Source: an uncultured Pseudomonadota bacterium (lineage in GTDB: Bacteria; Pseudomonadota; Gammaproteobacteria; CAJXQU01). Taken from it: DNA of 64,000 nucleotides. How positions within the stretch are numbered: position 1 is the first letter of the stretch; the number at the start of each line of letters is the position of its first letter. The translations under genes and the position numbers were made by a program. A model generated the notes under the pieces. It made no database searches. It was not told the origin of the DNA and saw nothing but the letters and a program-made list of their open reading frames with translations. Shown piece by piece: positions 1 through 64,000 of this stretch. The stretch spans positions 372,001-436,000 of the forward strand of contig CAJXQU010000001.1 in the NCBI GenBank assembly GCA_913058255.1, written 5' to 3'.

Positions 1-924
1 GAATGCTGACTCAGGATCCGTTTGATACGCACGGTCATAGGCAGACAACAAACTATTATCGACAGCCACTCCACATGGATTTGCATGTTTGACGATGACG
101 CAGGCTGGTTTTTCATCAAATTGTTTAACACATTCAAGCGCAGCATCGGTATCAGCAATATTGTTATAAGAAAGTTCTTTGCCTTGCAGCTGAGTTGCCG
201 TAGAAATATTGGCTTCAGTTTGTTGAGTAGAAACGTAAAAAGCCGCTTGCTGATGTGGGTTTTCACCATAGCGCATCGTTTGGGCTTTTTTGAATTGGGT
301 ATTGAATGTTGTCGGGAAACCTTCAGGTTTTCCATTTTCAACAATCGCCCCTAAATAATTGGCAATCATGCCATCGTAACCAGCTGTGTGTTCAAACGCT
401 TTGGTTGCTAGTTTAAAGCAGCTCTCTTTGCTTATTCCACCTTGAGACTTTAATTCTTCGATAACAGTTTCATAGTCCGAAGGGTTGACAACGATCGCGA
501 CATTGGCGTGATTTTTCGCTGCGGCACGAACCATAGTAGGACCACCGATATCAATATTTTCGATAGCATCCTCTAGTGAGCAATTTGGTTTTGCAACGGT
601 CTCAGCAAATGGATAGAGGTTTACAACGATCAGATCAATAGGGTCGATTCCATGCTCAGCCATTACTTCATCATCTTGTCCACGACGGCCAAGAATGCCA
701 CCATGAATTTTTGGATGCAGTGTTTTCACTCGACCGTCCATCATTTCAGGGAAACCAGTATGTTCCGAAACTTCTTTTACAGCTAAACCTTGATCGGCGA
801 TTAGTTTTGCGGTGCCACCGGTTGATAGTAGTTCAACACCCAACTCGGAAAGTGCTTTTGCTAGCTCTGCTATACCCGTCTTATCAGATACACTGATCAG
901 TGCACGTCGTACATTTATTGTCAT
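1..924 (-). CDS. purH: Bifunctional AICAR transformylase / IMP cyclohydrolase, 3' end cut by window edge
   Basis: Catalyses the last two steps of de novo IMP synthesis in the cytosol. The reverse strand reads from an ATG at 924 through 308 codons without a stop, so about 200 C-terminal residues of a roughly 520-residue protein lie outside the window. The N-terminal MGS-like cyclohydrolase domain carries [16 protein letters not shown] and [11 protein letters not shown]. The transformylase domain begins with [14 protein letters not shown] and has the KHANPCG motif at about residues 279-285, with its catalytic Lys and His. It lies 42 bases downstream of fis on the same strand, so co-transcription with dusB-fis is plausible. 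Confidence 0.97.
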
Positions 925-966
925 GTAATTTAGTCCTGTAAATTATGCTGAAACCAAGGGCTGGTT

Positions 967-1263
967 TCATTTTTCAATATTATACTTCTGTAGTTTTTTT
1001 CGAAGCGTGCCACGGTTTAGTCCGAGCAACTCAGCCGCTTTGGTGACGTTATTATCTGTTTGGGATAAAACAATTTCAAGCAAAGGTCTTTCTATTTCAC
1101 TTAGGACAATATCGTATAAATTGCCTGGAACATGACCTTCAAGATCTTTAAAGTAGGCCTCTAATGATGATTGGATTTGACTGCTAAGCGCGACGTCTCG
1201 ACGATTATCTTTACGTCGCTCACCTTGTCTACGTTCGACAAAACTTTTCTGTGTCTCAATCAT
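967..1263 (-). CDS. fis: DNA-binding protein Fis
   Basis: Nucleoid-associated factor that bends DNA and stimulates growth-phase promoters. The 98-residue product has the Fis C-terminal helix-turn-helix (TKAAELLGLNRGTLRKKL, about residues 74-92). Its N-terminal part is basic and Arg-rich (RRQGERRKDNRR), unlike the enterobacterial beta-hairpin arm. It starts 6 bases after the dusB stop, the conserved dusB-fis operon arrangement of gammaproteobacteria. Length and HTH agree with the family. Confidence 0.95.
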   Translation of the reverse strand: MIETQKSFVERRQGERRKDNRRDVALSSQIQSSLEAYFKDLEGHVPGNLYDIVLSEIERPLLEIVLSQTDNNVTKAAELLGLNRGTLRKKLQKYNIEK

Positions 1264-1269
1264 ATTTGT

Positions 1270-2262
1270 TTATGCGGCCTTGGCGTTGATGGCTTGTCTC
1301 TCAAAAAAATCAATGATGAGTTTTAACTGCGTCTCTATGTTATCAACCCGTGATATTTGCCGCCAGACATTTTTGCTTTCTGATGCGATTTCGGATGGAA
1401 GTTTATCCAAATACCAACGAATATGTTTTCTCGCGATACGAATTCCTTGAAATTCACCGTAAAAAACATAAAGGTTATTCATATGCTCAAGCATTATTTT
1501 TTCTATATCAGAAGAAGACGGAGGTTTGATCAGTTCTTCGGTGTTAAGAAAATGTTTGATCTGATCAAAAATCCAAGGGCTACCTTGAGCGGCACGACCA
1601 ATCATAATTCCATCAGCCCCAGTTAGCTCTAAAACACGTTTTGCTTTTTGTGGGCTAGTGATATCACCATTGGCATAAAGTGGAATATTGATCGCTTGTT
1701 TTATCGAGCGGATGGTTTCATATTCAGCATCACCACGATAAGCGCAGGCACGAGTTCGGCCATGAACCACGATTGATCGAATACCTGATTGTTCTGCAAT
1801 TTTAGCAATGGTGACTCCATTACGATGCTTGGGATCGGTACCCGTACGAATCTTCACCGAGACAGGAACATCGACCGCGTTGACGACAGCTTCAAGAATT
1901 TGCCCGACCAAAATTTCATTTTTTAGTAATGCGGAACCAGCCATAACATTACAGACTTTTTTTGCTGGGCAGCCCATATTAATGTCGATCACTTCGGCTC
2001 CATTGTCGATATTAAAACGAGCAGCGTCAGCCATTGTCTTTGGATCAGAACCTGCGATTTGAACAATTCTTAAACCCGATTCACCACGGTAGTCTATACG
2101 GTTTTTACTTTTGCGGGTATTTCTAAGAGCAGGGTTTGCTGAAACCATTTCAGATGTAGTTGCGTCGGCACCAAAGCGACGACACAAAATGCGAAAAGGG
2201 CGATCCGTGATTCCGGCCATAGGAGCTAGGACTATTTTTGGAAGTTGATTCTCAGTCGACAT
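1270..2262 (-). CDS. dusB: tRNA-dihydrouridine synthase B
   Basis: FMN- and NADPH-dependent enzyme that reduces uridines in the tRNA D-loop. The protein has 330 residues, normal for the family. It starts with the flavin-barrel signature VLAPMAGITDRPFR and has the catalytic Cys at about residue 98 in GCPAKK. Further barrel motifs are VKIRTG, VHGRTR, ANGDI and GADGIMIGRAA. It sits directly upstream of fis, and 5 bases separate it from the DUF3426 protein gene. Confidence 0.96.
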   Translation of the reverse strand: MSTENQLPKIVLAPMAGITDRPFRILCRRFGADATTSEMVSANPALRNTRKSKNRIDYRGESGLRIVQIAGSDPKTMADAARFNIDNGAEVIDINMGCPAKKVCNVMAGSALLKNEILVGQILEAVVNAVDVPVSVKIRTGTDPKHRNGVTIAKIAEQSGIRSIVVHGRTRACAYRGDAEYETIRSIKQAINIPLYANGDITSPQKAKRVLELTGADGIMIGRAAQGSPWIFDQIKHFLNTEELIKPPSSSDIEKIMLEHMNNLYVFYGEFQGIRIARKHIRWYLDKLPSEIASESKNVWRQISRVDNIETQLKLIIDFFERQAINAKAA

Positions 2263-2267
2263 AAGAC

Positions 2268-3182
2268 TTACAAAAATGTGAATTCAAAACTGCTGGTTTC
2301 ATCAGCAGAACCGAGAATTTCAAGTACGATATGAACAGGCTGTTTTGGTTTCATTCCTGTTTCGAGATCAACGCTTTCATCTAAATATTCATTGGGTGAA
2401 AACTGCCGGCTTCCAACCGGCCGGCCCACTTTGTTAAAGAGATCTAATTGTAGTTTTGGAAATACTTGAAAATCTTTTGAGCTATTCATCAAAGTTGCAT
2501 TGACCAACAGGACGTCTCTAAACTGCGGATGTTCTCGAACATCCCGAGAAATTAAATTGATCGCAGAAGTATCATTAAATTTTGTAACGATAGGACATTC
2601 TATGAGATGACACATGGGTTGAGCTTTTGGAAATTTTGCCAGTATAGCTCCAGGGTTAAATGTGATTAACTGGAAGAGCAACAAGCCGATAAAAAAAATG
2701 CTTGTTACAACCCATATCGTATTCGACTTCTTTTCAATGGGCTCTGAAAATGCATTTTCATCATCGATTAAGCCTTCAAAAATAGAAAGTTCTTGTTCAG
2801 AAAGATTGTGAATTTCTTCGGAGACAATAGCGCCGTCGTCTTCCTCGGATGAGTTCGCTTCGCCAGTAGGAAGTTTTTCTTCAAAAAATTCAAGATCATC
2901 GTCTTCGTTAGAAAGTTCTATCTCTTCTGAGAATGCTTGTTCGGGTTCTTCCTCAACCTCAACCTCGGTACCGAGAATGGTTGAGCCGATCGTATTATTG
3001 CCAGCTTGATCCGGGTCAGTAGGAAAGTTTTGTGCGCTTGTTGCTTCCGTATTTTCTAATAAAGACTCGATGGCATTAAAAACCTTCATGCAGCAGCCAC
3101 ACTTTACCTGTCCATTGGCAGCTTTGAGCTGGTCAATACTGACGCGGAAATAGGTGTCGCATTCTTCGCAATGAGTGATCAT
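2268..3182 (-). CDS. MJ0042-type zinc-finger protein with DUF3426 domain, membrane-anchored
   Basis: Function unknown. The 304-residue protein begins with a zinc-finger motif (Cys5 and Cys8, then Cys28 and Cys31). A very acidic linker follows (about 41-150, rich in Glu, Ser and Asp), then one membrane helix (IWVVTSIFFIGLLLF), then a C-terminal DUF3426 domain on the outer side. In many gammaproteobacteria this gene sits between prmA and dusB, as here. It starts 9 bases after prmA and ends 5 bases before dusB. Confidence 0.88.
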   Translation of the reverse strand: MITHCEECDTYFRVSIDQLKAANGQVKCGCCMKVFNAIESLLENTEATSAQNFPTDPDQAGNNTIGSTILGTEVEVEEEPEQAFSEEIELSNEDDDLEFFEEKLPTGEANSSEEDDGAIVSEEIHNLSEQELSIFEGLIDDENAFSEPIEKKSNTIWVVTSIFFIGLLLFQLITFNPGAILAKFPKAQPMCHLIECPIVTKFNDTSAINLISRDVREHPQFRDVLLVNATLMNSSKDFQVFPKLQLDLFNKVGRPVGSRQFSPNEYLDESVDLETGMKPKQPVHIVLEILGSADETSSFEFTFL

Positions 3183-3191
3183 GGGGCAATC

Positions 3192-4088
3192 TTACTGAGT
3201 TATTCGTGCGCCTTCCAGCAGCGACCATTCATTTTTACAATTCGGCTCTTTAAAAGTGAAGAATGGAGTGTAGGCCTCGAGCACATCTGGGATCTGCTCT
3301 TGAAGTATTCCTGACAGAATAATATGGCCACCCAGCTCTGTATATTTAGCAAATAATGGCGCAAGCTTGATCAACGGATTGGCTAAGATATTCGCAATAA
3401 ATAGGTTTGCTTTGATGTCTTTTGTTTCATCTGGACCCGTGATAGTAAAGATGTCCAGAACCTGATTGTTGCTCGCATTTTCTTGGGTGCTATTTAAGGA
3501 TTGTTGCTCTATGTCGACAGCCCAGATTGACTCCGCACCAATCTTAGCAGCAGCGATAGCTAAAATCCCTGAACCACAGCCGTAATCAACAACGGTTTTA
3601 TCCTTGATCAGTTCAGCATGTTCAGCGAGCCAAGTTAAGCATAGCGAGGTGGTTTCATGAGTGCCGGTTCCAAATGCCATGCCGGGATCAAGCATTAGGT
3701 TGATGTCCTTTGGTTCCGGTGGTGTTTCCCAGCTAGGACAGATCCAAAGGTTCTGACCAAACTTCATCGGTTTGAAACGAGACATCCAAGCACGTTCCCA
3801 GTTTTCGTCTTTTAAGGGCAGTACTTCATGTGGTGGGAGGCGAGGAATTTTCTGCTTTACGAGGGAAAGAATTTGATCAATATTAATAGCTGCATCAAAT
3901 AGAGCGATTAGCCGAATTTGATCCCACCATTCAAGTTCTTTTTGCCCAACATCGAACAAGGCTTGATCTGCTGCGTCAAGAAGAGTGATAGCAGCGGAAC
4001 CAGCCTCTTCGAGCGCATCAGATAGAAGTTCTGCAGTTGTTGTTTCTGTAATAAAAACTAGCTGAACCCAATGAGTTGTCGCCTCCAT
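3192..4088 (-). CDS. prmA: Ribosomal protein L11 methyltransferase
   Basis: SAM-dependent methyltransferase that trimethylates ribosomal protein L11. The N-terminal substrate domain (HWVQLVF, LLSDALEEAGSAAITL) is followed by the SAM motif VDYGCGSGILAIAAAK, with TGTHETTSLCL just before it. I chose the ATG at 4088 (298 residues), which has GGGGA 12 bases upstream at the end of accC. A TTG at 4100 would add four residues and overlap accC by 8 bases. Co-oriented with accBC, a common arrangement. Confidence 0.95.
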   Translation of the reverse strand: MEATTHWVQLVFITETTTAELLSDALEEAGSAAITLLDAADQALFDVGQKELEWWDQIRLIALFDAAINIDQILSLVKQKIPRLPPHEVLPLKDENWERAWMSRFKPMKFGQNLWICPSWETPPEPKDINLMLDPGMAFGTGTHETTSLCLTWLAEHAELIKDKTVVDYGCGSGILAIAAAKIGAESIWAVDIEQQSLNSTQENASNNQVLDIFTITGPDETKDIKANLFIANILANPLIKLAPLFAKYTELGGHIILSGILQEQIPDVLEAYTPFFTFKEPNCKNEWSLLEGARITQ

Positions 4089-4092
4089 TTGA

Positions 4093-5436
4093 TTAATCAA
4101 TCCCCAGCTTTTTCTCCAAATAGTGGATATTTATTCCACCTTCGCAAAAGCCTTGATCCGTTAACATATCTATATGCAGAGGGATGTTAGTTTTGATTCC
4201 CTCGATAACTAATTCAGAAAGCGCATTACGCATTCTGGCTAGTGCCGCATCACGGTTTTCACCATGTGCAATTAATTTCCCGATCATAGAGTCATAATAT
4301 GGTGGTACTTTATAACCCTCGTAGATATGCGTATCCATACGAATACCTGGACCGCCCGCTGGATGATACAGTGTGATGGTGCCAGGAGACGGCATAAAGT
4401 TTTCAGGATCTTCTGCATTGATTCGACATTCGATTGAATGCCCCCAGATTGATACATCATCTTGGGTGTATGTGAGTTTTTCTCCGGCAGCGATACGTAA
4501 TTGTTCTTTAACGATATCAACGCCTGTGATCATTTCAGTGACAGGATGTTCAACCTGAACTCGGGTGTTCATTTCGATAAAGAAAAACTCATCATCTTGA
4601 AACAAGAATTCAAACGTCCCTGCACCACGATAGCTAATCCTCTTACAAGCAGCGACACACTGAGCACCAATTTTTTCACGTAGTTCCGGTGTAATTCCAG
4701 GCGCAGGTGCTTCTTCGATAACTTTTTGGTTACGGCGTTGCGTTGAACAGTCACGTTCACAAAGGTGAATAACATTGCCGTGTGTATCAGCGATAATCTG
4801 GATCTCAATATGACGTGGTCTTTCGAGAAATTTTTCAAGATAGACGTCGCCATTACCGAAAGCATTTTTTGCTTCTGTTTGCGTTAAAGCGATGGAGCTT
4901 TCTAATTCAGCTTCACTACGAACTACTCGCATACCACGACCACCGCCACCTGCGGTTGCTTTGATAATAACGGGATAACCGATCTCATTGGCAAGACGTT
5001 TATTTCTGACCATGTCATCGTCAATAATGCCATCAGATCCAGGTACGCAAGGTACGCCAGATTCTTTCATGGCTTTGATAGCAGAAACCTTGTCACCCAT
5101 TATTTCGATGGTTTCAGCACGAGGTCCAATAAAAATAAAACCACTTTTTTCAACCCGATCAGCAAAGTCCGCGTTCTCAGAGAGAAAGCCATAACCCGGA
5201 TGGATAGCAACAGCATCGGTGATTTCAGCAGCACTTAAGACGGCTGGAATGTTCAGGTAGCTGGCTGCTGATGCAGCTGGCCCGATGCAAACAGACTCGT
5301 CGGCAAGGCGGACATGTTTTAGATCTCGATCAGCCTCGGAGTGAATAGCCACAGTTTTGATACCCATTTCGCGGCAAGCACGAAGGATACGCAATGCAAT
5401 TTCGCCACGGTTGGCAATTACGATTTTTTCTAGCAT
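4093..5436 (-). CDS. accC: Acetyl-CoA carboxylase, biotin carboxylase subunit
   Basis: ATP-dependent carboxylation of the biotin carried by AccB, the first half-reaction of malonyl-CoA synthesis. At 447 residues it has family length. Motifs: [14 protein letters not shown] at the N-terminus, [10 protein letters not shown], the glycine-rich ATP-grasp loop [24 protein letters not shown], and [14 protein letters not shown] near the active site. It follows accB by 10 bases. Malonyl-CoA from this complex would also feed the aryl-polyene cluster at 21-36 kb. Confidence 0.98.
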
Positions 5437-5446
5437 TGCAGACCTC

Positions 5447-5887
5447 TTATTCGACAGTAAACAGCGGTTGACCGAATTCTACAGGCTGACCATCATCAGC
5501 AAGAATGGCTTTAATAACACCATCGCGATCCGCCTCAATTTGATTCATGATCTTCATCGCCTCAATAATACAAATGACATCACCTTGTTTGATCGATTGG
5601 CCAACAGCAGCAAAAGGGGCTGCCCCCGGAGACGATGATAAATAGTATGTTCCAACCATTGGTGAGGTTATGGCATTTTCATTTGAGTCAGCCGCTGGGG
5701 CAGGCGCTGCTGCTATTGGCGCCGCAGCAGGTGGTGCTATAGCGATGGGGGCTGCGATAGGTGCGGCGACAGCACCGCTGCCATGACGAGAAATTCGGAC
5801 TGATTCTTCACCTTCTTTTATCTCGATCTCAGCGATGCCAGATTCTTCTAGCAATTCGATTAGTTTTTTTACTTTTCTGATATCCAT
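5447..5887 (-). CDS. accB: Acetyl-CoA carboxylase biotin carboxyl carrier protein
   Basis: Carries the biotin that shuttles CO2 between AccC and the carboxyltransferase. The 146-residue protein has an N-terminal conserved block ([21 protein letters not shown]), an Ala/Pro-rich linker (about 45-75), and a biotinyl domain with EAMKIMN, the biotinylated Lys at about residue 112. The gene lies 6 bases after aroQ, the usual aroQ-accB-accC order. Confidence 0.98.
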
Positions 5888-5893
5888 TATGTT

Positions 5894-6340
5894 TTAACTC
5901 TGATTTGATAAGTGTTCTAAACCTGCGTGATATGCAAATCGATAACCCTGAGCGCCTAAACCACAAATGACGCCGACAGCAATATCTGACAGATAAGAAT
6001 GTTGTCGAAATTCTTCACGCGCATGTACGTTGGACAAATGCACTTCAATGAAGGGAATGTTTACACCCAGCAGGGCATCGCGAATGGCGACACTGGTGTG
6101 GGTGAATGCCGCTGGGTTGATAATGATGAAATCAACATGATCATTAGCAGCAGCATGAATCTTTGTAACCAGATCATGTTCAGCATTAGACTGATAGAAA
6201 TCTAGCTTGTTGTTATCTTCATTAGCAAGCTTGGAAATCTGTTGTGCTATGTCGGCCAGGGTTGTACTTCCGTACAGTTCTGGCTCACGTGTTCCGAGTA
6301 GATTTAGGTTGGGACCATTGAGCACAAGCAGATTTGCCAT
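5894..6340 (-). CDS. aroQ: 3-dehydroquinate dehydratase, type II
   Basis: Third step of the shikimate pathway. Motifs of the dodecameric type II enzyme: [18 protein letters not shown] (Arg and Tyr of the active site), [16 protein letters not shown] (His) and [15 protein letters not shown] use the ATG at 6340 (148 residues); a TTG at 6352 would add MVSL and has no better ribosome site. First gene of the minus-strand run leading to accBC. Shikimate output also supplies chorismate-derived aryl starters such as 4-hydroxybenzoate, though that link is inference. Confidence 0.96.
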
Positions 6341-6452
6341 CAAACTAACCAATTTAGCGAAGATACCTGAAGATTAGCAGAAATTAGAGGCTATATCGAT
6401 AACTTTTTTAATTATTTAGAATCGCTTTATCGAAAACTGGTAAGCTAAAGGA

Positions 6453-7220
6453 ATGAGTATCAAACGACAAGAACTTGAAGAGTTTCTCGACACGCTGCTA
6501 AAGCCTTGTGATTACGCTGATTATGGCCCAAATGGATTGCAGGTTGAAGGCTGTGAGTCGTTGACGAAAATAGCATTTGCAGTTTCGGCCACGGCAGACT
6601 CGATAGCACAGGCTGTCGAAAAAGGTGCACAGGCGATGATCGTCCATCACGGCCTGTTTTGGTCATTTCACAGCACAAAAACATTGACGGGGCCTTTTGC
6701 GAAACGCGTTTTTCCTTTAGTTAAAAGCGAGATCAATTTATTTGGTTATCACCTACCATTGGACGGCCACCCTGACATTGGAAATGCAGCAACTCTGGGG
6801 AAGTTGATCGGGCTAGAAGAACAAACAGCATTTGGTGACTACAAAGGTTCGGCTACGGGAGTTCAAGGCACATTGAAAAATTCGATCAGCGTGACAGAAT
6901 TGCAAAAAAGACTCGCTGGCGTACTTAATCACAATGTCATCGTCGCCAGTTATGACCAGCAAGCCCCTATAAAAACGGTAGGGATTATTACCGGTGGCGC
7001 AAATAGTGAGTGGAAACTTGCCGCTGAAACAGGGCTTGATGCCTACATCACGGGAGAAATCAGCGAACACGACTGGCATGATAGCCAAGAAGCGGGTGTA
7101 CATATGTTTGCTGGAGGTCATCATGCGACAGAACAGTTTGGGATCAAAGCTTTGATGGTCAAAATACAAGGTAAGTTTGATTTGGAATGTTTTTATATTA
7201 GTAGTGAAAACCCTGCATAA
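6453..7220 (+). CDS. NIF3-like dinuclear metal centre protein (YbgI family)
   Basis: Conserved cytosolic protein with a dimetal site; cellular role unsettled (E. coli YbgI, often called a GTP cyclohydrolase 1 type 2 homologue). The 255 residues have the family start (LEEFLDTLL, DYGPNGLQVEG), the metal-binding VHHGLFW, the LPLDGHPDIGN segment, and the C-terminal GGHHATEQFG. Divergent from aroQ across 112 bases. The lipoprotein gene begins 18 bases downstream. Confidence 0.93.
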   Translation: MSIKRQELEEFLDTLLKPCDYADYGPNGLQVEGCESLTKIAFAVSATADSIAQAVEKGAQAMIVHHGLFWSFHSTKTLTGPFAKRVFPLVKSEINLFGYHLPLDGHPDIGNAATLGKLIGLEEQTAFGDYKGSATGVQGTLKNSISVTELQKRLAGVLNHNVIVASYDQQAPIKTVGIITGGANSEWKLAAETGLDAYITGEISEHDWHDSQEAGVHMFAGGHHATEQFGIKALMVKIQGKFDLECFYISSENPA

Positions 7221-7238
7221 ATAATAAGGAAAAGAACA

Positions 7239-7532
7239 ATGCGTAAATTTAAAATTATTGGGCTGGTGGTTAGCTTTTCTTTATTGACACTCTTATCCGC
7301 TTGTTCTGAGGAACAGCAAAATAAACTTTCAAGATTAGGTGTTACATGGCTTGAGGGAGATTACAAAATCACCTATGCAGATGGTTCGCATGTAAAAGAG
7401 TGGGTAGTCAACGACGGCAAAGTTACATCAGAATCAGCGAAAGGCTATTATTTCTTTTGGGCGACTATTGATGGCAAGAAGAGCTATGTCCAAACACCAA
7501 TAGTAAGAACATATATTGAAGAAATTAAATAA
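7239..7532 (+). CDS. Small predicted lipoprotein, unknown function
   Basis: The 97-residue product has a lipoprotein signal: charged start MRKFK, a hydrophobic core and the lipobox LLSAC, so acylated Cys at about residue 22. The mature part is a small domain with WLEGDYKITYADGSHVKEWVV. I do not recognise a family. A good ribosome site (AAGGA) lies just before the ATG, and the gene directly follows the NIF3-like gene, so it may be co-transcribed. Confidence 0.75.
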   Translation: MRKFKIIGLVVSFSLLTLLSACSEEQQNKLSRLGVTWLEGDYKITYADGSHVKEWVVNDGKVTSESAKGYYFFWATIDGKKSYVQTPIVRTYIEEIK

Positions 7533-7583
7533 GCCGATTAAGGTGAGTAAACACTGAGGTAAACAGTTGAGGCACTCAAAGTG

Positions 7584-8606
7584 CTATCCAAAAACATCCA
7601 TAAGATCGATGCTTGAATCATGACCGATCATATTGAAATTTTTCTCGATCCAACTTTCAGCGTGTTCACGCCCTTCTGTGAATAACATATCTAAGAAAGC
7701 TTTTGATGTGTTTAATCGACTTTTATGGCTTAAATCATTCATCAAATTATCTGCTTCAATCATATGAATGTGAGTATTTTTCAGACGATTTTCGAGTACA
7801 CCATTGACCGTAGGACCTGATGCAAAACGTTCTTTAGCATCAGCGATGGAACGCATCTCTCGTAGGAAAGCGGCATTAAAGCCTAACTCTGCTGAGCGAA
7901 TACGGATCTCTTCTGCGGTCGTTGGGTGAGAGTCTTTGCTCAAGGGCGATAATAAAACCACCATAACATCGGTACTCTCACAGTTATAAAGCAGAGGATA
8001 GATAGCGGGGTTGCCTGCAAAACCGCCATCCCAATAAGCCTCACCATCAATTTTTACGGCCTGATGCATTGTTGGCAAGCAAGAGGATGCAAGAAGCGTA
8101 TCTGCTGAAAGTTCGTTGGTTTTAAATACTCGAATTTTACCCGTGCGGACTTGTGTGGCAGCGATAAATATTTTCAGAGAGCTTTCTTTACGGATACGCT
8201 CAAAATCAATGAGGTCATCAACGATCAAGCGGAGTGGATCGAAGGCTAAAGGATTGAACTGATATGGCGATAAGAACCAGCCAACCGAGCGTATGATAGC
8301 GAATGCAGGTGACCGATCTATATTTGAAAAATTGTCGATAAGGCTCAGTTTAGAATCCGTTAAACTTTTTTGAGAAAGTGCGCCCCAAAAGTCGGATAGC
8401 GTTTTCTTTGCACCATCGCGACCGTTTTCTAATAAACCATGTGTAAGTGCAACCGCATTCATAGCCCCAGCGCTAGTTCCGCTGATCCCTTCAATATTTA
8501 GCTGCTCTTCTTCTAATAAACGATCGAGAACGCCCCATGTGAAAGCACCATGAGCTCCACCACCTTGTAGAGCTAAGTTAACTGTTCTTGTGTCTGAGTT
8601 ATTCAT
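7584..8606 (-). CDS. Patatin-like phospholipase
   Basis: Predicted serine acyl hydrolase with a Ser-Asp dyad. From the ATG at 8606 the protein has 340 residues. LALQGGGAHGAFTWGVLD supplies the oxyanion hole (about 11-28), GISGTSAGAMN has the nucleophile Ser45, and DGGFAGNPAIYPL supplies the dyad Asp. A longer frame reaches 8765 but would run into the redoxin gene and adds no family sequence. No signal peptide from this start, so probably cytosolic. Confidence 0.9.
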   Translation of the reverse strand: MNNSDTRTVNLALQGGGAHGAFTWGVLDRLLEEEQLNIEGISGTSAGAMNAVALTHGLLENGRDGAKKTLSDFWGALSQKSLTDSKLSLIDNFSNIDRSPAFAIIRSVGWFLSPYQFNPLAFDPLRLIVDDLIDFERIRKESSLKIFIAATQVRTGKIRVFKTNELSADTLLASSCLPTMHQAVKIDGEAYWDGGFAGNPAIYPLLYNCESTDVMVVLLSPLSKDSHPTTAEEIRIRSAELGFNAAFLREMRSIADAKERFASGPTVNGVLENRLKNTHIHMIEADNLMNDLSHKSRLNTSKAFLDMLFTEGREHAESWIEKNFNMIGHDSSIDLMDVFG

Positions 8607-8697
8607 ATTATGATTTTTGTGCGATGCAGCATAACTCCATCGTAACACGCTAACCTTAATAGGGAAGTAATAAAGTGATAAAAATACTAGGTTAATG

Positions 8698-9279
8698 CTA
8701 GAGAGAGGGTTTTTTGTCAAATATTGTTCTGAAGATTTTTTCTGCTTCAGTCCGTTTAATATCACCTTTTCGAGTGAACATTATTTTTCCTGAACGGTTG
8801 ATGATCACAGTGTAGGGTAAGACGCCGATATTGTTACCATAAAGGCTAGCAATTTGCATGGCATCATCTTCACCCACGAGAGTGGGGAAATTGAGTGGTT
8901 GTTGAGTTAAGAACGCTTTTACATTGCTAGGCGTATCAACCGCAAGCCCAAGAAATTGTAAACCTTGATCTTGATACTTTTCTTGCATCTCTATGAAGAT
9001 TGGAAGCTCTTCTTTGCAAGGTGTACACCAAGGAGCCCAAAAGTTGAGGACCAAAACATGACCATCCCATTCAGAAATAGAATGTAGCTTCCCATCCAAA
9101 TCTTTCATTTGGAAATCAGGTCTTGGTAGTCCGATCAACAACATATCTGTTGGCGAGCTTAGTTGTGTATTTTGCATAGGAACACGATTCGCATTCATTA
9201 AATTATGCATAAAAAAACCAGCAGATGCCGCGAGGATCATCAGGCCAATAATCATAAATGGAATGTGATTTTTTTTCAT
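8698..9279 (-). CDS. TlpA/ResA-like thiol-disulfide redoxin, membrane-anchored
   Basis: Periplasmic thioredoxin-fold protein of 193 residues. The N-terminal membrane anchor (about 7-26) is followed by the AhpC/TSA-Redoxin fold with FWAPWCTPCKEELP, the active Cys pair at about 85 and 88, and the cis-Pro region GVLPYTVII. Its ATG immediately follows the dsbD stop with no gap, so DsbD is the likely electron donor. Candidate roles are cytochrome c maturation or reduction of periplasmic disulfides. Confidence 0.92.
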   Translation of the reverse strand: MKKNHIPFMIIGLMILAASAGFFMHNLMNANRVPMQNTQLSSPTDMLLIGLPRPDFQMKDLDGKLHSISEWDGHVLVLNFWAPWCTPCKEELPIFIEMQEKYQDQGLQFLGLAVDTPSNVKAFLTQQPLNFPTLVGEDDAMQIASLYGNNIGVLPYTVIINRSGKIMFTRKGDIKRTEAEKIFRTIFDKKPSL

Positions 9280-11229
9280 CTAATTAAACGCTTTATTGAC
9301 ATGCTTTTGAAAGGCTTCCGGAGCTGCGTAGCCAGTGATCCTAAAATTACGTTTCTCGATTCCATCGGTGTTATAAAACAAGATGGCAGGAGGGCCGAGA
9401 AGATCTAATGATTGTAGCAACTCTTGATCGGCTTGATCATTGGGAGTGACATCAGCCTGCAGTAAAATGACGCCGCCTAAATGCTGCTGCACTCGCTTGT
9501 CAGTAAAGGTATTTTTTTCCATCCGGATACATTCTTTACACCAGTCGGCATAAAAATCGAGCATGACAGGTTTATTTTGATCGGCGGCGGATTTTAAAGC
9601 GGCATTGAGTCCTGTTGTTCCCTTGATTTTTTGAAAGGTTAAACCCTCATCTTTGTGTTCAATAGCACGAGAGCTTGTGAGTATTTTTAAGGGTTGATAA
9701 AAGTCTGTTGAGCCACTAGTTGCACCGATGATTAATAAGGAACCAAATAAAACCATAGCAAGCCCCAGCGCTTTCCATAAACGCTGCCAACCGGTGCTCA
9801 CATCAGACAATGCATCGAAAGCCCCCATATAAACTGCCGAGCCGATGAGCAGTAAACCCCAAAGTGCAAGTGAGGCTGAACCAGGAATTATTCGTTCTAA
9901 TAACCAAATCGCAACACCCAGCATCATCACGCCGAAGACATGTTTTACGACATTCATCCAAACGCCGGCACGAGGCAGCAGTTGCCCTGCGGAGGCTCCC
10001 AGTAATAATAAGGGCACGCCCATACCGAGTCCCATTACAAATAGAGCTGCGCCGCCTAAATATCCATTACCGGACTGTCCTATAAAGATCAGTGCGCCAG
10101 CTAACGGAGGGGCGACGCAAGGGCCAGCAATAATGGCTGAAAAAATCCCCATCAAACCAGCGCCTTGTAAGGTGCCACGTTCTTGGTTGTCGCTCATCTT
10201 GGTTAGTCGAGTTTGCAAGCTGGATGGTAATTGAATGTCATAAAACCCAAACATCGAGAAAGCAAGTAAGACAAATACGCCAGCAAAGGAGCCTAAGATC
10301 CAAGGATTCTGGAAAATGGCTTGTAGGTTGTGTCCAAAGATACCAGCCACTACGCCGACCACGGCATAGGTTAGAGCCATGCCCAGCACATAGACTAAGG
10401 CTAACATGAATGATTTTCGTGCCGTTAAATTCGCACCCTGGCCGACCAAAATGCCTGACAATATGGGGATCATCGGATACACACAGGGGGTTAACGAGAG
10501 GGCTAATCCAAAACCAAAAAATATTGCAAGACTGATCAATAAAGGTTTGTCAGCAAGCAGTACGGCAATATTGTCAGATTCTGAAAGCTCAGGTTCCGAT
10601 TCGGAATCAATAGCCATCTCTAAAGTTTCTTTCTGACTGGATTTATTTTCTAGTGAAACAAGGGGAGTTTGTGCAATATCTCTTTGTGCTTCAGTCGGAG
10701 CTGGTTTAGTACGAGTAGCCTCTGTCATGGCAGCTAGAGAAATCGGCAGTTGATCTGTCAGGGGTGGGTAGCAAATTCCATCCTCAGCACAGCCTTGATA
10801 AGCCACGGTTATATCAAGATTTAAGGGTTGATTATTATGACGTGAAAATTGAATAGGTATTTCGACATCATGATCAAAAACTTCTACTTTGCCGAATAAA
10901 GGATCATCTTTGATCTTGCCCTTAGGTAATGAGACGGTTTTGATCGAGACATTGTCATTGGAAGCGCTAAACTTAACCTTATCTTTATAAAGGTAATAAC
11001 CTTCTTTTATAGTAAATGTCGCAAGGAGTTTCTGTTCATCTATGACATGGATGGATGAAATAAAGGCTTCGTTAGCCGGAAGAAATTGTCGCCTTTGTTC
11101 ATCAAAACCTAAATCATCTGAAAATAGACCTGCTGATGCTGATGCAGAAAAGAGCAACAAAGAAAGTAGGCTCAAAAGCCAACGTACTGTGTTTGAAAAG
11201 TTTAAGAATAATTTTTGTATTGCGAGCAT
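9280..11229 (-). CDS. dsbD: Thiol:disulfide interchange protein DsbD
   Basis: Moves electrons from cytosolic thioredoxin to periplasmic partners. The 649-residue protein has a signal peptide ending near ASASAG, then the periplasmic alpha domain (YQGCAEDGICYPP, its Cys pair), about eight membrane helices with the Cys-Pro-containing first helix (LSLTPCVYPMIPIL) and GPCVAPPLAGAL, and a C-terminal thioredoxin domain (DFYADWCKECIRME). Complete. In an operon with the TlpA-like redoxin, and 23 bases after cutA. Confidence 0.97.
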   Translation of the reverse strand: MLAIQKLFLNFSNTVRWLLSLLSLLLFSASASAGLFSDDLGFDEQRRQFLPANEAFISSIHVIDEQKLLATFTIKEGYYLYKDKVKFSASNDNVSIKTVSLPKGKIKDDPLFGKVEVFDHDVEIPIQFSRHNNQPLNLDITVAYQGCAEDGICYPPLTDQLPISLAAMTEATRTKPAPTEAQRDIAQTPLVSLENKSSQKETLEMAIDSESEPELSESDNIAVLLADKPLLISLAIFFGFGLALSLTPCVYPMIPILSGILVGQGANLTARKSFMLALVYVLGMALTYAVVGVVAGIFGHNLQAIFQNPWILGSFAGVFVLLAFSMFGFYDIQLPSSLQTRLTKMSDNQERGTLQGAGLMGIFSAIIAGPCVAPPLAGALIFIGQSGNGYLGGAALFVMGLGMGVPLLLLGASAGQLLPRAGVWMNVVKHVFGVMMLGVAIWLLERIIPGSASLALWGLLLIGSAVYMGAFDALSDVSTGWQRLWKALGLAMVLFGSLLIIGATSGSTDFYQPLKILTSSRAIEHKDEGLTFQKIKGTTGLNAALKSAADQNKPVMLDFYADWCKECIRMEKNTFTDKRVQQHLGGVILLQADVTPNDQADQELLQSLDLLGPPAILFYNTDGIEKRNFRITGYAAPEAFQKHVNKAFN

Positions 11230-11252
11230 GCTCTATAAGTCCATATTTCCAA

Positions 11253-11561
11253 TTAATTTTTACTTAGCCAGTCGAGATAGTCTGACGATCCTTTAACTAT
11301 AGGGACAGCTACAATTTCGGGTAGTTCATAAGGGTGAAGTTTTTGTATCGTTGTTTCAACCTGAGAATATTTATTTTCATGCGTTTTGATCAGCAAAAGA
11401 ACCTCTTCGGCCGTTTCAACTTTCCCTTCCCAACGATAAATTGACATACCTGCCGGCATAATATTCACACAGGCTGTTAAGTTGGTGTTGATCAGCTTCT
11501 CAGCGATTTCTATTGCAACGTTTTTGTTTGGACAGGTATTCATTACGATCAAAAAAGACAT
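11253..11561 (-). CDS. cutA: Divalent cation tolerance protein CutA
   Basis: Small trimeric cytosolic protein linked to copper tolerance. The 102 residues match the family end to end: NLTACVNIMPAGMSIYRWEGK, EEVLLLIKT, and LHPYELPEIVAVPI. Adjacent to dsbD (dipZ), a pairing also found in E. coli (cutA-dsbD), which supports both calls. Confidence 0.97.
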   Translation of the reverse strand: MSFLIVMNTCPNKNVAIEIAEKLINTNLTACVNIMPAGMSIYRWEGKVETAEEVLLLIKTHENKYSQVETTIQKLHPYELPEIVAVPIVKGSSDYLDWLSKN

Positions 11562-11589
11562 ATCAATAGTCTATAAGAAATAGATATTG

Positions 11590-12160
11590 ATGTCTTACCT
11601 AACAAAAGGGTTGAGTAAAGAATATTTGGAACGATCACTTCAGAGCTTAAATTTAAAAGACATTAAGTATTATAGGTTTAGCAACCTATCCAAGTCTTCT
11701 TTAAATATCACGAGTTTAACCTTGCACTGGAAATACTTTCCCGTGGAATTATTAATCTGCAACGGTCTTGGTGGTTTCATGAGTTATTATGTTGGCTATT
11801 CAGTAACCGCCCCAATTAATGATCTTCAATCAGGTTGAAATATTTTTAAGCATGAAAAGCTCTATGTTCGTCTTTATGCTGACACTCCTGTTCAAATGCA
11901 ATATGAAATTGTCTCGATCAATGAACTAGTAAACGTCCCTGCCGGCCGGTTTGAAAAATGTATCAAGGTCATAGGTGTCGGTGGTAGAAAAGTCGAAGCT
12001 GAAAAAACGACTGGAATTATAGATGTGACGATTGAATCTACTGACTGGTTATTGTTCTAATACAGGCTTAGTTAAGAGTCAGCGCGAAGAGAAAACCAGT
12101 AGCAGTGTTCTCGTTAAAGGTGATTTTCTGATGGAACTGGAAAGTTTTACTGAAGGGTAA
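11590..12160 (+). pseudogene. Broken gene of a YAPGVGLVK-type conserved protein (nonsense plus frameshift)
   Basis: One reading frame opens at the ATG at 11590, hits an in-frame TGA at 11836-11838, and then continues with clear protein sequence (KLYVRLYADTPVQMQYEIV, VPAGRFEKCIKVIGVG). A +1 shift near 12047-12052 is needed to reach the typical end (DWYCSNTGLVKS ... ELESFTEG) and its stop at 12158-12160. The pattern PAGRF ... WYxxGxGLVKS is typical of a conserved envelope-associated family (TapB-like in some annotations, from memory). Two independent lesions make decay more likely than a sequencing error. Confidence 0.7.
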
Positions 12161-12178
12161 GTAAGCTAACGTTTTTTC

Positions 12179-12456
12179 TTAGCTAGCATCCTCATCTTTC
12201 AGGCCTTCACTTGGTCTGTAGTAATTTTCGAATGCTTTATAGCCAAATGATAAAGCAAAAACTCCTATCGCAGTTGTTATTAAAAAAGTAGAGAGGCTAG
12301 AGATATTTGGTTTGTCATGAGTACGATGAAATAAATAGCAATAATCCAAACGAGAAAGGTTATTTCACGCAGGCTTATTCTTAAATTGAACTTGTTATTA
12401 TCAACTAAAACATGTCGGTGACATGTTAAGAACCGTCCTAACCGGTAACTTAAAAC
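12179..12456 (-). pseudogene. Possible frameshifted small membrane protein
   Basis: On the minus strand a frame reads CHRHVLVDNNKFNLRISLRE followed by a hydrophobic helix (ITFLVWIIAIYFIVLM). It runs into a stop at a tract of six T. One more T would join it to a second helix (FLITTAIGVFALSFGYKAFENYY) and a polar tail ending DEDAS, stop at 12179-12181. No ATG start is visible in the first part. It is either a decayed gene, a sequencing slip in the homopolymer, or chance. The rest of this intergenic stretch shows nothing else. Confidence 0.35.
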
Positions 12457-12641
12457 CCACTTTTATTCTCACGCCGCTTTTCAGTGTTCAATAAAAATTC
12501 TTTTCGGATTTGATCCTCAGCAGTACTCCATTGTCTAATTTCATCTAATGATCGAAAGCAGCCTAAGCAAATATCATTGTTATCTAAACAACAATTGCGG
12601 ACACAGGGAGATTCAACTTGAAGAGTATTTCTGTCAGTCAT
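12450..12641 (-). CDS. DUF1289 family small Cys-rich protein
   Basis: Short protein with the DUF1289 pattern: VESPCVRNCCLDNNDICLGCFRSLDEI, four Cys arranged as a likely metal site, followed by WSTAEDQIRKEFL. Function unknown. ATG at 12641 gives 63 residues; a GTG at 12656 would add five. Confident by motif although short. Isolated between a decayed patch and the amidotransferase gene. Confidence 0.85.
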   Translation of the reverse strand: MTDRNTLQVESPCVRNCCLDNNDICLGCFRSLDEIRQWSTAEDQIRKEFLLNTEKRRENKSGF

Positions 12642-12727
12642 TGTTACTATAAACACATTTTTTTATTGGATGGTCTCTTCTTTTTCTATGAAAGAAAGCG
12701 AGCTTGGAAAAAACGTACAAAAAATGT

Positions 12728-13504
12728 TCATGCTCGAAAGTTGATCGGTTCACCATTTTTAAATACCTGAAACTCACCTTGCTGCATCACGCTCCATGTT
12801 TCGTTATCGGTGATTTGTTTTGATGCGATCACTGTGACGATATCGTTCTTTGTGGTGTGCTCGCGAAAGTCGATGATTTCTCCAGTGTCGATAAGTTTTG
12901 CAGTTCCGAACGGATGGCGACGTGTAATCCAGCACAAATTATTACTACAGTGCGCGTATAAATAATTGGAGTCGCTAAGCAGAAAAGAAAATATCCCCAA
13001 CTCACTGATTTGGTCTGCCCGTTGTTTTATAAATCGCCAAAGTTTTTGAGATCGTTTCGGTGGCTCAGGAAACTCGTTACGAATTTGATCCAACAGCCAA
13101 CAAAATGCATATTCGCTATCAGTAGTACCGATGGGGTTATAGAACTCTAATGGTAGGTTTTTAATGCCTTTCAATTGACCGTTGTGCGCAAACACCCAAC
13201 TACGGCCCCAAAGCTCTCGATTAAAAGGGTGTGTGTTTTCTAAGCAAACTCGACCACGATTAGCCTGACGAATATGGCTGATAATAATTTTACTTTTGAT
13301 CGCATGTTTTTGAATTAGATCGGCGACTTCAGAAGCGATGCTTGGGCGCGGGTCATGAAATGATCGGCTACCACGTCCGTCATACATGCTAATCCCCCAA
13401 CCATCTTTATGCGGGCCGGTTCGACCACCACGCGGGACGAGTCCAGTAAAGCTGAAACAGATATCGGTTGGAGTATTGGCGTTTAACCCTAAGAGTTCAC
13501 ACAT
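12728..13504 (-). CDS. Class II glutamine amidotransferase (YafJ-like)
   Basis: N-terminal nucleophile amidotransferase domain as a stand-alone protein of 258 residues. Cys2 follows the initiator Met (MCELLGLNANTP), so the Cys becomes N-terminal and catalytic. Further motifs: FTGLVPRGGRTGPHKDGWGI, SHIRQANRG, NTHPF, FAHNGQL and GTTDSEYAFCWLL. The acceptor of the ammonia is unknown for this subfamily. Divergent from argS across about 118 bases. Confidence 0.93.
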   Translation of the reverse strand: MCELLGLNANTPTDICFSFTGLVPRGGRTGPHKDGWGISMYDGRGSRSFHDPRPSIASEVADLIQKHAIKSKIIISHIRQANRGRVCLENTHPFNRELWGRSWVFAHNGQLKGIKNLPLEFYNPIGTTDSEYAFCWLLDQIRNEFPEPPKRSQKLWRFIKQRADQISELGIFSFLLSDSNYLYAHCSNNLCWITRRHPFGTAKLIDTGEIIDFREHTTKNDIVTVIASKQITDNETWSVMQQGEFQVFKNGEPINFRA

Positions 13505-13550
13505 GGTCTTTCGTTGAGCCGTTAATTATTATCTATGTGTAGTATAGCAG

Positions 13551-13579
13551 CTGGTGTGCGGCGAGAACTGACGTATAAT
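13551..13579 (+). promoter_or_regulatory. Candidate sigma-70 promoter for argS
   Basis: A consensus -10 box TATAAT lies at 13574-13579. A weak -35 (CTGGTG, 13551-13556) sits 17 bases upstream. The predicted start is about 35-40 bases before the argS ATG. Prediction by eye only. Confidence 0.45.
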
Positions 13580-13622
13580 TCGCTACTTATATAACAGACT
13601 AAGCTAATCACTAAGAACACAC

Positions 13623-15389
13623 ATGAGCATAATACATTACCTGAACGCACGAGCAGTACAAGCCTTTGAAGCCAATGAAGTTCCTGTCGAACTGGCCAAG
13701 TTTACGCCGAGCGATCGGCCTGATCTGGCTGATTTTCAATGCAATGGTGCGTTTCAAGCGGCGAAAGCCCTGCGGAAAAATCCACGTGAGATTGCCGCCG
13801 CTATTCAAGAACATCTCGCGACTGATCCAGCTTTTGAGGAAGTTACCGTCGCCGGGCCGGGCTTTATCAATGTGCGTCTGACCAATGAATTCCTTAGCAA
13901 AAAGCTACAGCAGCTAGATTTTGAAAATGTCATCGATGAAGGTGAAAAACCTGAAACGATGATTTTTGATTACGGTGGTCCGAATATCGCCAAGCCTCTG
14001 CATGTTGGCCACCTTCGATCTGCGGTGATCGGCGATGCGGTAAAACGTATTGCTCGCTCTTTAGGGCATAAGGTTATCGCTGACGTGCACCTAGGAGACT
14101 GGGGCACGCCAATGGGTATGCTGATCGCTGAAATGGAGCATCGTAATCCTGACTGGCCCTATTTTTCAGAGAATGAAACGAGCTTTCCAACGGAATCGCC
14201 GATCAAGGTAGACAACTTAAATAAGCTTTATCCGGAAGCGGCCAAACATTTCAAAGAAGATAAAGACTTCGCTGATCGCGCGCGCGCGATCACAGCTGAA
14301 CTGCAAGCTGGCCGTGCTGGTTATCGAGCTTTATGGCAGCACTTTGTGAACACTTCTCTAACAACCGTGAAAAAAGATTTCGCTGCCTTAGATGTCAATT
14401 TTGATCTATGGTTGGGTGAATCACATGCTGATGTAGTGATGCCAGCAATGCTCGCTGATCTAAAAGAAAAAGGTTTGGCCGTCGAAAGTGAAGGCGCATT
14501 GGTTATTCATGTTGCACGTGAAGATGATGACTTTGAATTTCCACCGTTGATTTTGGAAAAAACCGGCGGCGGTGTGACATATGGGACGACCGATCTGGCC
14601 ACGATTTATCAACGAGTAAATCTTGAAAAGAAGATTGATCGCATTGTATATATCGTTGACCAACGTCAGTCTCTGCACTTTAAACAAGTCTTCCGTGCCG
14701 CCGCACTCGCCGGATATATTGATGAAGATAAGTTGGAACATTTAGGTTTCGGCACAGTTAACGGTAAAGATGGAAAGCCCTTCAAAACTCGTGAAGGGGG
14801 TGTTATGCGTTTGGCCGAATTATTACAAATGGCACGAGACGAAGTTGCAAACAAAATGGGGATTGTTGGCAAAGATGATGAGTCATTGATCAACATGGCG
14901 GAATCCATTGCAATGGCTGCTGTTAAGTATGGCGACCTCTCGACGCAACGATTATCTGATTATATTTTCGACACAGAAGCCTTCGTCAAACTGGAAGGTA
15001 AGACCGGTCCGTATATTCAATATGCGGCGGTGCGTGTTCAATCGTTGATCGACAAAGCCGCTGATAAGGATCTGAAACCCAGTGCTGATATTCATTTAGA
15101 AACAGCTGAAGAACGTTCACTTGCGATGTTGTTACTCGATTATCCAGTGGTACTAAAACGCGCACACGATCGAAGAATGCCCAGCGACATCTGCGAACAC
15201 GTCTACAACATCGCCCAAGCTTACAGTCGTTTCTACCAAAACTGCCCCGTGATGACAGCTGACTCAAAAGAGCAAAGTGAGTCGCGCTTAGCTCTGAGCC
15301 AACTGGCTAGAAAAGATATCGTTGCGAGCATGGATAAGCTGGGAATTGAAATTCCTGATCGGATGGTAACGTTTGGGGATTCTGATTGA
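13623..15389 (+). CDS. argS: Arginyl-tRNA synthetase
   Basis: Class I synthetase charging tRNA-Arg. The 588 residues have the N-terminal Arg-tRNA-synthetase domain (about 1-90), the HIGH-type motif PLHVGHLRS (about 126-134), a KMSK equivalent in FKTREGGVMRL, and the C-terminal anticodon-binding helices (LLDYPVVLKRA, QAYSRFYQNCPV). Complete, with stop at 15389. Ends 34 bases before the convergent Fic gene. Confidence 0.98.
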   Translation: MSIIHYLNARAVQAFEANEVPVELAKFTPSDRPDLADFQCNGAFQAAKALRKNPREIAAAIQEHLATDPAFEEVTVAGPGFINVRLTNEFLSKKLQQLDFENVIDEGEKPETMIFDYGGPNIAKPLHVGHLRSAVIGDAVKRIARSLGHKVIADVHLGDWGTPMGMLIAEMEHRNPDWPYFSENETSFPTESPIKVDNLNKLYPEAAKHFKEDKDFADRARAITAELQAGRAGYRALWQHFVNTSLTTVKKDFAALDVNFDLWLGESHADVVMPAMLADLKEKGLAVESEGALVIHVAREDDDFEFPPLILEKTGGGVTYGTTDLATIYQRVNLEKKIDRIVYIVDQRQSLHFKQVFRAAALAGYIDEDKLEHLGFGTVNGKDGKPFKTREGGVMRLAELLQMARDEVANKMGIVGKDDESLINMAESIAMAAVKYGDLSTQRLSDYIFDTEAFVKLEGKTGPYIQYAAVRVQSLIDKAADKDLKPSADIHLETAEERSLAMLLLDYPVVLKRAHDRRMPSDICEHVYNIAQAYSRFYQNCPVMTADSKEQSESRLALSQLARKDIVASMDKLGIEIPDRMVTFGDSD

Positions 15390-15423
15390 TGTAAGCATTT
15401 AATAAGTCGGTGAACGCTCTTAA

Positions 15424-16791
15424 TTATTGTTTACCGACTCTTTCACTCAGATCGTCTGGGACCATAAAAAAGTAGCGTTTTCCTTGTTTTGTTTTTGTGA
15501 GCAGCTTTAATTCATCAGACATTTTGAGCAGGTCTTTTCTTGCAACATCGTAAGAAAGCGCATGTGACATTTGATGCTCCTCAATGACATAGGAAAAGCG
15601 TGGGTGTTTTAATGCATGTCGTAACAGTGCGAGTTGACGAAAATTAAGTTTTCCACGAAGTTTGTCATTTTTATCCAACCACTGCTCAGCTTCAGAAATA
15701 GCTTTAACTTTCTTATCAAGGAATCGATGTAAGGCTTCTATCGCTTTATGAATGACATCAAGTTGGTGAATCAGGAAATAAGTCAGATCATTATCATCTG
15801 TTTCCGTATATAAGAACGCCTTTCCATATTGCACAGGTTTCTCTTTGATTATTTCAGAGATAGAAATAAATTCAGCTAACCAATATCCTTGCTTTGCCAT
15901 TGCCCAATAAAATAATGCTCGAGCAGTTCTACCATTACCATCATAGAAAGGGTGATCGTATGCCAACATAAAGTGGAGTGTAATTGCTCTAACTACAGGA
16001 TGGAGAAAGGAAACTCCCGTTTGAGCTTTACTTTCAGAGTTAGCGAAATCACATAGTTTTTGTAGTCGCTCAGGAAGTTCACTGGCAATGGGTGGAGTGT
16101 GAAGGTACTCTTGAGAATGATCATCTATGACATGAATATCATCATCTTCATTGCGGAACTGTCCTGATTTTTCAGCATTTTGCATTGTGTGTTCAGTTAA
16201 AATTTGATGTAACTCAAAGATAACAGAAGGAGTTAGTGGATCATCTTTTTGCTCACGAATGAACTGCATAGCACGGTAGTTATTCATGATCATTTGTTCG
16301 CTGGTGTCTTTAGGCGGACGGTCTTGCCTGATCATTTCTTTTGCAACATCTCGAGTGGTAGAAGCTCCCTCGAGTTGACTGGAATTGATGGCTTCCTCAA
16401 TGAGTGAGCGGACAAGATAAGTATCTCGAGTCTGAGGGTTGGTGATCGTTTCAGCCGATTGAATATTTCCTGATGCGTATCGATCAAGCCAATGGAATTC
16501 TTCATGAATTTGATCGGTTAGGTTAAATTGAAATGGGTCATTTTTTTTATCAAAGAATGGCAGTTTTCTGTAAGACTGTGTTCGAGCAACTTTTGTTCCT
16601 GTCCACCATTGCTTGTTTGTCAGCCCACTAGGTGAAGGTAAGTGTCGTAATTTATCCCAATGTAGATATCGTCCTTTTTCGTCGACAGGTTTAATTTCTG
16701 AAAATAAACGAAAGGATAGTGCGGACTCACCACTATCAAGTGTTTCTTTTATAACAGCCTTATAGTCAGGTGGTGCTACCGGTATCTTCAT
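15424..16791 (-). CDS. Fic-domain protein (predicted AMP transferase), autoinhibited class
   Basis: Predicted nucleotidyl transferase that modifies hydroxyl side chains of target proteins. In the 455 residues the Fic motif HPFYDGNGRTAR stands at about 280-291 with the catalytic His and all phosphate-binding residues. The inhibitory motif [ST]xxxEG (SSQLEG, about 137-142) lies on the N-terminal side, as in class II Fic proteins that regulate themselves. The C-terminal part (about 400-450) looks like a winged helix (LRHALKHPRFSYVIEEHQ), often DNA-binding. No antitoxin gene is adjacent. Target unknown. Confidence 0.92.
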   Translation of the reverse strand: MKIPVAPPDYKAVIKETLDSGESALSFRLFSEIKPVDEKGRYLHWDKLRHLPSPSGLTNKQWWTGTKVARTQSYRKLPFFDKKNDPFQFNLTDQIHEEFHWLDRYASGNIQSAETITNPQTRDTYLVRSLIEEAINSSQLEGASTTRDVAKEMIRQDRPPKDTSEQMIMNNYRAMQFIREQKDDPLTPSVIFELHQILTEHTMQNAEKSGQFRNEDDDIHVIDDHSQEYLHTPPIASELPERLQKLCDFANSESKAQTGVSFLHPVVRAITLHFMLAYDHPFYDGNGRTARALFYWAMAKQGYWLAEFISISEIIKEKPVQYGKAFLYTETDDNDLTYFLIHQLDVIHKAIEALHRFLDKKVKAISEAEQWLDKNDKLRGKLNFRQLALLRHALKHPRFSYVIEEHQMSHALSYDVARKDLLKMSDELKLLTKTKQGKRYFFMVPDDLSERVGKQ

Positions 16792-17134
16792 GTGTATAAC
16801 TTATTAATATAAAAAAGGTTATTCATGACTGTAAGTTTTTCATACTTGATTTTAAAATACAAGTATGAACGTTATCTTAGGATGAAGGAGAAACTCTCTA
16901 GAACGATGAACAATTATAGGATAGTGAGCCCTTGAAGTTGGTTGTTACAAGGCTTTTAACCTTCATTTTGATTAGCTTACTTACTGTAAATAAGTGACTT
17001 TTCAATGCCATAATACTTAAAGGTACATCGAAAAAAAGGTTCTTCAACATCCAGATGTTTGTTATGCTTCTTGGGTAGTACATTGCTTTTTATATAAGAA
17101 ATTTTTTGTAATTTTAGTTGGGAGAAAGATTAGT
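16792..17134. other. Intergenic region between Fic and VPLPA-CTERM genes
   Basis: AT-rich stretch without a convincing gene. It holds the palindrome at 16841-16867 upstream of the Fic gene, and a GGGAGA ribosome site just before the VPLPA-CTERM start. A 61-codon minus-strand frame here has no recognisable features. Confidence 0.6.
16841..16867. promoter_or_regulatory. Palindromic operator-like site upstream of the Fic gene
   Basis: Two perfect 8-base arms, CATACTTG and CAAGTATG, flank an AT-rich centre of 11 bases containing TTTTAAAA. The site lies 50 bases before the Fic ATG, where a dimeric repressor would act. The Fic protein's own winged-helix-like C-terminus is a candidate binder, which is inference. 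Confidence 0.5.
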
Positions 17135-17911
17135 ATGAAAAAGTTGTTTATAGGACTCAGCGTTTGGTCAGCTAGTTCGGTTGTTTTAGCATTACCATTA
17201 ACTCATGGGGCTCTCACTGTTAATCAGAGTGGCTTGTATCCAAACGCTACATATGAAACTGATGGTGGCATAGGGAGTACTTCGTCATCTAATGTGAATA
17301 GTATTTCTACAGCTCAAGCATATGTGACATTGCTGGCGAATGGTGCACCCGAGTTGAAGGTTTATGCTGATGGGAGCAATACCTATACCACTGCATTTGC
17401 GCACGGGATTCAACGTTACGAATATACAGGCACTTCAGATGCCACCTTGACGGCGGAAGGAAACTTTCATGCTGTTATTGATAACTCAACATCTAGTTTC
17501 CGAGGAAATATCGGTTTATGGAAAGTTAGCGAGACCGAAAATTTTTTGAATGATTTTTTCGGAGATGGAGATATTTCTGGAGTTATTTACGAAGTCCTAC
17601 CTGAAGTTTCGTTTGGAGAGGATTCTGCCTATAATCTTGCTGGAGAATTTAACTTAAGTGCAACAGCTAGTTTAGATCTTAAAGCTGGAGATGAATTCTT
17701 TCTTTATGGTTCTCTATTGGCAGCTGCTGATGGTGGTGTCGTAAATGCACTAAACACAGGTACTTTCGCTTTTGATTTTGCTGGTTCAGGCATTACGAGC
17801 GCAGATCTGACGATGGTTGGCGATGTTTCCGCTGTACCGGTTCCCGCTGCACTTTACCTTTTTGTTCCAGCCTTGCTAGGCCTGTTTGGTTTTAAGCGTA
17901 AAACAGCATAA
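17135..17911 (+). CDS. VPLPA-CTERM sorting-domain surface protein
   Basis: Predicted exported protein of 258 residues. Signal peptide at 1-25 (MKKLFIGLSVWSAS ... THGA). The mature part is rich in Ser, Thr, Gly and Ala without a known domain. The C-terminal sorting tail is VPVPAALYLFVPALLGLFGF followed by basic residues, the PEP-CTERM-related VPLPA form recognised by an exosortase. No exosortase is in the window. Such proteins are usually tied to exopolysaccharide or biofilm. Start supported by GGGAGA about 10 bases upstream. Confidence 0.85.
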   Translation: MKKLFIGLSVWSASSVVLALPLTHGALTVNQSGLYPNATYETDGGIGSTSSSNVNSISTAQAYVTLLANGAPELKVYADGSNTYTTAFAHGIQRYEYTGTSDATLTAEGNFHAVIDNSTSSFRGNIGLWKVSETENFLNDFFGDGDISGVIYEVLPEVSFGEDSAYNLAGEFNLSATASLDLKAGDEFFLYGSLLAAADGGVVNALNTGTFAFDFAGSGITSADLTMVGDVSAVPVPAALYLFVPALLGLFGFKRKTA

Positions 17912-17920
17912 ACACTTTTG

Positions 17921-17950
17921 CCTCACCGCCTTTTAGCTTCGGTGGTGGGG
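17921..17950 (+). terminator. Hairpin after the VPLPA-CTERM gene
   Basis: CCTCACCGCC pairs with GGTGGTGGGG as a 10-pair stem with two G-U pairs and a 10-base loop. It lies 10 bases after the stop. The following sequence is only weakly U-rich, so termination is plausible but unsure. Confidence 0.5.
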
Positions 17951-18074
17951 TGAAATTTCATTTCTAGCCTAATGCAGGCGATCTCTATTCAGATATTTTT
18001 TTAATTATCTTTTAAAATACTCCTCATACATCTCAAGTTTCTGAGAATAAAAAAACTAGAATTAGGAAAGTAAT

Positions 18075-19031
18075 ATGGCAGGAAGTAGTTTTTTAGCATT
18101 AATTGATGACATAGCAACAATTTTGGATGATGTCGCTTTAATGACAAAGGTCGCGGCAAAGAAAACCGCTGGCGTTTTGGGTGATGACTTGGCTTTGAAT
18201 GCGGAGCAGGTTTCCGGTGTAAAAGCTGATCGTGAGCTGCCTGTCGTTTGGGCGGTAGCGAAAGGCTCTTTTGTGAACAAACTCATACTCGTTCCTGCGG
18301 CTTTATTGATCAGCGTATTTGCACCCTGGTTGATTACCCCACTACTTATGCTTGGTGGCGCATATCTGTGTTTTGAAGGGGTAGAAAAGCTGGCGCATAA
18401 ATTCTTTCATCATAAGGAAGAAGAGGAAGCACATCATAAGGAAGTCGTCGAAGCGATTCTTGATACCAATGTTGATATGGTGGAATTTGAGCAGAAGAAA
18501 ATTAAAGGGGCGATCAGAACAGATTTTGTACTGTCTGCTGAAATCATTGTTATCGCGTTAGGTACAGTTAAAGAAGCTACGTTTATTAACCAAGCTGCAG
18601 TCGTTACTGCCATTGCTTTGATTATGACGATTGGTGTTTATGGTTTAGTGGCAGGCATAGTAAAGTTGGATGATGGTGGTTTGGCTTTGGTTAAAGCGAC
18701 TTCAAAAAATCTTTGGGGAGCTTTTAAACGAAAATTAGGCAAGGCTATTCTATGGTTTGCACCCGCCTTAATGAAGACCTTATCCGTCGTTGGAACAGCG
18801 GCAATGTTTCTAGTGGGAGGGGGGATTTTGATGCATGGTATTCCTAATGCACATGCTTATCTTCATCATGCCGAAGAAGCGGTTCATCATATTCCTTTTG
18901 TTGGTGGCGTTGCTGCGGTGATTACACCTTCATTATTGAATGCCGTTCTTGGAATTATTGCTGGTGCCGTTATTCTTGGGCTAGTGAACTTGTTTCAAAA
19001 AATTAAGGGCAAACTACAGGAACACGCTTAA
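18075..19031 (+). CDS. DUF808 family inner-membrane protein (YedI-like)
   Basis: Conserved multi-pass membrane protein of unknown function. The 318 residues match the family opening (MAGSSFLALIDDIATILDDVA, VAAKKTAGVLGDDLALNA). About six membrane segments follow, among them LVPAALLISVFAPWLI, AAVVTAIALIMTIGVY and NAVLGIIAGAVILGLV, with a His/Glu-rich loop (HHKEEEEAHHKE). The start has an AGGAAAG ribosome site. The 3' end overlaps the convergent sfsA by 29 bases. Confidence 0.9.
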   Translation: MAGSSFLALIDDIATILDDVALMTKVAAKKTAGVLGDDLALNAEQVSGVKADRELPVVWAVAKGSFVNKLILVPAALLISVFAPWLITPLLMLGGAYLCFEGVEKLAHKFFHHKEEEEAHHKEVVEAILDTNVDMVEFEQKKIKGAIRTDFVLSAEIIVIALGTVKEATFINQAAVVTAIALIMTIGVYGLVAGIVKLDDGGLALVKATSKNLWGAFKRKLGKAILWFAPALMKTLSVVGTAAMFLVGGGILMHGIPNAHAYLHHAEEAVHHIPFVGGVAAVITPSLLNAVLGIIAGAVILGLVNLFQKIKGKLQEHA

Positions 19032-19743
19032 CCAATTTGATTTCCATTGAGCTCAACTCAGCGGAGTAAGCGATGGCCTCAACCCCTGCATTGATTGATT
19101 CACGAAGCAGTTGGCCATAGATAGGATCAATGTCATCTGCTGGTCGAAACTCATTAGCATCGTTGCGTTGGATACAATAAAAAATAACCGCTCGATAACC
19201 TTGTTCCACCATCGTCTGTAGTTCACGTAAGTGCTTACTGCCGCGTTTGGTGACAGCATCGGGGAAAAGGGCTGTGGTTCCTTCCAATAGGGTGACATTT
19301 TTTACTTCAACATAACAGTTAGGCTTTTGATCAGCTTGATCAGCTTGATCAGCTTGCTCAGCTTGATCGAGCAAGAGCAGATCTATTCGGCTATTTTCCT
19401 GTCCGTATTTTACTTCACGTTTAATCTGAGCATAATCGGATAATTCAGCAACAGTACCATTGCTGATCGCCTCCGCTACCAGAGAATTACTGAGTAAGGT
19501 ATTGATCCCAACCAACACATCAGACGTTGTTTCAACCATTTCCCATGAAAGTGGGTATTTCCGATCGGGGTTTCGAGTATCACGTAACCAAACGGTTGAT
19601 CCGGGATCACTGCAGCCTTTCATAGAGCCTGTGTTGGGAGAATGAGCGGTGACGAACTCACCAGATTCAAGCGTAATATCAGCAAGGAAACGTTTATAAC
19701 GTTTGATCAGCTTTCCTTTGATCAGCGGTGAATCGAATTCCAC
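19003..19743 (-). CDS. sfsA: Sugar fermentation stimulation protein homologue SfsA
   Basis: Conserved nucleic-acid-binding-type protein, exact role unsettled. Motifs: SPLIKGKLIKRYKRFLADI, AHSPNTGSMKGCSDPGS, and YVEVKNVTLLEG (nuclease-like core), FPDAVTKRGSKHL. I prefer the GTG at 19743, just after the tusA stop, which places SPLIKG at the usual N-terminus (246 residues). A 264-residue frame from 19797 lies mostly inside tusA. An in-frame tandem repeat adds extra Gln-Ala-Asp units at about residues 126-138. Confidence 0.92.
   Translation of the reverse strand: MEFDSPLIKGKLIKRYKRFLADITLESGEFVTAHSPNTGSMKGCSDPGSTVWLRDTRNPDRKYPLSWEMVETTSDVLVGINTLLSNSLVAEAISNGTVAELSDYAQIKREVKYGQENSRIDLLLLDQAEQADQADQADQKPNCYVEVKNVTLLEGTTALFPDAVTKRGSKHLRELQTMVEQGYRAVIFYCIQRNDANEFRPADDIDPIYGQLLRESINAGVEAIAYSAELSSMEIKLVKRVPVVCP
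19327..19369. repeat. Tandem 9-base repeat inside sfsA
   Basis: The unit TTGATCAGC occurs three times exactly. A fourth copy has one change (TTGCTCAGC) and a partial fifth follows. It encodes repeated Gln-Ala-Asp/Glu on the minus strand. Unit length is a multiple of three, so copy-number changes keep the frame. Confidence 0.9.
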
Positions 19744-19747
19744 AGGA

Positions 19748-20008
19748 CTACTTTTTTGTATCCTGACGTTTGATATAAAACTCCATGACTTCGGCATCTT
19801 CGACTAACTCAAGCAGTTCATGGCCGGTGCGGGCGCAATAGGCTTTAAAGTCAATGACAGAGTGAGCATCTGTCGCCATCACATGCAGAATTTCGCCATC
19901 TTCCATACGTTGTAAAGCAAGTTTCGTTTTAAGGATCGGTAAAGGACAGTTTAGCCCCTTAGCATCAAGAACCTGATCAGGTTTTGGAAAAGAGTTTTCT
20001 TGTTTCAC
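19748..20008 (-). CDS. tusA: Sulfur-carrier protein TusA family
   Basis: Small cytosolic sulfur-relay protein, in E. coli part of tRNA 2-thiolation. In 86 residues it has the family signature LDAKGLNCPLPILKTKLAL with the persulfide-forming Cys in the CPxP motif, and HVMATDAHSVIDFKAYC. No other tus gene is nearby, so other sulfur-transfer roles remain possible. It sits 4 bases before the preferred sfsA start. Confidence 0.9.
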   Translation of the reverse strand: MKQENSFPKPDQVLDAKGLNCPLPILKTKLALQRMEDGEILHVMATDAHSVIDFKAYCARTGHELLELVEDAEVMEFYIKRQDTKK

Positions 20009-20095
20009 AGTGAATAGATTAACCTCTGGTTACCTTAAATTAACATCTAACTTAAAACAGGAGTCAGATGTAGGACAAGACAACATATTACTATG

Positions 20096-20809
20096 TCACT
20101 GTTGGTGGGTCATTAGCTGCTGCATTATGTCGAGACTGACGGAGTCTAAAAAAGAATGATATTGAATGTGTTTGGGTTGTTGCTCTAGAACGACAGCAAG
20201 TGCAAAGCGTGTATTGTTCCATTCAAGCAGGGTTGAAGGTTTTTCTTTAGCTCGCAAATTTGAGATAGAGATATCTGTAAAATTTAAATTCATTTGGATC
20301 TGACTTGGTTGAGCCTTGTAATAAGCTTCCTTTGCACTCCAGATCATGTAGAACTCGTCTTCAAGGTCATTTGTCGAGTTTAAAAAAACAGTTAATTCTT
20401 TCTTGCTCATGAAGATCTTCGCCATTTCAGCAAAGTTACGCTGTCTTTTCATTTCCAAATCAACGCCAACAGGCGAGTCTGCAAGGGCAAAACATATCAT
20501 TCCTTTACTGTGACTTAGGCTTATGAAATTATTGCTAGGTAAGTTATTGATTACTGGTGTGGAATGAGGTTGTTCTATAAATTGGAATGATGATTTTTCT
20601 GAAGGGAAGTGTTGTTGAAGAGCATGTCGCATCAAGGCTCGGCTGAGCAAATATTCTCGTTGTTTTGATTTACTGTGGGTTGCTTGAAGACGAGATTTTT
20701 CTGACGGAGAAAGTATGCTTTCTATTTGTGACTCAATAATTTGTGTAGTCTCTCCAACTCTGGCGAACCAGAGGTGAAGAGAACTGACTGTAGATAAGTT
20801 ACTTACCAA
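20096..20809 (-). CDS. 4'-phosphopantetheinyl transferase (Sfp-type), APE cluster
   Basis: Transfers phosphopantetheine from CoA to the serine of carrier proteins. Motifs: SLSHSKGMICFALADSPVGVDLE and WSAKEAYYKA, the Mg- and CoA-binding signatures. It lies beside and divergent from the polyene operon, whose two ACPs (22882, 23164) are its probable substrates. Start uncertain: a TTG at 20809 with AAGGA upstream overlaps the preceding gene by 11 bases; a TTG at 20869 would extend it by 20 residues. Confidence 0.88.
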   Translation of the reverse strand: MVSNLSTVSSLHLWFARVGETTQIIESQIESILSPSEKSRLQATHSKSKQREYLLSRALMRHALQQHFPSEKSSFQFIEQPHSTPVINNLPSNNFISLSHSKGMICFALADSPVGVDLEMKRQRNFAEMAKIFMSKKELTVFLNSTNDLEDEFYMIWSAKEAYYKAQPSQIQMNLNFTDISISNLRAKEKPSTLLEWNNTRFALAVVLEQQPKHIQYHSFLDSVSLDIMQQLMTHQQ

Positions 20810-21239
20810 GCTTAACGACTTTTCCTTGTAGTGCGACACCAACCATGATGTTTCCAGCGTGACACTCAAACTCAGTCTCGCTGCTCATTTTATTCTTTTT
20901 GTAATAACTTATGACATTAACAAGGCTATCTCCACCTTCCGTCTTTGCGCGCTCTTGTAAGGATAACAATGCTGAGAGGAATACCCAACGACATGCACGT
21001 TCATCACTTTTACCAACACCATTCGTTTTTTTATTTGAAACAAAAGTGCCATAGCTTTGTTTTGACGTCGAGTATTTCTGATCGCCAAAGTAAAACTTAA
21101 TATTTGGATCTAACTTGTCTTTGAAGTCGCTAGTTTGAAAAGCATCGTCTATGGATAACATTAATTTCGTATCACGGCTAAATGCTTGTGAAGAAGTGAG
21201 CAAGAGTGTTGCAGATATAATTAAAGTGAAAAACTTCAC
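20799..21239 (-). CDS. Conserved secreted protein beside the APE cluster
   Basis: The 146-residue product has a signal peptide (MKFFTLIISATLLLTSSQAFS). The mature part includes KFYFGDQKY, ACRWVFLSALLSLQERA, GGDSLVNVISYYKKN and a C-terminal HAGNIMVGVALQGKVVKL. Two Cys (in ACRW and FECHAG) could form a disulfide. Relatives are often labelled excinuclease ATPase subunit, which its size and signal peptide contradict. The fold may be YbjQ-like. Function unknown; location suggests a link to polyene export or envelope. Confidence 0.75.
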   Translation of the reverse strand: MKFFTLIISATLLLTSSQAFSRDTKLMLSIDDAFQTSDFKDKLDPNIKFYFGDQKYSTSKQSYGTFVSNKKTNGVGKSDERACRWVFLSALLSLQERAKTEGGDSLVNVISYYKKNKMSSETEFECHAGNIMVGVALQGKVVKLGK

Positions 21240-21294
21240 GGTTTTAATTCTCCCATCTATGAGTATGTTTTATATAAAGATTATGGATTATATG

Positions 21295-21303
21295 TGCTAT
21301 TAT
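21295..21303 (+). promoter_or_regulatory. Candidate extended -10 promoter of the APE operon
   Basis: TGC directly before TATTAT forms an extended -10 element in the 138-base gap between the divergent secreted-protein gene and the first polyene gene. No good -35 is seen at the expected spacing. The predicted start leaves a leader of about 65-70 bases. Confidence 0.3.
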
Positions 21304-21377
21304 AGTTCGGTTCAATGCGGGCGCATTTATAATATGAATATTCTTCGTTGAACGGTCATAGAAGGGGATAGGTCACA

Positions 21378-22109
21378 GTGGTACATTTTAAACTTGAAGC
21401 TTGGTCAGCAATGGCTTCAGGGCTTGGTTCGGAAGAAGATTGGAGCGCTTGGTTTTCTGCTCCCAGTATTCCGGATGAGCCGATTGGAAAGGAGGCATTA
21501 AAACAGATCCCAGCAATGCTGCGTCGTCGCTTTAAACAGTCTGGAAAATGTGCGTTAGGCGCTGCTTTACCCATCCTTAAAGAGGGAGAAATGATCCCTA
21601 GTATTTTTTCTTCACGCCATGGTGATATTGAACAAACCTTAGCACTGCTTGAGGGGATTGGGCGAGACGAGCCTATGTCACCGACAGGTTTTAGCCTTGC
21701 GGTACATAATGCCATCAGTGGTTTATTCTCCATCGTACGAAAAGACATGAGCGAAGTAACAACCATCGCCGCGAGTAAAGGGCTGATTTTTCAGTCTCTG
21801 TTTGAAGCGATAGGCCAGTTACAAGTATCAAAGAGAGTTTTGTGTGTTATTTATGACATTCCTCTGCCTCAGCCATATTCCATTTCAACAGAAAGCGACC
21901 CATTTCCTTTTGCGCTTGCGATGATTTTAAATGGTGCTGCTGGAGACCCTTATAACCTTCAACCTTGCGAACAGAGCCTTACCGATCAGACTTCTCTAAC
22001 GGGAGATTTAAATACTGAAGCCCTGAGGTTTATTGAGCTTTTAACTGGAAAAACCTCCTCCATGACATCCTCTTTGAGCGGTGGAAACTGGCGGTTAGTA
22101 CAAGGTTGA
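21378..22109 (+). CDS. Ketosynthase-like chain-length factor of the APE cluster (ApeC-type)
   Basis: The 243-residue protein carries only an N-terminal-type ketosynthase domain: MSPTGFSLAVHNAISGLFSI, then AASKGLIFQSLFEAIGQL, with no Cys-His-His triad visible. In aryl polyene synthesis this partner forms a heterodimer with the active ketosynthase (here the 32555 gene) and sets chain length. GTG start with a GGGG/AGG-rich leader. First gene of the long plus-strand operon; 9 bases to the next gene. Confidence 0.85.
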   Translation: MVHFKLEAWSAMASGLGSEEDWSAWFSAPSIPDEPIGKEALKQIPAMLRRRFKQSGKCALGAALPILKEGEMIPSIFSSRHGDIEQTLALLEGIGRDEPMSPTGFSLAVHNAISGLFSIVRKDMSEVTTIAASKGLIFQSLFEAIGQLQVSKRVLCVIYDIPLPQPYSISTESDPFPFALAMILNGAAGDPYNLQPCEQSLTDQTSLTGDLNTEALRFIELLTGKTSSMTSSLSGGNWRLVQG

Positions 22110-22118
22110 AGTTGAAGA

Positions 22119-22889
22119 GTGATTGATAATATTAAATATAGTTGGCGTTGGTTGGCAACAGCATTTAGCTTTTTTTCGTTTGGTTTAGGCGGCATATTAA
22201 TCCCGATTATTGTTGTTCCTATTCTGTACCTATTGCCGGGCGACAATTTAAAAAGAGAGCAACGTGGCCAAAAGTTTATACACCTTTCCTTTCGATTCTT
22301 TATCAATATGATGCGGTTCATGGGAGTTCTGACCTATGAAGTGGCGGATATTGAGCGTTTAAAAGACGCGCAGTTGATATTGGCGAATCATCCTTCGTTG
22401 TTAGATGTGGTCTTTCTTATCTCATTTGTGCCGAATGCTAACTGTGTTGTGAAAAGTAAATTAGTAAATAACCCGGTTATGATGGGGCCATTGAAAGCCG
22501 CGGGCTATATCGTTAATGATGAAGCTGCTGGAGATGTGATTACTGGAGCTGCTGAAGCCTTCAAAAAGGGGAATGCTTTGATCGTTTTTCCTGAAGGAAC
22601 TCGAACAACACCTTCAGAACCATTAAGATTAAGACGCGGCGCTGCAAATATTGCGATCAGAACAGAAGTAGATATAACGCCGGTCTTGATCGAGTGCGTG
22701 CCGACTACCTTGACCAAAGCAGACCGCTGGTACCAGATACCATACAAGCGTATGCATTTTCGTATACAGGTCAAAGAGAAAATTGAAACAGGTAAGTATA
22801 TAGAAAATATAAACCCGACGAAGGGAGCACGAATGCTAACCGATGACTTAGGTCATTATTTTAAACAGGAGCTGGGGTTGGATGAGTAA
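22119..22889 (+). CDS. PlsC-type lysophospholipid acyltransferase, APE cluster
   Basis: Membrane acyltransferase, likely acting on the lipid part of the polyene product. After an N-terminal membrane helix (about 10-38) come the HX4D motif in NHPSLLDVVF and the substrate motif FPEGTRTTP, then VPTTLTKADRWYQIP. GTG start at 22119 with GAAG before it; 256 residues. Overlaps the first ACP gene by 8 bases. Confidence 0.88.
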   Translation: MIDNIKYSWRWLATAFSFFSFGLGGILIPIIVVPILYLLPGDNLKREQRGQKFIHLSFRFFINMMRFMGVLTYEVADIERLKDAQLILANHPSLLDVVFLISFVPNANCVVKSKLVNNPVMMGPLKAAGYIVNDEAAGDVITGAAEAFKKGNALIVFPEGTRTTPSEPLRLRRGAANIAIRTEVDITPVLIECVPTTLTKADRWYQIPYKRMHFRIQVKEKIETGKYIENINPTKGARMLTDDLGHYFKQELGLDE

Positions 22890-23142
22890 ACTGCATCAAG
22901 AATTAAAAGAAATGATAATTGAAGTATTGGATTTAGAGGATGTTGATGTTGAAGAGATTATTGATGATGAGCCTTTGTTTGTAGAAGGTTTGGGCCTGGA
23001 CTCTATTGATGCATTGGAAATTGGCTTGGCTTTGCAAAAACGCTATGGTATTAAATTGAAGTCAGATTCAGAAGACACGCCAAAACATTTCTCAAGTATC
23101 AATGCCTTAGTTGCATTGGTTGAATCGCACAGCACAAACTAA
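22882..23142 (+). CDS. Acyl carrier protein 1, APE cluster (ApeE-type)
   Basis: Carrier of the growing polyene chain. The 86-residue acidic helical protein has the 4'-phosphopantetheine site GLGLDSIDALEI, Ser at about residue 41. The ATG lies inside the end of the acyltransferase gene, giving translational coupling. Confidence 0.92.
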   Translation: MSKLHQELKEMIIEVLDLEDVDVEEIIDDEPLFVEGLGLDSIDALEIGLALQKRYGIKLKSDSEDTPKHFSSINALVALVESHSTN

Positions 23143-23163
23143 GAATTAAACACAGAGACAATT

Positions 23164-23415
23164 ATGAAAACGCAGGAAGAAATTTTTCAAAAACTCGTTT
23201 CGATTTTTGAAGAGCTATTTGAAATTGAACCAGAAAAAATCACCTTAGAATCTAATTTATATCAGGATTTAGATATCGATAGCATTGATGCTGTTGATCT
23301 TGTGGTGGAATTGAAAAAAATCACAGGAAAGAAAATTCAGCCGGATGATTTTAAAATGGTTAGAACAGTACAAGATGTTGTTGACCAAGTCGAAAATCTC
23401 GTTAAAAACGGTTAA
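23164..23415 (+). CDS. Acyl carrier protein 2, APE cluster (ApeF-type)
   Basis: Second carrier protein, 83 residues, with the modification site DLDIDSIDAVDLVV, Ser at about residue 40. It differs clearly from ACP 1, so the pair is not a recent duplication. Two ACPs are typical of aryl polyene clusters, where starter loading and elongation may be divided between them. Its stop overlaps the next start codon. Confidence 0.92.
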   Translation: MKTQEEIFQKLVSIFEELFEIEPEKITLESNLYQDLDIDSIDAVDLVVELKKITGKKIQPDDFKMVRTVQDVVDQVENLVKNG

Positions 23416-23951
23416 TGCTCAAACTTGTTATCGTGGTTTTATCGTTGTGCTATCCCTTTTTAGTTTATTGGGGCTTGCAGCACTATGATGCCAGAATGTT
23501 ATTGCCCGTGTTGTTAATACTGCTGAGCCTAAGGTGGCTTGTCGGCGATAAAACATCGGAACGAAAAATTATCATAGCAACATTATTAGGCGTTGTGATG
23601 ATAGCTTTTGTTTGGGGGTACCAACTAGGTTTGAAGTTTTATCCTGTCATGATGAACCTTGGTTTCTTGATTTTATTTGCAAGCAGCCTGATCTCTCCGC
23701 CATCTGTCGTTGAGCGACTGGCGCGTGTTAAAGAAGCTGATCTACCCGAACATGTCATTGCTTATACTGAAAAAGTCACATTTGTCTGGAGTATTTTCTT
23801 TTTTATGAATGGCTCTATTGCCGGCTTTACGGCACTTTATGCATCAGAAAAAACATGGATGTTATATAACGGATTTATCGCCTATATCTTGATCGGAATT
23901 TTAGCAGCTGCAGAGTGGTTAATCAGACAACGAGTTCGGCGAGAAACATAA
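23415..23951 (+). CDS. COG4648-like integral membrane protein, APE cluster
   Basis: Five or six membrane helices in 178 residues (LKLVIVVLSLCYPFLVYWG, IIIATLLGVVMIAFVWGY, VTFVWSIFFFMNGSIAGF, MLYNGFIAYILIGILAAAEWLI). Such a protein is regularly encoded between the ACPs and the acyl-ACP ligase in polyene clusters. Biochemical role unknown. Confidence 0.82.
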   Translation: MLKLVIVVLSLCYPFLVYWGLQHYDARMLLPVLLILLSLRWLVGDKTSERKIIIATLLGVVMIAFVWGYQLGLKFYPVMMNLGFLILFASSLISPPSVVERLARVKEADLPEHVIAYTEKVTFVWSIFFFMNGSIAGFTALYASEKTWMLYNGFIAYILIGILAAAEWLIRQRVRRET

Positions 23952-23953
23952 TA

Positions 23954-25657
23954 ATGTCTGATTTAACCTTAATCTCACAATGGCTGACACAACAACCAGA
24001 ACAAATCATTTCGTTTGAAAATGACAAACAGAGATCTACAAAGGATTTTCTAAAAAGAGTTCTACAGTGGAAAAAACGTTTGGAGCATCAGTCGGGTAAT
24101 CGCTGGGCTGTTTATCATGATGATGCATTTGAGTTTCTCAGCATGACATTTGCCTTATGGCAGCTGGGTCGTACGGCTTGTGTTCCTGGGGATAACCGTC
24201 CGGGCACGATAGAGCGCTTAACGACTCATGTAGCTGGTTTTATAGGTAAGTTCCCCAGTCCAGCGATAACGTTAGAGCAGAATGACAATCATCCAAGCGA
24301 ATTAGTTGAATGGATAAACTTAGAGTCTAGTTTCCATGCGTTGGAAATTTATACCTCAGGTTCGACAGGTGAACCTAAACCAATTTCAAAAACTATTAGG
24401 CAAATTGAGGAAGAGTTAGAAACACTCGAAATATTATGGCCCAGTAAAGCCAGTTCTGTGGTAATAACGACTGTCTCGCATCAACATCTTTACGGCATAA
24501 CTTTTCGCCTACTTTGGCCGTTGAGTGCGGGGCGGGCATTTCAAGAGAAGCTTTGTGAATATCCTGAGGATATTTTGCAGCAAGCTAAATATCATTCGTC
24601 GTTCTCGTTGGTTTCAAGCCCGTCACATTTAGCTCGCTTAAATGCTTCGTTAGATTGGGATGCTATAGCAAAAAATTGTGATTATGTTGTTTCATCAGCG
24701 GCACCTTTAAAGCGACAAGATAGCCTGGCCGCTGCAAAATTATTACAGGCACCAGTCAGAGAAATTTATGGCAGCTCAGAAACGGGGGCAATTGCGTGGC
24801 GGATACAGCAAGAACATAATGTGGAAACGCTTTGGCAAGCTTTACCAAAGGTTGAGTTAAGCGAAACAGAGGAAGGAGCTTTGAAAGTTGAGACGCCTTA
24901 TCTTGAGTCAAACGAGCCATACATATTAGCTGATCAAGTTGTGTTTGGAGCCGAAAAAAAATTCAAACTGATGGGACGAAAAGATCGAATTGTTAAGGTC
25001 GAAGGTAAGCGTGTTTCCTTAGCTGCGATTGAAATTAAGCTGTCGGAAGCGAGTGCTGCTATAAAAGAGGTTCGTGTTATTACGCTTGAGCGTCAGCGCA
25101 TCGAAACCGCTGTGATAATTGAGTTGACAGAGGTGGGTCGGCAGGAATTAGAACAGAGTGGACGCAAAACATTAATTGCTAAGCTTAAAGTTGAGTTAGC
25201 CAAACATTTTGAAGCTGTCGTATTACCGCGTCGATGGCGGTTTGTAGACGCGATGCCTTTTAATCCTCAGGGGAAACTACCGTTAGAGTCGTTGATGAAT
25301 CTATTTAAGAAAGAAGCTGTAATTTGGCCTCAAGTAAAAAAGAAAAAGGTTGAAGAAGAAAGCTTGTCGATGGAATGCTTTATCCCTGCGGAGCTGCTTT
25401 ATTTTGATGGTCATTTTGAAGACAGGGCAATTCTCCCAGGTATCGTTCAAGTCCACTGGGCGGAAGCTTACGGTCGCCAATTTTTAGATGTAACTGGACA
25501 TTTTATTCGTTTAGAAGTGATCAAGTTCCAACAGATTATTCCGCCAAATAGCATTGTCACCATTAATTTGGAATATGTTCCAGCAACAATGAAATTGGTT
25601 TTTGAATATGTCTCTGAAAAAGGTGTACATTCGAATGGGCGAATTTGTTTCGGATAG
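23954..25657 (+). CDS. Acyl-ACP ligase fused to a FabZ-like hotdog dehydratase (ApeH-ApeI fusion)
   Basis: Residues 1 to about 430 form an AMP-binding enzyme: P-loop YTSGSTGEPKPISKT near residue 132, YGSSETGAIAWR, and GRKDRIVKVEGKRVSL. It should activate the aromatic starter and load an ACP. A linker leads to a FabA/FabZ-type domain (about 470-567) with FDGHFEDRAILPG. The His is present, but the position of the FabZ catalytic Glu, 14 residues on, is His. In E. coli the two parts are separate proteins. I use the ATG at 23954 (567 residues), 2 bases after the previous stop; a longer frame starts inside that gene. Confidence 0.88.
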   Translation: MSDLTLISQWLTQQPEQIISFENDKQRSTKDFLKRVLQWKKRLEHQSGNRWAVYHDDAFEFLSMTFALWQLGRTACVPGDNRPGTIERLTTHVAGFIGKFPSPAITLEQNDNHPSELVEWINLESSFHALEIYTSGSTGEPKPISKTIRQIEEELETLEILWPSKASSVVITTVSHQHLYGITFRLLWPLSAGRAFQEKLCEYPEDILQQAKYHSSFSLVSSPSHLARLNASLDWDAIAKNCDYVVSSAAPLKRQDSLAAAKLLQAPVREIYGSSETGAIAWRIQQEHNVETLWQALPKVELSETEEGALKVETPYLESNEPYILADQVVFGAEKKFKLMGRKDRIVKVEGKRVSLAAIEIKLSEASAAIKEVRVITLERQRIETAVIIELTEVGRQELEQSGRKTLIAKLKVELAKHFEAVVLPRRWRFVDAMPFNPQGKLPLESLMNLFKKEAVIWPQVKKKKVEEESLSMECFIPAELLYFDGHFEDRAILPGIVQVHWAEAYGRQFLDVTGHFIRLEVIKFQQIIPPNSIVTINLEYVPATMKLVFEYVSEKGVHSNGRICFG

Positions 25658-25660
25658 ATC

Positions 25661-26404
25661 ATGACGTTCAAGCCAGCCATATTAATCCCTGTTTACAATC
25701 ATGAAAAAGCGATAGGCACCATTTTAATGGAGGCGCTTAATTATGAATATCCTGTGTTACTTGTCGATGATGGGAGTGATGCAGAGTGTCATGATGTTTT
25801 GCTGTCTTTAAGAGAAGAGAATGCAGAACGAGCAATGTTGCTGAGATTGGAAAAAAATTCAGGAAAAGGGGCTGCAGTGAAAGCTGGTTTTAGAGAACTA
25901 CAAAGGCTTGGATATAGTCATGCCTTACAGATTGATGCTGATGGGCAACATGATCTATCCGATTTACCTAGCTTTATCGCAAGTGGTGAGGCAGATCAAG
26001 GAGCCTTAATCACGGGACATCCCAAATATGATGAAACCGTTCCGATGGCTCGCTACTATAGCCGTTATTTGACTCACATTTGGGTTTGGATTAATACGCT
26101 TTCGTTTGAAATAAAAGATACTATGTGTGGTTTTAGGCTCTACCCACTAAAGCCCATTACAGAAATGCTCAACAATGAATCTTGTGGCGACCGTATGAGC
26201 TTTGATACAGAAGTGATGGTTCGTTGGCACTGGCAAGGTGGAAATATTGTCAATATTTCGACAAGGGTTCATTATCCAATTGATGGCATTTCACATTTTG
26301 ATGCGTGGCATGATAACTTGAGAATTTCAGGTATGCATGCGCGGCTTTTTTTTGGAATGCTTAGACGTGCGCCACAGATTATCGGAAGAAAATGGCATGG
26401 CTAA
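25661..26404 (+). CDS. Family 2 glycosyltransferase (dolichol-phosphate-mannose-like), APE cluster
   Basis: Predicted inverting transferase using a nucleotide sugar. The 247 residues start with ILIPVYNHEKAIG, then VLLVDDGSDAE, NSGKGAAVKAGF, and the metal-binding QIDADGQHD. The conserved CGFRLYPL follows. In some polyene clusters a glycosyltransferase and an acyltransferase are one protein; here the next gene encodes the acyltransferase separately, overlapping by 8 bases. Probable role: sugar modification of the polyene lipid anchor. Confidence 0.88.
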   Translation: MTFKPAILIPVYNHEKAIGTILMEALNYEYPVLLVDDGSDAECHDVLLSLREENAERAMLLRLEKNSGKGAAVKAGFRELQRLGYSHALQIDADGQHDLSDLPSFIASGEADQGALITGHPKYDETVPMARYYSRYLTHIWVWINTLSFEIKDTMCGFRLYPLKPITEMLNNESCGDRMSFDTEVMVRWHWQGGNIVNISTRVHYPIDGISHFDAWHDNLRISGMHARLFFGMLRRAPQIIGRKWHG

Positions 26405-27362
26405 TTTAAACAAGCATTGGTCAAAGGCCGCAGAAGCTGGTAGTCAGTTAGGAATGAGAGTATTGCTGCTTGTCTATCAGCTTCTAGGGCGCAGAGGGTT
26501 TCTTTTTTTCCTATACCCAGTGATGACCTATTATTATTTTATTCGCAAAGAAGAACGTGCTGCATCAAAAGAATATTTAGAAAAAATTCGGCCATTTTTG
26601 ACCAAAGAACAACAAGCGGAACTTTCTTCATTTCAACATTTTATGAGTTTTGGTGAGCAGCTTCTGGACAAGTTTTTAGTTTGGAAAGGGCAAATTAAAA
26701 GAGAAAATGTTGTCTTCGAAACACAAACACTATTGAATAAGATTGATAATAGAGAAGATAAAAAAGGTGGTGTTCTCATTATTTCTCACCTTGGGAATAC
26801 CGAGGTATGTAACGCACTTTCGCGTCAACTTCCGAACATTCGCTTGACACTGCTAGTCTATACACAGCATGCAGAAAAATATAACGCCTTAGTCAAAGCC
26901 GGAGATGAGAGCTCGAAGGTTAGTGTTTTACAGGTTGATGATATGTCTCCAGCAACAGCAATGATCATGGCTGAACGAATTGAAGCTGGCGAATATATTG
27001 TTATTGGTGGTGATAGAACGCCACTAGAAGGTAGCGAGCGTATTTCAGAGGTGACATTTCTGGGTGAGAAAGCACTCATGCCGCAAGGAGCTTTTCTTGT
27101 CGCTAGTTTATTGAAGTGCCCCGTGTACTTAATGTTCTGTCTAAAGCAAAAGAAAAAATATCATATATATGTAGAACTATTTTCGGAGCAGTTGATTTTT
27201 GCTCGTAAAGAACGTGCGGAAAAAATTCATCAAGTGGTGCAGAATTATGCAAACCGTTTGCAGTACTACTGTTTAAAAGCCCCATTGCAATGGTTCAATT
27301 TTTATTCTTTCTGGCAAGGTCAATTTGATGATAAAGCCTCGATGAAAGAGCATCCTCGTTAA
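26397..27362 (+). CDS. LpxL-type lipid acyltransferase, APE cluster
   Basis: Inner-membrane acyltransferase of the lauroyl/myristoyl transferase family. N-terminal helix (MRVLLLVYQLLGRRGFLFF), then IISHLGNTEVC, variant of the catalytic HX4(D/E) motif, and GGDRTPLEGSERISEVTFLG. ATG at 26397 gives 321 residues; an earlier frame start at 26337 lies inside the glycosyltransferase. Likely builds the glycerolipid-like anchor of the polyene. Confidence 0.85.
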   Translation: MANLNKHWSKAAEAGSQLGMRVLLLVYQLLGRRGFLFFLYPVMTYYYFIRKEERAASKEYLEKIRPFLTKEQQAELSSFQHFMSFGEQLLDKFLVWKGQIKRENVVFETQTLLNKIDNREDKKGGVLIISHLGNTEVCNALSRQLPNIRLTLLVYTQHAEKYNALVKAGDESSKVSVLQVDDMSPATAMIMAERIEAGEYIVIGGDRTPLEGSERISEVTFLGEKALMPQGAFLVASLLKCPVYLMFCLKQKKKYHIYVELFSEQLIFARKERAEKIHQVVQNYANRLQYYCLKAPLQWFNFYSFWQGQFDDKASMKEHPR

Positions 27363-27399
27363 TGTTTTGGAGCTTAATAGTAATGTTGGAGTATAAGCA

Positions 27400-27807
27400 A
27401 TGACAGAAGCTGAAGTCGTAATCGAAATACCTTTTCATGATGTTGATGTAATGCATGTTGCTTGGCATGGGCATTATATAAAATACCTAGAAATCGCTCG
27501 TTGTCACTTGCTAGATACAATCGACTATAACTACCTGCAAATGAAAGAGTCTGGTTATTCTTGGCCAGTGATTGATGTGCGTGTGCGTTATGCGCAACCA
27601 TTAAAATTTCAGCAAAAAGTTCGTGTTATTGCAAAAGTAGTTGAGTGGGAGAATCGGTTAAAAATTAATTATATGATTAAGGACGCAGAGACTGGGCAAC
27701 GTTTGACTAAGGCTTCAACTGTGCAGGTAGCTGTTGATATGGCGAATGAGGAAATGCTATTTGCTTCACCAAGGGTATTACTACAAAAGCTAGGAGTTGA
27801 TTCATGA
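27400..27807 (+). CDS. Hotdog-fold (4HBT-type) acyl thioesterase, APE cluster (ApeK-type)
   Basis: The 135 residues follow the 4-hydroxybenzoyl-CoA thioesterase pattern FHDVDVMHVAWHGHYIKYLEIAR, with the catalytic Asp of the HDVD segment. Presumably hydrolyses stalled or finished acyl-ACP. It starts 37 bases after the acyltransferase and overlaps the LolA-like gene by 4 bases (ATGA). Confidence 0.88.
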   Translation: MTEAEVVIEIPFHDVDVMHVAWHGHYIKYLEIARCHLLDTIDYNYLQMKESGYSWPVIDVRVRYAQPLKFQQKVRVIAKVVEWENRLKINYMIKDAETGQRLTKASTVQVAVDMANEEMLFASPRVLLQKLGVDS

Positions 27808-28412
27808 TTAGATCCATCAGTTTTCTGATCGGTTTAATGCTCTACACGTCTTCGCACGCAGAGTTGACCTTTAACGAGTTAGCATCTTTGACAAAAACTC
27901 CTGATTATTTGCAAGGATGGTTTAAGCAGGAAAAATATCTAAAATCGATTGATATTTCCTTAAGTTCATCTGGTCAGTTTTTCTACCAGCGCGATGAATC
28001 CATTCATTGGGAGATCTTGGAACCAGTGCAAAATGTACTGTTGATGACGCCAAGCAGTATGGTCAACAAACAGGGTGAGACCGAGTTGGCTAGGGTTAAT
28101 GCTTCAGAGAATCCAACGGTGGCGATGATAAGCAACATTTTCTTTTCGGTATTAACCGCAGACTGGCAAGCGGTAGAAAAATATTTCAAAGTGTCTGGCG
28201 AAGTAAATGATTCTGGGTGGGATGTCGAGCTGACACCTATCGACGATACATTGAGTCAAGTGATGACACGTATTATTCTGGTTGGAGATGATTTTTTGCG
28301 CAGTATTGTTATGTATGAAAAAGGTGGTAATCAAACAACTATCAAGTTTAGTGAACTCGAAGTTTTGCAAGGTAAAGTTTTCAGTAAGATGGAAGAACAG
28401 GATCGACGATGA
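27804..28412 (+). CDS. LolA-like periplasmic carrier protein, APE cluster
   Basis: Predicted exported protein of 202 residues with a signal peptide (about 1-19, ending SSHAE). The mature part matches the LolA-type fold: GWFKQEKYLKSIDISLSSSGQFFYQRDESIHW, a pattern known from carriers of hydrophobic groups. Together with the MMPL pump and the DUF3261 lipoprotein it likely moves the polyene lipid from inner to outer membrane. Coupled to both neighbours by 4-base overlaps. Confidence 0.85.
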   Translation: MIRSISFLIGLMLYTSSHAELTFNELASLTKTPDYLQGWFKQEKYLKSIDISLSSSGQFFYQRDESIHWEILEPVQNVLLMTPSSMVNKQGETELARVNASENPTVAMISNIFFSVLTADWQAVEKYFKVSGEVNDSGWDVELTPIDDTLSQVMTRIILVGDDFLRSIVMYEKGGNQTTIKFSELEVLQGKVFSKMEEQDRR

Positions 28413-30778
28413 GAACGGGGTTGTCGCGCTTTCGATTGCTAGCCATTGGTTGGATTTCGCTTGTTGTTTTTATTGTATTGCTGGCCAGCAACAAACAGAC
28501 GTCATTTGATTCGAGCATCATGACTCTCTTGCCATTATCAGAACAGCAGCCACTTATAAAGACTGCTGTTGAGAAAATGAATAAAGGATTTTCTCAACGT
28601 TTAATTATTCTGCTCTCTGGAGATGATGAGAAGCAGTTGAAAAAAAGCTTAAATACCTTCGCTGGAAATTTAGTTAACGAGAACTCGACATCGGCACAAT
28701 CAATCAAGAAGCTGACGTGGCGCGTTGATAAAAAGCAGGTGGAAACAATGCGCGAAGAATTGTATCCGTATCGGTTCTCAATTCTGGATAAACAAACCAG
28801 AACCTTACTGCAAACTGATGAACAACGAACCAATGAGCAACAAGCAGGACAATATGAGCAATTAATGAATAAGGTAATGTTGCGTTTATATAGCCCATTA
28901 CCACAGCCAGAAAATTCGTTGATAGATGATCCCTTTGGATTATTTACAGAGCTTTCACAAAACCAGTCAACTGGTTTGAATGTGTCAGTAACAGATTCAT
29001 TATTAAAAGTTCAAGGTGCTGCGAAGCCGACTTACATGTTGATGTTAGAACTGGCTGGCGCGGCGGCATCACAACAAACGCAACAAAATATTTTAGCCAC
29101 GATTAATGAGCAGAAACTATTGCTCGAAAATCATCAGATTAAAGTGATGATGTCGGGTATGTTGTTACATGCAGCAGCAGGCGCGGAACAAGCCAAACGA
29201 GAAATATCAACGATTGGTTTTGGTTCTTTACTGGGTATTATTATATTAATGCTCTATGTTTTTCGACACCTCAAGCCTTTGTTATTAATGTTACTCGCTG
29301 TCGGTATTGGATGTTCGTTTGCCTCTGCCATTACTGTGCTTGTTTTTGAAAGGGTTCACCTAATTACATTTGCATTTGGAGCTGGAATTGTAGGTGTTTC
29401 AATAGACTATGCATTGCATTATTTATGCGAAAGACAAACAACGACAGAAAAACTGACTATTTCACGCATATTCCCGGGGCTGCTTCTAGCGTTATTTTCT
29501 AGCGTTCTAGCTTATTCTGCGCAAGGATTAACACCTTTCCCGGGTCTACAGCAGATGGCAGTTTTTTCAGTGACAGGTCTTATTGGTTCATGGTTAAGCG
29601 TGGTTATTTTATTTCCAATGTTGACCAGCAATGAGAATAGGGAAAAGCTGGCGCTTGCTGAAGTTTTGTATCGCTTAAGGGCAAGGTTTCCTATGCTCAA
29701 AAACAATACGCTCTTAATTATTGGGCTTGTTGTTTTGTTTTTAATTTCGACAAAAATTATTTTTTCGAGTCGCAGTCTAGATGATGTTCGTTTGTTACAA
29801 ACTTCTTCTAAAAGTTTGTTAAGTGAAGAGCAGGATGTGCGTGATTTGCTTGGAATAAACAGCAGTTCTAAATTCATACTAGTGACTGCTGATTCAGTTG
29901 AACAGAGCTTGCAAAGGGAAGAACAATTAGCTGCGGATTTACTGAAATTAAAAAATGAAAGGGTGATTGAAGGTTACCAATTGCTTTCTCAAAAACTGCC
30001 TTCCTTGCAAAAGCAAAAAGAAAACCGCCAGCTTACAAGGCAGCTTTATGATAAAGAGTTAGCAAATTATTTTTCAAAACTAAAATTATCTGAGGAAAAG
30101 CTGAATGCTGCGCAAACTGCATATGACAACGCTGAAGAACTCCTAACTTCAGACCGATGGCTTAATTTGGAGGTTAGCGATAGTTGGAAAGAACTTATAA
30201 TCAAACATTCAGAAGGCGAAGTTGCTACGGTTATTCGGCTAAACGGTAGTATTGATAAAGTTGCCAGTCAGCAATTAAGAGTATTAGCCGATAGCAAAAA
30301 ATATTTATTCTATGTTGATCAAGTGGAGAATATTTCTAGGTTATTAGCAAAATATCGTTCGCAAATAGCCTCATGGGTGATGGCCGCGTATATCGTTATT
30401 CTTGTGGTTTTATCTTTTCGCTATAAGACACAGGTATGGCGCGTCATGTTTGCACCTGTATTGTCTTCGGTGTTTACTCTAGCAGCACTGGTTTTAATCG
30501 AGGGCGGCTTAAATTTGTTTCATTTTCTGGCCTTGATATTAGTGCTGGGGATTGGCTTGGACATGGGAATTTTTTTATATGAAACCAAAGGAAAACCGCA
30601 GACATGGCTGGCCGTGTCTTTGTCGACAGTAACAAGTTTGTTGGCATTTGGCTTACTAGCCTTGAGTGATACGCCAGTATTATATCATTTTGGGTTAACT
30701 GTTCTAATTGGCTTGTTATTTGTTTGGTTATTAGCACCAATGGTTAGAAAGAATAATTTTGGAGAAGTTTACGGATGA
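28409..30778 (+). CDS. MMPL/RND-family exporter, APE cluster
   Basis: Large inner-membrane transporter of 789 residues with the two-fold MMPL layout: one N-terminal helix, a periplasmic domain (about 40-250), a helix block (about 255-425), a second periplasmic domain with a coiled-coil-like part (about 445-650) and a second helix block (about 655-780). The GVSIDYALHY and GIGLDMGIFLYE segments carry the conserved Asp of the proton relay. Presumed pump for the polyene lipid. Confidence 0.9.
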   Translation: MRTGLSRFRLLAIGWISLVVFIVLLASNKQTSFDSSIMTLLPLSEQQPLIKTAVEKMNKGFSQRLIILLSGDDEKQLKKSLNTFAGNLVNENSTSAQSIKKLTWRVDKKQVETMREELYPYRFSILDKQTRTLLQTDEQRTNEQQAGQYEQLMNKVMLRLYSPLPQPENSLIDDPFGLFTELSQNQSTGLNVSVTDSLLKVQGAAKPTYMLMLELAGAAASQQTQQNILATINEQKLLLENHQIKVMMSGMLLHAAAGAEQAKREISTIGFGSLLGIIILMLYVFRHLKPLLLMLLAVGIGCSFASAITVLVFERVHLITFAFGAGIVGVSIDYALHYLCERQTTTEKLTISRIFPGLLLALFSSVLAYSAQGLTPFPGLQQMAVFSVTGLIGSWLSVVILFPMLTSNENREKLALAEVLYRLRARFPMLKNNTLLIIGLVVLFLISTKIIFSSRSLDDVRLLQTSSKSLLSEEQDVRDLLGINSSSKFILVTADSVEQSLQREEQLAADLLKLKNERVIEGYQLLSQKLPSLQKQKENRQLTRQLYDKELANYFSKLKLSEEKLNAAQTAYDNAEELLTSDRWLNLEVSDSWKELIIKHSEGEVATVIRLNGSIDKVASQQLRVLADSKKYLFYVDQVENISRLLAKYRSQIASWVMAAYIVILVVLSFRYKTQVWRVMFAPVLSSVFTLAALVLIEGGLNLFHFLALILVLGIGLDMGIFLYETKGKPQTWLAVSLSTVTSLLAFGLLALSDTPVLYHFGLTVLIGLLFVWLLAPMVRKNNFGEVYG

Positions 30779-32007
30779 GTATTCCTGAGGGAAGTTTTGA
30801 TATCGTTGTGATTGGTGCTGGCCCTTCTGGAGCGGTGGCTTCTGCATTGTTGAAAAAAAAAGGCTATCGAGTGCTTGTCTTAGAAAAAGAACATTTTCCT
30901 CGTTTTTCCATTGGAGAAAGTCTACTGCCGCAATGTATGGCATTTTTAGAAGAGGCTGATATGTTGGATGCAGTAGAAGCAGCTGGTTTTCAGTTTAAAA
31001 ATGGAGCCGCATTTAGTTATAAAGGTAAATATGACTATTTCGACTTTAGAGAAAAGTTCTCTGAAGGTTGGGGGACAACATTTCAAGTTCAACGGGATCA
31101 TTTTGATAAAATTTTAGCCGATCAAGCACAGCAGCAAGGTGTAGAGATTTTTTATGGCCACATGGTGACAACGTTTAATTCACAGGCAAGTTCTGTGCAG
31201 CTAAGTGTCCAAACAGATCAAGATGAACAATATGAAGTCACAGGAAAGTTTGTTCTGGATGCCAGTGGTTTCGGACGAGTGTTGCCGCGTTTATTAGATT
31301 TAAATCTAGCTTCTAATCTTGATAAACGAATATCCATTTTTACGCATATAAAAGATAATATTATAGATAGTCGACATGATCGCGAAAAAATTCTTATCAG
31401 TGTTCATCCTGAGCATAGAGATATCTGGTATTGGTTGATCCCATTTAGCAATGGGCGTTCTTCCATCGGTGTTGTTGCAACGCAAGAATATATGACGAAT
31501 CTATCAGGCAGCTCTGAAGATAAATTAAAACAGCTGATTTCTGAACACGACATGCTTGGCGAATTTATGCAGGCATCTGAATTTGATACACCGATTAGAG
31601 AAATTGGAGGTTATTCTTGTGACGTAAAATCTTTGTATGGAAAAGATTTTGCTTTGCTTGGTAATGCTGGAGAGTTTCTTGATCCGGTGTTTTCTTCTGG
31701 TGTCACAATCGCGCTGAAATCAGCAAGCCTAGTTGCCGATGTCTTAGACCGACATCTATCTATGCAAGAGCCTGATTGGGAAGTTGAATACTCAGTACCT
31801 TTAAAACAGGGTGTAGATACCTTTAGAACTTTTGTTGAAGGTTGGTATGGTGGAGATTTCCAAGACGTCGTTTTCTCAGAAGCGAAGAATGATAGAGTCA
31901 CAAGCATGATCAGCTCCATCTTAGCAGGCTATGCTTGGGATCAAGAAAATCCTTATGTGAAAGATCCTTCTCGCTTACAAACATTGGCTGAGATTTGTCG
32001 CGGATGA
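30775..32007 (+). CDS. FAD-dependent oxidoreductase with flavin-halogenase motifs, APE cluster
   Basis: Rossmann FAD motif VIGAGPSGAVASALL (about 12-26) followed by FPRFSIGESLLP. The sequence WYWLIP at about 218-223 fits the WxWxIP motif of flavin-dependent halogenases. FLDPVFSSGV (301-310) matches the C-terminal motif of the phenol/pyrrole halogenase branch. A Lys in FKNGAAF (about 75) could be the halide-activating Lys. Related hydroxylases and reductases share part of these motifs, so a monooxygenase or desaturase role is possible. 410 residues, 4-base overlaps on both sides. Confidence 0.85.
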   Translation: MSIPEGSFDIVVIGAGPSGAVASALLKKKGYRVLVLEKEHFPRFSIGESLLPQCMAFLEEADMLDAVEAAGFQFKNGAAFSYKGKYDYFDFREKFSEGWGTTFQVQRDHFDKILADQAQQQGVEIFYGHMVTTFNSQASSVQLSVQTDQDEQYEVTGKFVLDASGFGRVLPRLLDLNLASNLDKRISIFTHIKDNIIDSRHDREKILISVHPEHRDIWYWLIPFSNGRSSIGVVATQEYMTNLSGSSEDKLKQLISEHDMLGEFMQASEFDTPIREIGGYSCDVKSLYGKDFALLGNAGEFLDPVFSSGVTIALKSASLVADVLDRHLSMQEPDWEVEYSVPLKQGVDTFRTFVEGWYGGDFQDVVFSEAKNDRVTSMISSILAGYAWDQENPYVKDPSRLQTLAEICRG

Positions 32008-32558
32008 GTAAATGGACCTTACTTGTTTTTTTCTTGCTACCGGCTTGTAGTTCTTTTCAAACACAGCAACCTGAAACTGTTTCACTACGTTTGTTGCCAA
32101 CAGAGCAAGGCCCAGCGGCGAGCGTGCTAAAACAGAAGATTACCTTCGCGAAACAAGATGAGCAACATCAGTTTATAGCGGCTGTTCGGTTAGAAGAACA
32201 AAAGGTTCAGATGGTTGCATTATTGCCAACGGGGCAGTATCTGTTTTCGCTTGATTATGAGGGTAAGACATTAAAGGAAGAAAATTTTTCTCAAGTAGAT
32301 ATTCCGAGTAAAGAAATTTTCACAGTCATGCAGTTTGCTTTGTGGCCGGAATCGATTGTTCGTGAATATTATCCCGCTAATAAAGGTTGGCTGCTTGAGT
32401 TTTCTGCGACAACAAGAGTTCTGGCTAATCATTCAGGTGTACTTTTAAAGATAAATTATGAAGCCGACTCTGATAATTTAGAAGTTGAAAATTTTCTCCA
32501 TGGATCGAGTAACCCGTTTAAGATACTGATCGAGACACTAGAGAAAACACTGTTATGA
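32004..32558 (+). CDS. DUF3261 lipoprotein, APE cluster
   Basis: Predicted outer-membrane lipoprotein of 184 residues with signal MSKWTLLVFFLLPAC, acylated Cys at about 15. Conserved parts: QFIAAVRLEEQKVQMVALLPTGQYLFSLDYEG and FALWPESIVREYY. DUF3261 proteins occur almost only in polyene clusters and may work with the LolA-like carrier as a LolB-like receiver (inference). ATG at 32004 overlaps the oxidoreductase stop. Confidence 0.85.
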   Translation: MSKWTLLVFFLLPACSSFQTQQPETVSLRLLPTEQGPAASVLKQKITFAKQDEQHQFIAAVRLEEQKVQMVALLPTGQYLFSLDYEGKTLKEENFSQVDIPSKEIFTVMQFALWPESIVREYYPANKGWLLEFSATTRVLANHSGVLLKINYEADSDNLEVENFLHGSSNPFKILIETLEKTLL

Positions 32559-33757
32559 CAACACAAAAATGCTACCTCAATGCTGTGGGGATTTTGTGTG
32601 CCGCGGGGGATTCTTTATCTGCCGTAGAAAGTAATCTCCGCTCACAAACAGTCAATTTAATGAGAAGCGCTCGTTATAGTACTGAGCAACATTCACTCCC
32701 GCTTGGACTTTACCAAGGTAGTTTACCTAAGATAACTTTAAAGAAAGAAAAGTGGCAAAGTCGTAATAATCAATTTGCTTTGGCCGCCTTAGAGCAAATG
32801 AAAATAAAAATAAAATCTGTGATAGAAAAGTATGGCGCAGATCGGATTGCGGTTATTGTCGGCACCAGCACGTCAGGAATAGCTGAAAGTGAGACGGCTA
32901 TTAAGCAATGGGTCGAGCAGGAAACGGTGCCGAAAGGTTATGACTACGGTGTTCAGGAAATGGCTGCGACCGCAGAGTTTGTTGCAGAAATATTAGGCAT
33001 TAAAGGACCTGTTTATGGGATCTCAACAGCCTGCTCATCAGGAGCAAAGGCCTTGGCCAGTGCAAAGCGATTAATTAAGGCAGGCATCTGCGATGCTGTC
33101 ATTGCTGGTGGTGTTGATACTTTATGCCACCTTACCGTACAAGGTTTTTTATCACTGGAAGCTGTCAGTGACGAGCCGTGCAATCCCTTTAGTAAAAATC
33201 GAAAAGGTATCAATATAGGTGAGGGCGCAGCCTTGTTCGTTGTGTCTGCTGAACGGGAAGGGGTTGAATTGGTGGGGAGCGGAGAAGGTTCAGATGCGCA
33301 TCATATTTCTGCACCTGAGCCGACTGGAGCGGGTGCAAAGCGATGTATGCGTGCGGCACTAGAAAATGGTGGTATCAAAGCCGAACAGGTTGGTTATGTG
33401 AATCTACATGGCACGGCAACCAGCTTAAATGATCAAATGGAGTCACAAGCGATGCATGAAGTTTTTGGTGAAGATACTTTTTGTAGCTCAACCAAACCAT
33501 TTACGGGCCACACTCTGGGTGCTGCTGGAGCCGTTGAAGCTGCTATTTGCTGGCTCATGCTGCATGAGGATTCATCTCAGAATAGAGGTCAACTCCTGCC
33601 AGTTCAACTATGGGATGGAATCGTAGACCCTGCATTGCCAGCAATCAATTTGGTTAAGCAGGCCGATCAGCTTGAGGAAAAATTGGATTATGTATTAAGT
33701 AATTCATTTGCTTTTGGTGGTAATAATATTTCTTTATTACTGGGACGAATTCAATGA
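32555..33757 (+). CDS. Beta-ketoacyl-ACP synthase of the APE cluster (ApeO-type)
   Basis: Decarboxylative condensation of malonyl-ACP with the growing chain. The 400 residues have the full triad: Cys160 in STACSSGAKA, His in NLHGTATSLND, His in FTGHTLGAAGA. Probable active partner of the chain-length-factor-like protein at 21378. 4-base overlaps with both neighbours. Confidence 0.93.
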   Translation: MTTQKCYLNAVGILCAAGDSLSAVESNLRSQTVNLMRSARYSTEQHSLPLGLYQGSLPKITLKKEKWQSRNNQFALAALEQMKIKIKSVIEKYGADRIAVIVGTSTSGIAESETAIKQWVEQETVPKGYDYGVQEMAATAEFVAEILGIKGPVYGISTACSSGAKALASAKRLIKAGICDAVIAGGVDTLCHLTVQGFLSLEAVSDEPCNPFSKNRKGINIGEGAALFVVSAEREGVELVGSGEGSDAHHISAPEPTGAGAKRCMRAALENGGIKAEQVGYVNLHGTATSLNDQMESQAMHEVFGEDTFCSSTKPFTGHTLGAAGAVEAAICWLMLHEDSSQNRGQLLPVQLWDGIVDPALPAINLVKQADQLEEKLDYVLSNSFAFGGNNISLLLGRIQ

Positions 33758-34206
33758 CTGCTGAGTTTAATGTAGAAGAGTTAGTGCCTCACTCAGGCTT
33801 GATGAGCTTGTTGGATAAGATTGTTGATTATGGCGAAGACTGGTTGCATGCTGAAGTGCATATTTCACGTCAATCTATGTTTGCTGATGACAAAGGTGTT
33901 CCGGCTTGGGTCGGGTTAGAATATCTCGCTCAAACGATCGGAGCTTTTGCGGGCTTGCAAGAAAGGTTGCAGGGTAAAAAACCAAAACTCGGCTTTTTAG
34001 TCGGCACACGAAAATATATTTGTTCTAAAGATCATTTTCCTTTTGGGCAAATTTTGCTCTTAAAAGTCGAGCGGGAAATGGAAACAGAAGTTGGACTGAA
34101 TGTTTTTCAATGTGTGTTGAAAGGCGTAGAAGTTGAAGCGTCGGCGAGGCTGAATGTCTTTCAACCCAACGATGCAAATAAGTTTTTAGAGGATTCGATG
34201 TCATGA
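33754..34206 (+). CDS. 3-hydroxyacyl-ACP dehydratase, hotdog fold (ApeP-type)
   Basis: The 150-residue protein has LVPHSGLMSLLDKI (catalytic His) and GLEYLAQTIGAFAGLQ (catalytic Glu), the FabZ-like dyad. It would introduce the trans double bonds of the polyene. In this cluster it is the dehydratase with a complete His-Glu pair, in contrast to the fused domain at the end of the ligase. Confidence 0.88.
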   Translation: MTAEFNVEELVPHSGLMSLLDKIVDYGEDWLHAEVHISRQSMFADDKGVPAWVGLEYLAQTIGAFAGLQERLQGKKPKLGFLVGTRKYICSKDHFPFGQILLLKVEREMETEVGLNVFQCVLKGVEVEASARLNVFQPNDANKFLEDSMS

Positions 34207-34928
34207 GTGAAACAGTTTTAGTGACGGGTTCTAGCCGAGGGATAGGTAAAGGTATTGCCTTGCGATTAGCGAAGGATGGTTATGATGTTGTTCTACACTG
34301 CAGGAATAATCGTGATCAAGTGGATGCAGTGGCCGATCAAATAAAGGCTCTGGGAAAAGGTGTCAGAGTGCTGCAGTTTGATATTGCCGATCGTGAACAA
34401 TGTCAGCAAACTCTTGAAGCCGATGTGGAAGAGTATGGTGCCTATTATGGCGTGGTTTGTAATGCCGGCATCACGCGAGATAATGCATTTCCAGCGATTC
34501 CTGGTGATGAATGGGACTTGGTTCTGAGAACTAATCTTGATGGCTTTTATAACGTACTTCACCCTATCATTATGCCGATGATTCGTCGGCGCAAGCCATC
34601 GCGAATAGTCACTTTATCATCTGTTTCTGGTGAAATGGGTAATCGGGGGCAAGTAAACTATAGTGCGGCAAAAGCAGGTGTTATCGGTGCAACTAAAGCA
34701 CTGGCTGTGGAGTTGGCGAAACGAAAAATTACAGTTAATTGCGTTGCGCCAGGATTAATTGATACTGAAATGATGGAAGATGTATCGTTAGAAGAAGCGT
34801 TGAAAATGGTTCCGATGCAGCGAGTCGGCAATGTTGATGAAGTTGCGGGGACGGTAAGCTTTTTGATGTCAGAAGATGCAGCTTATATTACGAGACAAGT
34901 GATCTCGGTAAATGGTGGAATGTATTAA
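34203..34928 (+). CDS. 3-ketoacyl-ACP reductase, FabG-type (ApeQ-type)
   Basis: NADPH-dependent short-chain dehydrogenase, 241 residues: TGSSRGIGKGIAL, NAGITRDNAF, the Ser at LSSVSGEMG and YSAAKAG with catalytic Tyr and Lys, then CVAPGLIDTEM. No enoyl reductase is encoded in the cluster, as expected for a polyene. Its TAA shares a base with the next ATG. Confidence 0.93.
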   Translation: MSETVLVTGSSRGIGKGIALRLAKDGYDVVLHCRNNRDQVDAVADQIKALGKGVRVLQFDIADREQCQQTLEADVEEYGAYYGVVCNAGITRDNAFPAIPGDEWDLVLRTNLDGFYNVLHPIIMPMIRRRKPSRIVTLSSVSGEMGNRGQVNYSAAKAGVIGATKALAVELAKRKITVNCVAPGLIDTEMMEDVSLEEALKMVPMQRVGNVDEVAGTVSFLMSEDAAYITRQVISVNGGMY

Positions 34929-36154
34929 TGAAACGAGTTGTTGTAACAGGGATGGCTGGGTTCTCACCCATAGGAAATGATTGGGAGACGATCCAGGGAC
35001 GTCTAGAAGATATGAAGACGGGCATTGTTCGTATGGATGATTGGGATAAATATGAAGGCTTGAATACCAGACTGGGTGCTCCTGTCACGGATTTCAAAAT
35101 GCCAGAACACTACCGGAGAAAAGACTTACGCAGTATGGGACGTGTTGCTCAGTTTGCAGTACGCAGTGCAGAGTTAGCATTAGAAGATGCGAGTTTACTA
35201 GGTGATCCAGTATTGAAAAGCGGCTCTGTTGGTGTCGCTTTTGGCTCATCAGCTGGAGATGCGTTAGCAGTTGCTGATTTCGGCAATATGCTGATCAACC
35301 ATTCCACAGATGGTTTAAATGCAAACTCCTACATTAAAATGATGGCGCATACGGCACCTGTCAATATCGGAATATATTTTGGCCTACGGGGACGTGTGAT
35401 CACTACATCAAGCGCCTGTACATCAGGTAGCCAAGGTATCGGTTATGCTTATGAAATGATCAAAAACGAACAACAAACTGTCATGGTAGCAGGAGGCTGT
35501 GAAGGACTCTGTGCATCAGAAGCTGCGGTATTCGATACACTTTATGCAACGAGTGTTCGTAATGAAGAACCGCATCTTTCACCACGGCCATTTGATAAAG
35601 ATCGTGACGGTTTAGTTATCGGAGAAGGCGGAGGCACGTTGATCTTGGAAGAGCTTGAACATGCAATCGCACGAGGTGCGACGATTTATGCTGAAGTGGT
35701 TGGTTTCGGAACAAACTCCGATGGTAGCCATATAACACAACCATCGGCTGAAACCATGGCAGTAGCTATTCGACAGGCCTTAAAAAATGCCCAAGTATCC
35801 TCTAAAGAGATTGGTTATATCAGTGCTCACGGTACAGCAACAGGTCGAGGCGATATAGCAGAAAGTCAGGCAACAGCGGCCGTATTCGGTAATAAAACAC
35901 CGATTAGTGCGTTCAAAAGTTTCACCGGACATACCTTAGGGGCCTGCGGGGCTTTAGAAGCTTGGACATCGATAGAAATGATGAATAACAACTGGTTTCA
36001 TGCAACGGCAAATTTAGACAATATAGATCCAGAGTGTGGGGAGCTGGACTATATTGTTGACGAAGCCCGAACGTTAGAAACGGAATACATTATGAGTAAT
36101 AGCTTTGCCTTTGGTGGGATAAATTCCTCATTGGTTTTTAAACGTTGGTCATAG
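34928..36154 (+). CDS. Second beta-ketoacyl-ACP synthase of the APE cluster (ApeR-type)
   Basis: FabF-like condensing enzyme, 408 residues, with Cys164 in SSACTSGSQG, His in ISAHGTATGRGD and His in FTGHTLGACGAL, and the C-terminal NSFAFGGINSSLVF. In known polyene systems the second synthase is thought to start or prime the chain. Probably the last biosynthetic gene of the operon. Confidence 0.93.
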   Translation: MKRVVVTGMAGFSPIGNDWETIQGRLEDMKTGIVRMDDWDKYEGLNTRLGAPVTDFKMPEHYRRKDLRSMGRVAQFAVRSAELALEDASLLGDPVLKSGSVGVAFGSSAGDALAVADFGNMLINHSTDGLNANSYIKMMAHTAPVNIGIYFGLRGRVITTSSACTSGSQGIGYAYEMIKNEQQTVMVAGGCEGLCASEAAVFDTLYATSVRNEEPHLSPRPFDKDRDGLVIGEGGGTLILEELEHAIARGATIYAEVVGFGTNSDGSHITQPSAETMAVAIRQALKNAQVSSKEIGYISAHGTATGRGDIAESQATAAVFGNKTPISAFKSFTGHTLGACGALEAWTSIEMMNNNWFHATANLDNIDPECGELDYIVDEARTLETEYIMSNSFAFGGINSSLVFKRWS

Positions 36155-36194
36155 ACGAGAAACCTTTAACATAACGAAAGAGAAGGATTGAAGT

Positions 36195-36950
36195 ATGAAT
36201 AAGCACAAGTTAAGCAGTTTATTTTTTACGCTAATTTTTAGTATTTCCGCGAGTGCATTTTCAACAGATGCAGAGCGGATCGATAGCTATTTAGTCACTT
36301 ATAAATCAGCCTCAATTGACAATAAGGTGACAATGTTAGAACGCCTACAATGGTCAGGAATATCTAGCCCGCGATTATATGATCCAATGGAAAAGCTCCT
36401 GCTAGAAAATGCTGGAAGTAAATCAACTGAAATTGTGGGAGATAAGCGAAAGTTGATGGCGCACTCAATTCGAGCATTAGGTTTTAGTGGCAATGTGAAG
36501 TACCACGAAACTATCATGTTGTATGAAAGAGATGCCGCGTCAGGAAATTTACGGAGATATGCAAGAAAAGCATTGGTGGATTTAGACAAGTTTCAATCTT
36601 GGAACAAGTTAATCGAGGCAAGTAATGTTAATACGGAAGACAAACCTGTTGAGGTAGCAATCTACATGAAAATGATGAGCAGCAATGATGTCTTTCTTCA
36701 ACGCCAAGCTGCCCGCGCAATTTTTCATGAAAAACAAACGGATACAGACTTGATCGCATTGACAGCAGAAAAACTTAAAGCAGCCTATCTCAATACAGGA
36801 ATTGATAAGCCGGCACAGGATACTGCGGCATGGTTGTGTAAAGCGATAGGTCAAAGTGGTATTGAAGAATATGCCGATTTGTTACGAGATGCTGTAGCAA
36901 ATAGTCCTCATCGTAAAATACAAAAATATGCTAAAAAATATGCGATATAA
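36195..36950 (+). CDS. Exported HEAT-like helical repeat protein, unknown function
   Basis: Signal peptide (about 1-23, ending SASAFS). The rest of the 251 residues is helical with repeat-like segments such as KRKLMAHSIRALGFSGNV, YARKALVDLDKF and LQRQAARAIFHE, resembling HEAT repeats. Not recognised as a standard polyene gene. It follows the last ketosynthase by 40 bases with its own GAAGGA ribosome site, so it may be the operon's tail or an independent gene. Confidence 0.7.
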   Translation: MNKHKLSSLFFTLIFSISASAFSTDAERIDSYLVTYKSASIDNKVTMLERLQWSGISSPRLYDPMEKLLLENAGSKSTEIVGDKRKLMAHSIRALGFSGNVKYHETIMLYERDAASGNLRRYARKALVDLDKFQSWNKLIEASNVNTEDKPVEVAIYMKMMSSNDVFLQRQAARAIFHEKQTDTDLIALTAEKLKAAYLNTGIDKPAQDTAAWLCKAIGQSGIEEYADLLRDAVANSPHRKIQKYAKKYAI

Positions 36951-37005
36951 AAGTATTTGTGCATGATGTAATAGGCCTACAGAATAGCAAGGGAATAGTA
37001 TAACA

Positions 37006-37635
37006 ATGAGCAATTTCGAAGAAGAATTTCTTAAAGACTACTTGCAGTTTGGGCTAGGCTCAATGCCTAAAACAGACGTTGATGCCTTGGTTATGCACTT
37101 GCTGGATAAATATGGCTATGATGGCTCGGCACCGCTAGCGCAGTATAAAAACCAAACAGTCAGTGAACGATTGCGTACACCGGTTAATAAGATAAAAAAG
37201 CTTCGGTATGATGCGGCTTTAAAATTTGGTGGACGGGTTGAAGATCAAGCTATGGCACGTTTACTGGCCGCCTTGAGTGATGCCGCTCTTGAAACTGATG
37301 GTGGTAAAATATGTTTGATTATCGAAGATGCTTTAGCGAAGAATTGGTTGCAAGGTCAGCTAAAAAATAATCAACTAATTTTTGATCACACCTTTAATAC
37401 GGAAATTGTAAAAGTTAGTTCAGTTGGACTCTTCTCTGTCCTCCGAGCATTCTTTGATCCGGATGAAATTGAAAAGTTTGAAAAAGCATACGAAAAAACA
37501 CGAAAGGCTGACAATGCCGAAGCAATGAGAAAAGCCTTCAAAAAAGCTGCGAAAAATTTTGCTGAAGCTGCTGCAAAGAAAGCCGGTGCTGGAGTGGTAT
37601 CGATCTTTAAGTCGATTACGATGGGCTCGGTTTAA
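37006..37635 (+). CDS. Conserved hypothetical protein with HTH-like segment
   Basis: The 209-residue protein opens with an acidic helix (NFEEEFLKDYLQFGLGSM). The segment NQTVSERLRTPVNKIKKLR (about 48-66) reads like the recognition helices of a helix-turn-helix protein. The C-terminal 60 residues are Ala/Lys-rich helices (KAFKKAAKNFAEAAAKKAG) ending in a short apolar tail. No known domain is recognised. Standing alone between the polyene locus and a 350-base gap, it could be an accessory or defence-type gene, but I have no direct evidence. Confidence 0.65.
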   Translation: MSNFEEEFLKDYLQFGLGSMPKTDVDALVMHLLDKYGYDGSAPLAQYKNQTVSERLRTPVNKIKKLRYDAALKFGGRVEDQAMARLLAALSDAALETDGGKICLIIEDALAKNWLQGQLKNNQLIFDHTFNTEIVKVSSVGLFSVLRAFFDPDEIEKFEKAYEKTRKADNAEAMRKAFKKAAKNFAEAAAKKAGAGVVSIFKSITMGSV

Positions 37636-37987
37636 ATATTTAAAATAACTTTTAGCGGATGATCGTTGATGAGAGCTAAGAAAATAATTTATTGATCATG
37701 AGCTTAATGGAGATCGTTTTCTTTAAGAAATTAACCTAAAGTGAAAAGAATCCTTTTCACCTGATAGTTTCTGATGAGGTTCGGATTAACTAGCTGTCTC
37801 TGCTAGCCCATGAACAGCAAGGCATCCTATTCTACATCTCTATTTTAACGCGGCTTCTTCTCCTGATTTTATAGAAGGTAAAGTATTTAAAAATAATGAG
37901 GTTTCTTGTTCAGGTTTTTAATTTAAATAAGAAAATCGGGCTACCTTTGGGTAAGATTAGCATTTTCACTTTCTGCAAATACTTAAG
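37636..37987. other. Non-coding stretch with one perfect hairpin
   Basis: AT-rich, no frame with protein character. The only clear structure is a hairpin at 37741-37760: GTGAAAAG and CTTTTCAC around a 4-base loop. It has no U tract on either side. Confidence 0.6.
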
Positions 37988-38254
37988 CTATCTGAGTTGG
38001 CTATCTTTACTGCCCCGACGATTGAAAGAGTTTATTTTTTTATTTTCTTCATCTTGTTCAGATTGACAAGCAACACATAAGCGAACGCCCGGAATAGCCT
38101 CTCGTCGGGCTTGCGGAATTTCTGTTTCACACATTTCGCAATGTGATAGACCCTCACCGATAGGCAGCTGACTACGAGCTAATTTCACCGCATCATCAAC
38201 ACTTGCATCAATTTGATCTTGAACTGCCCCATCACGGGACCAACCACCAGCCAT
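37988..38254 (-). CDS. DksA/TraR-type C4 zinc-finger protein (YbiI-like)
   Basis: Short relative of DksA lacking the coiled coil. From the ATG at 38254, preceded by GGAG, it has 88 residues: MAGGWSRDGAVQDQI, then the zinc finger CEMCETEIPQARREAIPG and RLCVACQ with four Cys. May bind RNA polymerase or another partner; not established. Confidence 0.9.
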   Translation of the reverse strand: MAGGWSRDGAVQDQIDASVDDAVKLARSQLPIGEGLSHCEMCETEIPQARREAIPGVRLCVACQSEQDEENKKINSFNRRGSKDSQLR

Positions 38255-38702
38255 TAGGAACTCCAAATATATTGTTATTCAATATAATTTAGGTTTTAAG
38301 TGCTAAAAAAGCAATAAAAACCATTTTGTATATTCGTAATGTCTTTAAATCTATCTGGTAAACGTCTAAAGAAGCTTGAGTTCTGTCAGTTATGGATTAA
38401 GGTGCTGCTAGAAAATTGAGGGCATAAGTTTGTGAATAGTATCGAAGAAGGCATCTTTAATTTAGCTAAAAAATAGCTAAAGGATTATGAATAGTCAGGA
38501 TAAACTGACCTATCGAGTCGGTAATAATGCTTGTTGCCGGATTAGCCTTTCGTATAATCGTAGTCAAATTATAAAATCCATCATTTGTACTAGCAGGTTC
38601 ATAACGTCACCTTTCGGAGCTACGCCTCGTATAGCTCATTTGGACAAGCAGAAAGAGTTAATATATTCTGAACTTAACTTTAAAAATGAATAGGATAAAA
38701 AA
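38255..38702. other. AT-rich intergenic region
   Basis: No credible gene. A 68-codon plus-strand frame at 38487 has no ribosome site and no conserved look. An AGGA ribosome site ends the stretch before the DUF3617 gene. Confidence 0.55.
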
Positions 38703-39200
38703 ATGAGAAAAATATTTTTCTTTAGCTTAATGCTCACCGCTTTTTACGCGAATGCGGATGAAAAAATTGTTCCTCTCGATATGGAGTTGGGGTATTGGGA
38801 GATCAGGTCAGAAATGGGTGAAAGTGAGATGCTTAAAGAAATGTTAGCTAGTGTGCCCGAGTCTCAACGTGCTCAGGTTCGTGCGATGATGGACAGCAGT
38901 ATGAAGCTTCCGATCGTAAAGCAATGCGTAACCGAAGCATTGCTTAAAGATATGGGTAAGCAAATTCGAGAATCACTTAGTGGACAAAAAGAATGCTTGT
39001 TTAAGGTTATTAAGACAACAAATAAAGAACTCGAAGGTGAGTTCAACTGCTCTGGAAACATCTCAACTATTCATACTAAAGTGATCTCTTCAAAGCGCCA
39101 CGAAGGCGAAGTGAACAGTGTTGTCGAGGGAGTGGGAGCACATAATATGCGTATGATAAGTGAATGGAAGTCAGCTACCTGTCCCGCTGGCGTGGAATGA
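38703..39200 (+). CDS. DUF3617 family exported protein
   Basis: Signal peptide (about 1-18, ending FYANA) followed by the DUF3617 pattern: LELGYWEIRSEMG-type opening, VKQCVTEALLKDM, QKECLFKVIKT and FNCSGNISTIHTKVIS. Four or five Cys in the mature part suggest disulfides. Family function unknown, periplasmic location inferred. 165 residues; ribosome site AGGA about 9 bases before the ATG. Confidence 0.82.
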   Translation: MRKIFFFSLMLTAFYANADEKIVPLDMELGYWEIRSEMGESEMLKEMLASVPESQRAQVRAMMDSSMKLPIVKQCVTEALLKDMGKQIRESLSGQKECLFKVIKTTNKELEGEFNCSGNISTIHTKVISSKRHEGEVNSVVEGVGAHNMRMISEWKSATCPAGVE

Positions 39201-39511
39201 TCAGAGTATAGGTGGGGTTGATTAAAGGTCTTTGATTTCTATTTTGGTTTTCTTTGGAAATATCGATTGATCAATATTGAGTTGGGTCTAGGTTAGGTTC
39301 TAACTAATGTTTATTAGTTTTAAATAAATGGAAAAAGCAATTTTTTTCGAAGAGTTTTAGTTCGGAAACATTTTAATAGATGTTGAAAACTTGAAGTCCA
39401 TAATTGGAAAGCAGGTTTGATGTTTCTGATGTATCTACAAAATACAGCTGCAAATAAAACTCAAGAAAATCAACGAATAGAACATCCGCTTAAAAAGGAC
39501 ATTGAAAACAA
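39201..39511. other. Intergenic region before tRNA-Lys
   Basis: No gene seen. Contains only AT-rich sequence and, at its right edge, the complementary arm flanking the tRNA (39503-39511). Confidence 0.55.
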
Positions 39512-39587
39512 TGGTGGGCCGTATAGGATTCGAACCTATGACAAATGGATTAAAAGTCCACTGCTCTACCAGCTGAGCTAACGGCCC
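39512..39587 (-). tRNA. tRNA-Lys (anticodon TTT)
   Basis: The reverse strand folds into a standard 76-base tRNA: acceptor GGGCCGT / ACGGCCC, D-arm GCTCAGCTGGTAGAGC, anticodon loop CTTTTAA with anticodon TTT, T-arm with GGTTCGAATCC, and an encoded CCA end. Leader and trailer are complementary over 9 bases (GAAAACAAT and ATTGTTTTC). Confidence 0.97.
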
Positions 39588-39724
39588 ATTGTTTTCGAGC
39601 GAAGGATAATACATCAATGTGGGGCGAAGTAAAACACTCAGTCGAGTTATTTTTGATCTGAAAGACTTGATTTTTCCCGATATGTCTTTATGTTTGTCTC
39701 GCTAGTTCATTTAGAGAAGAGAAA

Positions 39725-40039
39725 ATGCCGATTTACGAGTATCAATGCGAAAGCTGTGGCCATCAGATGGAGAAGCTCCAAAAGATGAGTGAAGACCCTT
39801 TGAAGGACTGTCCTGAGTGTGATGAGTCATCGTTGCGTAAGCTGGTCTCTGCTGCGGCTTTTAAGCTGAAAGGAACGGGTTGGTATGAGACTGACTTTAA
39901 GGATAACGCTTCTAAAAAGCCCGATGCTAAGGCGAGCAGTACGCCTGTAGATAAAAAAGCTGAGAAGACGGATCCTGCGAACAAACCAGAGCCTAAGAAA
40001 GAAACCAAAACTGAGAAAAAACCAGCCTCTCCTTCGTAA
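39725..40039 (+). CDS. FmdB-type zinc-ribbon protein
   Basis: The N-terminal 45 residues form the FmdB/CxxC_CXXC_SSSS zinc ribbon: MPIYEYQCESCGH and CPECDESSLRKLVSAAAFKLKGTGWYETDF. The rest of the 104 residues is a Lys/Pro/Ser-rich low-complexity tail. The gene precedes aspS in many proteobacteria. Function unproven (named after a formamidase regulator). Confidence 0.92.
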   Translation: MPIYEYQCESCGHQMEKLQKMSEDPLKDCPECDESSLRKLVSAAAFKLKGTGWYETDFKDNASKKPDAKASSTPVDKKAEKTDPANKPEPKKETKTEKKPASPS

Positions 40040-40103
40040 TCGATGATTCGTATCGTCAGCGAAGGTTTAAGGATGAGGTGAATTGCAGCATTTCGTAATT
40101 GCA

Positions 40104-40123
40104 CTAAGGCTCTTGAAGCCTTA
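40104..40123 (+). other. Hairpin in the FmdB-aspS gap
   Basis: TAAGGCT and AGCCTTA form a short stem around a 5-base loop, 45 bases before the aspS start. No U run follows, so a terminator is unlikely. It could affect aspS leader structure. Confidence 0.35.
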
Positions 40124-40163
40124 ACATGCCCTGTTTTCACCCTTTTTTATTCGTGAGGCCAAA

Positions 40164-41954
40164 ATGCGAACTCATTATTGCGGACATGTAACTGCGTCCG
40201 ATCTGGATCAGCAAGTTGAACTGTGTGGCTGGGTCCACCATCGTCGTGATCACGGCGGCGTTATTTTTATCGATTTACGTGACCGTGAAGGTCGTGTACA
40301 GGTGGTTATTGATCCTGATACCCCCGAAAGTTTTGCGATCGCTGAACAGGTTCGAAATGAGTATGTTCTGAAGATTTCAGGAAAAGTACGTCGTCGTCCA
40401 GAAGGTACGGTGAACTCTGATCTGACGACAGGTGAGATCGAAGTACTTTGCCAAGATATCGAAGTATTGAATGCTTCTGAAACACCTCCTATCCAAGTTG
40501 ATGATGATAATGTCAACGAAGATTCTCGTCTCAAATATCGTTATTTGGATCTACGCCGTCCTGAAATGCAAGCGAATATGATCTTGCGAGCGAAGGTTAG
40601 CAAGGTGATGCGTGCATATCTTGATGACAATAGTTTCATGGAAATTGAAACACCGATGCTAACGCGTGCTACGCCTGAAGGTGCGCGTGATTATTTGGTG
40701 CCTAGCCGAACCCATCCTGGAAAGTTTTTCGCGCTGCCACAGTCACCTCAGTTGTTTAAACAGTTGTTGATGATGTCAGGTATGGATCGTTATTATCAGA
40801 TTGTGCGTTGTTTCCGTGATGAAGATTTACGCGCGGATCGTCAGCCAGAATTCACTCAGCTTGATATCGAGACCTCTTTTATGGAAGAAGAGGAAATAAT
40901 GACGGTTATGGAAGACATGGTGATCAAGTTATTTGATGAGTGTGTTGATGCTAAATTACCACAACCAATTCCACGTATGGAATATGCTGAGGCGATTAAA
41001 CGTTTTGGTAGTGATAAGCCTGATCTACGAATTCCTTTGGAGTTGATCGACATTGCTGATCTTTTAGCTGATGTTGAATTTAAAGTGTTCTCTGGCCCAG
41101 CGAAAGATCCTGCGGGTCGTGTAGCAGCTTTACGAGCGCCTGGTGCTGCAGGTCTTTCTCGTAAAGTGATTGATGCTTATACGGCTTACGTTGCTATTTT
41201 TGGTGCGAAAGGCTTGGCTTATATCAAGGTTAATGATCTCGCTGCTGGTCGAGAAGGTTTGCAATCTCCTATCCTTAAGTTCCTTCCAGATGACGCTATC
41301 GAAGCGATTCTGGAGCGTACGGGTGCTCAAACGGGCGATCTGGTTTTCTTTGGTGCAGATAAAGCGAAGATTGTGAACGAAGCCTTAGGTAATTTACGTA
41401 TTCGTTTAGGTGAAGATTTGGATCTTATTGGTTCAGAGTGGAAACCTCTTTGGGTGACTGACTTTCCAATGTTTGAACATAATGACGACGAAAATCGTTG
41501 GGATTCTCTACACCATCCATTTACTGCACCTAAAGTCGATTCCATTGAGAACCTAAAACAGGATCCAGGCGCATGTTTGTCTAAAGCCTACGATCTCGTC
41601 TTAAACGGAATGGAAATTGGTGGCGGCTCGGTTCGTATTCACACTACGGATATGCAACAGACTGTTTTTGAGTTGTTAGGCATCGAGGAACAAGAAGCAG
41701 AAGATAAATTTGGCTTTTTGTTGAGCGCATTACAATACGGTTGTCCTCCTCATGGCGGCATGGCTTTTGGTCTAGATCGGCTAGTGATGCTTATGTGTGG
41801 CGCTACATCTATCCGTGACGTAATAGCCTTTCCTAAAACACAATCTGCGGCATGTCCTTTGACTGCAGCACCGACTGAAGCAGGCGAAAGGCAGCTCAAA
41901 GAACTTGGTATTCGCCTTAGAAAGCCGGCTGCGGAAGCTTCAGAAAAGTCTTAG
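40164..41954 (+). CDS. aspS: Aspartyl-tRNA synthetase
   Basis: Class IIb bacterial-type enzyme of 596 residues. OB-fold anticodon domain ([24 protein letters not shown]), motif 2 ([19 protein letters not shown]), the bacterial insertion (GAD domain, about 290-420), and motif 3 ([13 protein letters not shown]). Full length. Followed at 20 bases by a strong terminator. Confidence 0.98.
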
Positions 41955-41973
41955 ACCTAGCTAACCAGAAATG

Positions 41974-42001
41974 ATAACCCCTTGATTATTAAAGGGGTTA
42001 T
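41974..42001 (+). terminator. Rho-independent terminator of aspS
   Basis: Perfect inverted repeat ATAACCCCTT / AAGGGGTTAT around an 8-base loop, followed by a short T run. Confidence 0.8.
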
Positions 42002-42413
42002 TTCCATGAAACAATCTTTTATATCGTTCCTTTCAATATTCCTACGTTCTAGCTATACTGCACTGCAACATAAGTTGTAATGTAATGCGTACCGTAGCTC
42101 CTCTTTTGGGAAGTTTATTGAGTGCAAGAGCACTAAGCTTGAGAACAAGTAGCTAGATCGAGATGAAGCTATTTGTAGTTAGAGGCTTAGGTCGTCAGTT
42201 AGCTGACATATATCTTGCGTCGATGATTCCAAATACGGCAAGTGATTAATAAGCGCATGACAAAGTGACCGATGCGTTGTGTTGAAGAGCATTAAGGATC
42301 TAAGAGAGTTTTCAACCGAGCCTGCCTTTATTAAGGACAAGTTGATAATAATTGAGCGAGAGACTCCACACAAAATAACGCGAAAAGTTAAGAATATAAT
42401 CAGGAGTTAAGCT
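42002..42413. other. Intergenic region upstream of the short-chain dehydrogenase
   Basis: No gene with start and ribosome site. A short open plus-strand run ends at 42411 just before the next gene and reads like protein (IERETPHKITRKVKNIIRS), but it has no start and no family was recognised; possibly a remnant. A 64-codon minus-strand frame at 42179 looks spurious. Confidence 0.5.
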
Positions 42414-43226
42414 ATGGAAATTCAAGGTAAAGTTGCAGTAATCACAGGTGCGGGTAGTGGTATCGGTGAAGCGGTATGTCAAGAATTAGGTAAACGTGGT
42501 GTTAAAGCGATTGCTTTGGTCGACATGAATGAGCACGTCATTGAAGTGGCAGCTCAGATAAAGAAGGATAGCGGTGTTGAAGCAGTGCCATTTGTTGGTG
42601 ATACAACAGATGCTGATTTTCGTAAAAAAGTATTCGATACGATGGTGTCTGATCATGGTATTCCGCAAATTGTTGTACCTGCAGCCGGTATTACTCGTGA
42701 CCGATTAGCCGTACGCATCGATAAAGAAACAGGCAAGGCTGATATCTATTCAGAAGAGCATTTCCGTTTAGTACTTGATGTAAACCTAATGGCGCCTATT
42801 TATTGGGGGCTGGAAATGGTTGCGCGTATTGCTGAAGATCGCGCTGCGAATGGCAAGAAACGTTGGCACCCAGATGAAGGTATTTCTGGTTCAGTTATTT
42901 TCATCGGATCAATTTCTTCGCAAGGTAACAAAGGCCAAATTTCATACTCTGCGACTAAATCAGGTATCGAAGGTGCTGCATCAACATTGACAGCTGAAGG
43001 TATGTTCTACGGTGTTCGTGCAGGCGTTATTCATCCTGGTTTCACTGACACAGCGATGGTCCGTGCAATGGGCGATGAGTACATTGAAAAGAATGTTATC
43101 CCAATGACTCAATTGCGTCGTTTGATTCGTCCACAAGAAATCGCTGATGCGATTTGCTTCCTCGTTAGCAACTCTGCTGTGACGGGTGAGCTTTGGGCAG
43201 ATGCTGGCTGGCATCCAGCACCATAA
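42414..43226 (+). CDS. Short-chain dehydrogenase/reductase
   Basis: NAD(P)-dependent oxidoreductase of 270 residues. Cofactor motif TGAGSGIGEAV, PAAGITRDRLAV, the catalytic Ser in GSISSQGNKG and YSATKSG with Tyr and Lys, and PGFTDTAM. Longer than FabG because of an insert around KKRWHPDEG. AGGAG lies before the ATG and a terminator follows. Codon choice (GGT, CGT, GAA, AAA) is biased like that of highly expressed genes. Substrate unknown. Confidence 0.9.
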   Translation: MEIQGKVAVITGAGSGIGEAVCQELGKRGVKAIALVDMNEHVIEVAAQIKKDSGVEAVPFVGDTTDADFRKKVFDTMVSDHGIPQIVVPAAGITRDRLAVRIDKETGKADIYSEEHFRLVLDVNLMAPIYWGLEMVARIAEDRAANGKKRWHPDEGISGSVIFIGSISSQGNKGQISYSATKSGIEGAASTLTAEGMFYGVRAGVIHPGFTDTAMVRAMGDEYIEKNVIPMTQLRRLIRPQEIADAICFLVSNSAVTGELWADAGWHPAP

Positions 43227-43248
43227 GCACAAATTTGTTAAATTAAGA

Positions 43249-43280
43249 AAGGCGACTATAGAAATATAGGCGTCTTTTTT
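43249..43280 (+). terminator. Rho-independent terminator of the dehydrogenase gene
   Basis: AAGGCG-A-CTATA pairs with TATAG-G-CGTCTT around GAAA, with one mismatch and one G-U pair. A run of six T follows. Confidence 0.8.
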
Positions 43281-43322
43281 ATTTGTGTTTTATAATCCAG
43301 TTTAAATAACAAAGGAATTAAA

Positions 43323-44423
43323 GTGACCTCAGCATCCCCGATCTTATTTGTCGATCTAGACAACACGCTTACACGCTCCGATCTTTTTCTTGAGCCGCTA
43401 TTAAAACTACTCAAAAGCGATCCAATGGTTTTGTTTCTTTTACCAAAGTGGTTGTTGCAAGGTCGAGGTTATTTTAAACAGCAATTGTCCGATCGAATTA
43501 GTATCGACGTCACAGAAATTTCTTTTGATGAAGAGGTCAAAGAATATCTAGTCAAGCAACGTCAATCGGGTAGAAAAATAGTGTTAGCAACAGCATCAAA
43601 CCAGGTATTTGCTGATCAAGTTGCAGAGCATTTGGGATTATTTGATCACGTTATCGCCTCATCGGTGGATTTAAATACCAAAGGTAAAAATAAGCTGTCT
43701 GCAATGAAGCGTTATGCAGACGGACAAGATTTTGATTACTTGGGGGATAGCCATGCAGATGTAGATATCTGGGGACAAATCGGCCGAGCGGTTGTCGTTT
43801 CTCCCCAAGCGGGCGTTTTGAAACGACTAGAAAAACATAATATCCCAACAGAATTGATCCATCCCGCCCCGGCCAAAGAAATTTACCTACAAGCCATGCG
43901 ACCACAACATTGGTTAAAAAATCTACTGATTTTCATACCATTGATTTTGACATGTAAGATCTTCAGCATAGCTTCAATCAGCGCAACGATCTTTGCATTT
44001 ATTAGTTTTTGTCTGGTCGCTTCAGCGGGATACATTGTTAATGACCTTCTCGATTTAGAAGCTGATCGCAAACATCCTCAGAAAAAAAACCGACCTATCG
44101 CAGGTGGTATTCTGGCACTATGGAATGTCGCTTTTCTTGCGAAAGGTTTATTACTACTAGGCTTGATCTTAGGCTGTTTAATCTCCTGTAAATTAGCCCT
44201 GTTGTTGTTTGCTTACTTCCTGTTAGTGGTTATTTATTCTTTAAGACTGAAAGATATAGACACGCTAGGAACGATGGCAGTGATCGCTTTTTATACCGCG
44301 CGAATTCTTGCAGGAAGTATTGCAATAGGTTCAACGTTATCAAATGGAATGTTGATTGTAACGATACTGATATTTTTTGGTTGGCAGAAGCTCAAACAGC
44401 GTACTGAGCATTTTACCAACTAG
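43323..44423 (+). CDS. HAD phosphatase fused to a UbiA prenyltransferase, C-terminally short
   Basis: Residues 1 to about 195 form a HAD domain (FVDLDNTLTRSDL, LATASNQ, YLGDSHADVDIW). The UbiA part begins with RPQHWLKNLLIFIPL and has the prenyl-diphosphate motif NDLLDLEADRKHP and NRPIAGG. The second region (YSLRLKDIDTLG, YTARILAGSIAIG) is present, but then the frame ends after ILIFFGWQKLKQRTE at residue 366, where relatives run to about 480. Several membrane helices are therefore missing. GTG start with AAAGGA upstream. May be non-functional. Confidence 0.8.
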   Translation: MTSASPILFVDLDNTLTRSDLFLEPLLKLLKSDPMVLFLLPKWLLQGRGYFKQQLSDRISIDVTEISFDEEVKEYLVKQRQSGRKIVLATASNQVFADQVAEHLGLFDHVIASSVDLNTKGKNKLSAMKRYADGQDFDYLGDSHADVDIWGQIGRAVVVSPQAGVLKRLEKHNIPTELIHPAPAKEIYLQAMRPQHWLKNLLIFIPLILTCKIFSIASISATIFAFISFCLVASAGYIVNDLLDLEADRKHPQKKNRPIAGGILALWNVAFLAKGLLLLGLILGCLISCKLALLLFAYFLLVVIYSLRLKDIDTLGTMAVIAFYTARILAGSIAIGSTLSNGMLIVTILIFFGWQKLKQRTEHFTN

Positions 44424-44443
44424 ATTATTTAAAGCCTACTTGG

Positions 44444-44462
44444 ATAATTAGTTTCTAATTAT
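44444..44462. other. AT-rich hairpin after the HAD-UbiA gene
   Basis: ATAATTAG and CTAATTAT form a perfect 8-base inverted repeat around TTT, 20 bases after the stop. Weak stem and no U run, so only a possible terminator. Confidence 0.3.
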
Positions 44463-44574
44463 ACTGTAGATGAATGTGACCGTGACGAGACAGCGTATCT
44501 TATTTTTCAATGGATTTTTTCTAAATAACTATAGGGAATCATGAAGGACTCTACTCGATAGAATTTAGTATTCT

Positions 44575-45258
44575 TTAATTTTGTGTGAGATTAGACATTT
44601 TTATCAGAACATTTTTTACAATGCTATCACAGCGTTCGCCAGCAAATTCATGCACAGATAATCCTGCTTTTTCAATATATTTATTTAGCTCTTGTTGTAA
44701 TAATATTTTTGCACGATGATATCGAGTTTTAACGGTAGCTTCTTTTATTTCAAGAATTTCGGCTGTTTCGCGAATACTGCACTGCTCAATTGCACGAAGC
44801 ATAAAAACACTGCGAAATGTATCCGGAAGTTTGTCGATATTATCTTCAATTAGCTTTTTAATCTGTTGATTGGCTAAGTCACTATCTGGTTGGTTAAGCG
44901 GATTGTTCATAGAGTAAAGTTCAATCACAGTTTCAAGTTGTTGATCATCCATAGTTGTCATCCTACTGTTTTTACGATGACGCATAAGAGCCTCATTTTT
45001 TGCTATTCTCGCCAGCCAAGCGGCAAAAGCATTGGTATCATTAAGCGTATGAAGTTGGTTAAAGGCTGTGATGTAAGCCTCTTGCACAGCATCCATCGCT
45101 TCAGCATCATTACGAAGAATGCTCCTAGCAAGACGGAATAACCGTTGATTATGGCGACGCATAATTTCTTCATAAGGGGGCTGACTACCGGTCAGTATTT
45201 GCTGGATCAGTAGTGCATCTGTTACTGGATCATCTTGACTTGCTATCGGAGTGCTCAT
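44575..45258 (-). CDS. ECF-type RNA polymerase sigma factor
   Basis: Sigma-70 family, region 2 (YEEIMRRHNQRLFRLARSILRN, AMDAVQEAYITAFNQL, FAAWLARIAKNEALMRHRK) and region 4 (LPDTFRSVFMLRAIEQCSIRETAEILEIKEATVKTRYHRAKILL). 227 residues, with about 45 extra residues after region 4 that contain one Cys. No anti-sigma factor is encoded next to it. Last gene of an operon with the cytochrome c and the ferritin-like protein, 21 bases after the cytochrome. Confidence 0.94.
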   Translation of the reverse strand: MSTPIASQDDPVTDALLIQQILTGSQPPYEEIMRRHNQRLFRLARSILRNDAEAMDAVQEAYITAFNQLHTLNDTNAFAAWLARIAKNEALMRHRKNSRMTTMDDQQLETVIELYSMNNPLNQPDSDLANQQIKKLIEDNIDKLPDTFRSVFMLRAIEQCSIRETAEILEIKEATVKTRYHRAKILLQQELNKYIEKAGLSVHEFAGERCDSIVKNVLIKMSNLTQN

Positions 45259-45279
45259 AATTGCAGTTTTATTCGTTGT

Positions 45280-45690
45280 TTAAGGACAGATATCTGAAGA
45301 CTCAGATGCACTTTTTAAGTAAGCGATCAAATCTCTACGTTTATTTTCATCTTTAATTCCAGCAAATCCCATTGTTGTTCCTGGCACCACTGTTAATGGT
45401 GACTCAAGAAAATGATCCAAGGTATCTGCATCCCAAATTATAGATGACTTTTGCATCGCTGCAGAATATTCAAAGTCTGAGACACTGCCTGCTTTTCGTC
45501 CGAAAAGACCACAGTGCCGAGGCCCTGTTCGATCACGTTCAAGTGAATGACAAGCAAGACAACGAGCATAAACGCGCTGACCCGCTTCAGGGTTTCCTTT
45601 TGTATTATCTGCGCTAACAACGAGAGAAAGTATAAAAAACACTGACATAAGAGTCAGTGCTTTTTTTATATCATTTGTTTTTATTCTCAT
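45280..45690 (-). CDS. Periplasmic class I cytochrome c
   Basis: Signal peptide (about 10-27), heme site CLACH (Cys44, Cys47, His48), and the eukaryote/alphaproteobacterial-like opening RTGPRHCGLFGRKAGS, then the axial Met region PGTTMGFAGI and DLIAYLKS. 136 residues. Placed 8 bases after the ferritin-like gene and 21 before the sigma factor, so probably an electron-transfer partner in the same stress or redox response. Confidence 0.93.
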   Translation of the reverse strand: MRIKTNDIKKALTLMSVFFILSLVVSADNTKGNPEAGQRVYARCLACHSLERDRTGPRHCGLFGRKAGSVSDFEYSAAMQKSSIIWDADTLDHFLESPLTVVPGTTMGFAGIKDENKRRDLIAYLKSASESSDICP

Positions 45691-45698
45691 GACACGAG

Positions 45699-46298
45699 TT
45701 ATGAGAAGAAGGCCTCAGGCACAGGATCAAGCCCAAGCGCATTACGTAAGATAGCCCAATGCATAGCCTCGTCTGCCAGAATGCTAGCCGCAGCAGCGGA
45801 TAAGTCACGATTATCAAAAATTGGAATTGCACCCGCATAAGCACTTACCGCTCCTCGCTCGAGACCTGCAGCAAATTCTAGGACGTCAGATTGTTGTTTT
45901 AGTTTTTCAATAGGAAAGTTATACGCTGTTTTTGCTTCCACCGGATTGCCACCCAAGCTATTGACGGCACTCGAAAGAGCATCGATATGTTCCTTATGAT
46001 GACCTTGAAATTTCACCGCAACTTTCAAAGTTCCGGGTTCTAGCAAACCACTCTCAGCACCCAGCTGGTAAGCGGCAACGGCTTCATGTTCAGCACTGAT
46101 AGCCGTATTAAGAATACGAACATCTTGATCTGTTGAAGTACTGCTTTCTGCATTTGCAACTTGAGATGTGCAGCCGCTTAATAAGGCAACAGCCGTTGCT
46201 GAAAAAGTAGCTGTGCCTGCTTGCATCAGAAACTTTCTACGTGCTTTGATAGCGGTTTCTTCAAGTAGGCTAGGGTAGTTAGGTTTTAAAGTACTCAT
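45699..46298 (-). CDS. Ferritin-like domain protein with Tat/lipoprotein signal
   Basis: The N-terminus has a twin-arginine signal (ARRKFLMQAGTA, Arg20-Arg21) and a lipobox-like LLSGC (Cys43). The mature part is a Ferritin_2-type four-helix bundle: LNTAISAEHEAVAAYQLG, FQGHHKEHIDAL, AAGLERGAVSAYAGAIP and LADEAMHWAILRNALG supply Glu/His metal ligands. 199 residues, ribosome site GGAGAA. Predicted periplasmic iron or peroxide-handling protein. Confidence 0.9.
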   Translation of the reverse strand: MSTLKPNYPSLLEETAIKARRKFLMQAGTATFSATAVALLSGCTSQVANAESSTSTDQDVRILNTAISAEHEAVAAYQLGAESGLLEPGTLKVAVKFQGHHKEHIDALSSAVNSLGGNPVEAKTAYNFPIEKLKQQSDVLEFAAGLERGAVSAYAGAIPIFDNRDLSAAAASILADEAMHWAILRNALGLDPVPEAFFS

Positions 46299-46333
46299 GG
46301 TTTTTTCTCCGTTTATTATTAGTAGTTGCGCCT

Positions 46334-46363
46334 AAAAGATGCATGAGCAGGAAAAAGGTTCCC
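46334..46363 (-). promoter_or_regulatory. Candidate ECF sigma promoter for the ferritin-cytochrome-sigma operon
   Basis: On the minus strand GGGAACC (46363-46357) is a classical ECF -35 element. It is followed after about 16 bases by GCATCTTTT as possible -10. The site lies 36-65 bases before the first start codon, suggesting autoregulation by the operon's own sigma factor. By-eye prediction. Confidence 0.45.
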
Positions 46364-46763
46364 ATGAAATTTGAATAAATTATTTTGGAGCTCTCTTATC
46401 ATGTACCTGCCACCGGATTGATAAAAATAAGTACGAATAAAACTTCTTTTTAATTCCCTCTTCATTTGTGAAATTAGGAGTGAAGCTAGCAAACAAGAGA
46501 TGGTGCACTTAGAAGGTGGATTAGGAGACGGTAGAACCACATTTTAAGTGCAACTTTGAACTTGAATTCACCAATAAATAAGATCATCCAATCAATCATA
46601 TACCTTTCTTGTACTTCAGTTTTTACGATCTAAATTAAGGTCAATAAAAAGAAGCTTAAATGGAGTGTGGTCGAAGGTATGACATCGAGTTGATCAATAT
46701 TTTTGGAATGGTAAATAAAGGGTGTAGAAAATGTCTCCGCCAGACTCTCTGCTACGTGTGTGA

Positions 46764-46796
46764 GAAAGAAAAAAGTCTGCCCTTCTGACTTTCTTC
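46764..46796 (-). terminator. Terminator of the zinc metallopeptidase gene
   Basis: On the minus strand AAGAAAGTC and GACTTTTTTCTT form a stem around AGAAGGGCA with a T run. It lies about 25 bases after the peptidase stop. Confidence 0.7.
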
Positions 46797-46819
46797 TTTG
46801 CTTTTAAGATTTAACCGGA

Positions 46820-47659
46820 TTAATTAATACCAGTATCACAAGCATTCAGATCACCAGATTGCAGCCCACGATTAAACCATTCCATTCGTTCTTTTGATGA
46901 ACCGTGTGTGAAGGCTTCTCGGCGTGGGGTTTGGCCTGCTTTGCGCATGATTTGATCATCGCCGACGGCCGCTGCCGCATTCATGGCTTCTTCTAGATCG
47001 CCGCGCTCTAAGAACTGGGTGCGTTGCTGTGTGTGTTTTGCCCAGATGCCTGCATAGCAGTCAGCCTGTAATTCCATGCGAACTTGGATCGCGTTTGATT
47101 GTACTTTTGAAGCACGTTGTTGGGCTTGGCGAACTTTGTCAGAAGTGCCAGTGATGGTTTGAATATGATGTCCAACTTCGTGAGCGAGAACATAAGCCAC
47201 AGCAAAGTCACCTTGAGCGCCCATGTTGTGTAGCTCATTCAAAAAGCTCAGATCAATATAAACCTTTTGATCACCAGGGCAATAAAAAGGGCCTGAAGCC
47301 GCTTGGCCGGTGCCGCAGGCGGTTTGGGTTGCACCAGAATAGACAACCAGTTTGGGTTCTTTATATTGATAACCCGCCTGTTGAAAAACATTTCCCCAGG
47401 TATCTTCTGTATCGGCCATAACAACTTCCATAAATTCATAGACTTGTTGCTCTTGTGGGTTGGGTTGATATGAGTCCGCGGACTGCTCACCAGATGGTTG
47501 CAGTAAGCCTTGTATAACCTGCCCAGGATCTTGACCAAATAAAAAGATGGCTACTAGAGCCATGATAATACTGCCACCACCAATGGCTGCGCCTTTGCTC
47601 ACTCCTTGTCCACGACGATCTTCTACATTTGAACTATGTCTTCTATTTTTCCAGCGCAT
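46820..47659 (-). CDS. Neutral zinc metallopeptidase (YpfJ family)
   Basis: Membrane-anchored protein of 279 residues. Start MRWKNRRHSSNVEDRRGQG, then one helix (GGGSIIMALVAIFLFG), then the peptidase domain with YSGATQTACGTGQAASGPFYCPGD, the zinc motif HEVGHHIQ, and ELQADCYAGIWA with the third ligand Glu. C-terminal TPRREAFTHGSSKERMEWFNRG is typical. Substrate unknown. Confidence 0.93.
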   Translation of the reverse strand: MRWKNRRHSSNVEDRRGQGVSKGAAIGGGSIIMALVAIFLFGQDPGQVIQGLLQPSGEQSADSYQPNPQEQQVYEFMEVVMADTEDTWGNVFQQAGYQYKEPKLVVYSGATQTACGTGQAASGPFYCPGDQKVYIDLSFLNELHNMGAQGDFAVAYVLAHEVGHHIQTITGTSDKVRQAQQRASKVQSNAIQVRMELQADCYAGIWAKHTQQRTQFLERGDLEEAMNAAAAVGDDQIMRKAGQTPRREAFTHGSSKERMEWFNRGLQSGDLNACDTGIN

Positions 47660-47891
47660 GGGTTTTCCTCTTAGGGATATTGTTTTGATTATCGACCAAT
47701 GTAAATTAAGGGCTTGATCGCAGTCAAGATTTTTTCGCTAATGGTTCATTTTTAGCCAACTGGGCATGAATGCTCAAAGTTATTACTTTGATATACCTTC
47801 GATTGTTGAGCAGGTTAAAAATTAAAGAGAGGTAGCGCCCCGATGAATGTTGTAAAATCGCGGCCTTGTCATTAATTAACATCATTTGAAT

Positions 47892-48842
47892 ATGTCGATA
47901 AAACTTGGAATTGTAATGGACCCGATTGATCAGATCACGATCAAAAAGGATTCCAGTTTCGCTATGTTACTCGCCGCACAAGCGCGTGGTTGGACTTTGA
48001 TCTATATGGAGCAAGCCGATTTGTTCCTTGATGAAGGTGAAGCCAAGGCCAATATTCGTGAGTTGCGGGTGCGAGAAGATCCGGCTGATTGGTTTACTTT
48101 GGGTGAAGCGCAGACTATTGCACTGAAAGATCTCGATGTGATTTTGATGCGTAAAGATCCACCATTTGATATGGAATATATCTACTCGACCTATTTGTTA
48201 GAACAGGCGGAAGCGGCTGGCGTGTTGCTGGTGAACAAGGCACAAACTTTACGGGATGCTAACGAAAAGCTTTTTACGGCATGGTTTCCGCAATGCTGCC
48301 CACCGTATCTCGTGACGCAGAATGCTGATCGGATCAAAACTTTTCTTGATAAGCACAACGATATAATCCTGAAACCTTTGGACGGCATGGGCGGTGTTTC
48401 GATTTTTCGAGTGAAAAAAAATGATCCGAATTTGAATGTCATTATCGAAACCTTAACGAAACTGGGTAGTAGCCCCATTATGGTGCAACGGTTTATTCCT
48501 GAGATTAGCGCGGGCGATAAGCGCGTGTTGATGATCGAAGGAAAACCGGTGGATTATGCGTTGGCGAGAATTCCAGCCAAGGGTGAGACACGCGGCAATC
48601 TGGCAGCGGGTGGACGAAGTGAAGGTGTGGCTTTGTCTGATCGTGATCGTTGGATTTGTGAACAGGTCGGCTCAACATTACGTGAGAAAGGATTGATTTT
48701 TGTCGGGCTAGATATCATCGGAGATTATTTGACCGAGATTAATGTGACCAGTCCAACCTGTATCCGCGAACTAGATGCACTTTACGATCTGGATATTGCG
48801 AGTCAATTAATGGATGCTATCGAGCAACGACTGAACGCATGA
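47892..48842 (+). CDS. gshB: Glutathione synthetase
   Basis: ATP-grasp enzyme joining glycine to gamma-glutamylcysteine. Motifs: KLGIVMDPIDQI, MRKDPPFDMEYIYSTY, the loop KPLDGMGGVSIFR, and GLDIIGDYLTEINVTSPTCIREL. ATG at 47892 (316 residues); a TTG two codons earlier is possible. First gene of the gshB-apbE-NusG_II-Gx-tonB run; overlaps apbE by 4 bases. Unusually dense in GATC sites. Confidence 0.97.
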   Translation: MSIKLGIVMDPIDQITIKKDSSFAMLLAAQARGWTLIYMEQADLFLDEGEAKANIRELRVREDPADWFTLGEAQTIALKDLDVILMRKDPPFDMEYIYSTYLLEQAEAAGVLLVNKAQTLRDANEKLFTAWFPQCCPPYLVTQNADRIKTFLDKHNDIILKPLDGMGGVSIFRVKKNDPNLNVIIETLTKLGSSPIMVQRFIPEISAGDKRVLMIEGKPVDYALARIPAKGETRGNLAAGGRSEGVALSDRDRWICEQVGSTLREKGLIFVGLDIIGDYLTEINVTSPTCIRELDALYDLDIASQLMDAIEQRLNA

Positions 48843-49912
48843 GGATTATTCTCAGGAGCAGAACGAAATCAATTTTTGCGTTATTGATCGCACTGTTTCT
48901 GTTGAGTGCTTGCAGCGAGCCTAAGCAAGAAATTCATAAGTATTCCTATTTCACCTTCGGCACGATTATTCAATTAACCATTGCCGGCGTCGAAAAGGAG
49001 CTGGCTGACGAGGCGGCTGCAGAGCTCGATACAAAGTTTGCAGACATGCATAACGATTGGCATGCATGGCAGCCAAGCCCAGTCATGACACTCAACCAGC
49101 AGCTCGCTAAGGGGGAAACGGCCACCGTCGATGAAAAGCTTTTACCCTTGTTGTTGAAAGCGAAAGCATTCACAGATATCTCCAGCGACACTTTTAATCC
49201 CGCCATTGGTCATTTGTTGTTTATGTGGGGTTATCAAAAAGATGAACAGCCCATAGAGCCACCAGCACAATTGAAGATTGATGAGTATTTAAACAACATT
49301 CCTGATTTGTCTAAATTGAAAATAGACGGGAATCAAGTTTCTTCATCTGATAATAATATCCAGTTTGACCTCGGTGGATTTGCAAAAGGCTACGGTATTG
49401 ATCGAGCGATTGATCACTTAAAGTCGAAGGGTATTACAAATGCTATCGTTAATGCAGGTGGTGATTTGAAGGTTATCGGTCAACAGACTGATCGCCCTTG
49501 GCGTATAGGTATTCGTCATCCGCGTAAGACGGGTTCAGTGATCGGCCTGTTGGATGTAAATGATGGTGAGAGTGTTTTTACATCCGGTGATTATGAGCGG
49601 TACTTTATTTATGAAGACAGACGCTATCATCATATCCTTGATCCACGTACGGGCTTGCCAGCGACGGATCTAACGTCTGTCACAATCATTACCGAAGATG
49701 CAGCCTTGGCCGATGCGGCGGCGACGGCCTTGTTTGTTGCGGGCTTGAAAGACTGGGAAAAAGTCGCGACACAAATGGGTATTAATAAGGTCATGTTGAT
49801 CGATAAACATGGCCAGCTTTATATGACCGCTGCTATGCAGCCGCGAATGCAGCTCGTCGAAAAAGATCAAGATATCGTGATCAGTAGGACAATATCAGAT
49901 GAAAATCGGTGA
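48839..49912 (+). CDS. apbE: FAD:protein FMN transferase, lipoprotein
   Basis: Attaches FMN covalently to Thr/Ser of exported redox proteins. Lipoprotein signal ends LFLLSAC (Cys about 25). Motifs: YFTFGTIIQLTI, DTFNPAIGHLLFMWGY, FDLGGFAKGYGIDRA, NAGGDLKVIG, and the Mg/FAD site DPRTGLPATDLTSVTI followed by DAAATALFVAG. 357 residues. Clustered with NusG_II and Gx proteins, a known flavinylation-linked set, but no FMN-binding target gene is in this window. Confidence 0.95.
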   Translation: MRIILRSRTKSIFALLIALFLLSACSEPKQEIHKYSYFTFGTIIQLTIAGVEKELADEAAAELDTKFADMHNDWHAWQPSPVMTLNQQLAKGETATVDEKLLPLLLKAKAFTDISSDTFNPAIGHLLFMWGYQKDEQPIEPPAQLKIDEYLNNIPDLSKLKIDGNQVSSSDNNIQFDLGGFAKGYGIDRAIDHLKSKGITNAIVNAGGDLKVIGQQTDRPWRIGIRHPRKTGSVIGLLDVNDGESVFTSGDYERYFIYEDRRYHHILDPRTGLPATDLTSVTIITEDAALADAAATALFVAGLKDWEKVATQMGINKVMLIDKHGQLYMTAAMQPRMQLVEKDQDIVISRTISDENR

Positions 49913-50258
49913 TAAACTAGTCTTGATCATCGGCATTGTATTGGTCGCGAGTCTTTATAAGCAATTGTGGTTTAGTGAAGGCCATGGTGATTTTATTCAG
50001 ATCACCATCGATGCAAAAGAACAACGGCTTGTTAGCCTAGCTGAAGATCAAATTTTGAAAATGAAAGGGAAAGTGGGGATCTCTGAGCTTGAAATTCACA
50101 ATGGTAAAATTCGTTTTAAACATTCGCCTTGTACGAATCAGATCTGTGTTCACACAGGCTGGCTCGAAAAGGGTGGAGACTTTGCAGCCTGCCTACCCAA
50201 TCGCATAGCGGTTGAGGTCGTCGCTAATAATACCTTGTTCGATTCGATCAACTTCTAA
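49899..50258 (+). CDS. NusG domain II-containing exported protein
   Basis: One N-terminal helix (KLVLIIGIVLVASLYKQLW) anchors a small beta domain: GISELEIHNGKIRFKHSPC and the conserved C(T)NQICVHTGW. Two or three Cys may form a disulfide. 119 residues. Overlaps apbE by 14 bases and shares its stop with the next start. Proteins of this family accompany ApbE-dependent redox systems; exact function unknown. Confidence 0.88.
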   Translation: MKIGDKLVLIIGIVLVASLYKQLWFSEGHGDFIQITIDAKEQRLVSLAEDQILKMKGKVGISELEIHNGKIRFKHSPCTNQICVHTGWLEKGGDFAACLPNRIAVEVVANNTLFDSINF

Positions 50259-50767
50259 TGACAACGGTTACTTTACAACCCACGCGAGAAGATATGCGCA
50301 TCGCCTATTTGGCTGCGTTTGCGATTATGATCCATATTTTTGAAGCGGCCATTCCTAGCCCGTTTCCGGGTATTAAGCTTGGTTTGGCCAATGTCATCAC
50401 CATTGCGACCCTGTTGATATTCGGTTGGCGTATGGCGGCGTGGGTATCACTGTTACGTGTGTTGGTCGGTAGCTTGATGATCGGTACTTTTCTTTCCCCT
50501 ACTTTTGCCATGAGTCTATCCGGTGCGGTTGCCAGTGTGCTTATGCTAGGAATTTGTTGGAAATTATTAGGGCATCACATAGGTGCCGTGGGCTATAGCA
50601 TTCTGGCGGCTTTTGCTCATATGGCAGGACAATTTATGACGGCTTATTATTTATTTATTCCTCATCAAGGGCTATTAAAACTGTTGCCCGTGTTTATGAC
50701 GCTTGCACTGGTGTTCGGTTTGCTAAGCGGTATAATCGCCAGCGCTATGATTAAGAGAGTTCCATAA
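50258..50767 (+). CDS. Gx transporter family membrane protein
   Basis: Five or six helices in 169 residues with the family signature IPSPFPGIKLGLANVITIATLLIFGWR. Belongs to the group once named heptaprenyl diphosphate synthase component I, resembling small-molecule S-component transporters. Coupled by 1-base overlaps to NusG_II and tonB. May supply substrate (flavin or quinone-like) to the ApbE system, which is inference. Confidence 0.88.
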   Translation: MTTVTLQPTREDMRIAYLAAFAIMIHIFEAAIPSPFPGIKLGLANVITIATLLIFGWRMAAWVSLLRVLVGSLMIGTFLSPTFAMSLSGAVASVLMLGICWKLLGHHIGAVGYSILAAFAHMAGQFMTAYYLFIPHQGLLKLLPVFMTLALVFGLLSGIIASAMIKRVP

Positions 50768-51777
50768 TGCGGCAACAATCCACTTATTCTGCAGCATCCA
50801 GCGATGTGATGGCTATGGCGATCGGCTTTGCGATTATTCTCCATGCCGCTGCAATTTTTGGGATAAGCTTTTCTAATAGAGATGAACCGAAAGAAGTCGA
50901 AAGCATTGAAGTCATTTTAGTCCAACAGTCCAGTAAAGAAGCGCCAGAAGAGTCGGACTTTCTCGCACAAGCGAATCTTGAAGGTGGTGGCGAAAGTGAA
51001 GAGAGTGAACGTCCTGCAACGCCATTTGTCGCATTAAACCCAGAACAGTCTCCTGAAATTGTCACGCCTTCCTCAGCACCATTTCAACCGATGGTGGATA
51101 AAAGTCAAGTTGCTGAAGGCGCCTTAAAAGCAGATATTCCTGTCGAAGAAGAACCAGAAAAAGAGCTGGAGCAAGAAAAGGATAATGAGCAAAAAGCGGA
51201 AGATTTGATTGCGGTAGAAACCAACAAACCAGAAGTCAGAAAACCGAAACCAGAGAACAAACCATCACCTAAGTCTGCCGAGTCTGAAACGCCTGAGCCA
51301 AAGAAGGCCGCAGAAGCACAGCCTGAAATACCTTCTGCAACGGACTTGATGGAACGTAGTTTGAAAATGGCAAGTTTGAGTGCTGAAATTGATCGTAGAT
51401 TGGAAGCGAAAGCAAAAAGACCACGCAGTGATTATATTTCCGCCAGTACTCGTGAGTACAGATATGCCGCTTATATGGAAGCATGGCGAGCAAAGGTTGA
51501 GCGGATTGGTAATATTAATTATCCAGATGAAGCACGTAGAAATAAGCTTTCGGGGGTTCTGCAAATGACGGTGGCTTTAAATGCGGACGGTACTATTAAC
51601 CAGATCAAGGTTGATAAATCATCCGGCCATCAGGTCTTAGATGATGCCGCCATTCATATCGTCAGACTGGCTTCCCCTTACGCTTCTTTCCCTCCCAATA
51701 TTCGTAAAAATATCGACATATTACACATTACACGTACTTGGAAATTTTTACATAACAGTACTTTTTCAGGTAAGTAA
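50767..51777 (+). CDS. tonB: TonB energy-transducing protein
   Basis: N-terminal helix (MAMAIGFAIILHAAAIFGI), long Pro/Glu/Lys-rich periplasmic span (about 90-200), a helical EWRAKVERIGNINYP, and the TonB C-terminal domain (EARRNKLSGVLQMTVALNADG, RTWKF). 336 residues. The convergent TonB-dependent receptor 70 bases on is a likely client. In Pseudomonas tonB also lies between gshB and yqgE. Confidence 0.92.
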   Translation: MRQQSTYSAASSDVMAMAIGFAIILHAAAIFGISFSNRDEPKEVESIEVILVQQSSKEAPEESDFLAQANLEGGGESEESERPATPFVALNPEQSPEIVTPSSAPFQPMVDKSQVAEGALKADIPVEEEPEKELEQEKDNEQKAEDLIAVETNKPEVRKPKPENKPSPKSAESETPEPKKAAEAQPEIPSATDLMERSLKMASLSAEIDRRLEAKAKRPRSDYISASTREYRYAAYMEAWRAKVERIGNINYPDEARRNKLSGVLQMTVALNADGTINQIKVDKSSGHQVLDDAAIHIVRLASPYASFPPNIRKNIDILHITRTWKFLHNSTFSGK

Positions 51778-51796
51778 ATTTCTAAGATCAAATATA

Positions 51797-51824
51797 AAAA
51801 CGCCCTCATCTTGGAGGGCGTTTT
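51797..51824. terminator. Bidirectional terminator between tonB and the receptor gene
   Basis: AAAACGCCCTC and GAGGGCGTTTT form an 11-base perfect stem with a small loop, with A run and T run on the two sides. It serves the two convergent genes. Confidence 0.9.
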
Positions 51825-51849
51825 ATTAACTGTCAGAGTATTAGTCAGT

Positions 51850-54006
51850 TTAGAAGTCGACCGTCACACCACCATAGAATGAGATTTTCTCCCCACCAAA
51901 GAAGCGATAGCTTCCAAATGCGTAGTCTGCTCGAGTCGCATAATCGGTATTCGTTAGATTATCGATGCGCGCATGTAGCTTGACGTTTTTGCAAATGTTC
52001 TTACTCATTCGTAAGTTGATAACATCATGCCCATCATAAGTATGCGCATTTGATGGATCGACGAAGTAATCACTCACATGCATCCATTCCAACTCAGCAC
52101 GGCCGTCGGACATAAAGTTCATACCTAAACGAACATTGCCGATGTGACGAGGAGCTGAGTCGATGTCATCACCACTGTTGATTTCATCCGTAGCAACGGA
52201 GGCTTTTGCAGCATGATCAGACTTATATTTATGAATGGCATAAGTGTAGTTCACACCCAAATCAAACATGTCGTTCATCTGCCAGAGAGTGCTTAGTTCG
52301 ATCCCTGTGTGTTTGGTTTTCGCATTTGTTACATTGTTACCGAACGAATCACGGAAGAAAAAATTCTTTTTCCGCATGTGATAAGCAACGGCTTCAAAGG
52401 ACAGTTCTTGAGAGACACGACGAATGCCTAATTCCAAACTATCAATACGTTCAGGCTCGATTTCTCTCGGAACTTGATTGTTCTGAATGCGATATATATC
52501 CGTCACTTGAGGAGCACGGAAACCACGCGACAGGTTTGCAAACAAGCTGCTTTGCGAGTTGATATTATAAGACAAACCAAATTTTGGACTCAAGTTTCCA
52601 AAGCTATCTTCACCATCAACGGGCCGTTGATACAAACATTCTTTAGGACTAAATGCGTTACAACTAGAGCCATCCGCCTGCAATGTGCCGTCAGCTACTT
52701 TGTTGTCATAATCATAATTAGTATGTTCATAACGTAAACCAGCCGTTGCTTTTAGTGCATCAGCCAATTGCCATTCTGTGTGAACATAAGGTGCGATAAC
52801 GGTTGCATCGACTTCATAATCATAATGCACACCTTGTTGACGCGCTTTGCTGAACATAAAGTAGCTTGCTCGTTCTTGTGTCTCTTTCAGGCTACCGTTG
52901 GTGTATTCAAAATCGATACCGGCAACAATCTTATGGCCTGCATCGAGATCCCAATAGTAGCCACTTAAGAAACCAAAGCTGGTGTGTTCATTTTCTTCGA
53001 TCGCTTGAGATGGAAGGTAGTGTTGGCGAAACTCCATTTCGTTGTTTCGGAAATAAGGTGTAATACTGAACATCTTTCCTTCACTAATATCATGATCAAT
53101 TCGTGAAGAGAGTCGATAAGATTGCCAGTCACGGAAGCCATTTTCGTTACAGTTTTTTTGCATGGCATTATCGTCTTTATACAAAGTACGATCAGCTTCA
53201 TTAGAAACAAAACAAGGGTCAGCACCGTCGTTATTATCAGAAGCGGTGATGAAACCTGCCGTTTCTTGATTGAGATTAAAGAAAGAAAAGATTGTTTTGA
53301 CGCTGGTTGTTGCACCGAAATAATCATGTCGAGCAGTTAGTTTTTGTACACCGTGTCCAGTCTCATCCCGATAACCTTCATCTTTAGCGCCATAAGCATT
53401 GATGCGATAAGAGTGTGCGCCCAAAGTATCACTGATAGAACCTTTTAATTTGATTGAACCATGCGGACCAGCGGTTAGATCGGCATTTCGTGTCAACTCA
53501 TCAGAAGGATCTCTGGTCAGCACATTTATCATGCCGTGAACAGCATTCGAGCCATAAAAAGCGCTACCTGGGCCACGAATAATTTCGATATCTCCAGCTT
53601 GTTCCATATTAGCCTCGGCAAGCCCGTTGTTGTTTGCAAAACCAGCTGCACGCAAAGCGACGCCATCTTCTAAAAACAAAAATGCACCAGCCGCACCTGG
53701 GCCAGTTAAAACCGGAGAGCGGACGGAAGGTAGGGATTCCAACCCACTTTGACGATGAACATAAACTCCTGTTGCACGGTTTAGGATTTCACTTGGATGA
53801 TCTGGCTGGAGCAGATCAATTTCTTCTGTAGAAATAGTATCTATATTGCCAGCTTGATCAAGAACTGAGTTGGCCGAACGTGTGCTGGTAATAACCATCG
53901 TATCCATGGTCGCAGTGTCTTCCGCTGCTGTCGCGATTGACCCAGAGCTAATGAGCAGACCGCTCAAAAGTATCTTTGGTATTGAAGGTCGTAATTTTTG
54001 TATCAT
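51850..54006 (-). CDS. TonB-dependent outer-membrane receptor
   Basis: Signal peptide (about 1-28, SIATAAED), plug domain (MVITSTRSANSVLDQAGNIDTIS as TonB-box-like start region; IEIIRGPGSAFYGSNAVHGMINVLTR), and a 22-strand barrel ending in an aromatic-rich strand with terminal Phe (FYGGVTVDF). 718 residues. The NLTNTDYATRADYAFGSYRFFGGE end and RGFRAPQVTDIYR are typical of siderophore, heme or vitamin receptors; the ligand cannot be told. Loops hold two Cys pairs (DPCFVS ... KNCNENG; SSCNAFSPKECL). Confidence 0.93.
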   Translation of the reverse strand: MIQKLRPSIPKILLSGLLISSGSIATAAEDTATMDTMVITSTRSANSVLDQAGNIDTISTEEIDLLQPDHPSEILNRATGVYVHRQSGLESLPSVRSPVLTGPGAAGAFLFLEDGVALRAAGFANNNGLAEANMEQAGDIEIIRGPGSAFYGSNAVHGMINVLTRDPSDELTRNADLTAGPHGSIKLKGSISDTLGAHSYRINAYGAKDEGYRDETGHGVQKLTARHDYFGATTSVKTIFSFFNLNQETAGFITASDNNDGADPCFVSNEADRTLYKDDNAMQKNCNENGFRDWQSYRLSSRIDHDISEGKMFSITPYFRNNEMEFRQHYLPSQAIEENEHTSFGFLSGYYWDLDAGHKIVAGIDFEYTNGSLKETQERASYFMFSKARQQGVHYDYEVDATVIAPYVHTEWQLADALKATAGLRYEHTNYDYDNKVADGTLQADGSSCNAFSPKECLYQRPVDGEDSFGNLSPKFGLSYNINSQSSLFANLSRGFRAPQVTDIYRIQNNQVPREIEPERIDSLELGIRRVSQELSFEAVAYHMRKKNFFFRDSFGNNVTNAKTKHTGIELSTLWQMNDMFDLGVNYTYAIHKYKSDHAAKASVATDEINSGDDIDSAPRHIGNVRLGMNFMSDGRAELEWMHVSDYFVDPSNAHTYDGHDVINLRMSKNICKNVKLHARIDNLTNTDYATRADYAFGSYRFFGGEKISFYGGVTVDF

Positions 54007-54274
54007 GTTGGAAAATTCCCCTTGTTCGCAATTGAGCGAGTAAATGGTTTAAAACGATTGTGAATGGATTGAGGTTTTATTATTTTTATTGGCTAGTCTA
54101 AATAGGCTGATAACTACTAAAGCTGAGCTATTCTATTGTTTTTATTCACTTTGTAAACACGGAGAAGAATAGGGGCGAATCTTGATAGCTTTAAAGTTAA
54201 CTAACTCAAAAAATAACGGGTCGATATTAACCAATATTTGCGAGTTTTAGTGACCGTAAGTTGAAAAATTTGAG

Positions 54275-54280
54275 TATACT
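54275..54280 (+). promoter_or_regulatory. Candidate -10 box before yqgE
   Basis: TATACT ends 6 bases before the yqgE ATG, which would put the transcript start on or next to the start codon. No convincing -35 box and no ribosome site is seen. Confidence 0.3.
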
Positions 54281-54286
54281 AATCAC

Positions 54287-54847
54287 ATGACTATACTTGA
54301 TCTCACGGGGCAATTTTTAATTGCCATGCCAAGCCTAGAAGACCCTGAATTCCAACAAACTGTCACCTATATATGCGCGCACACTTCTGAAGGAACGATG
54401 GGTGTTGTGATCAACCGGCCGATGGAAATTGGGTTGGGTGAAATATTATCGCAGATGGAACTGGAAACCGAGGATCCTGATATTGAGAAAACTCAAGTAT
54501 TCCAAGGCGGGCCTGTACAACAAGATCGCGGCATCATTATTCATGAGCCACCAACTACTTGGGATTCAACTATCAATGTGACTGATAATTTAGGTGTTGC
54601 TACCTCGCGAGATATTCTTGAAGCGATTTCAAAAGGTGATGGCCCAACAAAATCGCTCGTCGCACTGGGTTATGCCAGCTGGGGAGCGGGGCAGGTGGAA
54701 AAAGAACTCGCTGAGAATTCTTGGTTAAGCGTGCAAGCTGACGAACGTATTTTGTTTGATGTGCCACCCGCTAAGCGATGGAAGAAAGCCACCGAATTGC
54801 TAGGGTTTGATCTACATCAAATTTCAAGAGATATCGGACACGCCTAA
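54287..54847 (+). CDS. yqgE: YqgE/AlgH family protein
   Basis: Conserved cytosolic protein of unknown biochemical role (AlgH in Pseudomonas). 186 residues with LTGQFLIAMPSLEDPEFQQTVTYICAH, GTMGVVINRPME, VFQGGPVQQDRGIIIHEP and LGYASWGAGQVEKELAENSWL. Followed 27 bases on by ruvX, the near-universal yqgE-ruvX pair. Confidence 0.95.
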   Translation: MTILDLTGQFLIAMPSLEDPEFQQTVTYICAHTSEGTMGVVINRPMEIGLGEILSQMELETEDPDIEKTQVFQGGPVQQDRGIIIHEPPTTWDSTINVTDNLGVATSRDILEAISKGDGPTKSLVALGYASWGAGQVEKELAENSWLSVQADERILFDVPPAKRWKKATELLGFDLHQISRDIGHA

Positions 54848-54874
54848 ATACGGCTGGTTTGTTATGATCAGCAC

Positions 54875-55285
54875 ATGAGTAAACAAGACCGTTCCATTCT
54901 GGCATTCGATTTCGGCGAAAAACGCATTGGCGTCGCTAAAGGCCAAACGATTAGTTCTACGGCGGAACCTCTCACTATTTTAAAAGTACATAACGGTCGT
55001 ATCGATTGGGGTGGCATTTCTAAATTGATCGAAGACTGGCAACCAGATTTATTGGTTGTGGGTATGCCGACCAATTATGAAGGCGAAGAGTTTGGTATTG
55101 CTGATCGTGTAAAACGATTTTGTCGACAGCTCGAAGGCCGTTATCATCTTCCTGTAGAAACTATGAATGAAAACCTTTCCTCTATAGAAGCAAAATATCG
55201 TTTAGGCGATAAAGCAGAACAAGAAGGACTTGACGCACACGCCGCGCAAGTTATCCTTGAGACTTGGTTTGAAGAGCACACATAA
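54875..55285 (+). CDS. ruvX: Holliday-junction resolvase-like protein RuvX (YqgF)
   Basis: RNase H-like nuclease acting in 16S rRNA 5'-end processing. 136 residues: ILAFDFGEKRIGVAKG (first Asp), LLVVGMPTNYEG, and GLDAHAAQVILE (last Asp). The usual DER(L/M)(T/S)(T/S) motif reads NENLSSIEA here, with Asn in place of Asp. 2 bases before pyrR. Confidence 0.93.
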   Translation: MSKQDRSILAFDFGEKRIGVAKGQTISSTAEPLTILKVHNGRIDWGGISKLIEDWQPDLLVVGMPTNYEGEEFGIADRVKRFCRQLEGRYHLPVETMNENLSSIEAKYRLGDKAEQEGLDAHAAQVILETWFEEHT

Positions 55286-55287
55286 TT

Positions 55288-55794
55288 ATGGCTGTGATAG
55301 AAAAAAATAAAGCGATTGAAGCGATCATTTCTGTAATGGCAACGGATCTTAAAACGTATTTAGAAGAACGCAATCGAAAAAATGTCGTGATCGTCGGCGT
55401 TCACACCGGTGGAGTATGGGTGGCGGAACGTTTACACAAATTACTTAAAGTTAAAGATCCTCTTGGTGAATTAAATATTGCTTTTTACCGAGATGATTTC
55501 AGTCAGATCGGAATGCATCCAAGCGTCGCACCATCAAACTTACCGTTTGATGTTGATGGTCGAGATATTGTGCTAGTGGATGATATTTTATACACAGGTC
55601 GAACGATCCGCGCAGCACTCAACGAGCTTTTTGATTACGGCCGCCCAGCCAGTGTAACTTTAACCGTATTGGTTGATCGTTGTGAACAAGAGCTTCCTTT
55701 TAAAGCCGATGTCGTGGGCACAACCATGTCTCTCTTAAAAGGAGAACATGTTAAACTCACGGGCCCGAAAACACTTTCATTGGTTACTAAATGA
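55288..55794 (+). CDS. pyrR: PyrR: pyrimidine operon regulator / uracil phosphoribosyltransferase homologue
   Basis: PRTase fold, 168 residues, with the PRPP motif [17 protein letters not shown] and [14 protein letters not shown]. Its start has no leader space for an attenuator, being 2 bases from ruvX, so mRNA-binding control of this operon is not apparent. Overlaps pyrB by 4 bases. Confidence 0.94.
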
Positions 55795-56753
55795 CAGTTC
55801 ATAAAAATTTGCAAATAAATAAAGAAGGTCGTTTAAAACATTTCCTTTCCACTGAAGGACTCAGTAGAGAGTTACTAACGGAAATTTTAGACAACGCTGA
55901 AAACTTTGCTGGTGTCGGCGAACGTGCGGTTAAGAAGGTGCCACTATTGCGTGGTAAAACCATCGCAAATTTATTCTTTGAACCGAGCACCCGAACACGC
56001 ACAACTTTTGAGCTAGCCGCGAAACGACTTTCCGCCGATGTTTTAAACATTAATATTGAATCTTCGGCGACCAAAAAAGGTGAGTCATTACTTGATACAT
56101 TACAAACACTGGAAGCGATGCACTGTGATATGTTCGTCGTCAGGCATGCTAATAGTGGCGCGGCTCACTTTATTGCATCCTTAGTATCTTCAGGGGTTCG
56201 TATCGTTAATGCGGGAGATGGCCGTCACGCACACCCTACTCAAGCGATGCTTGATGCTTTCACCGTACGACGACATAAAGGCAGCTTCTCGGGATTAAAA
56301 ATAGCCATCGTTGGTGACATCATGCATTCACGTGTGGCGCGATCTGAGATCCATGCATTTAATACACTCGGTGTAAAAGAGTTACGTGTCATTGCTCCCA
56401 AAACGTTGATCCCCGCCTACATGTCTGCACTTGGCGTAAAAGTCTTTCATAATATTGATGCCGGTCTTAAAGATGTCGATGCTGTGATTATGCTGCGTTT
56501 ACAAAATGAACGCATGCAAGGAGCTTTACTTCCCAGTGCTGATGAATTTTTTAAAATGTATGGGCTGACAGAAAAAAGATTAGAAAATGCGCATCCTGAT
56601 GTGATGGTTTTACACCCCGGCCCGATTAATCGAGGTGTTGAAATTGATTCCGATGTTGCCGACGGTGCTCGATCGGTCATTCTCGAGCAAGTTAGTTACG
56701 GAATCGCAATTCGTATGGCGGTGATGTCGATGTGCATGGGTGGTAGCGAATGA
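55791..56753 (+). CDS. pyrB: Aspartate carbamoyltransferase catalytic subunit
   Basis: Second step of pyrimidine synthesis. 320 residues: [19 protein letters not shown] (carbamoyl-phosphate loop), [38 protein letters not shown] and [13 protein letters not shown]. No pyrI follows; instead an inactive dihydroorotase homologue, as in Pseudomonas, where PyrB needs PyrC' for assembly. Overlaps pyrC' by 4 bases. Confidence 0.97.
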
Positions 56754-58033
56754 ATATTTGTATCGAAAAAGGCCGTGTGCTTGATCCTAAAAATGGCCTT
56801 GATAAGGTTTGTAATATTTATACTAGTAAAGGCTTTATCGTTTCTGTTGGACGTAAACCTACAGGTTTTGAAGCGAAAAAAACAATCGATGCGAGCGGTC
56901 AAATCGTCATGCCTGGCCTAGTTGATCTGAGTGCACGTTTGCGTGAACCTGGAGGGCATGGCAAAGCAAATATTGCATCAGAAACCAAAGCTGCCGCAGC
57001 CGGAGGCATCACAACCCTATGTGTGCCACCGGATACAGATCCCATTATAGACACGCCAGCCGTTGTTGAGCTGATCCACCAACGTGCAGAGCGTTCAGGC
57101 AAGGCAAAAGTTTTTTGTCTTGGCGCACTAACTCATGAACTCGGTAGTGAAAGACTCGCAGAGATGTATTCGTTGAAGGAGGCTGGTTGTCTCGGTGTCA
57201 GCAATGCTATGGTTCCGATCAAAAATACTGAAGTTATGCGTCGGGCGATGGAATATGCGGTCACTTGTGATATGACGGTATTTATTCAGCCGGAAGATCC
57301 GTGGTTAGGTGGAGGCAGCATGCACGAAGGCGCATACAGTACACGCATGGGGCTTCCTCCCATTCCTGAAACGGCTGAAACCGTGGCTATCGCTCGTGAT
57401 TTATTGTTGATCGAAGCAACCGGTGTTCGTGCACATTTTATGCGACTATCATCTGCGCGTAGTGTTGAGTTGATCCGTGATGCCCGCAAACGAGGAATGT
57501 CCGTGACAGCCGATGTCAGTATTCATCAATTGCATTTTACTGATCGTGACGTCGAAGATTACAACAGTCTTTGTCACGTTAAACCACCGTTTAGACACCA
57601 TAGTGATAGAGAAAAATTACTCGCTGGGATAATGGACTCAACTATCACAGTGATTTGTTCTGATCACCAGCCACATGATAGTGATAAGAAAACCGCGCCC
57701 TTCAGTGCGACTGAGCCGGGTGTGTCTGCATTGGATTTAATTTTGCCCATGGCCTTCCAACTGGTTGACATGAAAGGTGCTGATTTAAATAAACTGATCC
57801 TTTCAATGACTGCCGCACCAGCAGAAATTCTTGGCCTAGAGAGCGGAAGCCTTACGGTTGATGCCGCGGCAGACATTTGCATCTTTGATCCTGAAAAGGT
57901 TTGGAAGGTTACAGAAAAAAGCTTAGTCAGCGATGGTAAAAATACACCGGCCTTAGGCTGGGAAATGAAAGGAAAGGTTACGCACACAATCCTTAACGGT
58001 AAGCTTGTTTATAAAAATAATGAATCAAAATAG
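56750..58033 (+). CDS. pyrC': Non-catalytic dihydroorotase-like subunit PyrC'
   Basis: Amidohydrolase-fold protein of 427 residues, close to dihydroorotases but with a lost metal site. The DxHxH motif of active enzymes reads D59-L-S61-A-R63 ([14 protein letters not shown]). The usual HAED segment reads QPEDP. The CSDHQPHD segment remains. Known Pseudomonas PyrC' proteins are degenerate in the same way and act as structural partners of PyrB. An active dihydroorotase must be encoded elsewhere. Confidence 0.93.
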
Positions 58034-58907
58034 CCATACACATCGCGATACCATTTTTGTTGAAGATGCAAAAATTCTGCAGCACACCGCCTTCGAAGGT
58101 GAACAGTTTTTTATAAAATTGTTAGCGCCCAAAACAGCAGAAAAAGCCTTGCCGGGTGGTTTCGTACATTTACAATGTGATGACATGCTCCCCATGCGTC
58201 GGCCGATGTCATTAATGCGAGTTGATGCAAAAAAAGGCGAGCTAGATATACTCTACAAAAAACATGGTTACGGTACCGAGCTGCTTTCAAAACAAAAAGA
58301 AGGTCAAGTTCTCAGCGTCATGGGCCCTATAGGTGTTCCATTTAAGTTAAAAAATTATAAAAGAAGACCATTATTGATTGGGGGTGGAGTTGGTTTGCCA
58401 CCAATGGTTTTTTTGTCCGAGCACATGAAAAAATCAAAAGAAGATATTTCTCCTTTTGTCATTATGGGCTCAGAAGTACCGTTTCCTTTCACGACAAAAC
58501 CATCACAAATCATGATCGATGGGATACCGGATGGCGTGATAGGCACCATGCCTTTACTCGAAGACTGGGGCATTGCTTGTCGCTTAACCAGCTTACAAGG
58601 TTTTCCTGGTTGCTATGATGGTTATGTGACAGATCTCGCTCGACATTGGTTAGATGTCATGACCGACGAGCAGCGATCAGAAGTAGAAATTTTCACCTGT
58701 GGCCCGACGCCTATGCTCAAAGCAATTCAAGCGCTGGCAGCAGAATATGATCTTCCCTGTCAGGTTTCATTGGAAGAGAACATGGCCTGCGCTGTTGGTG
58801 GCTGTGCTGGTTGTGTGGTTGAGATAGAAACAGAATCTGGCTCTGCTATGAAACGTGTTTGCGTTGATGGCCCTGTCTTTGAAGCGAGTACGGTTGTCTT
58901 CCAATAA
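58020..58907 (+). CDS. Dihydroorotate dehydrogenase electron-transfer subunit-like (PyrK family)
   Basis: Flavodoxin-reductase-type protein with FAD domain (LPMRRPMSLMRVD), NAD domain (RRPLLIGGGVGLPPMVFLSEHM, FTCGPTPMLKAIQALA) and a C-terminal [2Fe-2S] site: CAVGGCAGCVVE plus the Cys in KRVCVDGPVF. ATG at 58020 gives 295 residues and overlaps pyrC' by 14 bases. PyrK normally serves class 1B PyrD; no pyrD lies beside it. It may work with a distant PyrD or another dehydrogenase. Confidence 0.9.
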   Translation: MNQNSHTHRDTIFVEDAKILQHTAFEGEQFFIKLLAPKTAEKALPGGFVHLQCDDMLPMRRPMSLMRVDAKKGELDILYKKHGYGTELLSKQKEGQVLSVMGPIGVPFKLKNYKRRPLLIGGGVGLPPMVFLSEHMKKSKEDISPFVIMGSEVPFPFTTKPSQIMIDGIPDGVIGTMPLLEDWGIACRLTSLQGFPGCYDGYVTDLARHWLDVMTDEQRSEVEIFTCGPTPMLKAIQALAAEYDLPCQVSLEENMACAVGGCAGCVVEIETESGSAMKRVCVDGPVFEASTVVFQ

Positions 58908-59589
58908 CTCTGTCGGTAATTCTCGATCAGTTACCAGTAACCAAACAGGAATTCATCCTGATCTAGAAACGACCGTTCGACGACATCTAGAAGAACCTTA
59001 TCGAAAACCTATCGCAGAACAGACTCAAAATATTCTTGATCAAATCGAAAAAAAACACATAGAGATCGGAGGAGATTTAATTCTTGATTCAGGTTGTGGA
59101 ACGGGGGTCAGTAGTTATAATTTGGCTGAACAATTTCCCAACGATTTAATTGTCGGGGTTGATCAGTCTGATTTTCGTTTAAGTAAGAATAAATCTGAAT
59201 TAGAGAAACAGCTCACATCCGATAACATTTTACTGTTTCGTGCGAACATCATTGATATTTGGTTATTAATGGCAAAAAATAACTGGAAGCTAGGTAGGCA
59301 TTATGTTTTTTATCCCAATCCTTGGCCGAAAAAGAAACATCTACAAAGACGCTGGCATGGGCATCCCATCTTTCCGACATTGATCAAACTGGGTGGCCAA
59401 TTAGAGTTACGATCAAATTGGAAAATGTATGTAGATGAATTTTCAGAGGCGATTGAAATTGCTATCGATGTAAAAGAACCCGTAGAACCGTTCGTTTTTG
59501 TGGAAAAAGCAGTGACGCCGTTTGAAAAAAAATATCAGCTAAGTGGGCAAGATTTGTATTGTTATCAGATCAATTTATCAAACGGATAG
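58894..59589 (+). CDS. TrmB-like SAM-dependent methyltransferase
   Basis: Relative of tRNA (guanine-N7-)-methyltransferase. LDSGCGTGVSSYNLAEQFPNDLIVGVD-type SAM site is followed by YPNPWPKKKHLQRRWHGHPIFP, where TrmB has DPWPK(K/R)xH, and by GGQLELRSNWKMYVDEF, where TrmB has a TD..Y motif. The Asp of DPWPK is Asn. Start uncertain: TTG at 58894 (232 residues) overlaps the pyrK-like stop by 14 bases; an ATG at 58867 is possible. Substrate may differ from tRNA G46. Confidence 0.8.
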   Translation: MSSNNSVGNSRSVTSNQTGIHPDLETTVRRHLEEPYRKPIAEQTQNILDQIEKKHIEIGGDLILDSGCGTGVSSYNLAEQFPNDLIVGVDQSDFRLSKNKSELEKQLTSDNILLFRANIIDIWLLMAKNNWKLGRHYVFYPNPWPKKKHLQRRWHGHPIFPTLIKLGGQLELRSNWKMYVDEFSEAIEIAIDVKEPVEPFVFVEKAVTPFEKKYQLSGQDLYCYQINLSNG

Positions 59590-59603
59590 TTAACATCGAT
59601 CAT

Positions 59604-59837
59604 TTAGCCAGAATTGATGATGAACAAGGCAAGTAATAATAGCATAGCGATTATAAAAAATAGCTTTCCAAGGTTTGCATTACCTTCATGTTCATCTGCA
59701 TATTTTTGTTTTAACGCGACGACCTGCTGTTCACTTAATCCTTTACAATGCGTACAACTCATTTCATTGTAGGAAAAGAGTAGTTCACAACGCTCACATT
59801 TTTTTACCCGACGAAGACGTGGTGGAATAATCATCAT
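59604..59837 (-). CDS. Small zinc-ribbon membrane protein
   Basis: 77 residues: basic start (PPRLRRVKKC), a four-Cys ribbon (KKCERCELL ... SCTHCKGL), a charged linker, and a C-terminal helix (LGKLFFIIAMLLLLALFII). Family unknown; seen as a conserved hypothetical type. Confidence 0.75.
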   Translation of the reverse strand: MMIIPPRLRRVKKCERCELLFSYNEMSCTHCKGLSEQQVVALKQKYADEHEGNANLGKLFFIIAMLLLLALFIINSG

Positions 59838-59896
59838 TACCTTTTTAGTGTTTCATTTTTAAATGAGGAAATTTCCAAAAATAATGTGGATTCTAC

Positions 59897-60784
59897 CTAA
59901 TAGGCTTGAACACCATATTTGAGTAAAAGACGTGGAAGAGTATCATCAAGATTTTGTACATCTTCATCTTGCAGCTCAATCAAATTAAATCCATATTTTT
60001 TATAGATAGCAATTTTTTCTACTTTCCGAGCTAAGTATTTCGCATCATTTTCGTAGCCCCAGTACTCAATATAAACTTTTCCAGTAGGGATATAAAAATC
60101 ACAGTAGACCTCTTCTTCGATAGGTAGTTTTCTTTCATAGGCATGAACGATCTCAGCCATGTACAACCAATTGTCGATTAACATTTCAGCTTTTGATCGA
60201 ACCGAATGACCATCGGTACTACGGTGTTTAGCAGGAAATTTTTCACGAAACCCGGTGTCTTTTTGTTGGGGTATGTCTCTTTGGGAAGGTTCTTTTTTTG
60301 TTCCTTTTACCTGATCGACGGTTTCGATAAGAGGATTTGAATCTAGGATTTCTTTCGGCCAGCGGACATAAGGGATACCCGATTTTTTATCTTCGGCCTG
60401 AATAGCACCTTGTTTTCCACCCTGTTCGGTTACCAACCAACCTTTCAAACCTTTATCGACCCAGCCGAGTTCAGATAAAATGAAATTTATTTTCTTAGCC
60501 GAAAGACCAAAATTTGTAGCAATGTTGGTTGCTGTTATTGATGGCGTTGCCGTGTTTCTAGCAGATGATTTAGGTGAGGTTAGATCAATATTTTCAGGCC
60601 AAACAATATATCTTCCATATTGTTTTGATTCATTATAGCCCCCTCCTTTTTCTCGACCTGCATCAGTCAAGCTCCAAGCCTCATCTTCTTTTCTAATGAG
60701 TTCAAGCTTCACAAGTTGAGAAAATAACTCTTTGGAGGTTATTTTCAGAAATTTAGATAATGCTGTTGTCGAAACCTTTTTCAT
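59897..60784 (-). CDS. Two winged-helix-like repeats plus nuclease-like C-terminal domain
   Basis: Residues 3-65 (STTALSKFLKITSKELFSQL, YGRYIVWPENI) and 82-146 (SITATNIATNFGLSAKKINF, IPYVRWPKEIL) are a duplicated domain with winged-helix look. After a polar linker, residues 195-275 (VRSKAEMLIDNWLY, HAYERKLPIEEEVYCDFYIP, KVYIEYWG, KIAIYKKYGFNLIEL) resemble a PD-(D/E)xK nuclease: Glu200, Asp229 and Glu240 are candidate ligands. Relatives are sometimes mislabelled glycerol kinase. ATG at 60784 fits GGGAGG 11 bases upstream; 295 residues. Predicted DNA-acting protein, role unknown. Confidence 0.7.
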   Translation of the reverse strand: MKKVSTTALSKFLKITSKELFSQLVKLELIRKEDEAWSLTDAGREKGGGYNESKQYGRYIVWPENIDLTSPKSSARNTATPSITATNIATNFGLSAKKINFILSELGWVDKGLKGWLVTEQGGKQGAIQAEDKKSGIPYVRWPKEILDSNPLIETVDQVKGTKKEPSQRDIPQQKDTGFREKFPAKHRSTDGHSVRSKAEMLIDNWLYMAEIVHAYERKLPIEEEVYCDFYIPTGKVYIEYWGYENDAKYLARKVEKIAIYKKYGFNLIELQDEDVQNLDDTLPRLLLKYGVQAY

Positions 60785-60838
60785 AAGCTCACACACCTCC
60801 CACCGATGTACTTCCTAATGACTATTTTAGGACTATTC

Positions 60839-61064
60839 TTACATACTATAAAATCGCAAAGCATTTTCACTAAACACAGCTTTTACGGACTCAGAATCTA
60901 ACGTATCGGCCACTGGTAAAAAATCATTATTAGAATAAAAATGGGACGCTTTAGTCAGGGCAGATCGGTACCAAATATGAGAGTGGATAGGCTTAGTAAA
61001 ATTCTTGATGGCATCTTTTACACCAAATTTAATAGCTAAGACAAGAATATGCTTATTGTCCTCT
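60839..61064 (-). pseudogene. C-terminal remnant of an amidohydrolase-type gene
   Basis: The minus-strand frame from about 61064 to the stop at 60839-60841 has no start codon. It reads DAIKNFTKPIHSHIWYRSAL and ends VADTLDSESVKAVFSENALRFYSM-like, the typical last helix of TIM-barrel amidohydrolases (xxIFxENAxRFY). The catalytic core is absent. Lies in the 278-base gap between the nuclease-like gene and phnA. Confidence 0.45.
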
Positions 61065-61638
61065 ATTTTTTAACAAACTGAGTAAGAATTACAATTCGTT
61101 GTCCATTCACTCTCCCTTCGATCTGGTCGGCATTATCTGGAACCAGTGAAATTCCGCGAACGGCTGTTCCACGTTTAGCTGTAAAATTTGCACCTTTCAC
61201 GTTGAGATCTTTGATCAAGGTGACGGTATCACCTGACTCTAAAGTCGCGCCGTTACTGTCGACATGCTTGATCGCATCTTCACTCGAGAGACCTTCGCCT
61301 GTTGCTTGTGCCCACTCTAATGTTTCATCATCTAGATAAAGAGTATCGAGCAGATCTTGTGGCCAACCTTCAGAACGGAGCCTGCTGAGCATTCGCCAGG
61401 CGATAACTTGTACCGCAGGAACTTGACTCCACATGCTGTCGTTAAGGCAGCGCCAATGATTGATATCAACATTGCTAGGATTTTCGATTTGATCTGAACA
61501 GGTTTCGCAAATGAGAATGCATTGATCAACATGGCCATTTGATTCTGGTGGTACTTCGTAGACGCTAAGGTTTTCTACCGCACTACAGAGTTCGCATTTT
61601 GATTCGCTGCGGATTTGTAGTTCTTTTTCTGTGCTCAT
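61063..61638 (-). CDS. PhnA/YjdM-type zinc-ribbon protein
   Basis: 191 residues. N-terminal PhnA zinc ribbon (SKCELCSAVENLSVYEVPP, CETC), a middle segment (HWRCLNDSMWSQVPAVQVIAWRMLSRL), and the C-terminal PhnA domain (DSNGATLESGDTVTLIKDLNVKGANFTAKRGT, the KDLxVKG motif). The name comes from the phosphonate operon, but the function is not phosphonate breakdown. Two ATGs (61644 and 61638); the second has better spacing to AGGA. Confidence 0.92.
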   Translation of the reverse strand: MSTEKELQIRSESKCELCSAVENLSVYEVPPESNGHVDQCILICETCSDQIENPSNVDINHWRCLNDSMWSQVPAVQVIAWRMLSRLRSEGWPQDLLDTLYLDDETLEWAQATGEGLSSEDAIKHVDSNGATLESGDTVTLIKDLNVKGANFTAKRGTAVRGISLVPDNADQIEGRVNGQRIVILTQFVKK

Positions 61639-61723
61639 AATCATTCGATCCTATTCTTTTGAACGTGCTAAATATTTGATATGAACATTATACCTAAAGC
61701 GGGGAGGGTTACTTCGCCCTTAT

Positions 61724-62116
61724 TTATGGGGTGACGAAGTAGAGTACGGCAGCATAACGTAAGAACTTACCAACGCCGATAAAAAATAGTGCTTTCCAAA
61801 AAGATAGGCGTAGCCAGCCGGCAACAAGACAAAGAGGATCTCCAATAATAGGGAGCCAACTGAGCAATAAAATGGGGTGACCGAAACGCTTTATATGATC
61901 GAGTGAAGCGTGGTATTTGTCGTCTAACGTCGGCAATAATAGTCCGATCAACCAAGAGGTCATGCCGCCGAGGGTGTTCCCAAGCGTGGCAATACTGAGC
62001 AGGGTAATGTTTGATACTTCATTTTTGCTAGCGAGAAGTCCAAGGACTATTTCTGATCCACCGGGAAGCAGTGTTGATGAAATAAATGCAGAGGCGAAGA
62101 GTCCCCAGAGTTCCAT
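61724..62116 (-). CDS. YqaA-type SNARE-associated (DedA-like) membrane protein
   Basis: 130 residues from the ATG at 62116: MELWGLFASAFISSTLLPGGSEIVLGLL, ATLGNTLGGMTSWLIGLLLP and GHPILLLSWLPIIGDPLCLVAGWLRL. Matches YqaA, a small DedA/VTT protein with re-entrant segments. Possible role in envelope lipid homeostasis. A longer frame to 62179 overlaps the next gene without added conserved sequence. Confidence 0.9.
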   Translation of the reverse strand: MELWGLFASAFISSTLLPGGSEIVLGLLASKNEVSNITLLSIATLGNTLGGMTSWLIGLLLPTLDDKYHASLDHIKRFGHPILLLSWLPIIGDPLCLVAGWLRLSFWKALFFIGVGKFLRYAAVLYFVTP

Positions 62117-62132
62117 TCGGTTTATTTTAAGA

Positions 62133-62390
62133 CTATTCGGGACGTGGTGGCGGGGTGAATATTTCTTTGAGAGTATCACCGTCTAACCCATTACCTATCA
62201 ATACATAAGCTAGGGCGAAAGGGGCGATGATATAGACCATGGTGTAAAGAATATTACCGAAAGTATTACCGAGTGTTTTTGTTAAGAAACCGAGGCGGAT
62301 GTGTTTTTCTGGCCGTGTAAAGCGGGTAAATAGCATCATCAGGCCATACAGAAGTACGAGGATTCCGAGTCCTGTCGTGGTGGTGTTCAT
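62133..62390 (-). CDS. Small membrane protein, unknown function
   Basis: 85 residues with two helices (GLGILVLLYGLMMLFTRF and ILYTMVYIIAPFALAYVLI) and a Pro-rich end (FTPPPRPE). 16 bases before yqaA on the same strand, so probably co-transcribed. No family recognised. Confidence 0.7.
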   Translation of the reverse strand: MNTTTTGLGILVLLYGLMMLFTRFTRPEKHIRLGFLTKTLGNTFGNILYTMVYIIAPFALAYVLIGNGLDGDTLKEIFTPPPRPE

Positions 62391-62445
62391 TTCGTTTTAT
62401 GCTCCGTGCGCGAGTGTGAGTTGAGAATAAATATGATAAAAATTT

Positions 62446-62483
62446 TTCGAGACGTAATCGTTCGTTACGCCCCGAAATATGTT
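62446..62483 (-). terminator. Terminator of folE
   Basis: On the minus strand TTTCGGGGCGTAA pairs with TTACGTCTCGAAA over 13 positions with two G-U pairs, loop CGAACGA. A T-containing run (AATTTTTATC) follows. Located about 50 bases after the folE stop. Confidence 0.7.
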
Positions 62484-62533
62484 TTTTCCTAATGTCTGGC
62501 CTAATATCAGGTCTAGTATGGAGCTATCTGAAA

Positions 62534-63079
62534 CTAGTTTTTACGAATCAGATCCAGGAATTCTGAACGGGTGCTTTCATAATGCCGGAAGGTTCCGTTC
62601 ATGGCTGATGTGACCATCAGTGAGTTTTGCTTTTCAACGCCACGCATCATCATACAGAAGTGTTTTGCCTCGATAACAACACCGACACCATCAGGCTGTA
62701 AAACATCCATTATTGCTTGTGAGATCTGACTTGTTAGACGTTCTTGCACCTGAAGCCGACGTGCGTACATATCAGCTATACGAGCGAGTTTGCTCACGCC
62801 TAGCACGCGATTATTCGGGATGTAGCCGATATGAACCTTACCGTAGAAAGGTAGCATGTGATGTTCGCAAAGGCTGTAAAACTCAATATCTTTGACGATA
62901 ATCAGATCACGTGATTCAACATTAAATACCGCATCGTTGACCACGTCATCTAATGTTTGCTCATAGCCTCGGTTAAGAAATTTCATGGCTTTAGCGGCTC
63001 GCTCAGGCGTCTTCTGTAAACCTTCACGATCGACATCTTCACCAATCTCTTGAATAATTTGTTTATAAAGTTTGTCCAT
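62534..63079 (-). CDS. folE: GTP cyclohydrolase I
   Basis: First step of folate synthesis. 181 residues: [35 protein letters not shown] (zinc Cys and His), [30 protein letters not shown] (second zinc Cys), and TSAMNGTFR. Full length for the family. Confidence 0.97.
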
Positions 63080-63191
63080 AGTATTTACCTATAATTATTA
63101 ACTGGGTTATGGCGAGATTATACCCGATTCAGGAAAAATTCAGATTGTTTATGTTAGGGTCATTTTACTCACCATAAAAAGGAGAAATTTT

Positions 63192-63665
63192 ATGCAGATA
63201 AGAAAAATTATTCTATTCGTTAGTGCCTTTTCATTTGGTTTAATTGTCGCTCCAGCAGCAAATGCAGATATTATTGTGCAATATGTTGTCGGTGATGGCT
63301 ATTCTCATCACGACTCAAAGAGGCATCGGCTAGCTAGCCGAGCGTATAACAACGGTTCACGTTTTAAGCACAACACCTACTCAAGTCATAATGGTTACCG
63401 CAACCGGTATCATGTTCAAAGAGAGCAGCATAGGAGCGATCATTATAGAGGCTACCACCGAACCAAGCAGTACCGAAACAGCTACTATTCAGGTCGTAAT
63501 CATAGAGGTTACAGGCGTGGAGGAGCAGGTTACTCTCATGATGAACGAAAACAAAACCACAGATATAACGACAATGTTGATCGTAGAGGTTATCGTTCTT
63601 ATAGAAATAACGATCGGCACGAAGGTTTGTATAATGATAGACGAGTACACATAACCATCAAATAA
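63192..63665 (+). CDS. Secreted His/Arg/Tyr-rich low-complexity protein
   Basis: Signal peptide (about 1-25, PAANAD). The mature part of about 130 residues is strongly basic and built from His, Arg, Tyr, Asn, Ser and Gly (SHHDSKRHR, DHYRGYHRTKQYR, RNHRGYRRGGAGY, RRGYRSYRNNDRH). No Cys. Might bind metal, polyanions or the cell envelope. Ribosome site AAAGGAGA before the ATG, and a terminator follows, so this is a real stand-alone gene. Confidence 0.78.
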   Translation: MQIRKIILFVSAFSFGLIVAPAANADIIVQYVVGDGYSHHDSKRHRLASRAYNNGSRFKHNTYSSHNGYRNRYHVQREQHRSDHYRGYHRTKQYRNSYYSGRNHRGYRRGGAGYSHDERKQNHRYNDNVDRRGYRSYRNNDRHEGLYNDRRVHITIK

Positions 63666-63747
63666 GTCTTGATAATGATGCGGACAAGCGAAACAATACT
63701 CATCATCTATGTAAGTCTTTAAACGGGGTTTACTGCAAACTATCTCA

Positions 63748-63780
63748 AGCCGGAATATCTTTTGGTATTCTGGCTTTTTT
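63748..63780 (+). terminator. Rho-independent terminator before rep
   Basis: AGCCGGAATA pairs with TATTCTGGCT (one G-U pair) around a short loop. A run of at least seven T follows. Ends transcription from the His/Arg-rich protein gene. Confidence 0.88.
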
Positions 63781-63795
63781 ACTGGGAAAATATTC

Positions 63796-64000
63796 TTGTC
63801 AGGTCTAAATCCAAACCAAAACGCTGCTGTTCATCATATTGATACACCTTTACTGGTGTTAGCTGGGGCGGGCAGCGGTAAAACGCGTGTAATCACGACG
63901 AAGATCCTTCATCTTATCGAGAGCTGCGCCGTTGACCCGAAAAAAATCGCCGCGGTAACCTTCACCAACAAAGCCGCTCGTGAGATGAAAGAGCGTGTCA
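63796..64000 (+). CDS. rep: ATP-dependent DNA helicase Rep, 5' part
   Basis: Superfamily I helicase cut by the window end after about 68 codons. LNPNQNAAV (Q motif), [18 protein letters not shown] (Walker A) and [17 protein letters not shown] (motif Ia) match Rep better than UvrD or PcrA. A TTG at 63796 is the likely start, 15 bases after a terminator, with GGGAAAA before it. Confidence 0.92.

Follow-up and report, generated by a model that had tools for sequence, protein, structure and literature searches.

The window analyzed here, a 64,000-nucleotide stretch of gammaproteobacterial DNA, carries a compact three-gene operon on its minus strand. The first gene (45699–46298) encodes a 199-residue ferritin-like protein (Ferritin_2/DUF4439; Pfam PF13668, E=1.2e-33), a putative Tat-type lipoprotein. 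It is followed by a gene (45280–45690) for a 136-residue class I c-type cytochrome, identified by PF00034 (E=3.2e-05) and by its PDB relatives, and by a gene (44575–45258) for a 227-residue ECF sigma factor of the ECF29 type. The open reading frames confirm the gene order (ferritin-like, cytochrome c, sigma) and the gaps of 8 and 21 bases given in the original prediction. A 3'-truncated UbiA-family gene on the plus strand (43323–44423) converges on the operon. As also predicted, the neighboring genes and their Pfam assignments contain no anti-sigma gene adjoining the trio. This claim stands at the locus, but the prediction had not recognized that the absence was already known for group ECF29, which lacks a candidate anti-sigma factor (PMC6180224, PMC8999054).

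The sigma factor contains sigma-70 regions 2 and 4 (Pfam) and scores above the curated cut-off of the NCBIfam equivalog PRK11922/NF008888 (255.9 bits vs 204). RpoE8 of S. meliloti, which is encoded on NC_003078, scores 323 bits against NF008888, and the rpoE8 promoter, as published, is found without any difference in this pSymB sequence. The two sigma factors share 41% identity over 197 residues, with the C-terminal tail included. By its sequence, the window sigma factor belongs to the RpoE8/ECF29 family, an ECF29 membership that is based on RpoE8 (ECF29 in PMC6180224) and the promoter and not on the 2021 ECF29 model. In 2018, no ECF29 member had been studied in detail to the knowledge of the authors who assigned the S. 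meliloti rpoE8-SMb20593-amcY locus to the group; they called the control of ECF29 a mystery and found no RpoE8 target (PMC6180224). NF008888 sigma factors are present in 26 of 398 Pseudomonadota genomes and in 9 of the 369 genomes of a class sample, and none of 55 related genomes, two of the same genus included, contains a member above the cut-off. The sole match in a single-sequence search of genome contigs was a distant sigma factor, and nothing beyond distant sigma homology linked the protein to phages. Two other assignments were rejected: EcfQ of Bradyrhizobium (class 33) as a characterized relative, because its neighbors bll1027 and bll1029 and its class differ, and group ECF26, because its S. 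meliloti members have anti-sigma factors.

An ECF29-type promoter is located directly upstream of the operon. The published ECF29 motif consists of GGGAAC and GCATCCAA as the -35 and -10 elements (PMC6180224). On the minus strand of the window, an exact GGGAAC-N15-GCATC (46338–46363; -35 at 46363–46358 and -10 at 46342–46338) lies ~40 nucleotides upstream of the start codon of the ferritin-like gene. The bases that trail GCATC are TTT instead of CAA, and the rest is exact. The same promoter element is present at S. meliloti rpoE8. The exact N15 match is a single copy in the whole 2.78 Mb genome, and a second match, which has an N16 spacer, gives no indication of being a promoter. Matches with one mismatch are about as frequent as in a reversed control (20, the exact one included, vs 15), and a wider regulon was not found by the genome motif scan. 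Across 46 family loci, 33 exact motifs were observed vs 0.13 expected, and none was found in 34 loci of non-family sigma factors. Nearly all of these motifs (31/33) precede sigma (17), DUF4142 (13) or ferritin-like (1) genes. In four other ferritin-first operons (L074–L077), comparable elements occupy this position before the ferritin gene, in some cases with a single substitution or with a spacer of 16 bases, and no clear ECF29 motif was seen in the beta-proteobacterial ferritin-like/cytochrome c operons. A promoter of the sigma factor's own group precedes the first gene, with no second exact N15 copy elsewhere in the genome. The sigma factor therefore probably activates the operon that encodes it, in a self-contained loop, which supports the control by an own sigma factor that had been predicted.

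A hairpin followed by a U-run (45634–45665, minus strand) is located within the start of the cytochrome gene, in the part that encodes the signal peptide. The hairpin has a 13-pair stem (-17 kcal/mol, z=-5.7) and could represent a partial terminator. No equivalent was found in the closest homologous operon (L075). An attenuator that limits cytochrome and sigma expression is possible at this site. The three genes may therefore be expressed unequally, with the ferritin-like gene uncoupled from the sigma gene.

The C-terminal tail of the sigma factor (44575–44682, minus strand) comprises ~35 residues with the motif G-x-x-C (here AGERCD), and the Cys210 codon is located at 44629–44631. Gly207 and Cys210 are invariant in the tails of 46/46 family sigma factors, and the motif occurs in 0/37 other sigma factors; the 46 members were picked by a tail-spanning profile, so that the presence of the tail is partly built in but the invariance of the Cys residue is not. 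The original prediction of a C-terminal extension with one Cys residue holds for the tail, in which C210 is the single Cys, but the protein also has Cys160. In many family members, the tail Cys is the only Cys of the protein, which excludes an internal disulfide for those members. Single-sequence AF2 models (mean pLDDT 54.8 and 40.0) are too poor for placing the tail. A review counts ECF29 among the groups whose regulatory extensions act by a mechanism that has not been studied (PMC8999054). When RpoE8 was overproduced 126-fold, no target was activated, despite a perfect motif before SMb20593 (PMC6180224). This silence fits a sigma factor that requires a signal, although it could also reflect a weak RpoE8 or targets located elsewhere. 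Together with the invariant tail, it makes a signal-dependent tail plausible, with Cys210 as a candidate sensor residue.

Alternatively, the operon could be controlled by transcription only. The sigma factor would then be active whenever made, its level would be set by another regulator, and the tail and its Cys residue would have a structural role, for example in folding or in binding of core RNA polymerase. Such control was put forward for the orphan Bradyrhizobium sigma factor EcfQ, which belongs to ECF class 33 and has conserved promoter motifs (PMC3420878), and a buried structural Cys can be invariant as well. However, a sigma factor of this kind is at odds with the failure of overproduced RpoE8 alone to activate a target, and the position of the ECF29 motif, ahead of the sigma gene or of the leading gene in its set, points to autoregulation. 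A purely structural tail is disfavored by its invariance outside the domains that are conserved in other ECF sigma factors. We consider this alternative unlikely and retain a tail that responds to a signal as the preferred reading.

The ferritin-like protein contains an N-terminal twin-arginine motif (ARRKFLM) followed by a lipobox (LLSGC), both recognized by eye only. The lipobox is not general, since several ferritin-like relatives have twin arginines but no Cys. In an alignment, the ligands E, HxxH, E and DExxH are invariant in 12/12 ferritin-like relatives; a carboxylate/His set of this kind would be expected to bind a pair of metal ions. The cytochrome c exhibits an N-terminal heme motif (CLACH) and a C-terminal axial Met in PGTTM, both conserved in relatives, and its N-terminus resembles a Sec-type signal by eye. 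Among solved structures, mitochondrial-type cytochromes c are its closest relatives (E=1.7e-24). The subclass to which this cytochrome c belongs is marked by two extra Cys residues, one in RHCGL and one near the C-terminus, which probably form a disulfide; both are missing from L083.

The best inference from these features is that the ferritin-like protein would be a periplasmic oxidoreductase with the cytochrome as its electron partner. A different activity is brought up by its best PDB relative, tardigrade RvFeMP-1 (8KCE, E=5.4e-6), since phosphatase activity has been demonstrated for RvFeMP-1 and for Deinococcus DRB0118 (PMC11616004). The protein could accordingly be a metabolite phosphatase of this type, or another non-redox enzyme, to which the cytochrome would not be a partner. 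The metal ligands differ, however: of the FeMP ligands E51, E90, H93, E132, D135 and D162, E90 is aligned to His and D135 to Ala, and the FeMP assignment was rejected. Moreover, the ferritin-like and cytochrome c genes recur together independently of the sigma gene and are replaced as a pair, which argues that they are partners. A non-redox enzyme is therefore quite improbable, and the oxidoreductase assignment is maintained. The neighborhoods of relatives include NnrS, nirK and cbb3 oxidase genes, and ECF29 motifs precede truncated globin and folE (GTP cyclohydrolase I) genes (L087:1770-1844; L064:3190-3247; Phyllobacterium and Mesorhizobium plasmids). These associations weakly favor a role in NO or respiratory redox stress over one in iron storage.

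Partner genes of the family were scanned with small profiles within 1.5 kb of the sigma gene, a range that farther partners can escape. The 46 sigma loci contain DUF4142 and cupredoxin genes in 26 cases, ferritin-like and cytochrome c genes in 6, a ferritin-like gene alone in 3 and neither in 11, with no mixed pairs. In annotated relatives (Sinorhizobium, Mesorhizobium, Shinella, Rhizobium and Caballeronia), the sigma gene lies beside DUF4142 and cupredoxin genes. This usual ECF29 context, which is typical but not defining, is absent from the window, where Ferritin_2 and cytochrome c genes are found instead. The three genes thus represent a new gene combination in a known, almost unstudied sigma group. 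In the sigma tree, the six members with ferritin-like and cytochrome c partners are located in two separate places, and the AU test rejects their grouping as one clade (p=3.6e-5). Gene order and promoter site are matched in the closest operon (G522/L075), with 75% (sigma), 80% (ferritin-like) and 67% (cytochrome c) identity. Profile comparison found no homology between Ferritin_2 and DUF4142 (probability 12.5%), and the swap is therefore treated as analogous, not homologous. The search for the three-gene order in other genomes, which the original prediction had proposed, recovered the trio or its analogue in many, in line with a conserved module.

The ferritin-like gene is not confined to ECF29 loci. 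It pairs with a cytochrome c gene without an adjacent ECF29 sigma gene at five loci (L083, L117, L118, L121 and L122), and it lies beside a different ECF sigma gene and an RskA-type anti-sigma gene at four others (L082, L119, L126 and L128). At L118, a 312-residue ECF sigma-like ORF (361–1299, minus strand) that extends ~110 residues past region 4 is divergent to the ferritin-like/cytochrome c pair. An ECF29-family sigma factor is encoded more often in genomes that carry the ferritin-like gene than in others (Fisher test: phylum sample, p=0.004; class sample, p=1e-7; uncorrected for kinship). The positions of the ferritin-like gene beside ECF29 or other ECF genes indicate that this effector has been repeatedly placed next to ECF sigma genes, with the ECF29 version being the one without an anti-sigma factor. 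A dedicated anti-sigma factor encoded at a distant locus is conceivable, given that the RskA-type neighbors make such control of the effector possible, but it is very improbable because group ECF29 lacks a candidate (PMC6180224, PMC8999054) and the two families searched in the own genome, RskA_C and zf-HC2, gave no match. Likewise, no anti-sigma partner was detected in the family neighborhoods whose genes were identified (Pfam on part of the neighbors).

The flanking UbiA-family gene provides information on the origin of the operon. It encodes a UbiA/HAD fusion (PRK08238) of 366 residues, compared with 473 and 486 residues in two congeners, and lacks ~110 C-terminal residues of the congeners. 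The break adjoins the ECF29 operon, and a different gene follows the UbiA gene in the congeners. The cut gene and the different follower place the operon at a rearranged junction. The operon was probably gained by the lineage, although in G+C content it does not stand out from the window (41.3% vs 41.8%).

Taken together, the trio most likely forms one self-activating redox-protection operon. The explanation that we favor, with somewhat more than even confidence, is a self-contained autoregulated ECF29 operon in which the sigma factor is held by its tail and released by a redox signal to express an exported ferritin-like/cytochrome c pair. Basal sigma factor would be made but kept inactive by the tail with the invariant Cys210, which would take the place of an anti-sigma factor. 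The sigma factor would be released when a redox or electrophile signal, such as peroxide, NO or hypochlorite, acts on the tail, and it would then direct transcription of the operon. In the periplasm, the ferritin-like protein, once exported, would convert an oxidant or metal at its carboxylate/His dinuclear site and exchange electrons with the cytochrome c, which would connect it with the respiratory chain. DUF4142 and cupredoxin would do an equal job in most relatives. More tentatively, and with the balance of probability against it, ECF29 sigma factors in general could be one-component thiol sensors, in which the single invariant Cys of the short tail directly senses a reactive species, replaces an anti-sigma factor and drives an exported metal-protein/electron-carrier pair that is swapped as a unit.

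That the partners are exchanged in matched pairs hints at a function common to DUF4142 and these exported ferritin-like proteins, both of which lack an assigned role in the ECF29 setting. With apparently the only exact promoter of its genome, the three-gene operon constitutes a minimal test bed that combines one sigma factor, one promoter, a candidate sensor residue, a putative enzyme and a carrier. If the Cys residue is the sensor, the sigma factor would be a very small redox switch free of an anti-sigma factor and usable as an orthogonal genetic part.

Among known systems, CorE/CorE2 (ECF238) and ECF41 also lack an anti-sigma factor, and their activity is controlled by a C-terminal extension (PMC8999054). 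The extension is a Cys-rich domain plus CXC in CorE and a SnoaL domain in ECF41, whereas the window sigma factor has its short tail with a single Cys; for the latter, the tail is conserved, and comparable tail-based regulation is plausible. RvFeMP-1 and DRB0118 (PMC11616004) share the ferritin-like four-helix domain and dinuclear metal site but use the ligands E90 and D135 (here His and Ala), and no cytochrome partner has been described for them. The Acidithiobacillus plasmid locus L082 and loci L119, L126 and L128 contain a homologous Tat-type ferritin-like protein (about 48–58%) beside an ECF sigma gene; unlike the window operon, they have a different ECF group and an anti-sigma factor, with no cytochrome c detected alongside. 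Variovorax and Cupriavidus loci (NZ_LR594664, NZ_CP138514, NZ_CP138516 and NZ_AP025172) encode ferritin-like proteins and cytochromes c with 62–63% and 55–63% identity, respectively. An ECF29-family sigma gene adjoins the pair in Variovorax, as here, but not in Cupriavidus, and these loci differ from the window in a sigma gene that comes first and in having no clear ECF29 motif. The S. meliloti rpoE8-SMb20593-amcY locus differs in its DUF4142 and amicyanin-like cupredoxin partners, its leading sigma gene and its two promoter motifs, but it has in common with the window operon the sigma family, the promoter, the lack of an anti-sigma factor and the combination of an exported partner with a periplasmic electron carrier.
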